From Oceanispirochaeta sp. (lineage in GTDB: Bacteria; Spirochaetota; Spirochaetia; DSM-2461), in contig NZ_JAQIBL010000191.1 of assembly GCF_027859075.1 (NCBI RefSeq), forward strand, positions 1-57,918: a stretch of DNA of 57,918 bases, given 5' to 3'. Positions within the stretch are counted from its first letter, which is position 1, and each line of letters opens with the position of its first letter. The notes beneath the pieces were generated by a model, which was not told the DNA's origin, ran no database searches, and saw only the letters and a program-made list of their open reading frames with translations. Shown piece by piece: positions 1-57,918 of this stretch. Both the position numbers and the translations under genes were made by a program.

Positions 1-109
1 TCTCAAGGGCCTGTGACGCTTCCGGGCTTTTTTCCAGGCCGAATTGAGTGGCCGCCTCTTTTAGATGATCCAAAACAAGATCCGGTATAGTCTGAACAAC
101 AGTATTCAT
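1..109 (-). CDS. Partial unknown gene, N-terminal 36 codons only
   Basis: An ATG on the minus strand at 109-107 opens a frame that stays open to the window edge and begins MNTVVQTIPDLVLDHLKEAA. A Shine-Dalgarno-like AGGAAGGAAG lies just upstream, which makes this a real start and not a shadow. The visible part is short, soluble and probably helical. I do not recognise the family. The gene is divergent from the FHA-LuxR gene that follows. Confidence 0.5.
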   Translation of the reverse strand, partial: MNTVVQTIPDLVLDHLKEAATQFGLEKSPEASQALE

Positions 110-230
110 AAGATTCACTTCCTTCCTGGGGGATGAACTTAAGATAACCCTCTATTTCGATTGCCGGTATAGACCATTTGGCATGTTTAGTGATGAAAAA
201 AAATGAAATCTGCAGTATATATATTGGAAG

Positions 231-779
231 ATGCAGAATACAAAGTGGTCCATGGAAGGACTGATGAAAGGGAACTCCCACTGGATTATCCCGGTAGATA
301 AAAATGAAATTCTCATAGGGCGCAGTACGGAATGCAGCCTGATTCTGCAGGCGCCCTCAGTTTCCAGAAAGCATAGTCTCATTAGACTTTTCGGGGAGGG
401 TGTATACCTGAAAGACCTGGGAAGCCGCAATGGGACCTTTGTGAACGGTGTCAGGATCATCGAAGAAAAACAGTTGCGGAACAACGATATCATACGTCTG
501 GGTGAACTTGAATTCCGTCTGAGAGAACTGGATGAAAATGAAGAAAAGACACGCATTGATGCCGGGAAGGAGATAGAAAATGAGTTTATACATCACTATG
601 GTCTTTCCGGCAGAGAAGAAGAAGTCCTCTACCTGCTGCTCAAAGGCCTGAAGACAAAAGAGATTGCCAAAAAGCTTTTTATTTCCCAGGGAACCGCAAA
701 AAACCATGTTCTCAGCATTTATGCCAAGACAGACTGTCACAGCAGAATTGAAATCGCCCGGAAATTTCAGGAGTATTGA
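231..779 (+). CDS. FHA domain - LuxR-type HTH transcriptional regulator
   Basis: Residues about 25-99 form a forkhead-associated domain, with the phosphothreonine-binding pattern G30-R31-S32, S44-R-K-H48 and S65-R-N67-G. Residues about 124-180 are a LuxR/FixJ-type helix-turn-helix (LSGREEEVLYLLLKGLKTKE and following). Between them is a short acidic charged linker. The expected role is a DNA-binding regulator that docks on a phosphothreonine protein, so a Ser/Thr kinase partner would be needed; none is visible nearby. The start is uncertain: the ATG at 231 has a GGAAG directly abutting it, while an in-frame ATG at 264 follows GGAAGGA by three bases. Either start keeps both domains. The pairing of FHA with LuxR HTH is uncommon but known. 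Confidence 0.85.
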   Translation: MQNTKWSMEGLMKGNSHWIIPVDKNEILIGRSTECSLILQAPSVSRKHSLIRLFGEGVYLKDLGSRNGTFVNGVRIIEEKQLRNNDIIRLGELEFRLRELDENEEKTRIDAGKEIENEFIHHYGLSGREEEVLYLLLKGLKTKEIAKKLFISQGTAKNHVLSIYAKTDCHSRIEIARKFQEY

Positions 780-856
780 TGTTCTTTTCAGAGCAGCAAA
801 GTCTACAAGGAGATCAGCTTTTTAGATATCACCCATGAGCCTGTCATGTATTATTC

Positions 857-1426
857 CTATTCAATATGCTGATTATGATTCTTTTTACAGTTTCCTCGGA
901 TGTCCAACTTTTCATGGTCGTAATCGTCCAGCAGTTCCAGGCCTTTGGAAAACATTTTCAACATGGCGTTGCTGTCGGCATCCATTTCCCGTTCCATGGC
1001 CCGGTTAATGATCCGGATGCCGGTTTTGAGAGTTTCAATTTCCAGATTCTTTTGTTCTAAACGCTTTTCATTGATGGCATATCCCTGAACCAGATAATCC
1101 TTTAACCGGGCCGTGGCCCACTGGCGGAACTTTGTGGCTTGAGATGAGTTCACTCTATAACCTACTGACAGTATCATATCAAGATTATAGAAATTCATTT
1201 TCCTCTTTTTGCCATCAGAAGCAAGCTGTTCCAAAATGGAACAGCTTGAAGTCTGTTCTAATTCCTTCGCCTTATAAATATTCCCGATATGCTTTACAAT
1301 GGCAGGTCTGTTGACACCAAAAAGAGTAGCTATAGTATGGGCATCAAGCCAAACAGTATCGTTTTCCAACTGAACCCGAATCTCTGTACCGTGAACAGAT
1401 TTATATATCTCTACCTTATTTTCCAT
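857..1426 (-). pseudogene. RhuM-family protein, C-terminally truncated
   Basis: This 189-residue protein matches the N-terminal and central part of the RhuM virulence-associated family, with the winged DNA-binding-like start (ENDTVWLDAHTIATLFGVNR), the RVNSSQATKFRQWAT segment and LLDDYDHEKLDIRG. Family members, as I recall them, run to about 330 residues and continue into a Fic/DOC-like C-terminal domain. Here the protein ends 11 residues after LDIRG, and the sequence downstream of the stop shows no continuation, so the C-terminal half is missing. The start has a good AAGGAG site 6-8 bases upstream. RhuM genes often sit inside type I restriction loci, and the frame just upstream is an HsdR fragment. 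I read this as a decayed island gene; a short functional form cannot be excluded. Confidence 0.75.
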
Positions 1427-1441
1427 AGGATTTCTCCTTCT

Positions 1442-1600
1442 TTATTCGTTCCAGGAGTACACTAAACGGCTCGTAATCAGCCTCTTATTTGCAGGCAAAT
1501 GAACCTGACTTATAGATTGAACAATCCACCGGGCATCTATCAACATTTGGTCAATTTTATCTCTTGCTATTTGTTCGGGATTTTGATTACTCACAAACAT
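1442..1600 (-). pseudogene. Remnant of type I restriction subunit R (hsdR), N-terminus only
   Basis: A 52-codon minus-strand frame reads SNQNPEQIARDKIDQMLIDA then RWIVQSISQVHLPANK. This is the characteristic opening of HsdR and related DEAD-type restriction helicases (NPEQIARxxIDxxLxxAGWxVQ). After about residue 38 the similarity stops and the frame ends in an unrelated tail, LITSRLVYSWNE. A full HsdR has around 800-1000 residues, so this is a deletion scar. A GTG at 1594 preceded by AAAGGAC is the better start; the ATG at 1600 is in frame. It lies 15 bases upstream of the RhuM remnant in the same direction, as in an operon. Confidence 0.65.
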
Positions 1601-1845
1601 GTCCTTTTCATGGAATCAGACATTCAATCATAACTCATTGATGACGATGAATCAGTATAACTCAAATCCTCAACTGGAGGGTAAAACCTACCCCCAAATT
1701 GTGAATTCAGATTCATTCTAACCTTTTTTATTCACATCTCGGGAAAATGTCATGACCATTAAAACAGTTATAAGAGGATTAGACCGGGGAAGGATTTGAA
1801 CTAGTCTGGAAAACCATTCTCTGTATGAGATTCTTATAAATAATT
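1601..1845. other. Gene-free stretch beside the restriction remnant
   Basis: I find no open frame with a ribosome site on either strand here. The stretch is AT-rich. A T-loop-like GTTCAAATCC occurs on the minus strand near 1790-1805 but does not fold into a tRNA. It probably represents decayed island sequence between the hsdR remnant and the tRNA-Gly region. Confidence 0.5.
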
Positions 1846-1867
1846 ACTGCATCCTTTCGGATGCAGT
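1846..1867. terminator. Perfect 9-bp hairpin downstream of tRNA-Gly
   Basis: ACTGCATCC and GGATGCAGT form a perfect 9-bp stem with a TTTC loop. The flank on the minus strand is AATTATTTAT, a weak T-rich tract, so it could end transcripts from the tRNA-Gly side. It may instead be part of the hairpin cluster next to it. Confidence 0.4.
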
Positions 1868-1869
1868 AT

Positions 1870-1891
1870 ATTTAAGCGAAAGACGGGACTT
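1870..1891. repeat. Direct repeat, copy of the tRNA-Gly 3' end
   Basis: These 22 bases are identical to 2086-2107, which is the 3' end of tRNA-Gly plus its first flanking bases (core AGCGAAAGACGGGACTT on the plus strand). Only the acceptor end and part of the T arm are duplicated, as at attachment sites of elements that integrate into tRNA genes. Confidence 0.7.
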
Positions 1892-1903
1892 CTCTCAACC
1901 TTC

Positions 1904-2027
1904 AGGCATCCTGCCTTCAGTCTTCGAGCCGCCTTCGTCACTAAATTGACATCCTGTCAATTTACGCTCCAAGCATTCGCGTCGTGACTATAATAATCAT
2001 ACCAGAGCAAAGCCATTTGCTCTGGTA
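1904..2027. repeat. Cluster of perfect inverted repeats (REP/MITE-like)
   Basis: Three perfect hairpins follow one another: AGGCA/TGCCT (1904-1916, loop TCC), TAAATTGACA/TGTCAATTTA (1942-1964, loop TCC), and TACCAGAGCAAA/TTTGCTCTGGTA (2000-2027, loop GCCA). GTCAC at 1937-1941 and GTGAC at 1984-1988 could close a larger stem around the second. The first two share the unusual three-base loop and read GGCAGGATGCC and GACAGGATGTC on the minus strand, so they look like diverged copies of one module. No reading frame crosses the block. Confidence 0.6.
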
Positions 2028-2085
2028 ATTCTATCGAATAGGCCAAAGGGTGGTTCAAGCCCCGAATCAAATTACCTGTGTATTA

Positions 2086-2107
2086 ATTTAAGCGAAAGAC
2101 GGGACTT
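2086..2107. repeat. Direct repeat at the 3' end of tRNA-Gly
   Basis: This is the second copy of the 22-base repeat at 1870-1891. It includes the acceptor-stem 3' strand and part of the T arm of the intact tRNA-Gly, with flanking TTAA. The 216-bp offset defines a small segment bounded by att-like ends. Confidence 0.7.
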
Positions 2108-2162
2108 GAACCCGCGACATCGACCTTGGCAAGGTCGAGCTCTACCACTGAGCTACTTTCGC
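2091..2162 (-). tRNA. tRNA-Gly(GCC)
   Basis: The minus strand folds as a complete tRNA. The acceptor stem is GCGAAAG/CTTTCGC, the D arm GCTC...GAGC, and the anticodon stem CGACC/GGTCG with loop TTGCCAA, giving anticodon GCC. The T arm GCGGG-TTCAAGT-CCCGT follows. The discriminator base is T and no CCA is encoded. Confidence 0.93.
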
Positions 2163-2174
2163 AATTATTGAAAT

Positions 2175-2202
2175 ATAATAACCGATATCTCTTTATAATC
2201 AA
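2175..2202 (-). promoter_or_regulatory. Promoter for tRNA-Gly
   Basis: On the minus strand, TTGATT (2202-2197) and TATTAT (2180-2175) are separated by 16 bases. The -10 box ends about 12 bases before the mature tRNA 5' end, which fits a short leader. Confidence 0.45.
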
Positions 2203-2299
2203 GACCTTTCAGGAAGATTTTTTAAATGCCTCTAAGAGAACTTCCCCAAATCCGGCACAGAGAGTAATATTGATCCCATAAGATTTAACAGGTGGTTTC

Positions 2300-3244
2300 A
2301 TGATACTTCTTTTTTGGTTTCTGGCTCTAGCCGGAGGATTACTGATTCTCAGTCTCAGTTCTGACTGGTTTGTAACATCCGCCGAAAAAATCGGGGTGTA
2401 CTTCCGTCTGCCTGCCTTTATCATCGGTGTTGTCATCATCGGATTCGGAACATCCCTGCCTGAACTGGCATCCAGCATCGTTTCTGTCCTTCAGGATCAA
2501 TCGGAAATTGTCATAGCCAATGCCATCGGTTCCAATATTACCAACATTTTTCTGGTTTTAGGTGTGAGTGCTCTTTTTGCCGGTTCCTATACAATTAAGC
2601 ATGATATTTTCCAGACAGACCTCCCCTTCCTGGCGGGATCAGCTCTTCTCATTTCACTGATGACTTATGATTTAAATTACACTATTCCCGAGGCGTTGAT
2701 CTGCCTGGCGGCGTTAGGGCTTTATCTGTACCGGTCCATCACACAGGGTCAGATTTCAGAGCAGATCAAGGACGAGTATGCAGTAGAAATTAAAAAACCA
2801 TCCTCCATGAATTGGATCATCCTGGTAATCTCCCCGGTTCTGATCACGGTGGGAGCAAGCTTAACCGTCAAATCGGTAGTTGCCATTTCAGAGATCCTGA
2901 GGATCGGGACAGAAATCATTGCCGTCACGGCAGTCGCATTTGGCACATCCCTTCCGGAGGTCATGGTCTCCATACAGGCCGCCCGGAAAGGAAAGGGAGA
3001 CATTGCCGTTGGTAACGTGATCGGCTCCAATATTTTTAATACTTTTGCCGTCATAGGTATCAGTACTCTCTTCGGTCCCCTGAAAATTCCAGAGAGCTAT
3101 CGCATTCAGACTTTACCCATTTTTATCGGTGCAACCATCATGGCATATTTCATTGTGCAGGATAAAAAAGTGTTCCGCTTTGAAGGAATTCTTCTACTCC
3201 TGTTTTATGTCTATTTTCTGGGTAGTTCCTACGGATTCTTCTGA
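2300..3244 (+). CDS. CaCA-family Na+/Ca2+ (or K+-dependent) exchanger
   Basis: This is a 314-residue inner-membrane antiporter of the YrbG/CaxA type. The two inverted alpha-repeats are clear. The first has GFGTSLPELASSIVSVL and NAIGSNITNIFLVLG at about residues 48-88. The second has AFGTSLPEVMVSI and NVIGSNIFNTFAVIG at about 213-252. The conserved acidic residue in GTSLPE is present in both, and it binds the cation in the family. About ten hydrophobic segments surround a short charged loop near residues 150-165. AGGTGG lies six bases upstream of the ATG. Its 3' end overlaps the convergent transferase gene by 51 bp. The ion specificity cannot be read from sequence. Confidence 0.9.
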   Translation: MILLFWFLALAGGLLILSLSSDWFVTSAEKIGVYFRLPAFIIGVVIIGFGTSLPELASSIVSVLQDQSEIVIANAIGSNITNIFLVLGVSALFAGSYTIKHDIFQTDLPFLAGSALLISLMTYDLNYTIPEALICLAALGLYLYRSITQGQISEQIKDEYAVEIKKPSSMNWIILVISPVLITVGASLTVKSVVAISEILRIGTEIIAVTAVAFGTSLPEVMVSIQAARKGKGDIAVGNVIGSNIFNTFAVIGISTLFGPLKIPESYRIQTLPIFIGATIMAYFIVQDKKVFRFEGILLLLFYVYFLGSSYGFF

Positions 3245-3931
3245 TAAGAGGGAAGGAATCCAAGCTCCCTCCACCAGGAGTTCATAGGGATGAAACCGCC
3301 CCTTATAGGCCATCCGTGGAGTCTCTTCTATGTAATAGCCCAGGTAGTAGTACTCCAATCCCCGGGCTGCGGTTTCCCTGATTTCTTCCATAACACTGAA
3401 ACTTCCCAGACTGTAATCTGAGTATTTCGGATCATAACAGAAATATACGGAGCTGAGCCCCTGACCCGCAATATCCAGGATGCCGAAACCTGCCAGAACT
3501 CCATCTATAAAATATTCGGATTGAAAAGAAGGGACTCCAGGATTGAAAAAATTCCTGAGGAACTCGTCTTGACTGCTTTCCTGAGCGAATTTCTGGCGGC
3601 TATGTTTCTCATAAATACTGTAGAGCTCTTCCCGGAATTTCAAGGGACCAAACACAACCCGGGTCTCCTTGTTTCTTTTTAGGACACGCTTCTGACTTTT
3701 TGTGGGGGTGAAGAATGGAGCGAAAACCCTGATGGATCTGCACTTCCGGCAGGAGGGACAGACCGGCCTGAAAAAGACTGTACCGAAACGTCTCCACCGA
3801 TGATCCAGAAGATACTGAAACTGCCAGCTGTCGAGCTCTGTTCCGGCAAAATACTCCTGCCTGTACACTTCATCCTTGAGATAAGGACAGGTGTCGGGTA
3901 ATGACAACAAAGGGCTGCTCAAGATCCTCAT
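3194..3931 (-). CDS. bpt: Bacterial aminoacyl-tRNA-protein transferase (Bpt/Ate type)
   Basis: This 245-residue protein matches the family that adds Leu (bacterial Bpt) or Arg (Ate1) from tRNA to protein N-termini with an acidic residue, marking them for ClpS/ClpAP degradation. The N-terminal TCPYLKDEVYRQEYF, FRPVCPSCRKCRSIRVFAPF and YFCYDPKYSDYSLGSFSVMEE are typical, as is the late YYLGYYIEETPRMAYKGRF. Its GNAT-like C-terminal half is complete. The last 17 codons overlap the exchanger gene convergently. No strong ribosome site precedes the ATG. The substrate (Leu or Arg) is not decided by sequence alone; Leu is expected for bacteria. Confidence 0.85.
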   Translation of the reverse strand: MRILSSPLLSLPDTCPYLKDEVYRQEYFAGTELDSWQFQYLLDHRWRRFGTVFFRPVCPSCRKCRSIRVFAPFFTPTKSQKRVLKRNKETRVVFGPLKFREELYSIYEKHSRQKFAQESSQDEFLRNFFNPGVPSFQSEYFIDGVLAGFGILDIAGQGLSSVYFCYDPKYSDYSLGSFSVMEEIRETAARGLEYYYLGYYIEETPRMAYKGRFHPYELLVEGAWIPSLLSEESVGTTQKIDIKQE

Positions 3932-3985
3932 ATCTGGATACTATCAGAATACACCGGAATGAAACTATACATGGAGACCTTCTGA

Positions 3986-6145
3986 GTGATAGATTTCACC
4001 ATGAATAAAATTGAACTCCTCGCACCGGGGGGAAATCTGGACGCCGCTATGGCTGCTCTGGAAAACGGAGCCGATGCCGTCTACTGCGGTCTTCAGGAGT
4101 TTTCAGCCCGAAAGGGAGCCAAAAACTTCAGCCTGGATCAAATCAGCCGCCTCAGAGAATGGACGTTTCGGAACTCCAGAAAAATCTATATCACCCTCAA
4201 CACCATATTAAAAGAGGATGAACTGCCCCGAATGCTGGGATATCTGCAGAAATTGGAAGAACTTCAGGTGGACAGTATTATCCTGCAGGATCCGGGGCTT
4301 GCCCGTATCATAAAAAAGGATTTCCCAGGATTAACCCTTCATGGATCGACACAGATGGCGGTTCACAATCATTCGGGCCTTCAGATTCTGAAGGAGATAG
4401 GCTTTTCCAGGGTGGTCCTCCCGCGGGAAATGACAATGAAAGAAATGGCTGTCTTCAGGAAAGCCCTGCCGGATATGGAGTATGAAGTCTTTATCCATGG
4501 GGCTCAATGCTACAGCTTTTCGGGGATGTGTCTGGCTTCAGGCATGCTCTTAGGCCGTTCTGCCAACAGGGGAGAGTGCGGTCAGATCTGCCGGACCTGG
4601 TTTGACAGAGAGATGGACAGAGGCTACTTCCTCTCATCCACAGATTTATGGGCGGGCTCCCGGGTTCTTGATCTTGAAGAGATAGGCATCACCTCCCTTA
4701 AGATAGAAGGAAGGATGAAGTCTCCTGCCTATGCCGCCGCGGTATCAAGCTATTACAGGGCGATCCTGGAGAAGCAGGCTCCCGAAGAAATTAAGACCCT
4801 GGAAGAGAACCTGAAGGTAGCTTTTTCCCGAAACTCCGGGATCGGGCATCTGAAATCGGCGAAAGGACAATCCATGGTCGACAGGGAGTTCCCGGGACAC
4901 AGAGGCCTTCTACTGGGAAAGACTCTGGGTGGCAAGGGAAACTCTCTTATCATTGAAACCAGTCACACCCTGTATAAAAGAGATGGCCTGATGTTTGTAA
5001 CACCCAGGGGTGAGGCTCAGTCCTTTTCACTGGATATGAAGGGCAATACAAAACTGGAACCAGGAAAAGTGAGTATCCCGATCCCCTTCATGGCCCCCCC
5101 AAAGGGTACGGAACTCTTCAAAATCCAATCTCATGATAATCACACAAAAAGCCTGAATGAGCAGAGTCTGCCTTTATTTAAAAGACCCCTGTCAGCGGAG
5201 CTCCGCCTCTCACCAGACAGAATAACCCTGGAGGTACCCGCCTTCGGGTACAGCAGAGACTTCCCTCTCTCTTCCGAGGAATCTACTGGTTCCAGGGGGC
5301 CGGAAGAGAAAATCAGGAATGAGTTTTTAAAATCCGCCGATTACAGTTTTATACTCTCAACACTGTCCATTGAGGGGCTTGGTATCGATCTGGACAGTCG
5401 CTTCATTCCACCTTCGGTGCTGAAGAAAGTCCGTCAGGAAGCCTATAGAACCCTGGAAGAAGCTCGCCAGCTTCAGGATCAGCGGAGACTCATGGAGCTG
5501 CAGAAGGAGCTCATCGAAGACGCTGGAAAGATCAGTATAGGAAAAACAAGACTTCCCCCCCGAAAAGACCTGAATCCGGAATCACAGGCTCTGCCGGTGC
5601 TGACACCGGGCAAAATCCGGACAGCCCGGGTGATAAAAGTTGATGATCGTCCCTGTCTGCCCCTGAGTCCATTGATATTCCCCGGGGAAGAAGGGGCCTT
5701 CAAAGAAGAACTGATGCGGTTAATCGACAAGAAAGGAAGCCTGATCGGCATCAATAACTGGGGGCACATCCAGATGTATCGGGATTGGAAAAAGCAGAAC
5801 AAGGCCCTCCGATGGTACGGAGATACAGGGATGCTTCTGGCCAACAGCCAGGCTCAGCTCCTGATGGAAGAGCTGATGGGTCTTGAGACAGACGGCTCTT
5901 ACGGATGGATCGAGGCCGAAAAATCCGAAATTCCCGACTTCTTCAGTAAAGTAGGAAAAGGATTCAAACCGCCTCTGTTCATCAGCCGGAACTGTTTCAA
6001 GAAACACAGTCTGGGAGGCAGCTGTCATGAATGCCGCCTCTCTTTCGAGTATGATCTGGATCAAAAGGGCAGAACCTATAAGGTCATTGTTCAGGACTGC
6101 CTGACCTGGATCTTTTTAGGGGAAAAAAACCTGCATTCGAAATGA
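3986..6145 (+). CDS. Peptidase U32 family protein, long form (RlhA-like)
   Basis: This is a 719-residue member of the U32 'collagenase-like' family. The N-terminal barrel starts IELLAPGGNLDAAMAALENG with GADAVYCG. The U32 signature is at about residues 168-205 (EVFIHGAQCYSFSGMCLASG, then NRGECGQICR), with the cysteines expected to hold a metal or Fe-S cluster. A middle DUF3656-like collagenase region follows, then a C-terminal cysteine-rich tail (CFKKHSLGGSCHECR). Long U32 proteins include RlhA, which drives hydroxylation of a 23S rRNA cytidine; protease activity is not assured. I chose the GTG at 3986 because GGAGA sits eight bases upstream; the ATG at 4001 lacks a site. The 3' end overlaps the TPR gene convergently by 30 bp. 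Confidence 0.85.
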   Translation: MIDFTMNKIELLAPGGNLDAAMAALENGADAVYCGLQEFSARKGAKNFSLDQISRLREWTFRNSRKIYITLNTILKEDELPRMLGYLQKLEELQVDSIILQDPGLARIIKKDFPGLTLHGSTQMAVHNHSGLQILKEIGFSRVVLPREMTMKEMAVFRKALPDMEYEVFIHGAQCYSFSGMCLASGMLLGRSANRGECGQICRTWFDREMDRGYFLSSTDLWAGSRVLDLEEIGITSLKIEGRMKSPAYAAAVSSYYRAILEKQAPEEIKTLEENLKVAFSRNSGIGHLKSAKGQSMVDREFPGHRGLLLGKTLGGKGNSLIIETSHTLYKRDGLMFVTPRGEAQSFSLDMKGNTKLEPGKVSIPIPFMAPPKGTELFKIQSHDNHTKSLNEQSLPLFKRPLSAELRLSPDRITLEVPAFGYSRDFPLSSEESTGSRGPEEKIRNEFLKSADYSFILSTLSIEGLGIDLDSRFIPPSVLKKVRQEAYRTLEEARQLQDQRRLMELQKELIEDAGKISIGKTRLPPRKDLNPESQALPVLTPGKIRTARVIKVDDRPCLPLSPLIFPGEEGAFKEELMRLIDKKGSLIGINNWGHIQMYRDWKKQNKALRWYGDTGMLLANSQAQLLMEELMGLETDGSYGWIEAEKSEIPDFFSKVGKGFKPPLFISRNCFKKHSLGGSCHECRLSFEYDLDQKGRTYKVIVQDCLTWIFLGEKNLHSK

Positions 6146-7852
6146 CCGGGCCCAGTCTTCCAGGACTCCGGCGGATTTCGGGTCTTCGGAGACGGCCCCC
6201 GAGGTGATGACAGCCCCCTCAGCGTTTGTGAGGGAATAGCTGAAGACCTCAGCCATATTGATTCTCAGGATCAGAGCCTCTTGAAAGTTTCCTGACGCTT
6301 CTGAGCGGAGAAGGAAACCGCTGCCCTTTAATAATCGGCGGATCTTCCTAGTCTGAGCGGGTCCTACTTTTGTTCCGCTCAGACGGAGAGACAGGGGAAG
6401 CCTGAGTCCATACTGAAGCAATCCTCCCGGATTCCGGGAATATACTTCGAGAAGGAGGAGATCCTTCTGTTGCGAATCGCGCCGTTTCAGCAGGAGGGCC
6501 ATTTCTCTGAGAGCTTCTTCACGGGGCTCTGCTTCCCAGACCTGGTCAAACTGTAGGGCAGCCTGATTCAAACGCGTCCTGTCCCCCTGTTCACGGCCCA
6601 GCTCCAAATTATACCAGGGAGCCGCTTCGGGAAACACTTCCAGAGAATAGGCTTTGTTGTAGTACTTTTCTGAAAGGGAAGAGAAGCCTTCGGTCGCAGC
6701 CGCCAGAGTCAGGTTACCCCGGAGAACACTGCCTCCCTTTAATTGAGACTGACCTTCTTTAAAGGCCATGGTCCGGTATTTTATTTTGTAATACTTCGAT
6801 TTAATAAGATATGAAACCCTCTCCAGGAATCGGGAGACCTTTTTCTTGACTCCCCACTCCCGGAGCAGGCTGGTCTGGAAGAAAAGCCCCCGGTACAACT
6901 GATGATACTGCTGGTAAAGATCGAGGGTGAACTGCTGCCGGTTCAAGCCGTAGTAGTACAGCCAGGATTCATCCTTACTTTCAGCAATCTTCTTCAACTG
7001 CTGCAATGCCAAAGATAAGAATCCCCGATTCAAATACAGGGCGACCAGATTGCTCCGGGACAGGGGCGTTTCATCCAATTCTATGGCCTCCAGGAATTCC
7101 TCTTCCGCCCGGGAATAATTTTGCCTCAGCATGTTCAGATCTCCCAGGGCAAGATGCCCTCCCGAACGGTTCATCAACTCCAGGGACAAGGAGGCATACT
7201 CTGCGGCGGCATCATAGTCATAGAATGATTTTTCCGCCAGGGACAGGTTGTAATATCCTACCGAGGCAAAATAGGAGTCCTGTTCTTCCAGGGCATCATG
7301 GATGGCTTCCAGATAGTAGAGCCTGCAGGATTCGGGTTCATTCATTTCTGAATACAGGGTTCCGAGGGTGAGGGAAAGGTTCCGGTCAAATTCTTTTTCC
7401 AGAGCCGCTTCTATAAGAACAATGCCCTTTTCCGGCTGATGAGTCTTGTAATACATCCATCCCATATCATCCAGTAAAGCCTCATTTCCTTCCTCATAAA
7501 GGTCTTCCAGATACTCAAGGGCCTCAAAATTTCTATCCAGGTACCCCAGGGTTGAGGCAACGTTCTCCCGAAGGATACTGTCACCAGGATTGAGACTCTC
7601 GGCATCCCCGAAGGAATTCATAGCCAGGGAGTAGAGTTCCCGGCTCTTATAAAGATCCCCTCGGGCCATGGGAAACCGGAAATCCCCAGGGTACTCCCGA
7701 AGTCCCTGGTCCAGAAGATCGAGAGCCTTGTCAAAAAAATCGGCGTCTACCGCTTCCTGGATTTGAAGAAGAAGATCCCCGGGATCGTCCTGGGCAGAAA
7801 GGCTGATGAACCCTGCCAGACAAAAGAAAGCAAGAATGATCTTATTTTTCAC
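6116..7852 (-). CDS. Exported TPR-repeat protein
   Basis: This 578-residue protein has an N-terminal signal sequence (KNKIILAFFCLAGFISLSAQ) and then repeated helical pairs of tetratricopeptide type across about residues 25-290 (for example AEEEFLEAIELDETPLSRSN). The C-terminal third is less repetitive, ending in a small beta-rich region that may be a separate domain. It starts with GTG, with GGGAG six bases upstream, and overlaps the preceding transglutaminase stop by 11 bp, so the two are translationally coupled. As the last gene of the MoxR-DUF58-transglutaminase operon it is probably a periplasmic scaffold for the complex. The exact function is unknown. Confidence 0.8.
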   Translation of the reverse strand: MKNKIILAFFCLAGFISLSAQDDPGDLLLQIQEAVDADFFDKALDLLDQGLREYPGDFRFPMARGDLYKSRELYSLAMNSFGDAESLNPGDSILRENVASTLGYLDRNFEALEYLEDLYEEGNEALLDDMGWMYYKTHQPEKGIVLIEAALEKEFDRNLSLTLGTLYSEMNEPESCRLYYLEAIHDALEEQDSYFASVGYYNLSLAEKSFYDYDAAAEYASLSLELMNRSGGHLALGDLNMLRQNYSRAEEEFLEAIELDETPLSRSNLVALYLNRGFLSLALQQLKKIAESKDESWLYYYGLNRQQFTLDLYQQYHQLYRGLFFQTSLLREWGVKKKVSRFLERVSYLIKSKYYKIKYRTMAFKEGQSQLKGGSVLRGNLTLAAATEGFSSLSEKYYNKAYSLEVFPEAAPWYNLELGREQGDRTRLNQAALQFDQVWEAEPREEALREMALLLKRRDSQQKDLLLLEVYSRNPGGLLQYGLRLPLSLRLSGTKVGPAQTRKIRRLLKGSGFLLRSEASGNFQEALILRINMAEVFSYSLTNAEGAVITSGAVSEDPKSAGVLEDWARSFRMQVFFP

Positions 7853-9965
7853 GGGAAGCTCCCTTGAGAAAGAGAACCAGGAAGTAGCGGATTTTCCTGA
7901 GTCCCCCCGCCCGGACAGAAAGGGATTTTCTGAATCCAGCTCCCAGATGGGAGAGAGTCTTCAGATCCTCCAGGGAGGACCTCCCAAAGCGGATCTTTTC
8001 ATATAACCCGATGAATTCTTTCAGCCCAGGATTGGATCCGGCCTCGAAGGAAGAAGCAAAGTCTTGAAATGATTCTCCTCTTTTTCGTCTCCTCAGCTGG
8101 GATTCGGCAAGAATCATATGCAGATGAAAGAAGAAGGATGCCTTCTTCCGGGAATCCAGAGGGATAAGGAGTGTTCGAATCCTGTTGAAAATACGCAACA
8201 GCAGCAGAAAAACAGAGAGGAGACACAATAATTTTATCCCGAATAAAACAGGCCGGGAACCCTTCTGGTTCCACCAAAACCGTTTCCGCCGTTCTTCCAG
8301 GTTCGTCTCGGATGCTTCCACGGCCTTCAAATGATCCCGGTTATCCAGAATCTCTTTCAGGTAGGGTTCCATCTCCTGTGTTGAAAAAGGAACAAATTGA
8401 AACTCCTCCCCGGGAGCCGGGATCTGAGAGGTCGGATCAAATTCAATCCAGCCATACTCGGGAAAATAAACCTCCACCCAGGCATGAGCCTGATTAGCTT
8501 TTACGGGGTAATAGTTTAAGACCCCGCTTGAACCGTCGACCCAGAACCCCAGAGCCACCCGGGCAGGAATACCTACGCTGCGGCACAAAAGAGCCATGGA
8601 AAAGGCAAAATAGGAGCAATACCCTTTCCGGGTTTCAAAGAGAAAATACCGCAACTGATCTCCTTCTACCGATTCTCCAGGATGGAGAGAGTAAAAAAAG
8701 TTAAGCTGAAGGTATTCTTCAATGGCGATGACTCGATCATAATAGTCCTCTTTTCCCTCAACAAGCCTCTCCGCAAACTCCTTGATATCGCCCTGTGCCC
8801 CATAATTTGTATAATATTCCAGAAATTCCTTCTCCTGACCAGAAGATCCTTCCAGAGTCTTTGCTTCAAGAAGATCCCAGCCCCAGGATTGAGAAACCAT
8901 GGATTCCACCTTGTACATTCTGGAAAAAGAGGACTGTTCCCAACTCTGATAGGGCGTCATTGAGACCGGGCTGTTCAGACCAAGAAAGGCGGAAGAATCG
9001 AAGTTCACCAGAAAGTACTCCTGAACCATCCTTTCTGTCAGGAGAAAATCAGGGGAATCCCAGGTCTCGGGCTGTTCTCCAACAAGGTATTCCGGCTGAA
9101 GACGCCCGGGGACCTCGAGAGTCCCACCGGGAACCCGGAAGAATCCTTTTTCAACCGAATAGTCAGAGAGGACGAACCGGCGGATCATAAAATCATCACC
9201 AAGGCCCTCTTTTTTCATCATGAAGACAAGATCATCTTTCATAGAAATTGAGCTTTCAAGACTGAGAAAATCCGAAAAATCAAACCGGAAGAGAGAAGAC
9301 TCCAGCAATCCGCCTCCCTCTTTCAGGGACTCATTCCTGTAGTTGCGGTTCAGGAGCATGAGGGATAAAAGAGGAATGAGAAGCAAAAGAACCAGAGTGG
9401 GGAAAACAGTGATGAATCGGCCCTTCTCTCCGGCGGTCATGACCAGAAGGATCTGAAAAATGAGAAATAGGAATAGAACCCCATAGCCGGTCATCAACTT
9501 ATCCAGAGGCAGAAGTAGCCGCCATCCCGACCGGCTCATGAGCAGGGAGAGTATCAGAATATAACTGAACACCACCAGGTAATGACTGAGCCGCCCTCGC
9601 CGGGCCAGGATGGTCAAAACTCGAGCCAGAAGTATACAGGGCAGAATCGGAAGCAGATAATTGTAAAACTGCAGCAGGAAAAGGTCATGAGGGAGAGGCA
9701 AAAGGACCGCCAGAGGAGCCAAAAGTCGGATCAGGGGAAACAGCAGCAGAAACAAGAGGGCCACTAAAAATCCAGTCATCCCGGGATGCCTCGACGGAAA
9801 CAGAGTCAGGATTCCTCTCGTGGTCAGAGAAATGATAAGACCCAGGATAAGAAAAAGAATTATTCCACCGCTAAAGGAGAGAGCCCCTGAAAAATTCATC
9901 CAGAGGATGGAAAAGAGGAGATATTGCTGGAGGCGGTGCAATAACGGAGGATTAAGCCTTAACAA
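7842..9965 (-). CDS. TgpA-like membrane transglutaminase-domain protein
   Basis: This is a 707-residue membrane protein. The N-terminal 200 or so residues hold several hydrophobic helices (DUF3488-like), followed by a soluble region and a transglutaminase core at about residues 440-530. The catalytic triad is visible: Cys in RKGYCSYFAFSMALL, His in NQAHAWVEVYFPEYG and Asp in WIEFDPTSQIP. One more membrane helix follows (PVLFGIKLLCLLSVFLLLL), then a charged DUF4129-like tail. The start is placed at TTG 9965 because GGGAGGG lies eight bases upstream inside the end of DUF58. A longer frame to 10106 exists but lies entirely within DUF58. The protein is probably envelope-anchored and works with MoxR and DUF58. 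Confidence 0.85.
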   Translation of the reverse strand: MLRLNPPLLHRLQQYLLFSILWMNFSGALSFSGGIILFLILGLIISLTTRGILTLFPSRHPGMTGFLVALLFLLLFPLIRLLAPLAVLLPLPHDLFLLQFYNYLLPILPCILLARVLTILARRGRLSHYLVVFSYILILSLLMSRSGWRLLLPLDKLMTGYGVLFLFLIFQILLVMTAGEKGRFITVFPTLVLLLLIPLLSLMLLNRNYRNESLKEGGGLLESSLFRFDFSDFLSLESSISMKDDLVFMMKKEGLGDDFMIRRFVLSDYSVEKGFFRVPGGTLEVPGRLQPEYLVGEQPETWDSPDFLLTERMVQEYFLVNFDSSAFLGLNSPVSMTPYQSWEQSSFSRMYKVESMVSQSWGWDLLEAKTLEGSSGQEKEFLEYYTNYGAQGDIKEFAERLVEGKEDYYDRVIAIEEYLQLNFFYSLHPGESVEGDQLRYFLFETRKGYCSYFAFSMALLCRSVGIPARVALGFWVDGSSGVLNYYPVKANQAHAWVEVYFPEYGWIEFDPTSQIPAPGEEFQFVPFSTQEMEPYLKEILDNRDHLKAVEASETNLEERRKRFWWNQKGSRPVLFGIKLLCLLSVFLLLLRIFNRIRTLLIPLDSRKKASFFFHLHMILAESQLRRRKRGESFQDFASSFEAGSNPGLKEFIGLYEKIRFGRSSLEDLKTLSHLGAGFRKSLSVRAGGLRKIRYFLVLFLKGASREK

Positions 9966-11090
9966 AAAGCCAGCCCTCCCTTGTATCGCCACGGAATTGG
10001 GATGATGGAAGGATGAGAATGCGAACCGCCTGAGGGTATTCCCTCTCCATAAGAGCCAGAGAATCTGAAGAGGGAGTCCCAGTTGAAAAATAGTAGAGGA
10101 TTCCAACAGAACCCCGGTTTGTCCAGGAGCCTCTTTCCAGAGGCTCTGGTGGAAGGGACGCCAGAAGATTCTGCCGATCCCTCAGGGAAAGTTTTCCCAG
10201 GTCAGCCACCCCGGTATCCCCGGGGAAAAGCCCGGAAACCTGCAGACCTTCTTCGCTGAGGGAATCAAGAAGCCCCGCCAGTACCCTCAGGATCTGATCG
10301 ACTTCGACAAAGGACTTAACCCGCTGAAGTCTTCGGAAATGAACCGGAGGAGGCGCATCCACTATAAGAAGAGCAGACTTTCGGGAAGGAGAGAGACTGC
10401 TCCCCTCCCGGATAAACAGTTCCTCATGGCGAGCCAGCATTTTCCAGTGGATTCTCCGGGGATCGTCTCCGGGATAGTAAGGCCTGACTTCAAAAAAGTC
10501 CTGGTTTTTCAGGAAAGAGAGAAGAGACTGCCGCTCCGGGGCCTGAATACTGGAAGTCGGCATACCGCTGATCCGGGCTTGAGGAGAAGGATAAACCGTG
10601 ACTTGCACAGGAGCCGTCCCCCCTATGGAGTATGCAAAAAAACCGGCCCAGTCAGTCAGAATCAGACGGAATCCCGTGACACGATAGGTTCCCCGGGGCA
10701 GAGCATAAGGGCCTTTCTCACAGGGAATTCTGATATGGACCCTCCTGAAAGGGTCCCAGGAAAGATCCATGACTAGAAATGTTATTAGATTCCGAATCCG
10801 GGGGAGCCCTGTCAAGGTAGAGAAGACATCCTGTGTATCAGAAAAACGGCCGGGAAGGGCCGGACAAGTCAATTGTTTTATATTGATTCCCAGCCAGAGG
10901 ACAAAGGAAAAAAATTGAAAAAGATAGAGGATTATAAATGACAGGGCCGTAGCGAAAGGTATGGATTGGCCCGCCAGAAATGACCAGATCAGAAATCCCC
11001 AGGAGGCAAAAAAAAAGCGAGTCCCCCGGGATGAGTACGCAGCTGGTGGAGTTTTAAAAATCCAGAAAAGAGTCGATTAGAGGATTCCAT
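9952..11090 (-). CDS. DUF58 protein, apparent +1 frameshift at a T9 run
   Basis: The main body (from about 10872 down) is a DUF58 protein, with the signature RPYYPGDDPRRIHWKMLARH followed by EELFIREG and a von Willebrand-like start (SALLIVD). The expected two N-terminal membrane helices are encoded upstream in the same frame (FLIWSFLAGQSIPFATALSF and LYLFQFFSFVLWLG), but no start codon exists in that frame. A good start, ATG at 11090-11088 overlapping the MoxR stop, lies one frame away and reads MESSNRLFSGFLKLHQLRTH before stopping. The frames join exactly if the T9 run (A9 at 11008-11016 on the plus strand) had ten bases. So the gene is either a sequencing error, a slippage-dependent gene or a recent mutant. 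The C-terminus overlaps the transglutaminase start. Confidence 0.8.
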
Positions 11091-12042
11091 CACACTCTTT
11101 CCAGCAGATATCCCGGATGATTTCGGAACAGTTGATTTCAGATGAAACAGGATTTGCCCGGTGGGTCAAAACGGGAACAGCCATATCCCGAATATCCTGA
11201 TCGCTGATATAGTCCCGGCCTGAGAGCCAGGCCAGTCCCCGGCATGCCGCCATAAGCATCAAACCGCCTCTGGGAGAGACCCCTGATTTCAAATCCTTAT
11301 GGCATCTTGTGGCTGCGGTTATCTTCACTACGGCCTTCATCAGACTCTCTTCACAAAAAACAGAGTCCACAGAACTGCGGCAGTCCAGGAATTCCTGAAC
11401 CGTGCATACACCCTTCAAAACAGGCAGAACCGTATGGGATGGATCAGCCTTGAGAATAGCCAGTTCAGAGTCCTGATCCGGGTATCCCGGTGTCAAACGG
11501 AGCATGAATCTATCTTTCTGAGCTTCCGGCAGGGGATAAGTTCCCTCATGATCCAATGGATTCTGGGTTGCCAAAACAAGAAAAAAATCCCGGAGAGGAT
11601 AGGTCTTTTTTCCCAGAGACACCTGCTGTTCCGCCATGACTTCCAGCAATGCGGCCTGAACCTTGGGTGTGGTCCGATTTATTTCATCAGCCAGTAGGAT
11701 ATGAGTAAAGACAGGGCCCGGGCGGAATTCAAAATCAGAGGTGTCCCTGTTCCAGACATCCACACCCGTAATATCATAAGGGAGAAGATCCGGAGTAAAC
11801 TGAATTCTGGAAAAATCAGAAGAGCTGATAAGAGCGGAAAGGGTCTGGGCCAGGGTTGTTTTACCTGTGCCGGGCAATCCCTCCAGCAGAATATGCCCAC
11901 CGGCGATAATTCCGGCGCAGAAAAACCGCAGCAGTTCATCCTGCCCTTTTATAACTTTTCTCATTCCCTGATAGAGAAGTTCGGGAATTTCCCGGGATAT
12001 ATCCGAGATTGAACTGTGGGGGGAGGGTTTTTCCATTACCAT
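11077..12042 (-). CDS. MoxR-family AAA+ ATPase
   Basis: This is a MoxR-type AAA+ chaperone ATPase of about 321 residues. It has Walker A GLPGTGKTT, Walker B ILLADEINRTTPKVQAALLE, the family signature ATQNPLDHEGTYPLPEAQ and DRFM, and a C-terminal helical lid with SPRGGLMLMAACRGLAWL. It heads the operon with DUF58, transglutaminase and TPR genes, a layout found in many bacteria where MoxR is thought to help mature or activate envelope proteins. ATGs at 12042 and 12036 have no ribosome site, and a -10 box lies only a few bases upstream, so a leaderless mRNA is possible. A longer frame to 12087 also lacks a ribosome site. Confidence 0.9.
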   Translation of the reverse strand: MVMEKPSPHSSISDISREIPELLYQGMRKVIKGQDELLRFFCAGIIAGGHILLEGLPGTGKTTLAQTLSALISSSDFSRIQFTPDLLPYDITGVDVWNRDTSDFEFRPGPVFTHILLADEINRTTPKVQAALLEVMAEQQVSLGKKTYPLRDFFLVLATQNPLDHEGTYPLPEAQKDRFMLRLTPGYPDQDSELAILKADPSHTVLPVLKGVCTVQEFLDCRSSVDSVFCEESLMKAVVKITAATRCHKDLKSGVSPRGGLMLMAACRGLAWLSGRDYISDQDIRDMAVPVLTHRANPVSSEINCSEIIRDICWKECDGIL

Positions 12043-12043
12043 T

Positions 12044-12072
12044 ATTATATTGACGGAACGGATAGAATACAA
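12044..12072 (-). promoter_or_regulatory. Promoter for the MoxR operon
   Basis: On the minus strand TTGTAT (12072-12067), a 17-base spacer and TATAAT (12049-12044) form a good sigma-70 promoter. The predicted transcription start falls at about 12037, at or next to the ATG at 12036. A second GTCAATATAAT copy lies about 50 bases further upstream, near 12090-12100. Confidence 0.55.
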
Positions 12073-12095
12073 TAAATTTAATTTCATAGATTATA

Positions 12096-12124
12096 TTGAC
12101 AGCTTTCAGTTATGCCATTAATAT
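12096..12124 (+). promoter_or_regulatory. Promoter for tRNA-Ala
   Basis: TTGACA (12096-12101), a 17-base spacer and TAATAT (12119-12124) give a near-consensus sigma-70 promoter. It ends 14 bases before the tRNA. The divergent MoxR promoter lies just to the left. Confidence 0.75.
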
Positions 12125-12138
12125 GGCGTTACCTTTAC

Positions 12139-12212
12139 GGGGGTGTAGCTCAGTTGGCTAGAGCGCGTGAATGGCATTCACGAGGTCATGGGTTCGATTC
12201 CCACCACCTCCA
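12139..12212 (+). tRNA. tRNA-Ala(GGC)
   Basis: The acceptor stem GGGGGTG/CACCTCC contains one G-U pair. The D arm is GCTC...GAGC, the anticodon stem CGTGA/TCACG with loop ATGGCAT (anticodon GGC), and the T arm ATGGG-TTCGATT-CCCAC. The discriminator is A and no CCA is encoded. Confidence 0.95.
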
Positions 12213-12218
12213 TTTGAG

Positions 12219-12261
12219 AGCTGAAGATTACTGGAGACCAGTTGACTTCAGCTTTTTTTTT
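12219..12261 (+). terminator. Intrinsic terminator after tRNA-Ala
   Basis: AGCTGAAG and CTTCAGCT form the outer stem, with an inner stem ACTGG/CCAGT, followed by a run of nine or more T. This closes the single-gene tRNA unit just before the next coding gene. Confidence 0.8.
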
Positions 12262-12278
12262 ATCAACAGGAAAAGAAT

Positions 12279-13919
12279 ATGGCAGATAATGACATTTTTT
12301 CTGGCGACATTGATCCGGAAATAGCTTCCCTCCTCGGTCTTGATGAATCTTCAACACTCGAAGCGCCCGATTATAAAAACCTCTTCAATGAAGGCGGCCT
12401 GAATGAAACAGAACAGGCCGAAGAGTCTCATGATGATATCAGTAGAGAGACTTTCTTTTTGCCGGAAAAGGACAGTCAGGAAACCAATCCCCTGTTTTCC
12501 AACGCCAACTACTACAAATCCATCCTTAATGGTGCAGGAGACCTGGCTCAGGAAATACATGAGAACATGTCCCAATTCCTGAAAGCCGTCGATACTCAGG
12601 ATAAAATTAAATTCAGAACAAGACTGATCAGTCAGTACTGGGAACTCTACGGCATTATTTCTTCCAAGGTGAGGAAACTCCAGATAGAACCGAAGAGAAT
12701 GCTTCTCCGCTACGGCCTGCTCCTGCCGAACATCATTTCCGCCGATCAAAGAGTAATGCTGGGCAGCATCATTCAGGAGAATGATACAGGGGAGCCCATT
12801 TATTATGTGGATGAATGGCTGGAAAAAGTAGCTTCCGGCATGGTTTCACCCCTGGCCACAGATGATCTGAAACCCACCAAGCGGTCGGGAGATCAGAAAA
12901 TCAAGATGCAGTTGGATAAATCAAAAGGAAGCAGGGAAGCCCACCTCAGCACCCTGATGAATCTTCAAAACAAACGACGCTCCCTGGAGGAGCAATTGAA
13001 AAGCCGGGTCAACGACCTGAGCAGACATACCAAAAATTCCATTTTCACCCAACTTGAGAGCCTTTATGCCGTGAGTCAGAGCCAGGCTTTGACCGAGGCG
13101 ATGAATACAATAAGAGAGCTCTCTTCACTCCATAAAGATATGACACTCCATTACAACCAGCTGAACAGTGCAGACCAGGACTACAGAAAGCTGGAAAAAA
13201 AGGCCCGTGAGAGCGGGACGATTTCAGATATAGATCCCTCAGAGCTCCAGAAAGAAGCCGGTAGTATCAGGCAGATGGCAAAACTCTGTGTCGGACGCCA
13301 GGGAAATCACTTCCCCATCCTTATGAGTCAGTTTTTTAAACCCCGGATTCAGGCGGTTGCCACAAGAGAGAATGTCATCCGGATCCTCTTTGATATTGAA
13401 TCCCTGGATAACGGATTGTTCCGCAGGACCTTCAGACAAAAGACCAATAGGATCACACCCCACATAATACTGATTCCCTGCTACGGAGACTACGGCATCT
13501 GCTGGGAACCCTTTGAGCGCTACAATAGGGCAACCAGTCGTGGCAGGATAGCCATACCTCTCTTCCCCAAGGACCTGAAAACGGCAGTTCTCTTTGCTAT
13601 TGCCGACCTCAGATGGCAGGTTGCCAAGGAAAAAGCCCAGCATTACTGGATGGAAGAAGGTCTTACCGGACACTACTATCAGTATTTCTCCGACAGAAAA
13701 CTCCGGGGCGATGTACGATTGAAATTCATTGAAGACTATATTCTCTGGATCACAAAGGAAGGAGAGGGTGTTCAGAAATTGGACAAAGAAGTCCGGGGTA
13801 TTTTTTGGCGGGACATGCCCTTTCCCCAGGCATTAAAAGATAATTTGAGAAAAAGAGGCTTTGTTTATAACGAACTTTATAAAAAAGATGTAAACCGGGC
13901 CGCCTCAGACGGTTATTGA
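12279..13919 (+). CDS. Conserved hypothetical protein, 546 aa, possible spirochaetal family
   Basis: I do not recognise a named domain. The protein is soluble, with no signal peptide or membrane segment. The first 85 residues are acidic and low in order. Residues about 200-320 are charged and helical, probably coiled coil (NKRRSLEEQLKSRVNDLSRH). The C-terminal 190 residues look folded, with TPHIILIPCYGDYGICWEPF and a run containing ADLRWQVAKEKAQHYWMEEG. AGGAAAAGAAT precedes the ATG. It stands alone between the tRNA terminator and a convergent small membrane protein. It could be a cytoskeletal or stress-related protein; that is a guess. Confidence 0.75.
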   Translation: MADNDIFSGDIDPEIASLLGLDESSTLEAPDYKNLFNEGGLNETEQAEESHDDISRETFFLPEKDSQETNPLFSNANYYKSILNGAGDLAQEIHENMSQFLKAVDTQDKIKFRTRLISQYWELYGIISSKVRKLQIEPKRMLLRYGLLLPNIISADQRVMLGSIIQENDTGEPIYYVDEWLEKVASGMVSPLATDDLKPTKRSGDQKIKMQLDKSKGSREAHLSTLMNLQNKRRSLEEQLKSRVNDLSRHTKNSIFTQLESLYAVSQSQALTEAMNTIRELSSLHKDMTLHYNQLNSADQDYRKLEKKARESGTISDIDPSELQKEAGSIRQMAKLCVGRQGNHFPILMSQFFKPRIQAVATRENVIRILFDIESLDNGLFRRTFRQKTNRITPHIILIPCYGDYGICWEPFERYNRATSRGRIAIPLFPKDLKTAVLFAIADLRWQVAKEKAQHYWMEEGLTGHYYQYFSDRKLRGDVRLKFIEDYILWITKEGEGVQKLDKEVRGIFWRDMPFPQALKDNLRKRGFVYNELYKKDVNRAASDGY

Positions 13920-13946
13920 TAATTCTGAAAACCGGAGATCAGGGGA

Positions 13947-14219
13947 TCAGCGTTTTCGTGAAAACAGGGGATGCATATAATTTTCAAGATTCCACTTCTT
14001 ATTGATCATCTTAACGATCTTTGAGTAAAGGAAAAAAGAGCCCACCACAGAAATTCCGATGATCAGCAGAAAAATCAGCATTTTCATATTGCTGTCTGTC
14101 TCAGGAGTTAGAACCAGGTTCCCGAGATACAGGAACAGAAGAAATAGTCCCAGCATCAGAATGATATTCACGATTGTACCGCCCAGCATAAACAGAACTG
14201 TATTTAATTTTTTATTCAT
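13947..14219 (-). CDS. Small two-helix membrane protein
   Basis: This 90-residue protein has two clear hydrophobic segments (about residues 7-33 and 45-65) and basic ends (MNKKLN and SRKR), so both termini are likely cytoplasmic. AAGGAG lies ten bases upstream of the ATG. It follows lspA on the same strand, separated by the lspA terminator-like hairpin. I do not recognise the family. Confidence 0.65.
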   Translation of the reverse strand: MNKKLNTVLFMLGGTIVNIILMLGLFLLFLYLGNLVLTPETDSNMKMLIFLLIIGISVVGSFFLYSKIVKMINKKWNLENYMHPLFSRKR

Positions 14220-14279
14220 CAGTTTTTTTCTCCTTGTTAAGCTCTCGGTTTTTTCTTATGAAAAAACCTGCCGCTAGAT

Positions 14280-14320
14280 GATAAAAAAGGTCCCGACGCT
14301 TTGCGTCATCCCTTTTTATC
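14280..14320 (-). terminator. Hairpin at the 3' end of lspA
   Basis: GACGC/GCGTC with an AAA loop extends outward into AAAAAGG/CCTTTTTT arms. On the minus strand it ends in a T-rich stretch. The 5' arm overlaps the last codons of lspA. Confidence 0.6.
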
Positions 14321-14836
14321 ATTCTCCTTCCCCCAGAATGATATAAACAGGAGGATTCCGCAGACAACCACAGAGGCATCGGCAATATTAAAAGTAGGCC
14401 AGCGTTCCAGGCCGAAGAGTCCATAAAAACGTACATCCAGAAAGTCAACGACACCTTCCGTACGAAAGATCCTGTCGATCAGGTTTCCGAATCCCCCCCC
14501 GAGTATCCCGGCCAGACAGAATTTCTGAAAAACCGTTTCTTCCCGGGACCGGACAATATGTACAGCCAGAAAAATCAGAACAAACAGGGGCAATAAAATA
14601 AACAGAGCATGTCTCAACTGCAGGGGAAGATTATCTCCCATGCTGAAGGCAACTCCGGTATTCCTGACATGGATCAGTCGGAAAAAATCATTCCCCACAG
14701 AGTAAGCGATGGTTCTGAGTGGAATCTGTGAAACCACCAGGTATTTGCTCAGCTGATCAGCCAGAATCAAAACCAGGGTTAGGAGAAAAGGTTTCCAGTT
14801 TTTTGTATGCTTTTCAAGATCCATAAAAGCTACCAT
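14306..14836 (-). CDS. lspA: Lipoprotein signal peptidase (signal peptidase II)
   Basis: This 176-residue, four-helix inner-membrane aspartyl protease removes signal peptides from prolipoproteins after lipid attachment. The two catalytic aspartates lie in the conserved boxes GGGFGNLIDRIF (with VVDFLDV) and FNIADASVVV. The N-terminal box LADQLSKYLV and the NTGVAFSM box are also present. The start at 14836 follows AGGA by seven bases and sits one base past the NIF3 stop, so the two genes are coupled. The window also encodes lipoprotein-like precursors such as the LptC candidate. Confidence 0.93.
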   Translation of the reverse strand: MVAFMDLEKHTKNWKPFLLTLVLILADQLSKYLVVSQIPLRTIAYSVGNDFFRLIHVRNTGVAFSMGDNLPLQLRHALFILLPLFVLIFLAVHIVRSREETVFQKFCLAGILGGGFGNLIDRIFRTEGVVDFLDVRFYGLFGLERWPTFNIADASVVVCGILLFISFWGKENDKKG

Positions 14837-14837
14837 A

Positions 14838-15599
14838 TCAAAGTCCTGTGGGAACATCAATGAATTCGACAGGGATTCCCAGCTCTTTTGAGACCTTTTC
14901 CTGAACCGCCTGTACTCCCCGGATCTCGGTCATATAATGGCCGCCGAAGAGAACATTAATGCCTGCTTCCAGGCACTGATGATAGATGTTATGGGAGGCA
15001 TCACCGGTTATGTACAGGTCCAGCCCCTCCTGGATGGCGGTACTCACTTCGTGAGTACCGCCCCCAGAGATCATACCCACGGTACGTATTTCGGCCGGTC
15101 CGAAGGGGAGCATGCGGGGATTGCTTTCCCATCCTCCGAATAGGGCTGGTACAACATCATCCCGTCTCAAAGGGGATTCAAGGCGCCCCTTTATTCCAAT
15201 TTTAAAGCCTTTGTAATCAGAGAATCCTTCCTGATCCACCAGACCGAGGATCTCTGCCAGACAGGCATTGTTGCCGTAAACAGGATGCATATCCAGGGGC
15301 AGGTGAACGGCATAAAGAGCCAGGTTGTGATCCAGAGCTATTTTGACTCTCTTATAATGGGAGCCGCTGATGGCCACAGGTCGCCCCCAAAACAATCCAT
15401 GATGTACAAAGAGAAGAGATCCTTTCAGATCTGCGGCCTTCTGCAGGGTCTCAAGACAGGCGTCTACCGCAAAAACAATCTTTTCAATCTCTGCTGATTG
15501 ATCACCGATCTGAAGCCCATTGAGTGAAATATCAACTCTTTCCATTGATTCAATTTCCAGGAATGAACGGCACCATGTGTCAAATTCAAGAATATTCAT
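14838..15599 (-). CDS. NIF3-family dinuclear metal protein
   Basis: This 253-residue member of the NIF3/YbgI family (often labelled GTP cyclohydrolase I type 2 homologue) has the metal-binding histidines in LLFVHHGLFWG, the VHLPLDMH box and the late FGGHYMTE with an acidic residue nearby. SGGGTHEV and DLYITGDASHN are also typical. The length matches the short form without the PII-like insertion. The biochemical role is unsettled in the family. TATAAT sits seven bases before the ATG with no ribosome site between, so the mRNA may be leaderless. It is coupled to lspA. Confidence 0.85.
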   Translation of the reverse strand: MNILEFDTWCRSFLEIESMERVDISLNGLQIGDQSAEIEKIVFAVDACLETLQKAADLKGSLLFVHHGLFWGRPVAISGSHYKRVKIALDHNLALYAVHLPLDMHPVYGNNACLAEILGLVDQEGFSDYKGFKIGIKGRLESPLRRDDVVPALFGGWESNPRMLPFGPAEIRTVGMISGGGTHEVSTAIQEGLDLYITGDASHNIYHQCLEAGINVLFGGHYMTEIRGVQAVQEKVSKELGIPVEFIDVPTGL

Positions 15600-15696
15600 T
15601 GTCCTATTATATTCGAAAAAAACCGTCAATGCGAATTTTTAGCAGGGAGATTATATTTAAATACTAGAAGAAAATCATCCCTATCGAAAAGTGAAC

Positions 15697-15724
15697 TTGA
15701 CAAGTGCAGTCTCAGAGCTATAAT
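15697..15724 (+). promoter_or_regulatory. Consensus promoter for the HATPase-HDOD gene
   Basis: TTGACA (15697-15702) and TATAAT (15719-15724) are both perfect hexamers with a 16-base spacer, about 74 bases upstream of the start codon. Confidence 0.7.
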
Positions 15725-15797
15725 TTTATGGTTGATATATACTCAAAAATGGGTTAATCATTTACTATAAAATAAAGTACTTCTATAAGGACTGGCC

Positions 15798-17276
15798 ATG
15801 CCTCCTACCAACATTTCAGAAAAGATAAAAGTCGCCATACAGAAATCTGTACCCGTGACTGTGACGACCTATAAATTGAACCATGAAACAGAAGTATATC
15901 TGGAAGATATACTGGGTGTGTTCCTACGCGAACTGGGGCAGGATGCCCTGGTGGATAGATTAGCCTACTGCCTGAAGGAACTGGCGGTCAACGCCAAGAA
16001 AGCTAACACTAAAAGAATTTATTTTGAAGAAAAAGGACTCTTCCTGGACAGTCAGGATGACTACCAGGAAGGGATGAAAAATTTCAAATCTGAAACAATG
16101 GACCGGATTGATCACTATCTGGAACTTCAGAAACAGAAAGGCCTTTTTATTAAGATTTCCTTCCATTCATTCAGTTCCAACTTCCGGATATCCATCAAGA
16201 ACAACGTACAGATCACCCGGAAGGAACAGATGAGGATTTATGACCGCATAGCCCGCTCACGGGCCTTTGACAGCATGGAAGAGGCCTTTTCTGAAGTTTT
16301 GGATGATTCAGAAGGAGCCGGACTGGGGATTGTAATACTGATCCTGATGCTGAAAAAAATGGGCCTCGATGAAGAGTCATTTGAAATTGACGGAAATCGA
16401 GGAGAAACCATTGCATCCCTGACTATACCCATCGCCCAGATCAAGCTGGATGAAATGGATATGATGACAAACCGGATTGTTTCCGAAATTGAAGCGCTAC
16501 CCCAGTTTCCTGAGAACATAACTGTCATACAGCAGCTTATCAACGATCCCGATTCTGATATCAATGAAATTGCCAGACGGATCAGTACCGACCCGTCTTT
16601 GACTGCAGACCTTTTAAGGGTCGTAAACTCGGCCAAATTCATGCTGCCTAACCGAGTGGATAACATCGCCGATGCCGTGAAGATGGTGGGCCTCAGGGGT
16701 TTGAAGAACCTTCTGTACTCCTACGGATCTGAAAAGATCCTGAATCTGCCCCAGAAAAAAGAACTCTGGGACCATGCTCACAGGACGGCTTTCTACTCCT
16801 TCAGTCTGGCGCGAAACATCAAACTTACCAAAGATTTTGTCGATGATGCCTATGTGGGAGGAATCCTTCACGATATGGGTAAGATCGTATTCTCCAGCAT
16901 CCATCCGGAACTGCTCGAGAAAATACAGAGTTTTGCATCGGAAAAAGAACTCTCCGCCGGTCTATTTGAAAATTTGGCTGGAGGATTCAATCATGCCCAG
17001 ATTGGCGCTAAAATTGCCGAGAAGTGGAATTTTTCAGATTCACTGGTTCAGGCCATTCGCTACCATCACGAACCCCACCTTTCTAAACCTGAATATAGAA
17101 AAGTGGTCAATTGTGTCTATCTGGCCAATGCTCTCTGCGATCTGGAAAAGGAGACAATCGTCTTTGACCAATTGGACAAGGATGTTCTCAAGTTCTTCCG
17201 GATCACTTCTGAAGTACAGCTGGATCGTACCAGAGAGATTCTCGCCCAGGCCTTCAAATCTGAGCTGATGATCTGA
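15798..17276 (+). CDS. HATPase-like - HDOD signalling protein
   Basis: The first 215 residues look like a GHKL ATPase fold, with an N-box-like LKELAVNAKKANTKRIYFEE and a G-box-like GAGLGIVILILMLKKMG. Residues about 225-420 are an HDOD domain (ALPQFPENITVIQQLINDPD, TDPSLTADLLRVVNSAKF, VGLRGLKNLL). HDMGK and NHAQIGAKIAEKW retain HD-type residues, so phosphohydrolase activity remains possible. There is no signal or membrane segment. AAGGA precedes the ATG at a normal distance. It is probably a cytoplasmic signalling scaffold. The ligand or nucleotide is unknown. Confidence 0.8.
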   Translation: MPPTNISEKIKVAIQKSVPVTVTTYKLNHETEVYLEDILGVFLRELGQDALVDRLAYCLKELAVNAKKANTKRIYFEEKGLFLDSQDDYQEGMKNFKSETMDRIDHYLELQKQKGLFIKISFHSFSSNFRISIKNNVQITRKEQMRIYDRIARSRAFDSMEEAFSEVLDDSEGAGLGIVILILMLKKMGLDEESFEIDGNRGETIASLTIPIAQIKLDEMDMMTNRIVSEIEALPQFPENITVIQQLINDPDSDINEIARRISTDPSLTADLLRVVNSAKFMLPNRVDNIADAVKMVGLRGLKNLLYSYGSEKILNLPQKKELWDHAHRTAFYSFSLARNIKLTKDFVDDAYVGGILHDMGKIVFSSIHPELLEKIQSFASEKELSAGLFENLAGGFNHAQIGAKIAEKWNFSDSLVQAIRYHHEPHLSKPEYRKVVNCVYLANALCDLEKETIVFDQLDKDVLKFFRITSEVQLDRTREILAQAFKSELMI

Positions 17277-17299
17277 TTTAAAAAATCAAAAACATCCCT

Positions 17300-17352
17300 A
17301 TTGACTTCCTCCTAGCCATAGAATATATTGAATATACAATATTTCATATATT
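17300..17352 (+). promoter_or_regulatory. Glutaredoxin promoter with overlapping inverted repeats
   Basis: TTGACT (17300-17305), a 17-base spacer and TATATT (17323-17328) form the promoter. GAATATAT (17320-17327) and ATATATTC (17345-17352) make an 8-bp inverted repeat across the -10 and start region, and ATATTG/CAATAT lies nested inside. The arrangement looks like a repressor operator of the Fur/PerR kind, but no regulator is identified. Confidence 0.5.
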
Positions 17353-17365
17353 CAAGGAGCACAAA

Positions 17366-17596
17366 ATGTCTGTTATTGTTTATTCAACACCCAGCTGTAG
17401 TTACTGTACCCTGGCTAAAGAATACTTTAAAAAAAATAAGATAGCCTTTACCGATTACAATGTGGCCGTTAATTCCTCAAAAGCAGAGGAGATGGTTAAA
17501 AAATCCGGTCAGATGGGAGTTCCTGTGATTGATGTAAACGGAAGAGTCATTGTCGGTTTTAACCAGAGCGCCATTGAAAATGCCCTGCACCGCTAG
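17366..17596 (+). CDS. Glutaredoxin-like protein (Grx/NrdH type)
   Basis: This 76-residue thioredoxin-fold protein has the active site STPSCSYCTLAKEYF (CxxC at residues 11-14) and the cis-proline segment QMGVPVIDVNGRVIVGFNQ. Small redoxins of this type reduce disulfides or supply ribonucleotide reductase. AAGGAGC precedes the ATG. The last four bases overlap the convergent methyltransferase gene. The partner reductase is not in the window. Confidence 0.88.
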   Translation: MSVIVYSTPSCSYCTLAKEYFKKNKIAFTDYNVAVNSSKAEEMVKKSGQMGVPVIDVNGRVIVGFNQSAIENALHR

Positions 17597-18375
17597 GCAA
17601 GCAGAAATTCTCCACTCCAGTCATTCATAATGATTCCAAAGGATACAGATACGTTAAGAGACGTCTTGTTTCCGTACAAAGGAATAGTCACAACTCCCCT
17701 GGATTTCTCTGCAAGAGCAAGACATTCCGGGGAGACTCCCAGCTCTTCAGAACCCAGAATAAGTAGCCCCTGTTCTGGAAAAATGAACTGATCAAGTTCC
17801 ACTCCCCCCAGCTCCATGGCAAATACAGGCTCATTCAAATTTCTGAGCTCTTCAATTTCCACACGCCTCCAGGGAATTCTTTCGGTGCAGCCCATGGATG
17901 TCCTACTCGCCCTCAGATGTCCCGGGTCCGCGGTACCGGCGGATAAAAGGATTTCTGAAACGCCAAAGCATTCGGCTGTTCTGAAAATAGAACCCACATT
18001 GAAGGGAGACCTGATTTCATCAAGATATATTTTACAGGGAAAGATTTTCCGCTCTGCCCCGGAAAGATCGGGTCTATGGATGAGATCCCATTCTGCCGGA
18101 GAGACCCCGAGAGCCTTGATCAATTCATGTCTGATATGGTTTATCTTTCTTCTCAGAAAAAGAGGATCTTCTGACCCTACTGACAGATCAGTCCCTAGAT
18201 CACCATAGGACGAGAGGGTCTGTTCCTGAGTCAATGCCCTAAAAAATTCTTTCAGATACAGGGAATCCGGTAAAACTCCTTCTGAAAGCTCCCGTTCCCA
18301 CTCCCCCAGGATTTTTATAATCTTCCTCTCCCTGGTTCCGTCTTTCAGTGAGAATAATTTTCTGACAGTGATCAT
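17593..18375 (-). CDS. SpoU/TrmH-family RNA 2'-O-methyltransferase
   Basis: This is a 260-residue SPOUT enzyme. The C-terminal domain shows all three knot motifs: IYLDEIRSPFNVGSIFRTAE, GLLILGSEELGVSPE and VTIPLYGNKTSLNVSVSFG. The N-terminal 110 residues are a variable substrate-recognition extension. The ATG at 18375 overlaps the stop of the upstream dehydrogenase-like gene (TAATG), so the two are coupled. A longer open frame upstream lies inside that gene and is a shadow. The target RNA is unknown. Confidence 0.88.
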   Translation of the reverse strand: MITVRKLFSLKDGTRERKIIKILGEWERELSEGVLPDSLYLKEFFRALTQEQTLSSYGDLGTDLSVGSEDPLFLRRKINHIRHELIKALGVSPAEWDLIHRPDLSGAERKIFPCKIYLDEIRSPFNVGSIFRTAECFGVSEILLSAGTADPGHLRASRTSMGCTERIPWRRVEIEELRNLNEPVFAMELGGVELDQFIFPEQGLLILGSEELGVSPECLALAEKSRGVVTIPLYGNKTSLNVSVSFGIIMNDWSGEFLLA

Positions 18376-19502
18376 TACCAGCTGCTTTTCAAAATGCTGA
18401 ACATCTGATCCACAGTGATTCCGCCCCGGCCGGTGAGGGTCAGCATTTGACCAGCAGTTTCTGCAGCTAGGGCCAGTGAATCCTGAAGAATCCCTGTGTT
18501 GCGAAGCTGAGAGGGCATGGAATACCATCCAATAAGCTCCCTCAGAGACTCCCTCAATGCTTCTGGAGTCGGGGGTACGTCTTCAAGATCAGTCAGCTGT
18601 CCCAGAAAGTGTTGAATCTCGCTGGTGGCGATACCGCAAATGTAATCCATGATATAAGGCATCAGAATCATAGCCGTGATGGGCCGGGATACCCGAAAGT
18701 GACCGCTTACTGATTCGATCAGAATCCCCGTCCAGAATGAACCGGTTTCCTGATGGGCCATGGCCGTCAGAAAACCTGCTTCCATAAGATCTGTAGCACA
18801 GTTAAGATCCCAGAAGCCTATCAGAGACTTCCTTCGGTGCCAGATCCGGCGGAAAGCAGAGAGACTGTGGACCTCGGATAAGAAGGAACGGGAAGGAATA
18901 ACCGCACAAACAAGAGTATTCAACAGAAGTTCAAAAAAAAGCGGCGTCCTGTACCGTTCGGGTAAAGCAAGTGACTGTACGGGATCACAAACCTGTAAAC
19001 ACAGGGAATTAGGATGATATTCTATGATTCTGGAGACACCGGTGCGGCTGTCGGTCATGCTAAACCGGGGCTGGAGAAGCAGGGGAGACCAGAAATCACT
19101 GATCAGCTCTACACAGGGTAGTGAAATTCCGCCACCACTGCCCCGTTCCATCAGGATGTCGGGGTGCAAAACCTCAGGAACAGAAGAGGCTACTGCCCGG
19201 GCAATAGACAGAGTGCGGCCGCCTCCAAAACCCAGAATCGATTCGACATGGCTTCCCCGGGCAAGATTCTGGCAGCTTTCTATGGTAAAACTGGTTCCCT
19301 TCAAGGGTTCTTCATCATAAACAATGGTTCCGATTCCGTGGCTTTCCAAAAGTTTCTGGAGCTTTCTTGTGGGTTCTTTCAGAATTGTCTCGGAAATAAG
19401 GAGGACTCGTTTCCCCAATTTACTGATTTCAATACCCAGACGGTTGGTTTCATTGACCCCCTGGAGAATACGGGAGGGCACCTTTAAGAAAATTTCAGCC
19501 AT
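18375..19502 (-). CDS. Iron-containing alcohol dehydrogenase-like protein, degenerate
   Basis: This 375-residue protein has the overall layout of the group III ADH/glycerol dehydrogenase family, with an N-terminal dinucleotide fold (LGKRVLLISETILK), the GFGGGRTLSIARAVA loop and a helical C-terminal half. The family's metal-binding stretch is altered: the usual His-rich helix and PHG motif read MAHQETGSFWTGILIESVSG and VSRPITAMIL, and the PTT loop reads LPCVEL. It may bind a nucleotide without the usual metal chemistry, or use different ligands. TTGGAG precedes the ATG. A perfect palindrome lies in its leader. The function is unresolved. Confidence 0.65.
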   Translation of the reverse strand: MAEIFLKVPSRILQGVNETNRLGIEISKLGKRVLLISETILKEPTRKLQKLLESHGIGTIVYDEEPLKGTSFTIESCQNLARGSHVESILGFGGGRTLSIARAVASSVPEVLHPDILMERGSGGGISLPCVELISDFWSPLLLQPRFSMTDSRTGVSRIIEYHPNSLCLQVCDPVQSLALPERYRTPLFFELLLNTLVCAVIPSRSFLSEVHSLSAFRRIWHRRKSLIGFWDLNCATDLMEAGFLTAMAHQETGSFWTGILIESVSGHFRVSRPITAMILMPYIMDYICGIATSEIQHFLGQLTDLEDVPPTPEALRESLRELIGWYSMPSQLRNTGILQDSLALAAETAGQMLTLTGRGGITVDQMFSILKSSW

Positions 19503-19520
19503 TTTAACTCCAATTTGTTC

Positions 19521-19622
19521 CTGAGGCTGTGCACAGCCTCAGTGAGTTTTTGCTAAGGGCCTAAGGGCCTGAAAAAGAAAATGAATGGTATTATACCCCA
19601 GGGCAAGCCTCAGGGTATGAAA
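19521..19622. repeat. Palindrome cluster upstream of the dehydrogenase-like gene
   Basis: CTGAGGCTGTG/CACAGCCTCAG (19521-19542) is a perfect 22-bp palindrome, followed on the plus strand by a short T run. Further on, GGGCCTAAGGGCCT is a near-repeat, and ATACCC...GGGTAT with inner GGGC/GCCT pairing (near 19594-19619) makes a second hairpin. No reading frame is present. The block resembles the hairpin cluster at 1904-2027 in layout, though not in exact sequence. Confidence 0.5.
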
Positions 19623-19690
19623 CCATGCTTTCGCGGCACTTATTCGGCAATGCCCGCAAGCGGTCGCTGCCCTCATTTCATTTGCGAATC

Positions 19691-19720
19691 AAAAAAAAAG
19701 GCAGAGCCGAAGCACTGCCT
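19691..19720 (-). terminator. Terminator of the flgM-like gene
   Basis: On the minus strand AGGCAG/CTGCCT with an inner GC-TTCG-GC forms a stable UUCG-type hairpin followed by nine T. It lies 22 bases past the flgM stop. Confidence 0.8.
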
Positions 19721-19741
19721 GTAATATACACTGAAAATCTT

Positions 19742-20026
19742 TTAAATTCCAAATAGATCCATCAGCTTGTCTGCTACGGAGTTAACCACCGTGTCGTTTA
19801 TATAATTCGGATCCTGCAGGCGGGCCTTAACCTCGGCAATACGATCTTCTCTGACATCGGGAGCAGCTTTCACGCTTTCCATAGCCTGGAGGAGCTCGGC
19901 ACTCTTCTTGGCTTCGATGGAGACATCGATGGAATCAGATTTTTCTTTTATTTCAGACCGGACCGCTTTCTCTGTCTTGTTAGGACGGGATAGTGGATCA
20001 ACCGGACCTATTCTATCTATTGTCAT
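19742..20026 (-). CDS. flgM: FlgM-like anti-sigma-28 factor
   Basis: This is a 94-residue, largely disordered protein. Its C-terminal half carries the FlgM pattern SIDVSIEAKKSAELLQAME then REDRIAEVKARLQDPNYIND and ends in an amphipathic helix. FlgM binds the flagellar sigma factor FliA and is secreted when the hook is complete. The start at 20026 follows AAGGAG by five bases; a longer frame to 20047 lacks support. It is a single-gene unit with its own terminator. No other flagellar gene is adjacent. Confidence 0.8.
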   Translation of the reverse strand: MTIDRIGPVDPLSRPNKTEKAVRSEIKEKSDSIDVSIEAKKSAELLQAMESVKAAPDVREDRIAEVKARLQDPNYINDTVVNSVADKLMDLFGI

Positions 20027-20076
20027 GTCAGCTCCTTTGCTCTCCATTAATAAATATCGACACGCCTACCATAATA

Positions 20077-20757
20077 TTAACCTTTTTTCTCTGCCGAAAC
20101 AAGTAAAGCAAACTCACCTTTTGAATGATTTCCTGTTTCTAGGTGAATAATCAACTTATCGGCAGTTCCCTCTATATATTCTTCAAATTTTTTTGTCATT
20201 TCACGGCCCAGCAGAATTTCCCGCTCTGGTTTCATCTCACCGATTTCCGAAAGGACCTTAATAACCCGATAGGGAGACTCATAAATCATAAATGACTCCT
20301 CTCTCTCCAGCAGCTCTTGAAGCCTTTTCTTCCGTTTCCCCGATTTTGGAGAAAGAAAACCCTCAAAATGGAATGATTTTCCATGAAACCCGCAGACCGA
20401 GACCAGGGTTGAAAAGGCGGAAGCTCCCGGAATAGGTATAATGTCGTGCCCGGCATCCCGGCACTGTCTGACCAGCAGTCTGCCTGGATCACTGAGAACA
20501 GGAGTTCCCGCATCAGAAACATAGGCAATATTTTTGCCCTCATCCAGAAGTTTGACAATACCCGGCGCACTCTGTTTTTCATTCCGGGCCCGACAGCTGA
20601 TCAGATGTTTTTGAATGCCGTAATGATTGAGGAGTTTAGCACTCTGCCTGGTGTCTTCACAGGCGATAATATCGACTCCTTTTAAAATTTCCACACCCCG
20701 GAAGGTCATATCCTGCAGATTACCCACAGGAGTTGCCACCATATACAGTATTGCCAT
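20077..20757 (-). CDS. rsmI: 16S rRNA C1402 2'-O-methyltransferase
   Basis: This 226-residue tetrapyrrole-methylase-fold enzyme has LYMVATPVGNLQDMTFR at the start, ACEDTRQSAKLL, YVSDAGTPVLSDPG, PIPGASAFSTLVSVCGF and EGFLSPKSGKRKKRL, all typical of RsmI/YraL. It methylates the 2'-OH of C1402 in the ribosomal decoding centre. I placed the start at 20757, where the family motif begins; neither this ATG nor the one at 20781 has a good ribosome site. The upstream open frame is a shadow of the divergent zinc-ribbon gene. Confidence 0.9.
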   Translation of the reverse strand: MAILYMVATPVGNLQDMTFRGVEILKGVDIIACEDTRQSAKLLNHYGIQKHLISCRARNEKQSAPGIVKLLDEGKNIAYVSDAGTPVLSDPGRLLVRQCRDAGHDIIPIPGASAFSTLVSVCGFHGKSFHFEGFLSPKSGKRKKRLQELLEREESFMIYESPYRVIKVLSEIGEMKPEREILLGREMTKKFEEYIEGTADKLIIHLETGNHSKGEFALLVSAEKKG

Positions 20758-20814
20758 AAGATGTAGGATATATGAAAGCATGGCTTGTGACCAGATTGAC
20801 AAGGCGGTTCCCAG

Positions 20815-21240
20815 GTGTTTCCTGAAATTCTGATTATTATTCTTCTCTTCACAATCTTGCTGGCCCTCATCATTTCGAGCCTGCGGTCTAAAAATACAGA
20901 GGAGAGTCCCCAGTCTGACTCCTATAGTTTTTATGATGAAACAGATGACAGGCATCCCTGTCCCCTCTGCGAACAGGGTCTTAACAGAGGAGAGAGGGTC
21001 CACTCTGTCATCTACAACAGGGGAGAAGACAAGCTCATGAATATATACGGTTGTCCCTGGTGCTATTCCAAGCATCCAGCCGGGTACAGAGAACCCCACA
21101 GGGAGCGCCGCTGCCCCTCCTGCAAGACCCTGTTTAAAGAGGGTCATTTTGCCATAGCCCGGGTTTTTGAACGGCCCGGACGAAAAATGCACATCCATGT
21201 TCTGGGATGCCCGGCATGCAGGAACAGCAAGGATGACTGA
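20815..21240 (+). CDS. Membrane-anchored zinc-ribbon protein
   Basis: This 141-residue protein has a single N-terminal membrane helix (EILIIILLFTILLALIISSL), a short polar linker, and a cytoplasmic part with three CxxC pairs (CPLC, CPWC, CPSC) plus a final CPAC, expected to bind one or two zinc ions. It starts with GTG. The end overlaps the alkyltransferase-like gene by 8 bp, so they are co-translated. I do not know a named family. A link to DNA repair is only suggested by the coupling. Confidence 0.7.
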   Translation: MFPEILIIILLFTILLALIISSLRSKNTEESPQSDSYSFYDETDDRHPCPLCEQGLNRGERVHSVIYNRGEDKLMNIYGCPWCYSKHPAGYREPHRERRCPSCKTLFKEGHFAIARVFERPGRKMHIHVLGCPACRNSKDD

Positions 21241-21535
21241 TTTTTCTCTCCGAGTTATTTCCCTGATCACCCAGATACCCCAGGGAAAGATCTCCACTTA
21301 CGGACGGATCGCGGCTATGGCCGGGGCTCCCCGGGGGGCCAGGCAGGTTTCCCGCCTCCTTCACAGCTCCAGCAGAAAACAGAATCTGCCCTGGCATAGA
21401 GTCGTTAACGCAACGGGAGGTATCGCGCTGTCCGGTGATGCCGGAGAACTCCAGAGAGCAATGCTGGAGTCAGAAGGAGTCGATTTTTCAAACACAGGGA
21501 AGGTTCTTCTCAGCCGTTTTCTATGGAAACCCTGA
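21233..21535 (+). CDS. Alkyltransferase-like protein (ATL), MGMT fold without the acceptor Cys
   Basis: This 100-residue protein has the MGMT DNA-binding domain, with IPQGKISTYGRIAAMAGAPR and the active-site loop. The acceptor motif PCHRV reads PWHRVVNATGGIAL, so the reactive cysteine is tryptophan. ATL proteins of this kind bind O6-alkylguanine and recruit nucleotide-excision repair without transferring the alkyl group. The start at 21233 lies within the end of the zinc-ribbon gene, with AGGA nine bases upstream. The length matches the single-domain ATL family. Confidence 0.88.
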   Translation: MTDFSLRVISLITQIPQGKISTYGRIAAMAGAPRGARQVSRLLHSSSRKQNLPWHRVVNATGGIALSGDAGELQRAMLESEGVDFSNTGKVLLSRFLWKP

Positions 21536-21623
21536 TTTTTTACGCCTCTTTGCTCTACCAAAACCCTCAGCAGCCCCAGGACCCTTGGACAGATTCCGTC
21601 CTGATCTGATATTCTCTTAAACC

Positions 21624-22919
21624 ATGAGCACAGTCACATTAACAGGCAAATCAAAATCGACTGAGAACCCTGTCCCTCTCAAGGGGACAATCCGGGTTCC
21701 TGCATCCAAATCCCACAGCATAAGAGCCCTCCTTATCGCCTCACTGGCAGAGGGTTCCAGCCGCATCAGGTCTCCTCTGTATTCAGAAGACAGCCTTTCC
21801 TGTCTGGAAGCCTGCCGAACCCTGGGCGCCCGCATCGAGGACAGGGATGACGGCTGGGAGATCCTCAGCCCCATCCCGCGGAATCAGAGGGGAGAAGTAC
21901 AAATCAATGTGGGAAATTCGGGGACATCCCTCTATCTTCTGACAGCGATTGCCGCCACCCTGGGTTCAAAAGTCTCTTTTGACGGGGACGAGCAGATCAG
22001 AAGCCGTTCGGCAGAGAACCTCCTGAATGCTCTGAAAGACCTGGGAGCCACTGTGACCTCTTCACCCCGGGGTTGTGCCCCCTACTCGGTTCAGGGTCCA
22101 CTGACCGGCGGAGAAACATCCATCAGCTGCCCCACCAGCCAGTACCTCTCGGCCCTGCTTCTGGCAGCACCCCTTTTGCCGTCTAACGAGGATGAGGCTG
22201 TCATCAGGGTACCCCTTCTGATGGAACAGCCCTATGCAGAAATGACACTGAAATGGATGAAAGAACGGGGAATCCTCTGGAACCAGGAGGGCATGAAGGA
22301 ATTCCGTATCCGGGGGGGTCAGTCCTACTCCCCTTTTGATGCCCCCATTGCGGCCGACTTTTCTTCGGCCACCTTCTTTTTCTGTGCCGCCGCCATCAGC
22401 GGCTCCCCCCTGACCCTGGAAGGCCTGGACATGAATGACAGCCAGGGAGACAAGGCTGTTCTTTCCTATCTGGAAACCATGGGCTGTGTCATTGAACATC
22501 GGGAGGAGGGGATTCGGATTTCACCTGGAAACCTGAGTGCCGCTGTTCTGGATTTAAATGACACTCCTGATGCACTTCCTGCCATGGCGGTGACGGCATG
22601 CTATGCAGAGGGAGAAACCAGGATCGTCAATGTTCCCCAGGCCAGAATGAAAGAAACAGACAGGATTGCTGTGATGACAGCTGAACTGAAGAAAATGGGT
22701 GCGGACATCGAAGAAACACCCGATGGCATCATCATCAGAGGATCGGCACTGAAAGGAGCCAGCCTTCATGGACACGGAGACCACCGTGTGGTTATGGCCC
22801 TGGCTCTGGCCTCCCTTGGAGCCCTGGGAGACACTGTCATTGATACGGCAGAATCTGTGAATATCACCTATCCCGGATTTTTTGAACAACTGAAACAACT
22901 GAAAGAGGAAGCGAAATGA
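21624..22919 (+). CDS. aroA: EPSP synthase (3-phosphoshikimate 1-carboxyvinyltransferase)
   Basis: This 431-residue enzyme of the shikimate pathway joins shikimate-3-phosphate and PEP. It shows the N-terminal RVPASKSHSIRALLIASLAE box, the NVGNSGTSLYLLTAIAA loop, PTSQYLSALLLAAPLL, the catalytic segment LNDTPDALPAMAVTACYAEG and KETDRIAVMTAELKKMG. The C-terminal HGDHRVVMALALASLG is also present. It overlaps the aldolase gene by four bases (ATGA). No other aromatic pathway gene is nearby. Confidence 0.95.
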   Translation: MSTVTLTGKSKSTENPVPLKGTIRVPASKSHSIRALLIASLAEGSSRIRSPLYSEDSLSCLEACRTLGARIEDRDDGWEILSPIPRNQRGEVQINVGNSGTSLYLLTAIAATLGSKVSFDGDEQIRSRSAENLLNALKDLGATVTSSPRGCAPYSVQGPLTGGETSISCPTSQYLSALLLAAPLLPSNEDEAVIRVPLLMEQPYAEMTLKWMKERGILWNQEGMKEFRIRGGQSYSPFDAPIAADFSSATFFFCAAAISGSPLTLEGLDMNDSQGDKAVLSYLETMGCVIEHREEGIRISPGNLSAAVLDLNDTPDALPAMAVTACYAEGETRIVNVPQARMKETDRIAVMTAELKKMGADIEETPDGIIIRGSALKGASLHGHGDHRVVMALALASLGALGDTVIDTAESVNITYPGFFEQLKQLKEEAK

Positions 22920-23935
22920 TTGAATTAAGAAGCGATACTTTTACACAACCCAACCGGGCCATGCGTCAGGCGATGTACGATGCCGAGCTGGGGGATGATG
23001 TATACGGAGAAGATCCCAGCGTCAACGCCCTGGAAGCCCGTATGGCGGAACTATGCCAGGCAGAAGCGGCTCTTTTTGTCAGTTCGGGAACCATGGGAAA
23101 TCTTATCCCTCTGATCATTCTGGGAGGACGGGGCAAGGAAGTCATCCTCCATGAAAATGCCCATATCCTTCAGCATGAGATCGGGGGGGTCGCCGCCGTG
23201 GCGGGAACTCTTCCCATTGCCGCACCGGGAGAACGGGGAATTCTGAGATCTGCCGCGGTAAAAAGCAGGATCAAGGAGACTGATTACGACATAGCTCACA
23301 CCAGCCTGATCGCCATTGAAAACACCCATAACTTCGAAGGAGGAACCTGCTGGCAGAAAGAACAGCTGGAGGAAATATCCACCCTTGCCCGGTACAAAAA
23401 CCTTCCCATCCATATGGACGGTGCCCGCTGTTTCAATGCTTCAGCGGCAACTGGTCTCTCCCTTTCTGATATTTTCAGTTATTGCACCACAGCGAACCTC
23501 TGCCTGTCCAAGGGATTGGGAGCCCCTGTGGGGTCTATGATTGTAGGACCCAAAGAGATCATTCATGAATCCAGACGCTGGAGAAAAATTCTGGGGGGAG
23601 GAATGAGACAAGCCGGGGTTCTGGCGGCGGCAGGACTTTATGCCCTGGAACATAACCGGGAGCGTCTGAAAGAAGACCATTTTCATGCCCGCATGCTGGC
23701 AGAGAGTCTTGAAAAATGCTCCTGGGCAGAAGTGGATATCAGACGGGTCGAAACCAACATCGTCTTTGTGAAAACTCCGGGTAAGGATGCAAAAAAAATA
23801 GAGTCCCTATTAGCCGAAAAAGGAGTCAGGGTTATCAACACGGCGGAAGAAGAGATCCGTCTGGTGACCAGCCTGTCTGCATCCTTGGAAGATATAAACA
23901 CAGCCTGCCGGATACTTGAAGAGTTGGAAATGTGA
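22916..23935 (+). CDS. ltaE: Low-specificity L-threonine (allo-threonine) aldolase
   Basis: This 339-residue fold-type I PLP enzyme splits (allo-)threonine to glycine and acetaldehyde. Visible marks are the opening IELRSDTFTQPNRAMRQAM, DDVYGEDPSVNALE, the ENTHNFEGGTCW segment, HMDGARCFNASAATG, and the PLP-lysine loop LCLSKGLGAPVGSMIVG. The length is normal. The start overlaps the aroA stop, so the two share a transcript. A beta-eliminating lyase of the same fold is the alternative, but the aldolase motifs fit better. Confidence 0.9.
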   Translation: MIELRSDTFTQPNRAMRQAMYDAELGDDVYGEDPSVNALEARMAELCQAEAALFVSSGTMGNLIPLIILGGRGKEVILHENAHILQHEIGGVAAVAGTLPIAAPGERGILRSAAVKSRIKETDYDIAHTSLIAIENTHNFEGGTCWQKEQLEEISTLARYKNLPIHMDGARCFNASAATGLSLSDIFSYCTTANLCLSKGLGAPVGSMIVGPKEIIHESRRWRKILGGGMRQAGVLAAAGLYALEHNRERLKEDHFHARMLAESLEKCSWAEVDIRRVETNIVFVKTPGKDAKKIESLLAEKGVRVINTAEEEIRLVTSLSASLEDINTACRILEELEM

Positions 23936-23958
23936 TGACCCGGGTCGGGTTAACTGAT

Positions 23959-25254
23959 CTATCTTGTTTCCAGATAATTCAAATAATCTGTCCGTGTTAC
24001 GATTCCCATCAGTTTTCTATCGTCAGCCACAGGAACATGGCCGATATTCCATTTTAGGAAAAATGATTCTAGATCCTTGACACTGGCATCACTGCTGCAG
24101 CTGTGAACCTTGCGGGTCATATAACTTCTCACAGGACCTTTCATCTGCTGTGACTTGCGAGCCTTACTGATGTCTCTGAGAGTCATAAAACCGACCAGTT
24201 CGTCACTGTCATTTAAAACAGGGGCTCCTGTGTGACCTATTTTTTCTAAAAACAGGGATGCATCCAGTACAGACCAGGAATCCCGGATGGTGTCGACAAG
24301 ATCGGTCATCAAATCAAGGGCCGTAACAGCCGGCACAAGAGAATGAGTCAACGCCGTCAGAAAGGACTCATAGACTTCCTCTCCGAATTTCCCTTTGAGT
24401 TGGGCCGACGCGGCTCTTGTATGCCCTCCCCCGCCCCAGGGAGCCAGGATGCTGCTCACATCAATCGTTTCTTTCTGGCTGCGGGCAATAATCAGTGTTT
24501 TGTTGGCTTTTTCCAAGCCGAACATGATAAAAAGGGCATCCGCATTTTCTACTTCAAATACTTTTTCAACAACGGAAGCCAGACCGCTCACCTGCTCTTT
24601 CATCTCAAAATAGCTGAGAATGATTGTATGACCATGTATTTTTTTATAGACGAGGCGATTCAATACCTGATGGAAGAGTGAGATCTGGTAATCCTGCTTC
24701 ATGGGTTTGAGGAACTGACTGACCAGTTTCATACTGGCCCCCTGTTTCATCAACCAGGAGGACGCCTGAAAATCCTCAAGACTGACATTTTCATGAGTGA
24801 AGTTTCCTGTATCGGCAAAAATCCCTGTCAGGGCAATGGTTGCATCGATGGGGTTCAGAGTCACCCCTTTCTCCATCAGGATAAGAGAGAGAATCGTGGT
24901 ATTCGAACCATATGCAGCCGAAACCAGGGTTGCATTGACAAGATCGCAACTGTCGTTGCTATGATGATCATAGACCACCATCTTCCCCCGGAATTCCGGC
25001 ATATACTCAAGATATTCCTTGAGCCTGCCGCTGCTGCGGGTATCAAAAACAATCATTTCATCAACAGTCATCTCCCTCAGGTCTTTCGATGGGAGAAAAT
25101 CAAGATGCCCTTTATAAAGGTTATAAAGAGATTTGGCAACGGGATGAATCAGCCTGCTTTTCACACAAACCGCATCGGGATACAAATACCTGCCTAAAAC
25201 CAGAGACCCTAAACAGTCCAGGTCCATATTGCTGTGTCCAACCAGAATTTTCAA
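23959..25254 (-). CDS. DHH/DHHA1 phosphoesterase with C-terminal CBS pair
   Basis: Residues 1-160 are a DHH domain with the metal ligands of HSNMDLD, FDTRSS, YDHHSND and GIFADTGNFTHE. Residues about 220-300 are DHHA1, with the GGGGHTRAASAQLKGKFG motif. Residues about 310-431 are two CBS motifs (ending GHVPVADDRKLMGIVTRTDY). The layout resembles the front of A-adding tRNA nucleotidyltransferases, but the polymerase head is absent. It is probably a nanoRNase or cyclic-dinucleotide hydrolase gated by an adenosine ligand on CBS. The substrate is unproven. It is separated from htpG upstream by a terminator. Confidence 0.82.
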   Translation of the reverse strand: MKILVGHSNMDLDCLGSLVLGRYLYPDAVCVKSRLIHPVAKSLYNLYKGHLDFLPSKDLREMTVDEMIVFDTRSSGRLKEYLEYMPEFRGKMVVYDHHSNDSCDLVNATLVSAAYGSNTTILSLILMEKGVTLNPIDATIALTGIFADTGNFTHENVSLEDFQASSWLMKQGASMKLVSQFLKPMKQDYQISLFHQVLNRLVYKKIHGHTIILSYFEMKEQVSGLASVVEKVFEVENADALFIMFGLEKANKTLIIARSQKETIDVSSILAPWGGGGHTRAASAQLKGKFGEEVYESFLTALTHSLVPAVTALDLMTDLVDTIRDSWSVLDASLFLEKIGHTGAPVLNDSDELVGFMTLRDISKARKSQQMKGPVRSYMTRKVHSCSSDASVKDLESFFLKWNIGHVPVADDRKLMGIVTRTDYLNYLETR

Positions 25255-25312
25255 AGGAGTCTCCTATAGGCCCGTGTATGATACAAGTATTTCCCATGAA
25301 ACAAAATTAGTC

Positions 25313-25344
25313 AAAAAAAAAAGCTGCTTCCAGCGGAAACAGCT
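25313..25344 (-). terminator. Intrinsic terminator of htpG
   Basis: On the minus strand AGCTG-TTTCC and GGAAGCAGCT pair around a GCT loop, followed by ten T. It lies between the htpG stop and the DHH-CBS start. Confidence 0.85.
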
Positions 25345-25367
25345 TTTATAAAAACCGGAAAGGAAAA

Positions 25368-27242
25368 TTAAAGGGCTTTTTCCATGACCCGGTTCAGTCT
25401 CTGAGCAAAGGTATGGGGATCTTTCAGAGGAGCCCCTTCCGCCAGAATAGCCTGTCCCAAAAGCAGGAAGCTCACATCTTCCAGAAGAGCCTTGTCCGAT
25501 GACCCCTGAAGCTGCTTCACAATGGCATGATCAGGATTCACTTCCAGAATAGGCTTGATCTCGGGCATCTCGGTCTGACCCATGGCTTTGAGCATCTGCT
25601 GCATCTGGGCGGTAGGATCATTCTCATCAGCCACGATACAGCTGGGGGATTCATGGAGGCGGCTGGAGGAAATAACATCTTTGACTTCGTCTCCCAGAAT
25701 CTCCTTGATCTTCTCCAGAAGAGGCTTGATGGTTTTTTCTTTTTCCTTGTCCTCATCAGTTTTCAAATCATCTGTACTGCCGCTCTTGTTGACAGCCTTC
25801 ATTTCTTTTTCTTTGTATGTCCCCATCATGGGAGCCACAATTTCATCAATGTCATCGTTCATGATCAAGACTTCAATGCCCTTCTTTCTGTAGGCTTCCA
25901 GGAGGGGTGAAGTTCTCAGGGTGGATTCATTGTCTCCGGTGATGAAGTAAATGGATTTCTGATCATCTGTCATACGGTCGGTATAAGAGGCGAGGCTGGT
26001 CCAACCTTCAACGGAGGTAGACTTGAACCGGATAAGCTCCATGAGGTCTTCTTTATTTGCATAATCCGAATACACACCCTCTTTCAGAGGGCGGTTGTAC
26101 TGCTCGATAAACCCGTTGTATTCCTCTTCTTTCTCTGAAAGCTTTTTCAGCTCTCCCAGAATCTTTTTGACAGAGGCATTCTTGATGCTGGAGAGGATCT
26201 TGTTTTTCTGCAGGATTTCCCGGCTAACATTCAGGGGCAGATCCTCGGAATCGATGATCCCCCGGATAAAACGCAGATAGGTGGGAAGAAGTTCTTTGTC
26301 ATCATCGGTGATGAACACACGACGGACATAGAGTTTCACACCAGGTTTATAATCGGCCTGATACATGTCGAAGGGAGCTTTTTTGGGGATAAAAAACAGT
26401 GTGTTATACTCCAGTGTTCCTTCTGCCCGGGTGTGGATTCGATGAAGAGGATCTTCCATATCATTGGAAATGGACTTATAAAACTCATTATACTCATCAT
26501 CCTTAATTTCTTTGGCAGATCGTTTCCATAGAGCCGAAGCGGAATTGATCTGTTCGACCTTATCCTCTTTGATCTCTTTCCTGTCATCTCCCTCACCCTC
26601 ATACTTGCTGGATTCATAGTGGAGAAAAATGGGAAAGGCAATATGATTGGAGTATTTTTTAATAATCTGTTCCAGATCATAGCGGTTGGCATATTCTTTT
26701 CCGGTGTCGTTAAGATGAAGGATGACAGAGGTACCCTGTCCTTCCTCCCGTTCCGCAGGATCCAGGGAATACCCTTCCCGTCCGTCACTGCTCCATTTCC
26801 AGCCAGCTTCTTCTCCAGCTTTTCTCGTGATGACATCCACTTTGTCGGCCACCATGAAAATGGAGTAGAATCCAACACCGAACTGACCGATTAAATTGGA
26901 ATCTTTTCGGGCGTCACCGGATAAGTTACTGAGGAAGTTTTTGGTTCCTGACCGGGCGATAGTTCCCAGAGAATCCGCCAGATCCTCATCACTCATTCCA
27001 ATACCATTATCTTTGATGGTCAGAGTCTTCTTGTCATCTTTATCAATGACAATATCAATCCGAGGGTCCCATTCCAAATTTTTCAATGACCCATCTGTCA
27101 GGGTCAAATATTTCAGTCTGTCCAGAGCATCGGAAGAGTTCGAAATCAATTCCCTGAGGAAGATTTCACTGTGAGAATAAAGGGAGTGAATCAGAAGGTC
27201 TAGAAGTTGATTCACTTCTGTTTTAAATTTTCTTTTTGACAC
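25368..27242 (-). CDS. htpG: Hsp90-family chaperone HtpG
   Basis: This 624-residue chaperone has the normal length. The N-terminal GHKL ATPase carries ELISNSSDALDRLKYL, IKDNGIGMSDEDLA, GTIARSGTKNFL and GQFGVGFYSIFMVADKV. The middle domain has YVRRVFITDDD and LNVSREILQKNK. The C-terminal dimerisation domain is complete. It folds client proteins in the cytoplasm. It appears to be transcribed alone, with its own terminator. Confidence 0.97.
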   Translation of the reverse strand: MSKRKFKTEVNQLLDLLIHSLYSHSEIFLRELISNSSDALDRLKYLTLTDGSLKNLEWDPRIDIVIDKDDKKTLTIKDNGIGMSDEDLADSLGTIARSGTKNFLSNLSGDARKDSNLIGQFGVGFYSIFMVADKVDVITRKAGEEAGWKWSSDGREGYSLDPAEREEGQGTSVILHLNDTGKEYANRYDLEQIIKKYSNHIAFPIFLHYESSKYEGEGDDRKEIKEDKVEQINSASALWKRSAKEIKDDEYNEFYKSISNDMEDPLHRIHTRAEGTLEYNTLFFIPKKAPFDMYQADYKPGVKLYVRRVFITDDDKELLPTYLRFIRGIIDSEDLPLNVSREILQKNKILSSIKNASVKKILGELKKLSEKEEEYNGFIEQYNRPLKEGVYSDYANKEDLMELIRFKSTSVEGWTSLASYTDRMTDDQKSIYFITGDNESTLRTSPLLEAYRKKGIEVLIMNDDIDEIVAPMMGTYKEKEMKAVNKSGSTDDLKTDEDKEKEKTIKPLLEKIKEILGDEVKDVISSSRLHESPSCIVADENDPTAQMQQMLKAMGQTEMPEIKPILEVNPDHAIVKQLQGSSDKALLEDVSFLLLGQAILAEGAPLKDPHTFAQRLNRVMEKAL

Positions 27243-27453
27243 GCATATGTCTCCTTGCCACTAATAATCAGGAGAATCCGGATATATATAGAATTGGGTT
27301 CTCTTCCTTTAAAATAATAATTTTAATATCAGTCGGCAATAAACAGATTCATCTCTTTAACCTTTTTTAGCCCCCAGGGTACAATTTTTTAAGTTTTTCA
27401 AGAAAATCCCACCTTTATGGTCTATTATTAGGTGTGAATCACTTCATTCCTGC
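27243..27453. other. Gene-free AT-rich stretch between htpG and the CorC gene
   Basis: No reading frame with a ribosome site is visible on either strand. The htpG promoter must lie in the left part. TATTAT near 27423 may be the -10 of the rightward CorC transcript, but I could not find a convincing -35. Confidence 0.4.
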
Positions 27454-27548
27454 GGGGAAGGGAATCTACCTTCAGTAAAGGACAACAGTTAAGGGCAATT
27501 GTTTTCCCTAAGCTTCACCTGAGATTCATCAGGTGGAGGATCTTCCCC
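27454..27548 (+). promoter_or_regulatory. Possible structured 5' leader (multi-branched RNA)
   Basis: A closing stem GGGGAAG (27454-27460) / CTTCCCC (27542-27548) encloses three smaller hairpins: CCTT/AAGG (27469-27481), a bulged TTAAGGG/CCCTAA stem (27489-27511), and a 10-bp stem CTTCACCTGA/TCAGGTGGAG (27513-27538). The order is that of a four-way junction. It lies about 170 bases upstream of the CorC-like gene on its strand. I could not match it to a known riboswitch; a metal-ion sensor would suit the gene. Confidence 0.4.
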
Positions 27549-27715
27549 ATTTTTAGTCCTTAGAAATGAGAATGATACACTTCCATTTTTTTTTGAGTTC
27601 TTGCATAATCCTCTGATTTAATGAATAATTTCCTCATGGATGACCCAGACCCTTTTTTATGTACCTATCAGCAAAAATACTTCCAGATTTATTCTGAGTC
27701 CGGATTTAAACCCTT

Positions 27716-28954
27716 ATGATTTCCGAAATAATATTTTTAATCTTCCTTTTTACTGTATCAGCCCTTTTTTCCTCAACGGAAACAGCCTTCACATCACTAT
27801 CGATGTTTCAAATCCAGACACTTAAAAAAAGCTACAGCCATAGAAGCCGTCGAGTCGCAAAATTAACACAAAGGCCGGACGTACTTCTAACTACCCTCCT
27901 CATTGGCAACAACCTGGCCAACATCGGAGCAACCGCTCTTTCCACTTCTTTGACCATAAAGATCCTCGGGAATAATTTTGTCGGATATATGACAGGAGTG
28001 CTTACCCTCTTTATTTTGATCTTCGGAGAAGTAACTCCCAAACAGATTGCTTTGGCAAAAAATGAATCAATCTGTATCCATATGGCCTATCCTATTCATG
28101 TCATGTCTTATATATTCCGTCCGGTAATATGGGTGATCTCGGGAATCAGCTCATTGATCACCGGAATGTTTGCAGGACAGGTCAAAAAAACTTTTACCCT
28201 GGACAATCTCCTGCAGATGGTCACCTTAGGGGAGAATATGGGCATTGTTGAGAGCTATGAAAAACAAATGGTCAAGAATGTATTCCGTATCAATGATACG
28301 CCGGTCAAAGGGATCACAACCCGAAGATCCGAGGTCTTCTGCCTGGATAAAGAAGTCTACCTGGAAGATGTTCTGCAGACGATTATAGAGAAAGATTTTT
28401 CCAGAGTTCCCGTCTATCAAGACAACCCGGAACACATAATCGGAGTCATACTGACCAAGGATATCATGAAGGCATTGAGTTCGGGCGGAACCAGGATTAA
28501 ATTGAAAGAGTTGATGAATGAGCCCTTTTTTGTACCCGAGACCCGTATGGTTCATGACCTGTTTCATCAGTTTAAAAATGAAAAGATGAATATGGCCATC
28601 GTTCTTGATGAATACGGCGGTCTCACCGGAATCGTAACCAAGGAAGACATCATCGAAGAAATATTCGGTGAACTCTATGATGAATACGAAGAAATGGAAA
28701 ATGACAAAATTTTGAGTTGTGAAAACAATGAGTGGATCATTCAGGGTGACACCTCATTCTACGACCTTCATGACTACCTGGGCCTGGATCTTGAACACGA
28801 CATCAAGACACTGACCATCAGCGGTTATATGACGGAAAAACTGGGAGTGATCCCCAGACTGGGTGCCACCGTGAGACTGACCGAGGGCGAATTGAAGGTC
28901 ACCCGGGTCAATCACAACAAAATTCAAGAGATTAAATATAAAAAACCAGAATAA
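27716..28954 (+). CDS. CorC/HlyC-family protein: CNNM membrane domain, CBS pair, CorC domain
   Basis: This 412-residue protein has an N-terminal DUF21/CNNM membrane domain (about residues 1-180) with SSTETAFTSLSMFQIQTLKK and LIGNNLANIGATALSTSL. Then comes a CBS pair (about 200-320; TRRSEVFCLDKEVYLEDVL, VPVYQDNPEHIIGVILTKDI and FLDEYGG-like VLDEYGGLTGIVTKEDIIEE). A C-terminal CorC_HlyC domain at about 330-405 follows. Proteins of this type affect Mg2+ or Co2+ efflux and CBS binds nucleotide. The ATG at 27716 has no strong ribosome site, and a structured leader precedes it. Confidence 0.88.
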   Translation: MISEIIFLIFLFTVSALFSSTETAFTSLSMFQIQTLKKSYSHRSRRVAKLTQRPDVLLTTLLIGNNLANIGATALSTSLTIKILGNNFVGYMTGVLTLFILIFGEVTPKQIALAKNESICIHMAYPIHVMSYIFRPVIWVISGISSLITGMFAGQVKKTFTLDNLLQMVTLGENMGIVESYEKQMVKNVFRINDTPVKGITTRRSEVFCLDKEVYLEDVLQTIIEKDFSRVPVYQDNPEHIIGVILTKDIMKALSSGGTRIKLKELMNEPFFVPETRMVHDLFHQFKNEKMNMAIVLDEYGGLTGIVTKEDIIEEIFGELYDEYEEMENDKILSCENNEWIIQGDTSFYDLHDYLGLDLEHDIKTLTISGYMTEKLGVIPRLGATVRLTEGELKVTRVNHNKIQEIKYKKPE

Positions 28955-28971
28955 CCGGAGGGATTCCTTCG

Positions 28972-29931
28972 TTATTCAACAGAGACACGGATAGATTCAT
29001 CAACATGATCTTTTAAGCCCTGTTCAATGAAGCTAAGGGTTCCCGTCAAGGCGCTCCCGCAACCCATACAGGCCCCCTTATAGCTAATAGAAACAAGGGT
29101 CGATTCCCCCTGATCTTTTATGTCCAGGATCACGACATCTCCGCCATCTTTGTGTAAAAGAGGCCTGATTTCTGCATCAAAGTGATTTTCTATCATCCGC
29201 ATTTTCTGGAAAGAAGACCTGGAGGAGAAAGGGAGTTCCTTTTTCTGTTCTACTTCCCGATCCATCTGGGCCCTGGTTTCTTTCAGTATATCCACCAGAT
29301 AATACTTTTTCTGTTCGTGTCCCCCAGGTCTGATACAGGACTTACAGAACGCCCCTGCTTTGGTATAGTCGGTAATCTCTTCCACCGTGGTCAAATCGTT
29401 GATTCGAATGACTTCCTGAATGGTTTTCAAGGTAACACGGGCACATTCACAGACCATTTCATCATCATCAAGGATTCCTTTTTCAACCCCCTTATAGATG
29501 GCAGCAGCCTGCTTGATCACATCGTAGGCCATAACTGAGCAGTGCATTTTCTGAGGGGGAACGGCGGGAGTATCCGGGTCATCCCGAAGTGACTTTTCCA
29601 CATCAAGGTTGGTAATTTCCAGGACCTCATCCACAGTTTTACCGATGCAGAGCTCAACCATCATATCGCTTGATGCAATAGCCGTACCACAGCCGAAGCT
29701 CTTAAATGAGGCTTTGACTATTCTATCGCTCACCTTATCCACGGCCCAATACAGACGGACTGCATCACCACAGGACTCGGCACCCCAGTCAGCGATGACG
29801 AGGCGCGCATTCAAGGCTTCGGCTTCTGCCTCAGTGATGAGGCCGAGGTAGGTCGGATGATCCATTCTATCCGCAACTTTATTTGAATAATTATCCCAGA
29901 GAGAGCCTCCGAGCAGATCATTCTTTGCCAT
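28972..29931 (-). CDS. nifU: Fe-S cluster scaffold NifU, three-domain form
   Basis: This 319-residue protein has the full NifU layout. The IscU-like N-terminal domain has cysteines at about residue 55 (ESCGDA), in SFGCGTAIASSD and in KMHCSVMAYD. A central BFD-like [2Fe-2S] domain has VCECARV and AFCKSCIRPGG. The C-terminal Nfu domain has GACMGCGSALTGTLS. It builds and passes clusters to apoproteins. It follows nifS by two bases on the same strand. No nitrogenase gene is visible, so this is probably the general Fe-S system of the organism. Confidence 0.94.
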   Translation of the reverse strand: MAKNDLLGGSLWDNYSNKVADRMDHPTYLGLITEAEAEALNARLVIADWGAESCGDAVRLYWAVDKVSDRIVKASFKSFGCGTAIASSDMMVELCIGKTVDEVLEITNLDVEKSLRDDPDTPAVPPQKMHCSVMAYDVIKQAAAIYKGVEKGILDDDEMVCECARVTLKTIQEVIRINDLTTVEEITDYTKAGAFCKSCIRPGGHEQKKYYLVDILKETRAQMDREVEQKKELPFSSRSSFQKMRMIENHFDAEIRPLLHKDGGDVVILDIKDQGESTLVSISYKGACMGCGSALTGTLSFIEQGLKDHVDESIRVSVE

Positions 29932-29933
29932 AA

Positions 29934-31172
<1,239 letters not shown>

Positions 31173-31212
31173 TTATATGCTACTAATTTCCTAGGGATTG
31201 CTGGTTTTTCAC

Positions 31213-31241
31213 TTGTCCCGAGGCTATGGGTTGATTATATT
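31213..31241 (+). promoter_or_regulatory. Promoter for the DUF2156 gene
   Basis: TTGTCC (31213-31218), a 17-base spacer and TATATT (31236-31241) lie about 38 bases before the start codon, divergent from nifS. Confidence 0.45.
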
Positions 31242-31278
31242 CAGAGTCTAGAACGTCAAAGTTATTTCCGGAGGAAGA

Positions 31279-32205
31279 ATGCAGCGGGAAAAATTAGATT
31301 ACAGTCACAGAACATTATTAGTACCTTTTCTTCAAAAGATACAGACTCCTCTGTCGGAATATTGCTTTGCCAATCTTTATTTTTTCAGAAACACACACCA
31401 ATATGAAGTTTTACAGGAAGGAAATTTTTACTTCCTTTCTGGAATAAGCTATGACAAACAGCGCTATCTGATGCCCTTGCAGGATCTGTCTGAGTCTGAA
31501 GAGTACGCCAGGGAACTGATCCGGATAGGGAGAGAAGAGGATTATGACATGATCTTCCCCGTCCCGGACGAATGGCTCGGGACTCTTGAAAAGCAGGATT
31601 TTTATAATGACTACAGAGAGCAGGATTCGGACTACCTCTATACAGTCGAGAAGATGCAGCACTATCCTGGAAGAAAACTTCACAAGAAAAGGAACCTCCT
31701 CAAGCAGTATGAAACCCTCTATCTTCCCCATGTGGAAGAACTTTCGGATGACAACACAAGCGGACCTCTGGCTCTTCTGGACGGATGGCAGGAAGCATCG
31801 ACTCAGGAGATGGGGGATTCCGATTACTATCAGTGCCGTGAAGCCCTTGAAAAGCGAACTCAGTTCAACCTGAAAGGCGCTGTATTTTATGCCGACTGCG
31901 AGCCCTCAGGTTTTATGATCGGCGAAGCCGTCAGTCCCGATGTTTTTACCATTCACTTCGCCAAGGGTGATATAAAATACAAGGGAATCTATCAATTCAT
32001 GTTCAACCGTTATGCAGAACATTTCTGCAGGGGTTTCAAAGAGATCAACCTGGAACAGGATATGGGAATGGAGGGGCTGAGGAAGACAAAACGTTCCTAC
32101 CTTCCCGATAGAATGGGGATCAAAAACAGAGTGTACTTCAAGAAAAAAGCTCCGGTCTTACCAGAAAAAAGGAATCATTTCCCCACCTGGGATTTCCAGA
32201 TCTGA
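31279..32205 (+). CDS. DUF2156 protein (GNAT-like, MprF C-terminal-like)
   Basis: This 308-residue soluble protein of the DUF2156 family shares its fold with the aminoacyl-transferring C-terminal half of MprF. It has an early DYSHRTLLVPFLQK with YCFANLYFFRNTHQYEV, the YPGRKLHKKRNLLKQY segment and ending HFCRGFKEINLEQDMGMEGL with RTKRSYLP-like basic residues. Typical members have two GNAT-like halves, which fits the length. The N-terminal membrane part of MprF is absent, so it probably modifies something other than membrane lipid, or its substrate is unknown. GGAGGAAG precedes the ATG. Confidence 0.82.
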   Translation: MQREKLDYSHRTLLVPFLQKIQTPLSEYCFANLYFFRNTHQYEVLQEGNFYFLSGISYDKQRYLMPLQDLSESEEYARELIRIGREEDYDMIFPVPDEWLGTLEKQDFYNDYREQDSDYLYTVEKMQHYPGRKLHKKRNLLKQYETLYLPHVEELSDDNTSGPLALLDGWQEASTQEMGDSDYYQCREALEKRTQFNLKGAVFYADCEPSGFMIGEAVSPDVFTIHFAKGDIKYKGIYQFMFNRYAEHFCRGFKEINLEQDMGMEGLRKTKRSYLPDRMGIKNRVYFKKKAPVLPEKRNHFPTWDFQI

Positions 32206-32211
32206 CATGCC

Positions 32212-32240
32212 CCCTGATTCTTAAAGGTTTTCAGGGCTTT
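32212..32240 (+). terminator. Likely terminator after the DUF2156 gene
   Basis: CCCTGA (32212-32217) and TCAGGG (32231-32236) pair, followed by C and five T. The stem is short and the loop is 13 bases, so strength is uncertain. Confidence 0.45.
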
Positions 32241-32301
32241 TTCCATACTGCCTCATTGATTTCCACTGGTTTGAAATGCTACATTCTTGAACATGGAAAA
32301 T

Positions 32302-34074
32302 ATGAAAAGAACCGCTACATGCGGCAGTCTCAGAGCATCTGATGACGGAAAAACCGTTCTCCTCAACGGATGGGTTCACAGAAACCGTGATCACGGCGGC
32401 ATCCACTTTATCAATATGAGAGACCGCTATGGTGAAACTCAGATCGTTGTGGATGAAGATGCTCCCGTAGAACTGGCAACTCTGGCAGGGAGTCTCAAAT
32501 TTGAATACTGCATTGCCATGGAAGGTCAGGTCAGAAAAAGACCCGCCTCGATGGTCAACCCGGACATGTTAACCGGTGAAATTGAAATCTCTGTCAAAAA
32601 AATAGAAATTTTGAATACCTGCCACACCCTCCCCTTCATGATCGAGGAGGAGACAGACTCTAATGAAACAGCCCGTCTGAAATATCGATACCTTGACCTC
32701 AGGTCCAAGGGTATGCAGAACAGAATCATCCTGCGGAACAAGGTGACCTGGGCCATCAGAGAGTTCCTGCAGAAAGATGATTTTCTGGAAATTGAAACTC
32801 CCACTCTCATCAAGTCCACACCCGAAGGAGCCAGAGATTTCCTTGTGCCCTCCCGATTACATGCTGGAAAGTTTTTTGCACTTCCTCAGTCTCCTCAGCT
32901 CTACAAACAGCTGCTTATGGTCTCAGGTTTCGACAAGTACTTTCAGGTGGCCCGCTGCTACCGTGATGAAGATGCGAGAGGGGACAGACAGCTTGAATTT
33001 ACACAGATAGACATAGAGATGAGCTTTGTTTCCAAAGATGATATATTTGCAGTGACTGAGGGGATGATGGGACATGTATTCAAGGAATCACTGGGGGTAG
33101 ACCTCCCTGCGAGCTTTGAACGACTGACCTATGATGACGCCATGAACCTGTACGGATCGGATAAGCCGGATCTCAGATTCCCACTGGCTTTCCATGACTT
33201 TGCCCCCTTTGTTCCTGCCAGTGAATTCGAAGTCTTTAAGGGGGTCCTTAAATCGGGAGGAACCGTTAAAGCCATGGTCGTCCCGGGTGCCGCAGCAGAT
33301 TTCTCCAGAAAAAAAATAAGCGCCCTGGAGGAGACTGCAAAGACCTATGGAGCCAAGGGTCTGGCCTGGATGAAGGTGACACCAGACGGACTGGACGGGG
33401 GGATATCCAAATTTTTTACAGTTCAGGCAAATGACATAAAAACCGGACTGAATGCAAAGGAGGGCGATCTGATCCTCCTCATGGGAGCCAATTGGAAAAC
33501 GGCATGTACCTCATTGGGAGCCGTCCGTTCACGCCTTGGAAAAGACCTGAAACTCATCGATGAGAGTCAGTTTAAATTCGCCTGGATCATAGACTTTCCT
33601 CTCTTTGATTACAATGAAGAAGAAAAAGCATGGGAACCGGCACACCATATGTTTTCCATGCCCCAGCACCAGTACCTTGAGACAATGGAGTCTGACCCCG
33701 GCGCAGTGAAGGGAGACCTCTACGACCTGGTCCTCAACGGTTACGAACTGGCCAGCGGTTCTATCAGGGTCCATGATCCCGAACTGCAGCAACGGATCTT
33801 CAACATTGTAGGATTCCCGAAAGAGATTGCGGAAGAACGCTTCGGCTTCCTCCTGGAATCTTTTCGTTATGGTGCTCCTCCCCACGGAGGAATTGCAGCA
33901 GGTGTGGATCGACTGGTGATGATTATGGCCGGCAAAAGTTCCATCAAGGAAGTCATTCCCTTCCCGAAAAACAGCGCAGGGATGTCTCCCATGGACGACA
34001 GCCCTGCTCTTGTAGACATTGACCAGCTTCAGGATCTGCATCTTCAGGTGGTCATGCCCAAAAAAGAAATTTAA
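32302..34074 (+). CDS. aspS: Aspartyl-tRNA synthetase, bacterial type
   Basis: This 590-residue class II synthetase has the N-terminal OB-fold (NGWVHRNRDHGG), motif 1, the FLEIETPTLIKSTPEGARDF segment, motif 2 FQVARCYRDEDARGDRQLEF, the bacterial GAD insertion and motif 3 GGIAAGVDRLVMIMAG. I start it at 32302 (MKRTATCGSL) by family alignment; in-frame ATG 32293 and TTG 32287 lie just upstream. With that start residue 31 is His, a mark linked with non-discriminating enzymes that also charge tRNA-Asn. A bidirectional terminator follows the stop. Confidence 0.95.
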   Translation: MKRTATCGSLRASDDGKTVLLNGWVHRNRDHGGIHFINMRDRYGETQIVVDEDAPVELATLAGSLKFEYCIAMEGQVRKRPASMVNPDMLTGEIEISVKKIEILNTCHTLPFMIEEETDSNETARLKYRYLDLRSKGMQNRIILRNKVTWAIREFLQKDDFLEIETPTLIKSTPEGARDFLVPSRLHAGKFFALPQSPQLYKQLLMVSGFDKYFQVARCYRDEDARGDRQLEFTQIDIEMSFVSKDDIFAVTEGMMGHVFKESLGVDLPASFERLTYDDAMNLYGSDKPDLRFPLAFHDFAPFVPASEFEVFKGVLKSGGTVKAMVVPGAAADFSRKKISALEETAKTYGAKGLAWMKVTPDGLDGGISKFFTVQANDIKTGLNAKEGDLILLMGANWKTACTSLGAVRSRLGKDLKLIDESQFKFAWIIDFPLFDYNEEEKAWEPAHHMFSMPQHQYLETMESDPGAVKGDLYDLVLNGYELASGSIRVHDPELQQRIFNIVGFPKEIAEERFGFLLESFRYGAPPHGGIAAGVDRLVMIMAGKSSIKEVIPFPKNSAGMSPMDDSPALVDIDQLQDLHLQVVMPKKEI

Positions 34075-34075
34075 A

Positions 34076-34108
34076 AAACTGCCTCTGTGAAAAAGGGGCA
34101 GTTTTTTT
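34076..34108. terminator. Bidirectional terminator between aspS and the cNMP gene
   Basis: AAACTGCC and GGCAGTTT form the stem. T7 follows on the plus strand, and a run of T follows on the minus strand, so it can end both convergent transcripts. Confidence 0.85.
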
Positions 34109-34123
34109 AACACGATTCGGAAC

Positions 34124-35458
34124 CTATATGGTCAGAACTTTCGGTTCTTCATCTTCTTTCTCACCCAGAGATGTCACGATAAATTCATTGGTCCTCTTCA
34201 GCCGGGACGCGAGAAGCCGACTCAGAAAAAGACCGTATTGGGGATAGAGTTTCAATATCTTAATAAATGATTTACTGGGAATGCGAATTAACTTTCCCAT
34301 TGTCTCTGCGATGACCGAAGCACTGCGGTCTCTGTTCAGTAAAAAAGCCATTTCTCCTAAAAAGACATCTTCCGGAGTAATCCGTCCGACAATGTTTCCA
34401 TGATGAACAACTTTGTATGTACCGCTTGAGATATAAAAGATAGAGTCTCCCGGATCTCCTGCCCGAACCACAATATCTCCCGGTTTAACAATGAGCATCT
34501 CCTCCGTCGAAAACCCCGCCGGAGTCAATCGTTCATGGAGATGCCTGTGAGACATAATCATTGTTACCTGATTTCCCTTCTTGTTAAACAGTATCCTGTC
34601 TGAAACAACACGGGAAAGGAGGATTCCCCGCCCTCTGAGGTTATCAGAAGAGGCATTCTGGAGAGAGTTCTTATATGCTGCCACATCAAAGCCCTCTCCA
34701 TCATCATGAATTACAAAACGCGACTCCGATTCCGACAGTATCCACTCCAGAAGGACTCGTCGCCGACGGATATCCTGATCCAGTGTTTTTTCCTGAATGA
34801 GCTCAAAAAGACTGCCCCCCTCACCAAGGCGCTTGTCTCTTTCATCCCGGCTGATGCCGCAATTGCCGTGCTCGATTCCGTTAAGAACCAATTCTGTCAG
34901 TGCCATCTGAAGTTTAAACCGATCCTCATCTGAAACGCGGCCGGACCGGACCATATTGATCGAAAGCAACCCCGTATACACAGAAACAACAGAATAATCC
35001 GTATTGGAAATATTGAAGGCCCCAGAAAATCGACCCAGCACATTGTCTGCCAATTCATTTTGATATATCAATTGCCTGTTGGCATACACGATGGATAGGA
35101 TCTTAGCAAAATGGGAACGGATTCTGGAATAGTCCAGGAGGGTTAATAAATTCAGGCTCCTGAACTGATCCAGGAGCGTATCTTCCTGATGTCGGCCAAG
35201 ATCATAGATACCAATGATTCCGGAACTGTGCAGCCAGGAGTCTTCCATGATCTTTTCTTTGAGAAAAGTCAGATCCAGATTCTTATCCGAAAGGTGAAGA
35301 ATGGTCAGTTCGGGAAGTTCCAGATTCAGGATATCCAGTGCATCCGTAATATTATCGGTGAAACGGAGATTGTAATCACCAGGGAACTCATTCTGAATCA
35401 CCCTCTCTATTCCCTGGTTGATAATGGAGTCGCTGCAGATCGTTACAATTGTATTCAT
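34124..35458 (-). CDS. Receiver-like - HATPase - cyclic-nucleotide-binding signalling protein
   Basis: The first 130 residues look like a divergent receiver fold (MNTIVTICSDSIINQGIERV; ELPELTILHLSD in place of the usual phospho-site). Residues about 160-310 are an anti-sigma-factor-type HATPase (LQMALTELVLNGIEHGN, IHDDGEGFD, LRGRGILLSRVVSD). The last 110 residues are a cyclic-nucleotide-binding domain (GDIVVRAGDPGDSIFYISSG, FLGEMAFLLNRDRSASVIAE). There is no DNA-binding domain. The start at 35458 is inferred because the longer frame to 35569 covers the intergenic operator. It may be an anti-sigma or partner-switch controller gated by cAMP-like ligand. The partners are unknown. Confidence 0.75.
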   Translation of the reverse strand: MNTIVTICSDSIINQGIERVIQNEFPGDYNLRFTDNITDALDILNLELPELTILHLSDKNLDLTFLKEKIMEDSWLHSSGIIGIYDLGRHQEDTLLDQFRSLNLLTLLDYSRIRSHFAKILSIVYANRQLIYQNELADNVLGRFSGAFNISNTDYSVVSVYTGLLSINMVRSGRVSDEDRFKLQMALTELVLNGIEHGNCGISRDERDKRLGEGGSLFELIQEKTLDQDIRRRRVLLEWILSESESRFVIHDDGEGFDVAAYKNSLQNASSDNLRGRGILLSRVVSDRILFNKKGNQVTMIMSHRHLHERLTPAGFSTEEMLIVKPGDIVVRAGDPGDSIFYISSGTYKVVHHGNIVGRITPEDVFLGEMAFLLNRDRSASVIAETMGKLIRIPSKSFIKILKLYPQYGLFLSRLLASRLKRTNEFIVTSLGEKEDEEPKVLTI

Positions 35459-35553
35459 TCGTTTATTTGGCCCTATAACAATATTATCGCTCCCCAGTGT
35501 CATAAAATTGAATAAAAAGACCAATATTATGAGGATAAAAATTTTTATTTGGT

Positions 35554-35571
35554 CTGTGATATATTTCACAC
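35554..35571. promoter_or_regulatory. Rex-type operator palindrome
   Basis: CTGTGATATATTTCACAC is an inverted repeat (TGTGA-N6-TCACA). It matches the Rex operator pattern TTGTGAANNNNTTCACAA with three differences at the edges and arms, and also resembles CRP/FNR sites. It lies 46 bases before the Rex-like gene and within the shared promoter region with the divergent cNMP gene, so autoregulation and joint control are expected. Confidence 0.6.
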
Positions 35572-35616
35572 ATGGGGGTTGCCGGTTTTTAACTGCTCTT
35601 CTATCATCAAAGCAGG

Positions 35617-36243
35617 ATGTTAAAAGAAAAGCTTTCTGAGGCGGCTCATTTTCGAATGATCAGGCTCTATATCACTCTGTCCAGAATGGAGAGTGAATGG
35701 TCACAGACAACACTGACCTCGGGAGAGCTGGCCAATTTCACTGGGACAACGGCAGAGTTGATCCGAAAGGACCTCAGCTTCCTGGGCTGTCCGGCCGAAG
35801 GCCGGGGATACAAAACGAACACCCTGTTGTCAGGACTGAAAGAAAAACTTCATTTAAATGTCCTGAAGGCAGGCCTTGCCGGGCTGGATAGCTGGGGTTC
35901 TATCCTGATCAGAGAATCCGGTAGTTTTCAGGGACTCCAGATAACAGCCGCCTTTGATGGAAGCCAGAACCGCCTGGAAAGAACTGAAACAAGGATATCC
36001 CTTTATCCCAGCTATGAAATAAAAGAGGTCTTTCAGAAGGAGAAAATCCGGATAGGAATCCTTGCAAGCGAGACGGCACAGCCGGACAAAAACCTGCAGC
36101 GGATGCTTGCCGGGGGAGCCAGAGGAATTATCAATCTGACAAGCTGTCCCCTGACTGTACCAAAGGATGTTTATTACTATCAAGCCGACTTAAGTCTGGG
36201 ATTTTTGAGCATGATCTCCCGTATTAACGAGTCAAAAAAGTAA
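35617..36243 (+). CDS. Rex-like redox repressor with an altered NAD loop
   Basis: This 208-residue protein has a winged-helix N-terminus of the Rex type (SGELANFTGTTAELIRKDLS, GRGYKTNTLLSGLKEKL) and a C-terminal Rossmann-like half. The dinucleotide motif that reads GxGxLG in Rex reads AGLAGLDSWGSIL here, so NADH sensing may be weakened or changed. The late segment GILASETAQPDKNLQRML with AGGARGIINL resembles Rex. A Rex-type palindrome sits upstream. The ligand could be NADH, another nucleotide, or none. Confidence 0.75.
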   Translation: MLKEKLSEAAHFRMIRLYITLSRMESEWSQTTLTSGELANFTGTTAELIRKDLSFLGCPAEGRGYKTNTLLSGLKEKLHLNVLKAGLAGLDSWGSILIRESGSFQGLQITAAFDGSQNRLERTETRISLYPSYEIKEVFQKEKIRIGILASETAQPDKNLQRMLAGGARGIINLTSCPLTVPKDVYYYQADLSLGFLSMISRINESKK

Positions 36244-36276
36244 AAAACCGGAACTACCGGAAGAAAGGAAGTTAAG

Positions 36277-37449
36277 ATGTATGCAATTCAGACTATGAAC
36301 AAGATTTCTGCCAAGGGCCTGGAGAAACTGCCCCGTGAAATCTTTGAAACCGCCACAGAGTTGACCCGTCCCGATGCCATTCTCGTACGGAGTTACAAGG
36401 TGGGAGAAGATGAGGTTCCCCACACTGTCAAAGCCATCGCCCGGGCCGGAGCGGGTGTCAACAACATACCCGTCAGCTATTGTACGGATAAGGGCATTGT
36501 TGTCTTCAACACTCCCGGAGCCAATGCCAACAGTGTGAAAGAACTCGTCCTCACTGGTCTTTTCCTCTCATCCAGAAATATCAATGCCGGAATCAACTGG
36601 GTTCAAAGTTTGAATCCCGAGGACGATGTATCCCGACTGGTAGAAAAAGAAAAATCTCGCTTTTCCGGACCTGAAGTCCAGGGCAAAAAACTGGGAATCG
36701 TCGGTTTGGGAGCCATTGGAGTTCTTGTAGCCAACGCGGCCCTGGCCCTGGGAATGGAGGTCACAGGATTTGATCCTTTTATCTCCATCAATGCTGCCTG
36801 GGGACTGTCACCCGAGGTCAAGAAGTCCAGTTCTCTGGAGCATCTGATTGCCAACTCTGATTATATCACCCTCCATATCCCCTTGAACGATAAAACCAGA
36901 AGCATCATTGATGAGCAGCAATTCTCTCAGATGAAAGAGGGATCCCGGCTTCTGAATTTTGCTCGGGGAGGCCTTGTGAATAATGAAAGCCTCAAAAAGG
37001 CAATCGAAAATGGAAAAATCAGCTACTATATCACCGACTTCCCTGATGGTGAACTCCTGGGCAATCCACAGATCATCACCATCCCCCATCTGGGAGCCTC
37101 GTCACCCGAAGCAGAAGAAAACTGCGCCATCATGGCAGCCAACCAATTGAGGATTTTCCTTGAGACAGGAAATATAACAAACGCCGTCAACTATCCCAAC
37201 TGCACCATGGAGTATGAGGGGGGGCACCGACTGCTTATCGCCAATAAGAATATCCCCAACATGGTGGGACAGATCTCCACTCTTCTGGCAGAGAATAAGA
37301 TCAATATTCAAGAGATGATGAATAAACACAAGGATGAGATTGCCTACAACATCATTGACATTGACAAGGCACCAAGTGAAAAACTTCTCACCAGCCTGAA
37401 AAGTATTCCGGGGGTCGTCATGGTTCGTCCCATCCCGCCACGGGTATAA
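36277..37449 (+). CDS. serA: D-3-phosphoglycerate dehydrogenase with ACT domain
   Basis: This 390-residue enzyme oxidises 3-phosphoglycerate in the first step of serine synthesis. The NAD fold has KLGIVGLGAIGVLVANAA. The catalytic Arg is in LLNFARGGLVNNES, and the His in ITIPHLGASSPEAEENCA. The C-terminal 65 residues are an ACT domain for serine feedback, without the intervening domain of longer forms. AAAGGAAG lies upstream of the ATG. It follows the Rex-like gene by 33 bases, so co-transcription and redox control are plausible. Its 3' end faces the next gene with three bases between. Confidence 0.9.
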   Translation: MYAIQTMNKISAKGLEKLPREIFETATELTRPDAILVRSYKVGEDEVPHTVKAIARAGAGVNNIPVSYCTDKGIVVFNTPGANANSVKELVLTGLFLSSRNINAGINWVQSLNPEDDVSRLVEKEKSRFSGPEVQGKKLGIVGLGAIGVLVANAALALGMEVTGFDPFISINAAWGLSPEVKKSSSLEHLIANSDYITLHIPLNDKTRSIIDEQQFSQMKEGSRLLNFARGGLVNNESLKKAIENGKISYYITDFPDGELLGNPQIITIPHLGASSPEAEENCAIMAANQLRIFLETGNITNAVNYPNCTMEYEGGHRLLIANKNIPNMVGQISTLLAENKINIQEMMNKHKDEIAYNIIDIDKAPSEKLLTSLKSIPGVVMVRPIPPRV

Positions 37450-37452
37450 AGA

Positions 37453-38154
37453 TCAATAGTTTGCCGGGAAGGTTTTCAGATCTTCCCGGCGGTAAAGGAT
37501 CTTGACTCGGCTTGTATATTCACCGGCCCGGATACTGATGACAGGAGGACCGGAAAGATAAACTGAACCCGTGACTTCCAGGGGCCTGTTAAAAATCACA
37601 GCCCTCAGATCCGACCTGAGGGCCTGTTTCACCGCTTCCTTCAGGGAGAGTGTCCGGGCATCCTCCAACATCATAGGAACCCCGCCTACCGCCGCAGAGG
37701 ACTGAAACCCGCCGCCCTGGCTGATCCGGATCCTGCGGTTCTGATAATCATCGGGCCAGTAATGAAATAAAACCATCAGGAACTGGGTATCATCCAGCAC
37801 CTGCTGGACCTTCATAGCAGGATCGCCTTTATGAATTTGACTTACCGGGGTCAGTTCAAAAACCTCATCAAAAGTCTCTTCACTGTTCCCGGGAACGTAG
37901 CGGAATGTAAATCCATAGATCATTCCGGAAAAAATCCACCGGGCATCTTCCAGCAGGAGTTGGATGGCCTCCTCTCGAATCTCATCATATCCCTGAGGGA
38001 TCACCAGCTTGTCCTCTGCGTAGGGCTTCATCATGGTGGCGAATCCCAAAGCTGAATAATTGATATCCAGCGTCAGGGAGAGGTAGGGATCCGACGCTGA
38101 CAAAGAAAAGAGAGTGATAAAGCTCAGGATAAAACCGGCAGTCAGTCCCTTCAA
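37453..38154 (-). CDS. Exported protein of unknown function
   Basis: This 233-residue protein starts with a signal peptide (KGLTAGFILSFITLFSLSAS), with cleavage expected after Ala-Ser near residue 21. The mature part is rich in beta and helical segments, with no cysteine and no second membrane helix. IYGFTFRYVPGNSEETFDE and FNRPLEVTGSVYLSGPPVIS look like surface or periplasmic protein. A GC-rich hairpin near its 3' end may end the facing serA transcript. I do not recognise the family; it may be spirochaete-specific. It is downstream of a rhomboid gene on the same strand. Confidence 0.7.
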   Translation of the reverse strand: MKGLTAGFILSFITLFSLSASDPYLSLTLDINYSALGFATMMKPYAEDKLVIPQGYDEIREEAIQLLLEDARWIFSGMIYGFTFRYVPGNSEETFDEVFELTPVSQIHKGDPAMKVQQVLDDTQFLMVLFHYWPDDYQNRRIRISQGGGFQSSAAVGGVPMMLEDARTLSLKEAVKQALRSDLRAVIFNRPLEVTGSVYLSGPPVISIRAGEYTSRVKILYRREDLKTFPANY

Positions 38155-38163
38155 ATTCCTATC

Positions 38164-38817
38164 CTAATGCCAGGGATTATTCCGGGAGTCTCGGAACACC
38201 TTCACTGGATCCAATCCCAGACGAATCATAATATACAGATAACCGAAAAGGAGTCCCGCCAGGTGTGTCATATGAGCCACATTGCCTCTTGCAAAAAAAA
38301 GGGAGAACACTTCGATACCTGCATAAAGGGAGACCATAAGGGTGGTCCGCATGGGAATGATTCCAAAGAGATAGATTTTGGAGTGAGGAAAGAACACCGC
38401 AAATGCCAGAAGCAGTGCAAAGATAGCCCCCGACGCCCCCATCAGAAAGACATTTGTACTTCCTGTAAAAATGTAGATGACGAGGGAGGCCAGCCCTGAG
38501 AGCAGTCCTGTTCCCAGATAGTAGGTCAGAAATTCCCAGGATCCCATCCGCTCTTCCACCTGGGGTCCGAAAAAGAAGAGACCCAGCATGTTGAAAAGGA
38601 TATGATTCATCCCGCTGTGGGTAAACATATAGGTCAGGGGGGTCCAGTAAAAATGATCTCTCACAAAGAGAACGGGATTCAGTGCGAGGTACATCTTCAG
38701 ATTGGGGAACATGACGGTCAGAAAAAAGACACTCACATTAATCCCTATCAGGATCAGTGAAAAATTTCTAAATGTATGGGGGAAGGGTTTTCTGATTCCC
38801 CGGGCTTTATTTTGCAT
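38164..38817 (-). CDS. Rhomboid-family intramembrane serine protease
   Basis: This 217-residue protein has six membrane helices. The catalytic Ser is in FLMGASGAIFALLLA, and the His in MTHLAGLLFGYLYI. The loop HSGMNHILFNMLGLFFFGPQ has the conserved N and H of the family. It cleaves membrane protein segments in the inner membrane. The substrate is unknown. It shares the strand and lies nine bases from the exported protein gene. Confidence 0.9.
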   Translation of the reverse strand: MQNKARGIRKPFPHTFRNFSLILIGINVSVFFLTVMFPNLKMYLALNPVLFVRDHFYWTPLTYMFTHSGMNHILFNMLGLFFFGPQVEERMGSWEFLTYYLGTGLLSGLASLVIYIFTGSTNVFLMGASGAIFALLLAFAVFFPHSKIYLFGIIPMRTTLMVSLYAGIEVFSLFFARGNVAHMTHLAGLLFGYLYIMIRLGLDPVKVFRDSRNNPWH

Positions 38818-38866
38818 TCTTATAAAGTAATGCTCCCTGAAGAAAAGATCAAATTATTATGATCCA

Positions 38867-40420
38867 TCACTGCAGAGAAAACAGCCTGAAACTGCCAGGC
38901 TTGAGATCGGTGATTGTCAGAGAATGATCCGCCGAAAGAAAAAGGCTTCCCTGAGCCGAGGAAAAATCAGAGTCCACAACCGAGAGGATTCTGTTTTTCC
39001 CGGTAATGAGGCTGTAATCTATTTTGATGGTTCCCGGGTTTTTCCCTTCAGGATTATCCAGAGCCATCAGTGGAATTAAAAGCCGTCCTTTCTCCCGGAT
39101 GATCCACCATGCAAAGGACTCATCTGCCACGACCCGTAGGAGATGCCCTTTATCCAGAACAACCTCATACCGTTGGTAGATATCTTCCATACGGTTCTGA
39201 ATTTCCGCCATATCTCCCTGCAGTATCAGCGGACGGCGGAAGAGGGAGACCGTACTGAACCGGGATAAGAAGAGGCTGCGGAGCAGATCCTTTGAAGAAC
39301 CATGATCTCTCGAAAGGAAGACTCCCTGAGTGACCGGATATATACGCCCTTTATTCTTCTCATGTAGATTTCCAAGTCCGTGAAACCAGGAATGAATGGA
39401 CTCTTCATCCATTTCAAAACGATCCTTACCCTGATTCACCAGGACCACCGGCTCTACCGGATCTGACGGAGGGTTCCGCTGCTCAGACAACTCGAGAACC
39501 CATCCTGTGTAGCGTTTACAAGCGCCTTTCACACGCAGGACCTTGTAGAGAGTCTGGATTTTCTCATCCGATAAGGCAGAGGGAAGAGCCAGATATACAA
39601 AATCCAGAGGAAACCGGGACTGGAGACCCGGAAAAATCCCGGAAAAATAGACAAGACCACCCTCTTCCGTAAAATCAAAACAGACAGAGCCGCCCGGTTC
39701 CTCCACTACGGCTAAATCATTCTTTGCCGCCAGGGTCTTCAAACGGGAATAGTCATAGCAGCCACTTCTTTCAAATTCTGCCTGTACGAGCCTCTGTATC
39801 CCCTGAATCAAAACTTCTTTCTTTTCTTCCCTTCCCGAGAGGGATGTCCATGTGAAAAACTCCGGTTTCCGGTAGATCACGGCAGAAGCAGGATCAATCA
39901 GAGGGGACAGAAAATACCCCGTCTTTTTTCCACAGAGATGGGCGGCACTGAGAAGGAGGCGAAACTGATCCTCCAGACTCAATCCGCAGCTGTCCAGAAA
40001 GGGATCGGAATACCGATTATCAATATGAGAATGGCTTTTGGGGTGAAGGGGCCTGGATTTGTCACATTCGGTGACTGGATTAAAAACAATACTGTCTGTG
40101 CGCAAACGGGGCAGCTCCATAAGAAGCCTGAAAAAAGAACCATAGTCCCTCACATCCAGAATCTGGAAATCTCCATTTCGAAGCCAGCGATCATCCCTCC
40201 GGCGTCCTACGGGGCTGGATGATGATCTGATAAGGGACAGACGCCTGTAAAAATCAATGACCGCAGCTGCAGAAATTGTGATCCTTTGAGCCGGAGAGAT
40301 CTGTATATATCCATGCTGAGTGAACTCTCTAAACAGTTTCTTGCCATAAGCCTTATCTTCAGGGTTTTCCGAAGAGACTGCTGAAAGCTTCTGCCAAAGG
40401 GATTTTCCTGTTGTTGCCAT
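38867..40420 (-). CDS. Unknown protein, possible degenerate alpha-amylase-type barrel
   Basis: This 517-residue soluble protein has no signal peptide. The middle holds features that recall a GH13-like (beta/alpha)8 barrel: DYGSFFRLLMELPRLRTDSI then FNPVTECD, and GLSLEDQFRLLLSAAHLCGK followed by a barrel strand. The later half has no Asp-Glu pair I can name as catalytic, and ends in a beta-rich domain. It may be a carbohydrate-binding or inactive amylase-like protein. The match is by eye and weak. It is followed by the rhomboid and exported-protein genes. Confidence 0.6.
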   Translation of the reverse strand: MATTGKSLWQKLSAVSSENPEDKAYGKKLFREFTQHGYIQISPAQRITISAAAVIDFYRRLSLIRSSSSPVGRRRDDRWLRNGDFQILDVRDYGSFFRLLMELPRLRTDSIVFNPVTECDKSRPLHPKSHSHIDNRYSDPFLDSCGLSLEDQFRLLLSAAHLCGKKTGYFLSPLIDPASAVIYRKPEFFTWTSLSGREEKKEVLIQGIQRLVQAEFERSGCYDYSRLKTLAAKNDLAVVEEPGGSVCFDFTEEGGLVYFSGIFPGLQSRFPLDFVYLALPSALSDEKIQTLYKVLRVKGACKRYTGWVLELSEQRNPPSDPVEPVVLVNQGKDRFEMDEESIHSWFHGLGNLHEKNKGRIYPVTQGVFLSRDHGSSKDLLRSLFLSRFSTVSLFRRPLILQGDMAEIQNRMEDIYQRYEVVLDKGHLLRVVADESFAWWIIREKGRLLIPLMALDNPEGKNPGTIKIDYSLITGKNRILSVVDSDFSSAQGSLFLSADHSLTITDLKPGSFRLFSLQ

Positions 40421-40465
40421 TGTTTTTTATCATACCCTGAAAAAAATGAACATCAAAGCATTTTC

Positions 40466-41503
40466 TTAACGAAAGGATTCGATTATCCCGCACTGGAGTT
40501 CCCGGGCTGAAGATTCCGGAAATATTTCTCTCAATTCTGCCGCAGATTCCCGGAGCATAGAAAGAGCGATATCTTCGGCTCTCTTGATCGCCCCGGCATT
40601 TTCCAGGATGCGAATAGCCTGATTCACCTCATCAGATCCCTCTTGGATACCTTTCTTTCCGGCGGCTTCCATCAGAGGGGCGAACTCTCGGTATTGATTC
40701 CTGTGGCTCTGATGAAATAGAATAACCGGAAGGCTCTTTTTTCCCTCTACAATATCGTCTCCCCGGTCCTTCCCCGGATTCCCGGTGCTCAGGTTTTTAA
40801 CATCATCCAGAATCTGAAATCCCACTCCAGCTTTTTCCCAACTCTCGGCGGCTCGATCACAGAGTGTTTTTTCGGCTCCCCCTATGAAAGAACCGGCAAA
40901 CGCGGCAAACCGGGCCAAAGCCCCGGTCTTAAAACGGCACATTTGGAGATATACGGGAACATCCGGTACAATTTCATGGTCATTGTGCCATTGTATATCA
41001 AGACCCTGTCCAAAATGCAGCCTTCTGAGGCTTTCGCAGTAGCTATCCAGAACCGTAAACTTCAGAGTATCATCTCCTCCAGTTTTCCGGACAAGGGATG
41101 TGGCATTGAACATCATCAGAGTCCCCGTATTGATGGACATATCATCGCCGTACAAGAGGTGTACAGCAGGCTGGCCCCGGCGTTCGACCGATTTGTCCTC
41201 AATGTCATCAACAATCAGACTGCCGTTATGAGCCATCTCGACCAAAGGGCTCAGAGCATAGGCATCTTCCGCGTTTCCACCGGCTGCTTCACAGCATAGT
41301 ACCATCACCAGAGGGCGCCAGCGCTTCCCGCCCCGCCTGAGCAACTCAAGTCCGGGAGCATGAAAACGATCGATCATGCTGGTAGGAACAGGGCTGGAGA
41401 GAGAATCCGTCATGGAGGGCAGCCATTCTGAGGATGCATTTTCAGGCATCAGCCGGTAGAGTTCCTCTTCAATTTTTTCCAATCTCTGACTATACTGGTT
41501 CAT
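40466..41503 (-). CDS. Polyprenyl (trans-isoprenyl) diphosphate synthase
   Basis: This 345-residue all-helical prenyltransferase has the first Asp-rich motif as IVDDIEDKSVERRGQPAVH and the second as QILDDVKNLSTGNPGKDRGD. The first motif lacks the exact DDxxD spacing of FPP synthases and reads DDIED, so product chain length is unclear. Candidates are geranylgeranyl, octaprenyl or a similar diphosphate. GAGGTG precedes the ATG at 41503. It is divergent from rlmE with 41 bases between start codons, so promoters overlap. Confidence 0.88.
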   Translation of the reverse strand: MNQYSQRLEKIEEELYRLMPENASSEWLPSMTDSLSSPVPTSMIDRFHAPGLELLRRGGKRWRPLVMVLCCEAAGGNAEDAYALSPLVEMAHNGSLIVDDIEDKSVERRGQPAVHLLYGDDMSINTGTLMMFNATSLVRKTGGDDTLKFTVLDSYCESLRRLHFGQGLDIQWHNDHEIVPDVPVYLQMCRFKTGALARFAAFAGSFIGGAEKTLCDRAAESWEKAGVGFQILDDVKNLSTGNPGKDRGDDIVEGKKSLPVILFHQSHRNQYREFAPLMEAAGKKGIQEGSDEVNQAIRILENAGAIKRAEDIALSMLRESAAELREIFPESSARELQCGIIESFR

Positions 41504-41544
41504 GTTCACACCTCGTTGTAACCATTATAGAAGGAGTACCCGCC

Positions 41545-42207
41545 ATGTCCAACAGGAGCCGCCCGGATTTCTATTCTCAAAAAGCCAAAAAAGAAGGCTA
41601 TATGGCCCGTTCGGTGTACAAACTGGAGGAAATTCAGACCAAAAACCGTCTGATAAAACCAGGTGACAGGATCCTCGATGTGGGGGCATCTCCGGGAAGC
41701 TGGACCCAATACTGTCTACGCCTGCTCAAAGGAAAAGGTGCTGTCATAGCGGCAGACCTTAAGCCTCTGGGACAATTCAAGATAAATGGGGAACTACATT
41801 TCATCCTGGGAGATGTATTTTCTCAGGACGTCCGGGGTAGTCTGTCTGAGCTGGGACCTTTTGACGTAATTATAAGCGATGCGGCCCCTTCAACCACAGG
41901 CAACAGACTGATGGACACAAGACGTTCCTACAACCTGGTTGAGCAGATCCTGGACTTTGCCCTGATCTGGCTGAAGCCGGGGGGGAACTTTACGGTCAAG
42001 GTATTTCAAGGTGGTGATGAAACCGAGATTTTTGATAAGATGAAAAACGAATTTGATCTGGTAAAAAAACTAAAACCCAAGGCCGTCCGGAAAGAGTCTT
42101 TTGAGTATTACTTCATTGGCCTGGGTAAAAAAAATCAGTCGGCAGTCAGAGCAACTGAACCCAGAACAACACGGCCGATAGATCCCGCTCCCGGTTCTCC
42201 CAGATAG
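41545..42207 (+). CDS. rlmE: 23S rRNA 2'-O-methyltransferase RlmE (FtsJ)
   Basis: This 220-residue enzyme methylates U2552 in the A loop of 23S rRNA. The Rossmann SAM site ILDVGASPGSWTQYCL and the catalytic K-D-K-E set are visible (K in FYSQKAKKEGYMARSVYKLE, D in VIISDAAPSTTGN, K in GNFTVKVFQGGDETEIF, E in RKESFEYYFIGLG). GGAG precedes the ATG at 41545. The longer frame upstream is antisense to the prenyl synthase. The 3' end overlaps the GGDEF-EAL gene convergently by 73 bp. Confidence 0.93.
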   Translation: MSNRSRPDFYSQKAKKEGYMARSVYKLEEIQTKNRLIKPGDRILDVGASPGSWTQYCLRLLKGKGAVIAADLKPLGQFKINGELHFILGDVFSQDVRGSLSELGPFDVIISDAAPSTTGNRLMDTRRSYNLVEQILDFALIWLKPGGNFTVKVFQGGDETEIFDKMKNEFDLVKKLKPKAVRKESFEYYFIGLGKKNQSAVRATEPRTTRPIDPAPGSPR

Positions 42208-43628
42208 TAGCCCTGGGAATAGTCAATTCCCAGAGAGCGGACCACATCGTAAATTTCCAGGGAATGAACATATTCTGCAATAGTTCTGGTTCCCGTGCGT
42301 TTGGCAAAACCCACAATGGTCTCGGCTATAATCAAGGCATTCTAGTCATGGTCCAGGTTCCGGATAATGGATGCATCAATCTTTAAATAATCCACATCCA
42401 GCTCCATGATATAATTAAAATTTGAATAACCCGTACCAAAATCATCTAAAGCGATGGAACATCCGTAATCTTTAACCATGCGGACAAACTCGAGAACTTC
42501 GGGAACCCCCTCAATATTTTCACTTTCCAGGATTTCAAAACAGAGCCGGGGTGCTTCCTTCCAGTGATTATCCAGAATCCTCTTGATGAACAAGACGGTA
42601 TCCCTATTCTGTATATCCTCGACGGAAATATTAAAACTATATTCCAATACAGAGTTTTTCATCTCCCGTATGATCTTCCGCAGCATAATCCGGGACAGTG
42701 AAGGATACTGGCGGGACCTCACGGATATTTTGAGAAATTTGTCCGGGTAGATTATTGTCTCATCGATATCAATGATGCGCATAAGGCACTCATATTTTTC
42801 AATCTGGCCTGTCCGGTTATTAATTATGGGCTGAAAGTAGGGAACAACACGATCATCACGGATAGATTTCTTGACCTCATGAGTCCAGCGGATATTTTCT
42901 TCATACTCCCGGGGAATGTTCATTGAGTGATGATACACCAGAAAGGAAACTCTCCTCTCTTTGGCCTTTTTAAGGGCCATATCCGCCTGTGCCAGTATTC
43001 CAGGAGTCCGGTTGTTCATGTCTTCCATCAGATCTTTACTCAGAACTGAAGCAATTCCCAGAGAGATTGTGATAGTAATCTCAGTTTCATTCACCTGAAA
43101 AGGGTAATCATTCACCATTTCAATGATCACATCGGCGGTTCTGCGGATTCGCTCCTCGTCCTGGGAATAGTTGAACAGAAAAGCAAACTCATCAATTTCC
43201 AGTTTGTAGAGGTCGACGCCTTCAAACAAACGGGAATGGGATGACCGAGCCAGGCTTTTCAGTCGTTTGGCCAAAGAAAGGATAACTGCGTCACCAACTC
43301 TGTTGCCATAAAAATCATTGACTTCCTTGAAGGAGTCAATGTTGATTAGGAACAGGACAAGATCGTTCTGAACCGCTTCGAGACGAAGCTTTTCCCTGTT
43401 GGGAAGACCTGTCCTTCTGTCAAAATAAATTTTTTCGATAAGCCGTTCACGATCCTTGTTCCAATTCCTGAAGTAATAACGACTCAGAGGATAGGAAATG
43501 AGAACAATCAATACCAGCTTGGATATCAATGCAGCCAGAGAGTCCCGGGAGAACACACTGAGGGCGGCGAGAGAGCCCACCATGAGATAATAGGCCAGTA
43601 AGATTATAGGTTTGATTATTCGCTTCAT
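42135..43628 (-). CDS. GGDEF-EAL protein interrupted by an in-frame TAG
   Basis: Residues 1-60 hold two membrane helices. A degenerate GGDEF domain follows, with its signature as KLEIDEFAF, so it is probably not a cyclase. The EAL domain then has ECLMRI, ILESENIEG and LDDFGTGYSNFNYI. At codon 429 a TAG (42344-42342) interrupts, but the frame continues with NALIIAETIVGFAKR and TIAEYVHSLEI then GIDYSQGYYLGEP, the expected end of EAL. So 68 codons of conserved EAL sequence lie beyond the amber. The explanation may be a recent nonsense mutation, a sequencing error or read-through. No ribosome site precedes the ATG. Confidence 0.8.
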
Positions 43629-43630
43629 AT

Positions 43631-43648
43631 TTTAATCTCTAGATTAAA
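43631..43648. promoter_or_regulatory. Inverted repeat directly before the GGDEF-EAL start
   Basis: TTTAATCT and AGATTAAA are perfect 8-bp arms around a 2-base centre, ending two bases before the ATG. It occupies the place of the ribosome site, so it could be a protein operator or an RNA structure that limits translation. Confidence 0.45.
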
Positions 43649-43675
43649 GGAATGTGGGAATTTCATTTCGTAAGC

Positions 43676-44647
43676 TTATTTTATTCCTCTAAAAGAGCGG
43701 ATCAGAAATAGTTGGAAAGAAATAATCTGCATGCTCTTTTTCAACTCTCTCATCCGCCGGTCTAAAATCTCACCCTCCCGTTGAACCTGTTCCAATTCTT
43801 TTAATCCAAATTTTCTTAGACCGTCTCCGGTGATTTTCTGATTCTTTTTACCCCTGATTTCATACATTTGAAAAGCAGTCTGCAATGCTTCTCCTTCGGC
43901 AAGGGCAGTCTTAACCTTGAGGACCCGGCGAATCTGCCTCATCAGCCCTGAAAGAAGGTATACAAGGTCGGCATCACCGGAAAGTGTTATTTTTGAAAAG
44001 ACCTCCAAGGTTCCCGAGAGATCCTTGAGTAGTATCTTTTCAAAAAGGGTGAAGACATTCTCTTCCTTGCTGTGATATACGAAGTTATCAATATCTTCAT
44101 CCTGAATGACATCGCCGATATTGAAGTAAAAAGACAACTTTTGACAGGCTTCCTTGAGATCGACAGTATTATTATCGACCATCTCCAGGAGAACATGGAT
44201 GGCTCTAGCCTCTATCTTCATTCCCTGATCGGAAAAATACTTCTGAACCCAGTCTATTTTCTGATTATCGAACATTTCCCAGAAAATTTTCTTTTCCGAC
44301 CCGGGAACCAGGGCGGCCAGCCTTTTATCAACACTGACAGAGTCGCTCAGAAATACCAGGGTTACATCTTCGGGCATATTCTTGCAGAACTGCCCCAGCA
44401 TCTTGATGTCACCAGCCTTCTTAATCTCCTCACAACTTAAAATCACCGCCAATTTGTGAGACGAAAAGAGAGATCCGTTTCTGAGGATCGAAATGATCTG
44501 ACTTATATCTGTATCAAATGGATAAAAACGATGAGACTCAGGCTCTTCACCGCCCTTCTTTTTCAAGACCTTTTTGAGATTATCCAGATACTGATCTTTT
44601 TGCCCCTTTTCGGGACCCAATAGCATATGAAGTTGTTTTTCAGCCAT
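43676..44647 (-). CDS. holA: DNA polymerase III delta subunit
   Basis: This 323-residue protein fits HolA, the clamp-loader subunit that opens the beta clamp. The family features present are HMLLGPEKGQKDQYLDNLKK at the start, ILRNGSLFSSHKLAVIL, VTLVFLSDSVSVDKRLAALV and a helical C-terminal collar, DLVYLLSGLMRQIRRVLKVK. Sequence conservation is low in this family, but the whole layout agrees. It overlaps lexA by eight bases and is the last gene of the long minus-strand run. Confidence 0.85.
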   Translation of the reverse strand: MAEKQLHMLLGPEKGQKDQYLDNLKKVLKKKGGEEPESHRFYPFDTDISQIISILRNGSLFSSHKLAVILSCEEIKKAGDIKMLGQFCKNMPEDVTLVFLSDSVSVDKRLAALVPGSEKKIFWEMFDNQKIDWVQKYFSDQGMKIEARAIHVLLEMVDNNTVDLKEACQKLSFYFNIGDVIQDEDIDNFVYHSKEENVFTLFEKILLKDLSGTLEVFSKITLSGDADLVYLLSGLMRQIRRVLKVKTALAEGEALQTAFQMYEIRGKKNQKITGDGLRKFGLKELEQVQREGEILDRRMRELKKSMQIISFQLFLIRSFRGIK

Positions 44648-45242
44648 ATTGCCTAATTATTGTAATTAATTTTCCCAGGATTCTGACATCCTGAGTAAAA
44701 ATCGAGGGGTATGCCGGATTCTCAGCCTGGAGGCGGACCCGGTTTTTCTCTTTGTAAAAGCGTTTGAGAGTGACTGAGTCATCGACCATGGCTACAACGA
44801 TTTCACCATTATCCGCCAGGGGCTGCTGCACAAAGACCGCCAGATCTCCATCCAGGATTCCCGCACCGGTCATGCTTTCGCCCTGAACTCTCAGGGCAAA
44901 CAGATTGCCCTGCTTTAAAACGTCTATAGGAAGGGTGACAGATCCGTCATGATTTTCTTCTGCAAATAGGGGCAAACCTGCGGCGACACTGCCGAGAATC
45001 GGTATTTTCCTGCTTTCTTCACTCTCTTCTATATCGGGAGTCAGAGTAATAGCTCTAGACTTATTATGGCTGATGGCTATGACTTCTTTTTTCTCCAGGG
45101 CTTTCACATGATCATAAGCTCCTTTGACGGAAATGCTGAAATTTCTTCCAACTTCCCGGATAGAGGGAGGATACTGATTATCCTGAATATAACCCCGTAT
45201 AAAGTCCAGAATCTCACCCTGTCGTTTTGTCAAAGTTTTCAT
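44640..45242 (-). CDS. lexA: LexA repressor, SOS regulator
   Basis: This 200-residue protein has the N-terminal winged helix (PPSIREVGRNFSISVKGAYD) and the C-terminal S24 peptidase. The self-cleavage bond Ala-Gly is in GSVAAGLPLF, the catalytic Ser in VQGESMTGAGILDGD, and the Lys in DSVTLKRFYKEK. RecA-nucleoprotein triggers cleavage and SOS induction. The recognition helix differs from the E. coli form, so the operator may differ. ATGA overlaps the response-regulator stop. No operator was identified. Confidence 0.93.
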   Translation of the reverse strand: MKTLTKRQGEILDFIRGYIQDNQYPPSIREVGRNFSISVKGAYDHVKALEKKEVIAISHNKSRAITLTPDIEESEESRKIPILGSVAAGLPLFAEENHDGSVTLPIDVLKQGNLFALRVQGESMTGAGILDGDLAVFVQQPLADNGEIVVAMVDDSVTLKRFYKEKNRVRLQAENPAYPSIFTQDVRILGKLITIIRQYG

Positions 45243-46600
45243 TTTATTATTTCCAGACCATATTTTTTAATCTTGCTATGAAGATTACTGGGATAGATTC
45301 CCAGATCCTGAGCAGTTTTGGATATATTATACCCGTTTGTTTCCAATCTGTCCTGTAAAAGAATCTGCTCAAATTCATCCCTGGCTTCATTCAACTTCTT
45401 GGTGCCGAATTTTTCAAGGAGGGGTGATTTTCTGGCAATCTTCTGTTCTCCCAGAAATTGCATCACCAATTCAAGAGAAATCACATTCCCATCGGACATA
45501 ATATTAATTCTTTCCATGAAATTTTTCAATTCCCGGATGTTTCCCGACCAGGGAAATCGGGCCATTCCTTCCAGGCCTTCAACAGAGATGCTGCGGGGTT
45601 CCTGTCCGGAGGGTGTATACAACTTCATAAAATGATTTACCAGCAGAGGCAGATCCTCAATCCTTTCACTTAAAGAGGGTACATGAATAGGCACAACATT
45701 GAGCCTGAAATAAAGGTCTTCCCGGAAGTGATTCTCCTCAATTTCTCTCATAATATCTTTATTGGTGGCAGAAATGACTCGCACATCTACCGAAACCTGT
45801 TCCGTACCGCCAATCCGGTCAAATTTCATCTCCTGAATAGCCCGAAGCACCTTGGCTTGGGCGCCAAGAGACATATCAGCGACTTCATCCAGAAAAAGAG
45901 TTCCTCCGTCAGCCATCTCAAACTTTCCCTTCTTGAGTCTTGCGGCACCTGTAAAGGACCCTTTTTCATGTCCAAAGAGTTCACTCTCAATCAGGTTTTC
46001 CGGTATGGCGGCACAATTGACCTCAATAAATGGTTCATACCTGCGGGAGCTGCTATTATGAAGAGCCCGGGCTACCAGCTCTTTCCCCGTTCCATTATCT
46101 CCCAGGATCATGACCCGGGCATCAGAATCGGCACTCTGTTTGATGATTTCACGAATCTGCCTGATTCCTTCGCTTTCACCGATCATCTGATCATCCAGGA
46201 CACCCGCTGTTTTCAGAGAACGGTTCTCCTTCTTAAGCTTTTCCAGTTCAATAGCATTTCGACTCAGGGTAATCACCCTGGTCAGATCCAGAGGTTTTTC
46301 CAGGAAATCAAAAGCTCCCATCTTTATGGCTTTAACCGCCAGATCTACATTGGCATGCCCCGAGATGATAAGAACTGAGACGACAGGATACTCTTCCCGG
46401 AGGATTTTAAGCACTTCTATCCCGCCCATCCTGGGCAGCCAGATATCCAGAAACACAAGATCTACCGGCTCAGTCTTCATCATACGAAGGCCTTCGATCC
46501 CATCTGGAGCCTCAAGGACTTCATAACCCTCGTCGCTCAGAATATCCTTAAGAACATCTCTGACAGAAGGTTCATCATCTATAATCAGTATCCTTTCCAT
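45239..46600 (-). CDS. Sigma-54-dependent response regulator (NtrX/AtoC type)
   Basis: This 453-residue protein has a receiver domain at residues 1-118 (phospho-Asp in LVFLDIWLPRMGG), then an AAA+ sigma-54 activator. The AAA+ part has Walker A LGDNGTGKELVAR, the sigma-54 contact loop GSFTGA, Walker B GGTLFLDEVADM and RxDLYYRLN-type EDLYFRLNV. A Fis-type HTH closes the protein (GYNISKTAQDLGIYPSNLHS). The start at 46600 follows GAGGAG by four bases. It overlaps the kinase gene, and sigma-54 is encoded upstream in the same run. The target genes are unknown. Confidence 0.93.
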   Translation of the reverse strand: MERILIIDDEPSVRDVLKDILSDEGYEVLEAPDGIEGLRMMKTEPVDLVFLDIWLPRMGGIEVLKILREEYPVVSVLIISGHANVDLAVKAIKMGAFDFLEKPLDLTRVITLSRNAIELEKLKKENRSLKTAGVLDDQMIGESEGIRQIREIIKQSADSDARVMILGDNGTGKELVARALHNSSSRRYEPFIEVNCAAIPENLIESELFGHEKGSFTGAARLKKGKFEMADGGTLFLDEVADMSLGAQAKVLRAIQEMKFDRIGGTEQVSVDVRVISATNKDIMREIEENHFREDLYFRLNVVPIHVPSLSERIEDLPLLVNHFMKLYTPSGQEPRSISVEGLEGMARFPWSGNIRELKNFMERINIMSDGNVISLELVMQFLGEQKIARKSPLLEKFGTKKLNEARDEFEQILLQDRLETNGYNISKTAQDLGIYPSNLHSKIKKYGLEIIK

Positions 46601-48386
46601 ACATCTCCTCATAAGGCAGGTCCAGGTAAAAGGTTGTCCCTTCTCCCGGGGACGACTCAACCCAGATACGTCCTTTATGGTCATGAATAATTCTTTCTAC
46701 AATTGAAAGGCCTAATCCTGTTCCTTTATCTCTTGTTGTAAAATAGGGATTGAATACCTGATCAAGCAAGTCTTCAGGGATTCCGGGTCCGGAATCAGAT
46801 ACCTGTACCCTAGAGTAAACAGAATAACCTTTCTTCACAAGATCGGCTCTCAAGATTATGATACCCTCACCCCCCATAGCCTGCAGTGCATTAGAGAACA
46901 GATTCTGAAAAACCTGCCGGAATTGACCCGGATCAGCGTGTATGTAAAGATCATCCCTGAGATCTTCTGTCAGAAAGGTGACTCCCGGAGAGGACTCCTC
47001 CAGGACCTCAATGATGGAATGAAGGAATTTTTTTAAATTCAACTCTTCCATGGCCGGCGATTTCTGCCGGGCAAACTCCCTGAATTCTGTGAGAAGACTG
47101 TTGAGATTATCCACTTCCACAAGGATTCTATTCATTCCTTTCCGAATAACCTGTTCAGGAATCTCATCATCACCCAGGCGGGTCAGAACTCTCTGGGCAT
47201 ACAAACGGATAGGAGTCAGAGGATTTCGTATCTCATGAGCCAGCCTCTGGGCAATATCCTGCCAGGCTGATACTTTTTCGGTCTGCAGGGTCTCCATGCG
47301 GGAGACTTCCAGCTCTTTGACCATGGTATTGAAAGAATCGGTGAGAAAAGAAAAATCATCATTCTCCCTGCTGAGGAGTCGATAGGAATAGTCCCCCTGG
47401 GCAACTCGTCTGGTTGCTTCTTCCAGCCCCAGAAAGGGTTTTATCATACGCTGGCTTATGACCAGGGCGACTACAAATCCCAGAAAAAGCATGGGTACCA
47501 GAAAAATAGCATAGAAGAGAATCAATCCGACGCTGAAAAGTCTATCATACTCTTCAAACTGTTTGAACTTTTCAATACCCTGTGTGAGATTTCGGGCATG
47601 ATCGTCAAATTCCCGGGGGATGGTTCTATACAGAACAACCTTATAGGGAGTTCCGCTGCTCTTTAATTCTTTCATATACCCGAGAATGCTGAAGTCGGGA
47701 ACCGTCCTTTTGGGTATAAGCCCGGGCTTGATCAGTTCCAGCTCTTCCCGGGAATAGGTCAATCGGGGATCACCAAACACATATAAATCCTCAGGAGAAA
47801 GAATCTGGATTCCCTCAATCATCGGAAACTGAGACTTCAGTTCCTTCCAAACCCGTTCCGGGGATTGGGAAACCCGGGAGGCAGAAAGAGATAAATAGGG
47901 GCTGTTCCCAATGTCCTCCAACTCACGGTTCAAATCAAAATAATACTCCAAAGCGATTTCCAGTCCGCTATCAAGGGCCATTCCCACTTCCGGACCGAAC
48001 CATTGGTTAAAAACCATGTCTACAAATCGCAGAGATAAAACAGTTTGAGGAAGGGAGATGAGGAAGATGATCAGAAAAATCAGCAGCACAAGACGCAGCC
48101 TGAAACGGTATGAGGAATGCTTCGATCGGACTTTACGCCAGACATAAATGAAACTGTACCCCAATGAAATGATCAGAATCAAAGGAATGGCCATCAACAA
48201 CACCAGGGAGATTCCATCCTCACCGATGGTGTTCTGATCCATACTTCCCAGAATGTTGGAAGAAAAAACGAGAATCAGGACAATAACCAGAAGGTAGAGA
48301 AGGATGACCGTAATCACGCTATTTTGGAGGAATTCTCTAATGGATTGGAATTTCAATAAAAATCCCCCTGGAATACGGGCTCCCAT
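46575..48386 (-). CDS. NtrY-like membrane sensor histidine kinase
   Basis: This 603-residue kinase has about three N-terminal membrane helices, an extracytoplasmic sensor region (about residues 120-290), another helix pair, and a HAMP domain. HisKA has the phospho-His in AQRLAHEIRNPLTPIRLYAQ, and the HATPase has FQNLFSNALQAMGGEG, VSDSGPGIPEDLLDQVF and DKGTGLGLSIVERI. It pairs with the NtrX-like regulator downstream. The ATG at 48386 has a modest AGGG site; a TTG at 48356 that overlaps the upstream stop (TTGA), with AGGGGG seven bases upstream, is an equal candidate. Confidence 0.9.
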   Translation of the reverse strand: MGARIPGGFLLKFQSIREFLQNSVITVILLYLLVIVLILVFSSNILGSMDQNTIGEDGISLVLLMAIPLILIISLGYSFIYVWRKVRSKHSSYRFRLRLVLLIFLIIFLISLPQTVLSLRFVDMVFNQWFGPEVGMALDSGLEIALEYYFDLNRELEDIGNSPYLSLSASRVSQSPERVWKELKSQFPMIEGIQILSPEDLYVFGDPRLTYSREELELIKPGLIPKRTVPDFSILGYMKELKSSGTPYKVVLYRTIPREFDDHARNLTQGIEKFKQFEEYDRLFSVGLILFYAIFLVPMLFLGFVVALVISQRMIKPFLGLEEATRRVAQGDYSYRLLSRENDDFSFLTDSFNTMVKELEVSRMETLQTEKVSAWQDIAQRLAHEIRNPLTPIRLYAQRVLTRLGDDEIPEQVIRKGMNRILVEVDNLNSLLTEFREFARQKSPAMEELNLKKFLHSIIEVLEESSPGVTFLTEDLRDDLYIHADPGQFRQVFQNLFSNALQAMGGEGIIILRADLVKKGYSVYSRVQVSDSGPGIPEDLLDQVFNPYFTTRDKGTGLGLSIVERIIHDHKGRIWVESSPGEGTTFYLDLPYEEMYGKDTDYR

Positions 48387-48913
48387 GAACCCTGTCTGAT
48401 GAATTTACCGGGCAGGAGGTACAAGATGCTGAAGGGAGGGACCAGTTTTTTATATATTATTTTTTCCCGGACTTTAAGTATTGGATCTGAATCTTTGGGA
48501 ATATGGATACCCGAAGGGTAAATCAGGATGCCGGAAAATGCCTTAAAAAAAAGGTCCCAATCCCGGTACACAGCGGATTCCCGTCCATTGAGGAGCAATA
48601 TATAGTCCCCTGTAATCTTGTCTCTAAAACCGGTTTTTCTGATATGTATTTCCAGATGCTCTCCTCCGATGGAGTAAGGGCTGCCGCTCATCTGAATTCG
48701 GAAGCTGGCAAATATTTCCGACTGATGCCCATTGTTTATATTGCTCCGGATTAATGCCTCAGGGATAGGATCTGGATGAAAGTACAAAACCAGAGAACCA
48801 TCTTCTCCTGTGCTGTATGAAGCTATAGGAGTATTCAGTCCGAATAAGGGAGAAGCTGATATGATCAGAACTAGAAGGATTCTGATGCCGTATCCTGGAT
48901 CATTCCTCTTCAA
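48353..48913 (-). CDS. Exported DUF4390-like protein
   Basis: This is a roughly 186-residue protein with a signal peptide (RNDPGYGIRILLVLIISASP) and a mature beta-rich part ending LLPGKFIRQGSWEPVFQGDF. Placement before an NtrY-type kinase and the fold pattern fit DUF4390, which I recall beside NtrY in other bacteria. The start at TTG 48913 gives the signal peptide directly; no ATG or GTG lies close, and the longer frame upstream is inside ptsH. It may modulate the kinase sensor. The function is unknown. Confidence 0.6.
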   Translation of the reverse strand: MKRNDPGYGIRILLVLIISASPLFGLNTPIASYSTGEDGSLVLYFHPDPIPEALIRSNINNGHQSEIFASFRIQMSGSPYSIGGEHLEIHIRKTGFRDKITGDYILLLNGRESAVYRDWDLFFKAFSGILIYPSGIHIPKDSDPILKVREKIIYKKLVPPFSILYLLPGKFIRQGSWEPVFQGDFY

Positions 48914-49166
48914 ACCTGCTTTCAAAAAGGGCAAACAACGCATCAAGTGCTCCTTGCTCATCCGGACCTTCGGCGGTAAGTACGACCTTGGTATCATATC
49001 CGGCACCCATTGTCAGGATTCCCATAATGGACTTGGCATTTATTTTTTCAGACCCCATCTCGATAAAGATCGTGGATTCAAATTGAGAGGCTGTCTGCAC
49101 AATCAGGGCCGCAGGTCTGGCATGCAGCCCTGCTCTATTTTTTACAAGTGTATCTTTCTGAACCAT
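48900..49166 (-). CDS. ptsH: HPr phosphocarrier protein
   Basis: This 88-residue protein has the PEP-dependent phospho-His in KNRAGLHARPAALIVQTASQ and the regulatory Ser in INAKSIMGILTMGAGYD. The Ser is the target of HPr kinase, whose gene is just upstream. With no sugar permease in the window, it probably works in regulation more than in transport. The stop overlaps the DUF4390-like gene start. Confidence 0.95.
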   Translation of the reverse strand: MVQKDTLVKNRAGLHARPAALIVQTASQFESTIFIEMGSEKINAKSIMGILTMGAGYDTKVVLTAEGPDEQGALDALFALFESRFEEE

Positions 49167-49169
49167 TCT

Positions 49170-50159
49170 TTAATCCTGCTTAGTCAAATAGTTATCCTGA
49201 TACATCTTTCTGGCATTGTCACTTTCCAGCATCTGTATCAGATTTTTATTAAATTCTTTAGCAGCATAATGCCCTTTATGTTTCAAGCGCTCATTTAAGG
49301 CTGCCGCTTCAATAATCACCGGAATGTTCCTGCCTGGTTTGACGGGAATATTAAAAGTGGATATCTTCACTCCCAGTATATCAGATGTAACTTCCACCGT
49401 ACCAAGTCGATCATAATTTTTTGAAGAATCCCATTCTTCAAGATTGATCACCATCTGAACCTGTTTCTTATCTCTTATTCCTCTTACTCCGAAAATCTGG
49501 GAAACATTGATGATTCCCAATCCCCGAATCTCCATATGATGCCCCAGTATCCGGTCATCACTAAACCCCATAAGGATGCTTCCATTGAAACATTTCATCA
49601 AAACAGAATCATCAGAAATCAACCGGTGGCCCCGTTCTAATAGTTCCAGCGCCGTTTCACTCTTCCCGACACCGCTTTCTCCTTTGATCAGAACTCCCAT
49701 TCCAAACACTTCAACCAGAACACCATGCTGTTTTTCCTGGGGTGCCAGAATATCTCCCAGAGTCCGGATAATTTTAACAGAAAACTCATTAGAGGGCAGA
49801 GGTGTCTGAAGAACGGGAACACCCGCTTTTTCTGCCAGCACCAAAAACCAGTCAGCCGGAGTTTTTTCCCTGCAGAAAACACAAAAAGGAATAGGAAAGG
49901 AAAAAAGCTTTTCTACCGATGAAAAATCACCGGTCTCTTCCATTTCCTTCAAATACTCATGTTCAGCCGAGCCGAAAACCTGTACCCGCTGGGGTGCAAA
50001 GGTCTTAAAAAACCCTGTGAGGGCCAGTCCCGGCCGGTTTAATTCCATATGATCAATCGTCTTGGCCAGACCCTTCCGTCCGGCAAGACATTTCAGCTTC
50101 AGAGCATTATAGTCGCGCAGATCCAGATCCATCAGATCCAGAACTGTAATTTTTTCCAT
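49170..50159 (-). CDS. hprK: HPr kinase/phosphorylase
   Basis: This 329-residue enzyme phosphorylates or dephosphorylates the regulatory serine of HPr. The P-loop is GESGVGKSETALELLERGH, the signature segment MEIRGLGIINVSQIFGVRGI, and RPGRN-like KPGRNIPVIIEAAALNERLK. The N-terminal substrate-binding half is present. GAGGA lies just before the ATG at 50159. It sits three bases from ptsH, forming the HPr regulatory pair inside the rpoN cluster. Confidence 0.94.
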   Translation of the reverse strand: MEKITVLDLMDLDLRDYNALKLKCLAGRKGLAKTIDHMELNRPGLALTGFFKTFAPQRVQVFGSAEHEYLKEMEETGDFSSVEKLFSFPIPFCVFCREKTPADWFLVLAEKAGVPVLQTPLPSNEFSVKIIRTLGDILAPQEKQHGVLVEVFGMGVLIKGESGVGKSETALELLERGHRLISDDSVLMKCFNGSILMGFSDDRILGHHMEIRGLGIINVSQIFGVRGIRDKKQVQMVINLEEWDSSKNYDRLGTVEVTSDILGVKISTFNIPVKPGRNIPVIIEAAALNERLKHKGHYAAKEFNKNLIQMLESDNARKMYQDNYLTKQD

Positions 50160-50310
50160 CTGGTTCCTCAACTTTCCAGGAATGACTCCGGACCATTGAT
50201 TTTATCTGTTTTTTTGTGAAAATTCTACTCTTTTTTAAATGCGACAGGATTTCACTCCGAATTGGGAACATTTGAATGCCAGCAGAAAGATAAAAAAGGC
50301 TTCGCTGGGC

Positions 50311-50344
50311 AAACAAAAAGACCCTCTCTTGGTTTGAGAGGGTC
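50311..50344 (-). terminator. Terminator or attenuator between hpf and hprK
   Basis: On the minus strand GACCCTCTC and GAGAGGGTC form a perfect 9-bp stem followed by T5 and more T. It lies just past hpf inside the long gene run, so it may reduce read-through into hprK. Confidence 0.85.
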
Positions 50345-50366
50345 CCGTATTCAAAAAGCCATAACC

Positions 50367-50681
50367 TTAAATTTCAGGTTTTTCGGCCATATGTTCCTGG
50401 ATTTTTTCTTTCTCTTTTGTTGTTTTATGCTCCATTTTATCAAACATAATATCGATAGCTTTAAACAAGTCCCGATCTTCAACCTTGACATGGCTGTTCT
50501 GACCCCACCGAAAATGGGCGTCTGATGAAGCAATATAAAGGCCTTTGGGTTCTCGGGATAATGTAATGTGGAAATCAACGATCAGATCCTCCACATGTTT
50601 AAGCCGCTTCAGCTTTTTTTCCACGTATTCCCGGGTGCTGTCAGAAACATCATAATGAACACCTTTTAGCTCTACAGTCAT
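50367..50681 (-). CDS. hpf: Ribosome hibernation promoting factor, short form
   Basis: This 104-residue HPF/RaiA protein binds the 30S subunit and helps form inactive ribosome dimers in stress. It has the beta-alpha-beta fold start TVELKGVHYDVSDSTREYVE, KKLKRLKHVEDLIVDFHITL and DLFKAIDIMFDKMEHKTTKE. It lacks the long C-terminal domain. AGGAGG is a strong ribosome site. It lies next to rpoN, as in many bacteria. Confidence 0.92.
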   Translation of the reverse strand: MTVELKGVHYDVSDSTREYVEKKLKRLKHVEDLIVDFHITLSREPKGLYIASSDAHFRWGQNSHVKVEDRDLFKAIDIMFDKMEHKTTKEKEKIQEHMAEKPEI

Positions 50682-50742
50682 AGAAGCCTCCTATCAAATG
50701 GTGTCGACAGTGAACTGCGGCACCAAAAAAAAATATAAATTA

Positions 50743-52110
50743 TTACCGCTTGAAGGATGAGCCCAGTGCAAGTTCTTTTCTGTACTTGGCAACCGTCCTC
50801 CTTGCAATATTAATTCCTTTCTTACTCAGAATCTCTGAAATCTTCTGATCAGACAGCTTTTTTTCATCCGTGGATTCTGCAATGATCTCACGGACAACCT
50901 CTTTAACTCCTTCCTTGGAGAATCGGGAACCTCCAGATCCGGCCCCGGAAATAGAATTGGTAAAAAAATGTTTCAGTTCGTATATACCCCATTCGGTTTG
51001 AACATACTTATTGGTCGTAATCCTGGAAACAGTGGCTTCATGCACACCTATTTCACCAGCAACATCCTTTAGGGTCAGGGGATTTAAATATTTAGGGCCT
51101 CTCCTGAAAAAGTCCCTTTGAAACTCAAGAATGGCTGTTGCAGTCTTAAGCAAAGTCATATTCCTTTGATTTATACTTCCAATAAACCATCGGGCATCTC
51201 TGACCCTTCCGTTCACAAACTGTTTGACCCTCTTATCTTCGACGCCCCCCCCCTCCTGAATGTCTTCGAAGAAGGAATTGATACGCAGAACCGGAATTTC
51301 CTCGTCGTTAAGAACGATTACAAACTCACCTTCCTTCTTCCGGACAATCAAATCCGGGATGACATAGTTATAAGAACTTTGAGAGTAGATGCTGCCGGGA
51401 TAAGGGTCCAGGGACTTGAGGAAATCCATTATCTCATCCCATCTTTCTCTGCTGATTTTCAGCTGCCTTATAATTTCATTATATTTCTCTTTCTCCAGCA
51501 ATTCCATTAAATCGGTCAGAACCGTGTCCACTTCTTCGGGCATATCCTCCCTAAGGTGAGCCTGAATCAGTAGGGACTCTCTATGATCGGCGGCACAAAC
51601 CCCCAAAGGATCAAAGTCCTGAATGAGGTGAATCATCTTTTCAAGGAGGGACCGCTCTCCTTCCCGCACAAGTGTGTCGGGGGAATCCATATGAAAGCCA
51701 TTTCCATCGAGGTTGCTGATAAGAAGCTCACCAATACGGTTCTCTTCTTCCGAGAGAACTGTCATGTGCAGCTGCCACAAGAGATGATCCTGCAACGACT
51801 CACTCCGGAATATAGTTCCCTCAAGGAATTTACGTTTCGTATCCTCTCCCGTATTAGGGACTCTCTGGTACCCCGGATCCGATGAATTCTCAAAAGGATC
51901 ATAATCATCACTTTTTTTAGAGGGCATTTCATCCAGGGTGGCGGGTTTTAAAGAATCGACTTCTTCCAGGGCGGGATTTTTCTCCACCTCTTCGGCAATT
52001 TTCTGCCTGAGATCCTGAATAGGAAGAGCCATCAGCTGTATAGACTGATACATCTGTGGACTCATTTTAAGTCGCTGTTCCTGTGATATGACGGTTCTTT
52101 GAACCTGCAA
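50743..52110 (-). CDS. rpoN: RNA polymerase sigma-54 factor
   Basis: This 455-residue sigma-54 has region I (LKMSPQMYQSIQLMALPIQD), an acidic region II, the core-binding domain, an HTH (TLKDVAGEIGVHEATVSRIT) and the RpoN box ARRTVAKYRKEL near the C-terminus. It needs AAA+ activators such as the NtrX-like protein in the same run. Sigma-54 promoters (GG-N10-GC) were not found by eye near the genes here. It is downstream of lptB in the same direction. Confidence 0.96.
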   Translation of the reverse strand: MQVQRTVISQEQRLKMSPQMYQSIQLMALPIQDLRQKIAEEVEKNPALEEVDSLKPATLDEMPSKKSDDYDPFENSSDPGYQRVPNTGEDTKRKFLEGTIFRSESLQDHLLWQLHMTVLSEEENRIGELLISNLDGNGFHMDSPDTLVREGERSLLEKMIHLIQDFDPLGVCAADHRESLLIQAHLREDMPEEVDTVLTDLMELLEKEKYNEIIRQLKISRERWDEIMDFLKSLDPYPGSIYSQSSYNYVIPDLIVRKKEGEFVIVLNDEEIPVLRINSFFEDIQEGGGVEDKRVKQFVNGRVRDARWFIGSINQRNMTLLKTATAILEFQRDFFRRGPKYLNPLTLKDVAGEIGVHEATVSRITTNKYVQTEWGIYELKHFFTNSISGAGSGGSRFSKEGVKEVVREIIAESTDEKKLSDQKISEILSKKGINIARRTVAKYRKELALGSSFKR

Positions 52111-52203
52111 AAGGGCCTCCGTTTTTTTAACTGATCACCAAGAGGAATTGTATCATTAAACCCGGTTTTAGCAAGATCAATAACCGGATATGTTCATTGA
52201 GAG

Positions 52204-52953
52204 TTACATTGAAAAATCTTTTCCCAGGTATATGGTTCGTGCCAGCTCACTTTCTAAAAGCTCTTCTTTGCTTCCACTGACAATGATCTCACCCAGGTTC
52301 GTGATATAGGAGCGATGAGTGATGGTGAAGGTATCCCGTACATTATGGTCGGTTATCAGAATGCCGATTCCTCGTTCAGAAAGGTGCTCTATGATTTTTT
52401 TAATCTCGTAGACAGCAATGGGATCAATTCCGGCAAAAGGTTCATCCAGAAGCAGAAAACGGGGATCCGTCGCCAGAGAGCGGGCAATTTCCGTCCGCCT
52501 TCTTTCCCCTCCCGAGAGAGTAAAAGCTTTCTGTCTCCGAACCTTCTGTACTCCCAGGTCCTCAATGAGGTGCTCCATCTTTTCTTTCTTTTCTACTTTA
52601 CTCAAATCATCCCGCGTTTCGAGAATGGCCCAGATATTGTCTTCCACCGTCAGCTTCCGAAAAACTGAGGGCTCCTGAGGCAGGTATGAAATGCCCAGGC
52701 GGGAACGCTTGTACATCGGCTCGTTGGTGATGTCAGTATTATCCAGAAGAATGCGTCCCGCTGTGGCTCTGATAAATCCTGCAATGATATAAAAACAAGT
52801 GGTTTTGCCGGCTCCGTTGGGACCTAAAAGGCCAACGATTTCCCCCTGATGCATAGTAAAACTCATGGTTTTAACGGCGACTTTTTTTCCATACAATTTT
52901 TTAACATTTTCGACTTGAAGAGACTTTGTATCAGAAATCATTGCCTTACTCAT
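52204..52953 (-). CDS. lptB: LPS export ABC ATPase LptB
   Basis: This 249-residue ATPase powers the LptBFG complex. It shows Walker A GLLGPNGAGKTTCFYII, the Q-loop in YLPQEPSVFRKLTVEDN, the signature LSGGERRRTEIARSL and Walker B FLLLDEPFAGIDPIAV with ITDHNVRDTF. The start overlaps the lptA stop (ATGA). The LptF and LptG permeases are not in this window. Spirochaetes differ in whether they make LPS, so the exact cargo is unproven. Confidence 0.94.
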   Translation of the reverse strand: MSKAMISDTKSLQVENVKKLYGKKVAVKTMSFTMHQGEIVGLLGPNGAGKTTCFYIIAGFIRATAGRILLDNTDITNEPMYKRSRLGISYLPQEPSVFRKLTVEDNIWAILETRDDLSKVEKKEKMEHLIEDLGVQKVRRQKAFTLSGGERRRTEIARSLATDPRFLLLDEPFAGIDPIAVYEIKKIIEHLSERGIGILITDHNVRDTFTITHRSYITNLGEIIVSGSKEELLESELARTIYLGKDFSM

Positions 52954-53660
52954 GGGCTCTCCTCAGGTGTTTCCAATTCCGTGTCAGCCTGGGAGTCTTC
53001 GACGACTTCGGCCGGATTGTTCTCTGCATCATTATCATCCTGGCTCTTGGAAAGCAGTGACCCCTGAACTACCCCTTCCATCCTGATTTCATCCGTATCC
53101 AGATCTACAGTGATACGGGAGGCTCTGAAAACATCGTCCTTTCTATAGACGACGGGTAAACCGGTTAGTTCAAGAACATTCCGGTCTCTGTAATACACGG
53201 CAAATTCACTCCTGCAAGCCAGATCTTCTTTGAGAATACGCACTCCGACCTGTAGAATAATCAGATCGTCCTTTTCCCTATTTTCAAAATAGCTGCATTT
53301 AATAATCATCTTATTTTCTCTGTCTTCCATCATGGAAGGACCGGTTATTCTGATGATTCTATTGTCATTATCATAATGAAACACATCCGATGTCAGAGTA
53401 AAGTTTTTTTCAAGGTCCTCCACTTCAACGTTTCCTTCACAGATGAAAAACTGAAAATCCTTACCTAGAATCTCAACACGATCAGCCTTGATCTTCTTCT
53501 TCTCCGACTGTATCAACACATTCCCTTCAAGGAGGGTGTTTTCTTTCCCCTCGGCCATGACCGATTTTAAAAAATCACTGGTAAAACTGTACTGCTCTGC
53601 TGTGATCGGTAAAAGGGAGAACAGAAGCATTATTAAAAATAGAAACCTTTTTTTATTCAT
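52950..53660 (-). CDS. lptA: LptA/OstA-like periplasmic protein
   Basis: This 236-residue protein has a signal peptide (NKKRFLFLIMLLFSLLPITA) and a beta-jelly-roll region with EGNVLIQSEKKKIKADRVEI, ICEGNVEVEDLEKNFTLTSD and a second half with LELTGLPVVYRKDDVFRASR, typical of the OstA/LptA fold. The tail (about 35 residues) is acidic and probably disordered. It bridges LPS transport between membranes. The start at 53660 follows AGGAAGTAAGG. It overlaps lptC by eight bases. Confidence 0.85.
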   Translation of the reverse strand: MNKKRFLFLIMLLFSLLPITAEQYSFTSDFLKSVMAEGKENTLLEGNVLIQSEKKKIKADRVEILGKDFQFFICEGNVEVEDLEKNFTLTSDVFHYDNDNRIIRITGPSMMEDRENKMIIKCSYFENREKDDLIILQVGVRILKEDLACRSEFAVYYRDRNVLELTGLPVVYRKDDVFRASRITVDLDTDEIRMEGVVQGSLLSKSQDDNDAENNPAEVVEDSQADTELETPEESP

Positions 53661-54201
53661 CCTTACTTCCTGATTCAAGAGATCCACCGATTCCAGATGA
53701 AAAAATTGTTGTATTTGTATATAAGTCTGCCACAAAACCAGCCCCTTCCAGAAGGGATCCGTTATCCATCATGATCGTGACCCGGGATTCTTCCATACTG
53801 GAGAGCTCTCTTTTTTCATCCAGCCAGCTCAGATTCTCGGCTTTGACAGAGGCTTCATTCCTCAGGGAGTATCCCTGGATATGGCCCTGGATCTTTGCAT
53901 CATTGTTATCAGAAATCAGCAGATATTCGGCTTCTCCCGTCGTGATCACGTCCCGGCCACTTCCAAACTCATTAAAGACAAACTTTATCAGCTCCGTTTC
54001 TTCCCTTTTTTCCCAGACAATTGCCTCTTCGGCTTGAAAAGTGACCTTTGGCTGTCCGCCCTGAACCTGAACTCGTTTCACACCATAGAGCCTGGATGTT
54101 GGGATAGACTCATCCAGGCTGTCACTGAAAGATGAATCATAATCCAGAGAACATGAGAAATTAAGAAAAATAATTAAAACCGAGAAGAGTATCTTTTTCA
54201 C
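53653..54201 (-). CDS. lptC: LptC-like protein, probable lipoprotein
   Basis: This 182-residue protein starts with GTG. The N-terminus KKILFSVLIIFLNFSCSLDY has a hydrophobic stretch and a lipobox-like FSC, so it is probably lipidated; classical LptC is inner-membrane anchored by a helix. The mature part has the LptC pattern VTFQAEEAIVWEKREETELI and GEAEYLLISDNNDAKIQGHI. It recruits LptA to the LptBFG complex. It is the first gene of the minus-strand run. Confidence 0.78.
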   Translation of the reverse strand: MKKILFSVLIIFLNFSCSLDYDSSFSDSLDESIPTSRLYGVKRVQVQGGQPKVTFQAEEAIVWEKREETELIKFVFNEFGSGRDVITTGEAEYLLISDNNDAKIQGHIQGYSLRNEASVKAENLSWLDEKRELSSMEESRVTIMMDNGSLLEGAGFVADLYTNTTIFSSGIGGSLESGSKDE

Positions 54202-54281
54202 TTTCAGGAAATTATCGGTTTATATGCCCCTCCTGTCAATCAACAAAGGGATTGGAATTAAGTTCAAAAGTTTATAATATA

Positions 54282-54311
54282 TTGACAGCACTGAATACTG
54301 GGAATTAGACT
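54282..54311 (+). promoter_or_regulatory. Promoter for cheR-cheB
   Basis: TTGACA (54282-54287), an 18-base spacer and TAGACT (54306-54311) lie about 28 bases before the cheR start codon, in the gap shared with the divergent lptC. Confidence 0.4.
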
Positions 54312-54339
54312 CAATATTAAGCCAAAGGACGGATAATAA

Positions 54340-55158
54340 ATGTCAGACTTCCTGAAGGACTCTGATTTCATGAGAATTAGAGATCTCATATATAATGAAA
54401 GTGGAATCCATTTCTCTGATTCAAACAGAACCATTCTTGAAAGCCGATTGAAGGAACGCCTGAAACTTCTGAAACTGGAGAGCATCAGTGAGTACTATAA
54501 TTCCTTGACAGGAAGTGACAGTGAGTTGAAAGATTTTCTGGATTCAGTCACGACCAATCTGACTCGCTTTTTCAGGAATCAGGCCCATTATGATACATTC
54601 ATAAATTATGTGATTCCTGACCTGGTAGAACGCAAAAGAAAAAGTGGTGAAAAGAAAATCTCAATATGGAGTGCCGGATGTTCTACTGGAGAAGAACCCT
54701 ATACAAATGCAATGGTCCTCAAAGAACACCTCCCTCCGGATTTCAAGATCGAAGTTGTAGCTTCTGACCTCAGTCTTAAATCATTGATGAAGGCAAAAGA
54801 AGGGGTTTATTTAAAGAATCGGATTACTGGAATCCCGGATAAATATCTGAATAAATACTTCACAGAAGAGGATAATAGCTATAGGGTTAAGCCGGAAATT
54901 GGGGGACTAATCAAATTTGATTATCACAACCTGAAATTCGGAAGCAGTTTGAAGAACCTGGACATTGTTTTCTGCAGGAACGTATTAATCTACTTTGATG
55001 AACCTGCACAAAAAAATGTTATTGACAACTTCTGGAATTCAATGGCCCCCCACTCCTATTTGTTTATTGGTCATTCCGAGTCACTTTTCGGCATGGATAC
55101 TCAATTTAAATTTATTAAAACAGACTGGGCGTGTATCTACGGTAAAATTAAGGATTAA
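54340..55158 (+). CDS. cheR: Chemotaxis protein methyltransferase CheR
   Basis: This 272-residue SAM enzyme methylates glutamates on chemoreceptors. It has the N-terminal helical domain, the VTTNLTRFFRNQAHYDTFIN linker, the SAM site IWSAGCSTGEEPYTNAMVLK, and DIVFCRNVLIYFDEPAQKNV near the end. AAAGGAC lies ten bases before the ATG. It is followed by cheB 15 bases away, forming an adaptation operon. No receptor gene is adjacent. Confidence 0.96.
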   Translation: MSDFLKDSDFMRIRDLIYNESGIHFSDSNRTILESRLKERLKLLKLESISEYYNSLTGSDSELKDFLDSVTTNLTRFFRNQAHYDTFINYVIPDLVERKRKSGEKKISIWSAGCSTGEEPYTNAMVLKEHLPPDFKIEVVASDLSLKSLMKAKEGVYLKNRITGIPDKYLNKYFTEEDNSYRVKPEIGGLIKFDYHNLKFGSSLKNLDIVFCRNVLIYFDEPAQKNVIDNFWNSMAPHSYLFIGHSESLFGMDTQFKFIKTDWACIYGKIKD

Positions 55159-55173
55159 GTAAGAGAGGCTTCT

Positions 55174-56319
55174 GTGTCAGAGAACAAAATATCAGTGCTG
55201 GTTGTAGACGATTCGGCATTGATGAGAAATATAATATCCAAACTGATCGAAAAAGACAGCGATCTTCAGGTCGTTGGTACGGCCATGAATGGTCGTTTTG
55301 GATTGAACAAGATTCCCCGGCTGACCCCGGATGTGATTGTTCTGGACCTGGAAATGCCCGAAATGAACGGCATTGAGTTTCTTAAGGAGATGCATAGCCT
55401 AGGTCATAACATCCCTGTAATCATCCTGTCATCCATCGCCAAAAAAGGCGCCCGAATCACCATGGAAGCCCTGGCTCTGGGAGCCTCTGATTTTATAACA
55501 AAACCCAGCGGTTCGACTCCGGATGAGCTTGAAAAAATCGGAAATCAACTCGTAACAGTTCTTAAAGCCTTCGGTAGCAATTATAGAAGAAAGCAGGGGA
55601 ACAGCGTTCCTCCTCTTGTGGACAAGCAGGTTCAGTCTCTGTCTATGGATATGGAAACCAATCGGCAGGAATCATCTCGTTTGCCTGGTAGAATCAGTAT
55701 CAAACAGGATGCCTGGGAAAAAATAACACCTTCGAAAGAGCCGGAAAAGCCGGAAGTCATTGTCATTGGCATCTCAACTGGAGGACCAAATGCCCTCAGG
55801 AAGGTCTTTTCAGAAATAGATCCAGAACTTTCTGTACCGATTGTAGTGGTTCAGCATATGCCCGCCGGGTTCACCAAGGAGTTTGCCGCCAGTCTGAACA
55901 GGATTTGTCCACTGGAAGTCAAAGAAGCTGCTGAGGGTGACCTGGTCAAGGCAGGTAGGATACTGATTGCTCCAGGTGATGCTCATGTCTCTATCGAAAA
56001 GAAGTCCCTGGCCTCAATTATTCACCTCCACGATACTGAGCTGGTCAATGGACACAAGCCCTCTGCGGGGGTCCTTTTTGATTCGGTTGCCTGCGCTTAT
56101 GGAAATAAATCCATTGCTGTGATCATGACAGGGATGGGTAAGGATGGAGCACGGGAAATCGGAAAGGTCTTCAAAGAGGGCGGGATGACGATTGCCCAGG
56201 ATTCTTCCTCATGCATTGTCTATGGAATGCCCAGGGTCGCCGTAGAACATGACTACATCCGGAAAATCGTATCCCTGGATGACATGGCCCAGACCATCAG
56301 CAGGCTGGCGGCAGGCTAA
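55174..56319 (+). CDS. cheB: Chemotaxis methylesterase/glutaminase CheB
   Basis: This 381-residue protein has a receiver domain (residues 1-125; SVLVVDDSALMRNIISKLIE at the start and phospho-Asp in VIVLDLEMPEMNG) and a C-terminal methylesterase. The catalytic Ser is in VIVIGISTGGPNALRKVFSE, the His in VVVQHMPAGFTKEF and the Asp in IMTGMGKDGAREI. It starts with GTG after AAGAGAGG. With CheR it sets receptor methylation. The linker (about 130-185) is longer than usual. Confidence 0.96.
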   Translation: MSENKISVLVVDDSALMRNIISKLIEKDSDLQVVGTAMNGRFGLNKIPRLTPDVIVLDLEMPEMNGIEFLKEMHSLGHNIPVIILSSIAKKGARITMEALALGASDFITKPSGSTPDELEKIGNQLVTVLKAFGSNYRRKQGNSVPPLVDKQVQSLSMDMETNRQESSRLPGRISIKQDAWEKITPSKEPEKPEVIVIGISTGGPNALRKVFSEIDPELSVPIVVVQHMPAGFTKEFAASLNRICPLEVKEAAEGDLVKAGRILIAPGDAHVSIEKKSLASIIHLHDTELVNGHKPSAGVLFDSVACAYGNKSIAVIMTGMGKDGAREIGKVFKEGGMTIAQDSSSCIVYGMPRVAVEHDYIRKIVSLDDMAQTISRLAAG

Positions 56320-56324
56320 AAAGC

Positions 56325-56792
56325 TCAACCGCAGCCTTTACAGGCTTTACAGGCGTCATGACAATCCATGAATTCCTTCATATCCTCTAATGACATCTTC
56401 CTCTTTATGACGGGTAGTTCTCCCGGTCCTTTGAATTTGCGCAGCAGAACATTCAGGCCCACTCCAGCGGCCAGACCCAGGACTCCAGAGAAAAACAGAA
56501 GAACTTCCACAGCTGTCAAAAAAGAAGCGATTCCATAAAAAGCCAGAAATCCTAAAAGAGGAACCATGAAGATCATAAAGGCCGCGATGATGGAAGACTT
56601 GGGATCTATCAGGATTTCCACCATATCACCCTTGGACAATGAAAATGCTTCTGGATTTTCGGCAGGAAAACAGCGTTCCTTGACCTTCCAGAAGGAGCGG
56701 GATGCTTTTGATTTATCCGCCTTGGGATTGGGATAACGGACAAGGATTGTATCATCCGTCAATTTTTCTTCAACGATTGTTGGTTGTATCAT
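56325..56792 (-). CDS. RseC/MucC-like membrane protein
   Basis: This 155-residue protein has an N-terminal beta-type part, then two membrane helices (IIAAFMIFMVPLLGFLAFYG and LTAVEVLLFFSGVLGLAAGV) and a cytoplasmic tail ending in CHDACKACKGCG. RseC family members feed electrons to or regulate redox and sigma-E systems. The N-terminal cysteines of typical RseC are missing, and the cysteine cluster is at the C-terminus instead, so the match is partial. It overlaps the YmdB-like gene by 23 bp and is probably co-transcribed. Confidence 0.65.
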   Translation of the reverse strand: MIQPTIVEEKLTDDTILVRYPNPKADKSKASRSFWKVKERCFPAENPEAFSLSKGDMVEILIDPKSSIIAAFMIFMVPLLGFLAFYGIASFLTAVEVLLFFSGVLGLAAGVGLNVLLRKFKGPGELPVIKRKMSLEDMKEFMDCHDACKACKGCG

Positions 56793-57582
56793 CAGGTTTC
56801 TCCGTACAGGGTATTCTTAAGGTTTCGATGCTCCGGGCTTTTCCCTGATCATCCAGATCAAGGAGAACGCCCTGCATTTCCAGCTGATCCCAGGCATCCT
56901 GGGACCTTTCTGGTATCTGAGTCAGGAATTTTTGAATCTCCAGATTCTTCTCCAGACCTCCCACAGAATGAAGGCTTCCACAGCGGCCGGCATCTGTAAT
57001 CATGGCAGTTCCCTTTTTCATTAGGCCAGCATCCGCAGTTATGGCTTTCGTTCCCGTTCCAATCATGGCACTGGCATGGCCGTCTACAATATAAGCAAGG
57101 GTCTGCTTCTCTGCCGTTGTGGTAGCATGGAAGTTTACAATGATATGGGGGGTGGTTTCTTTCACTCGGCTGATCAGATCAGTGACATATGAAAATGGAT
57201 TTGACAGGTGTACTCTCTGATATCCGGATTGACCCAGAAGACTAATGATGGCGATTTTCTGATCTCCCACATTATAGATACCCCATCCTCTTCCGGGACT
57301 ACCGGGTGGATAGTTTGCAGGGCGGATCAAAAAGGATGCTTTTGGGATAAATCCCACCATATCCTTTTTATAGAAGACACATTCTCCCGAAGTAATGGCA
57401 TCAAGTCCCAGTTTCTTCAGATACAGAGAATGATTCATTCCCATTCCAAAACCACCGGTCACACCGTTCCCGTTGGCAACGACAAAATCGAGGTTCTTTT
57501 CTTCTTTTAGTTTCGGAAGTAGTTTTTTGACAGTAAAGACACCGGCCTTACTGACAATCTCTCCAATAAACAGGATTCGCAT
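56770..57582 (-). CDS. YmdB-family protein lacking most metal ligands
   Basis: This 270-residue protein aligns without gaps to Bacillus subtilis YmdB numbering, as I recall it, over at least the first 177 residues. YmdB is a dinuclear-metal cAMP/cGMP phosphodiesterase. Of its eight ligands (D8, E39, N40, N67, H68, H150, H175, H177), only H150 remains here (IIVNFHATTTAEK). The others read E8, N39, G40, E67, C68, G175, K177 (GEIV, VVANGNG, TSGECVF, IGTGTKAIT). The RPANYPPGSPGRGW scaffold is intact. So it is probably inactive as that hydrolase and may bind a partner or ligand. The ATG at 57582 has AGGAGG one base upstream, an unusually short spacing; TTG 57600 is the alternative start. Confidence 0.85.
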   Translation of the reverse strand: MRILFIGEIVSKAGVFTVKKLLPKLKEEKNLDFVVANGNGVTGGFGMGMNHSLYLKKLGLDAITSGECVFYKKDMVGFIPKASFLIRPANYPPGSPGRGWGIYNVGDQKIAIISLLGQSGYQRVHLSNPFSYVTDLISRVKETTPHIIVNFHATTTAEKQTLAYIVDGHASAMIGTGTKAITADAGLMKKGTAMITDAGRCGSLHSVGGLEKNLEIQKFLTQIPERSQDAWDQLEMQGVLLDLDDQGKARSIETLRIPCTEKPDDTTNNR

Positions 57583-57668
57583 GCCTCCTAAAATACTCAA
57601 TTATTAAAAGGATAACAATTGCCAAACAAGGGCATTCTGGAGAATGTTTTTCACTTTCGAAACGGATG

Positions 57669-57697
57669 TTGACAAAGAAAACAAGCCTCACTATACT
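57669..57697 (+). promoter_or_regulatory. Promoter for tRNA-Leu
   Basis: TTGACA (57669-57674), a 17-base spacer and TATACT (57692-57697) give a near-consensus promoter ending 12 bases before the tRNA. Confidence 0.75.
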
Positions 57698-57709
57698 ATT
57701 TCTACGTCT

Positions 57710-57793
57710 GCCTGGATGGTGAAATTGGTAGACACGCTAGTTTCAGGGACTAGTGCGGGTAACCGCGTGGAGGTTCGAGTCCTCTTCCAGGCA
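57710..57793 (+). tRNA. tRNA-Leu(CAG)
   Basis: This is an 84-base class II tRNA. The acceptor stem is GCCTGGA/TCCAGGC and the anticodon stem CTAGT/ACTAG, with loop TTCAGGG giving anticodon CAG. A long variable arm and T arm GAGG-TTCGAGT-CCTC follow. The discriminator is A and no CCA is encoded. Confidence 0.94.
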
Positions 57794-57822
57794 CAATACA
57801 AACCCTTTCGGGGGATGAGATT

Positions 57823-57853
57823 AGAGCAACTTTAGCGAGTTGCTCTTTCTATT
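57823..57853 (+). terminator. Terminator after tRNA-Leu
   Basis: AGAGCAACT and AGTTGCTCT form a perfect 9-bp stem with loop TTAGCG, followed by TTCTATTT. Beyond it, to the window end, I see only AT-rich sequence with a TATAAT but no correctly spaced -35 box. Confidence 0.75.
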
Positions 57854-57918
57854 TATAACACGTCCGATTTTTGACTGACGCCAGTATTGACCCTTTTTGT
57901 TTTATAATTGCCATTTTA

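Follow-up and report, generated by a model that had tools for sequence, protein, structure and literature searches.

The closest described relative of the protein studied here is YmdB of Bacillus subtilis (structure 4b2o; families PF13277 and TIGR00282). In its active site, D8, E39, N40, N67, H150, H175 and H177 act as metal ligands and H68 forms a catalytic dyad with D71 (PMC10406935). By our reading of the same work, D8 and H177 coordinate one shared metal. Even for the B. subtilis protein, the physiological substrate has yet to be identified (PMC6123443). A second system of relevance is the lasso-peptide epimerase MslH, which carries an extra G-domain and has a published identity to YmdB of 16%. 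MslH has a YmdB-like fold that has lost one of the two metals and been put to a new use; its Ca site is equivalent to YmdB E39/N67/H150/H175, and the equivalents of His68/Asp71 and Asp8/His177 are retained as catalytic dyads (PMC10406935). MslH is hence a precedent for the YmdB fold dropping a metal site and taking another job.

Non-catalytic subunits with a phosphoesterase fold are already known elsewhere. Vps29 and the B subunits of eukaryotic DNA polymerases are inactive metallophosphoesterase-fold subunits that serve as non-catalytic partners. They belong to other families and other organisms than the protein described below.

A full-length YmdB homologue with a replaced active site

The window, that is, the whole stretch of Oceanispirochaeta sp. 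DNA that was analysed (57,918 nucleotides), encodes a YmdB homologue that we term YmdB2. Throughout the text, YmdB1 designates the intact, rny-linked copy, and YmdB2 the window protein and its clade. The gene and the codons that correspond to the YmdB active site, located by means of alignments, are the following:

56770..57582, minus strand: ymdB2, coding for YmdB2, a YmdB paralogue and putative pseudo-phosphodiesterase (270 aa, ATG start at 57582)
57559..57561, minus strand: Glu8 codon (canonical Asp8, metal site I); E in 80/84 distinct YmdB2 sequences
57463..57468, minus strand: Asn39 and Gly40 codons (canonical Glu39 and Asn40); G40 in 65/84, N39 lineage-specific
57379..57384, minus strand: Glu67 and Cys68 codons (canonical ligand Asn67 and catalytic His68); E/D67 in 84/84
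57127..57129, minus strand: His152 codon (canonical His150), the sole retained ligand
57046..57054, minus strand: Gly177, Thr178 and Lys179 codons (canonical His175-x-His177); K/R at canonical 177 in 79/84

A tRNA-Leu (CAG) gene is located at window positions 57710-57794, divergent from ymdB2.

Pfam family YmdB (PF13277) matches YmdB2 over its full length (273.5 bits, residues 4-254; cut-off 27), and B. subtilis YmdB 4b2o aligns with it end to end (170 bits), as do D. radiodurans 1t70 and relatives. By sequence, YmdB2 is a full-length homologue of the same fold family. Its TIGR00282 score is 210 bits, under the curated equivalog cut-off of 254.15. Eight more YmdB2 proteins scored 158-234 bits, all those tested falling under the cut-off, and two YmdB1 proteins scored 268 and 364.

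When compared with YmdB, the window protein carries the substitutions D8E, E39N, N40G, N67E, H68C, H175G and H177K and keeps H150. Its ligand string in the alignment is ENGEC/H/GK, versus the canonical DENNH/H/HH, and a two-residue insertion shifts canonical His150 to His152 in its own numbering. These seven substitutions and the retained H150, proposed in the initial annotation of the window, were confirmed by reading them directly off the alignments. The proposal also counted eight metal ligands and called for comparison with TIGR00282 and the YmdB structures. Seven of the eight are indeed ligands, but H68 is catalytic (PMC10406935), so that six of seven ligands are lost; 4b2o aligns throughout, but the equivalog model is not reached. 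A single metal ligand is thus left in the window protein, and both members of the catalytic dyad are changed (H68C and D71Y). The site I ligands and the dyad of B. subtilis YmdB are replaced, and so are the His68/Asp71 and Asp8/His177 equivalents that MslH retains (PMC10406935).

Five orthologues of the same genus, 74-91% identical, carry the identical set of substitutions, which rules out chance or a sequencing artefact. Judging from these residues, hydrolysis of phosphodiesters by a YmdB-type dinuclear centre appears very unlikely in YmdB2; the sequence gives good support to a loss of catalysis of the dinuclear kind. An AlphaFold model computed from two sequences had a mean pLDDT of 41 and supports no structural claim.

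An ancient paralogue of an intact YmdB

A second YmdB, the existence of which had been raised as a question in the initial annotation, is present in the window's genome. It lies on another contig (G000:C308), directly downstream of rny, and is intact, with all positions canonical (DENNHHHH). Unlike the B. subtilis gene, ymdB2 has no linkage to rny: it precedes rseC, whereas the intact copy follows rny. Spirochaete YmdB1 proteins (L001, L054-L073, L105-L144) keep all metal ligands and His68; their residue 71 is mostly Gln, Glu, Asn or others, not the Asp71 of the dyad.

Most of the genomes of 61 relatives contain two YmdB copies. In a 110-row YmdB tree built without the ligand columns, all 63 YmdB2 rows are grouped by a branch with an SH-aLRT value of 99. 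Within the class, nearly all genomes with any YmdB contain a member of the YmdB2 clade, which also occurs outside the class in three genomes of two families (G061, G073 and G082). Elsewhere in the phylum sample, most genomes have one match, canonical wherever residues were read. YmdB2 is one ancient paralogue of single origin. A scan of viral contigs yielded no relative. Matches on plasmids and chromids outside the spirochaetes are distant YmdB homologues (at most 38% identity), and other phyla may hold a stripped copy of this kind.

Within the genus, unsaturated YmdB2 pairs have dN/dS values of 0.03-0.14, comparable to those of YmdB1; the values are rough as dS is high. Purifying selection on YmdB2 is as strong as on YmdB1. 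The protein combines, as a pseudoenzyme with a conserved non-catalytic role should, a loss of catalytic residues shared by an old clade with purifying selection.

Conservation of the replaced positions and stepwise loss of site-II residues

The substitutions at positions 8 (E), 40, 67 (E/D), 68 and 177 (K/R) are common to the whole YmdB2 clade, with the counts among 84 distinct sequences that are listed above. All canonical copies (52/52) read DENNHHHH, a uniformity that holds by definition, since the group was defined by this string. Within YmdB2, the conservation percentiles of positions 8, 67 and 177 are 94, 95 and 87, and positions 68, 39 and 175 score lower than the median. Basic residues are conserved at K/R19 (84/84), K/R72 (84/84), K/R123 (83/84) and R200 (79/84). 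In YmdB1, positions 123, 200 and 177 are not basic, and 19 and 72 are basic in a minority or in about half of the proteins. As three altered pocket positions are among the most conserved residues, it is more likely that the pocket has a function than that the protein is just a passive scaffold.

The site-II set (acid39, acid67, H150 and H175) is kept in 38/84 distinct YmdB2 proteins, the remainder having lost part of it. Early-branching YmdB2 rows retain most or all of the set, which undergoes about 11 changes on the tree, and the window's family is among the most stripped (N39, G175). E39N and H175G arose later and are confined to particular lineages. Raw counts of residues 39/175 are striking, with N/G in 30, E/H in 26, and no E/G or N/H; on the tree, this correlated change comes down to some five independent pairs (p about 0.125).

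The loss of both metal sites had been proposed, with ligand-bearing orthologues named as evidence to the contrary. Both sites are lost in the window's family and in some lineages, but the clade-wide loss, as read from the sequences, concerns site I together with the catalytic His, and seven of the eight residues are lost in some lineages only. Related spirochaetes share the substitutions at 8, 40, 67, 68 and 177 but not those at 39 and 175, where many orthologues keep E/D39 and H175; to this extent, the contrary evidence exists.

In a Treponema-like genus (G385, G446, G456 and G501; loci L110, L113, L114 and L117), YmdB2 contains an additional insert and has lost more of the ligands (EGMD, SGG). 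In the closed genome G501, the C-terminal part of YmdB2 is out of frame. A relative of this genus with a 1.1 Mb genome, G098, has lost both YmdB copies.

YmdB1 and YmdB2 are retained and lost together

YmdB matches are present in 302 of 391 class genomes, nearly all of which have two. When only class genomes assembled in 10 contigs or fewer are considered, 59 contain both copies, 14 contain neither and none contains exactly one (counted from tabulated matches, with rounded contig numbers and with no-match genomes identified against the RNase Y table). Twelve drafts have YmdB2 only; 11 of these 12 also lack a full rny locus, and the missing YmdB1 is therefore probably an assembly gap. Nine drafts have YmdB1 but not YmdB2, and assembly gaps are possible there too.

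Placed on an RNase Y tree, the absence of both copies needs three separate joint losses: in G098, in the main Treponema-like clade and in G454, a draft. RNase Y itself is kept in 387/391 genomes, and its loss was rejected as the cause of the joint YmdB loss. In the genomes of the Treponema-like family f25 that were checked (G262, G456 and G049), YmdB1, YmdB2 and rny are far apart on the chromosome, so that joint loss there is not easily explained by one deletion. YmdB1 is the gene-content partner of YmdB2. This joint retention suggests that YmdB2 assists or regulates the active enzyme as its partner.

The RseC-like neighbour

The gene that follows ymdB2 in the window is:

56325..56792, minus strand: RseC-like two-transmembrane protein (PF04246, 42.8 bits)

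This gene starts within the 3' end of ymdB2, with which it shares 23 bases, and its product ends in a four-Cys tail, CHDACKACKGCG. An overlapping rseC-like gene follows ymdB2 in most families of the class. Family f25 keeps RseC without either YmdB, and the f20 genomes (0.9-1.2 Mb) keep YmdB2 without RseC; as each persists without the other, RseC was rejected as an obligate partner. In f8, f27 and f33, rseC adjoins rnfC, away from ymdB2; rnfC is also present in the window's genome. RseC is a conserved but dispensable operon partner of ymdB2. The coupling to RseC, initially taken as a clue to context, reflects a real conserved operon, but it is not obligate, and the partner by gene content is YmdB1.

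Several genomes have lptC/lptA/lptB-like genes and an rpoN-like gene directly after ymdB2-rseC. In the window, convergent cheR and cheB genes (54340-56319) separate their counterparts from rseC; these recurring clusters were assigned by similarity, partly from reading sequences. The cheR-cheB pair is an apparent insertion, since rseC adjoins the lpt/rpoN-like string in other genomes.

Among the window gene and loci L009-L155, RseC proteins of the window's family have lost the N-terminal cytoplasmic Cys motif and gained the C-terminal four-Cys tail; in most other spirochaete families the N-terminal motif is present and the tail absent. In E. coli RseC, the N-terminal cytoplasmic Cys motif is of the Fe-S type (PMC11729352). 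Since both ends of E. coli RseC are cytoplasmic, the cluster may by analogy have moved rather than vanished.

Discussion

Selection for a non-catalytic role of YmdB2 had been suggested in the initial annotation. Selection for a role other than that of a dinuclear phosphodiesterase is well supported by the ancient clade, the shared substitutions, the purifying selection and the intact paralogue. As to what this role is, we consider that there is about an even chance that YmdB2 is a pseudo-phosphodiesterase that serves as non-catalytic partner or regulator of YmdB1. An ancient spirochaete paralogue of YmdB would have kept the fold and given up dinuclear metal catalysis. Site I (D8, N40 and H177) would have been converted to the conserved Glu8 and Lys/Arg177, probably a charge pair replacing the metal, which would be a natural reading given that D8 and H177 share one metal in YmdB. 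N67 would have become an acid, and the catalytic His68 would have been freed to vary. Many lineages may retain a single-metal site II made of acid39, acid67, H150 and H175, and the window's family would have lost this site too (E39N, H175G). YmdB2 would then act on YmdB1 by forming a mixed oligomer; alternatively, its basic pocket might hold the same kind of phosphate-containing ligand as YmdB1, uncut. Several observations weigh against a partnership of this kind. Direct contact between the two proteins is putative, and one shared pathway could also give joint retention; no more than three joint losses are counted, and G454, where one of these occurred, is a draft; the nine drafts mentioned above have YmdB1 without YmdB2; and bacteria outside the group manage with YmdB1 alone. 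A more specific version, which we put forward tentatively as the less probable of the two, is that YmdB2 is a class-wide receptor subunit with a metal-free, charge-paired site (E8-K/R177, K/R123 and R200) that controls YmdB1.

The conserved basic residues at 19, 72, 123, 177 and 200, newly acquired as judged from the alignments, would also suit a receptor that works independently of YmdB1, its metal-free pocket binding a small molecule with a phosphate group or the end of an RNA and signalling to RseC, with which it shares a conserved overlapping operon, or to another protein. This is rather unlikely, as it leaves unexplained why YmdB1 is lost alongside every loss of YmdB2, and the small f20 genomes keep YmdB2 without RseC. 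The conserved charges of the pocket also fit a new, metal-independent enzyme. The YmdB fold might indeed have been re-tooled for a mono-metal or metal-free reaction, as in MslH: the acids E8 and E/D67 are near-invariant, and the set kept in 38/84 YmdB2 proteins occupies the positions of the single Ca(II) of MslH (PMC10406935). However, residues 68, 39, 150 and 175 vary by lineage, unlike what one conserved chemistry would show, and the repeated changes of the site-II set speak against it as well; we regard such an enzyme as unlikely. Even less probable is a role as maturation factor of Rnf, a membrane redox complex, jointly with RseC. The ymdB2-rseC overlap in most families, the rnfC of the window's genome and, in the window's family, the coincidence of site II loss with the passage of the RseC Cys motif from the N to the C terminus would all be in its favour, but that coincidence amounts to about one event. 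Furthermore, Treponema-like genomes keep RseC and Rnf without YmdB2, f20 keeps YmdB2 without RseC or a full-score RnfC, and rseC sits beside rnfC, away from ymdB2, in three families. A redundant copy decaying by drift after duplication would account for the lost ligands and for the broken frame of the closed genome G501. As a general account it is refuted by the full-length open frame found class-wide, the age of the clade, the low dN/dS and the conservation of the substituted residues, and we give it next to no credence.

Within the literature searched, no paper on a spirochaete pseudo-YmdB was found. Homology-based annotation can label this near-universal spirochaete protein a metallophosphoesterase despite the absent metal centre. 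A dead twin that is kept or lost with the live enzyme is a handle on what YmdB binds and how it is regulated. If the receptor-subunit version proposed above were true, an active enzyme would have its dead twin as a sensor, across both free-living and small-genome, host-associated spirochaetes.
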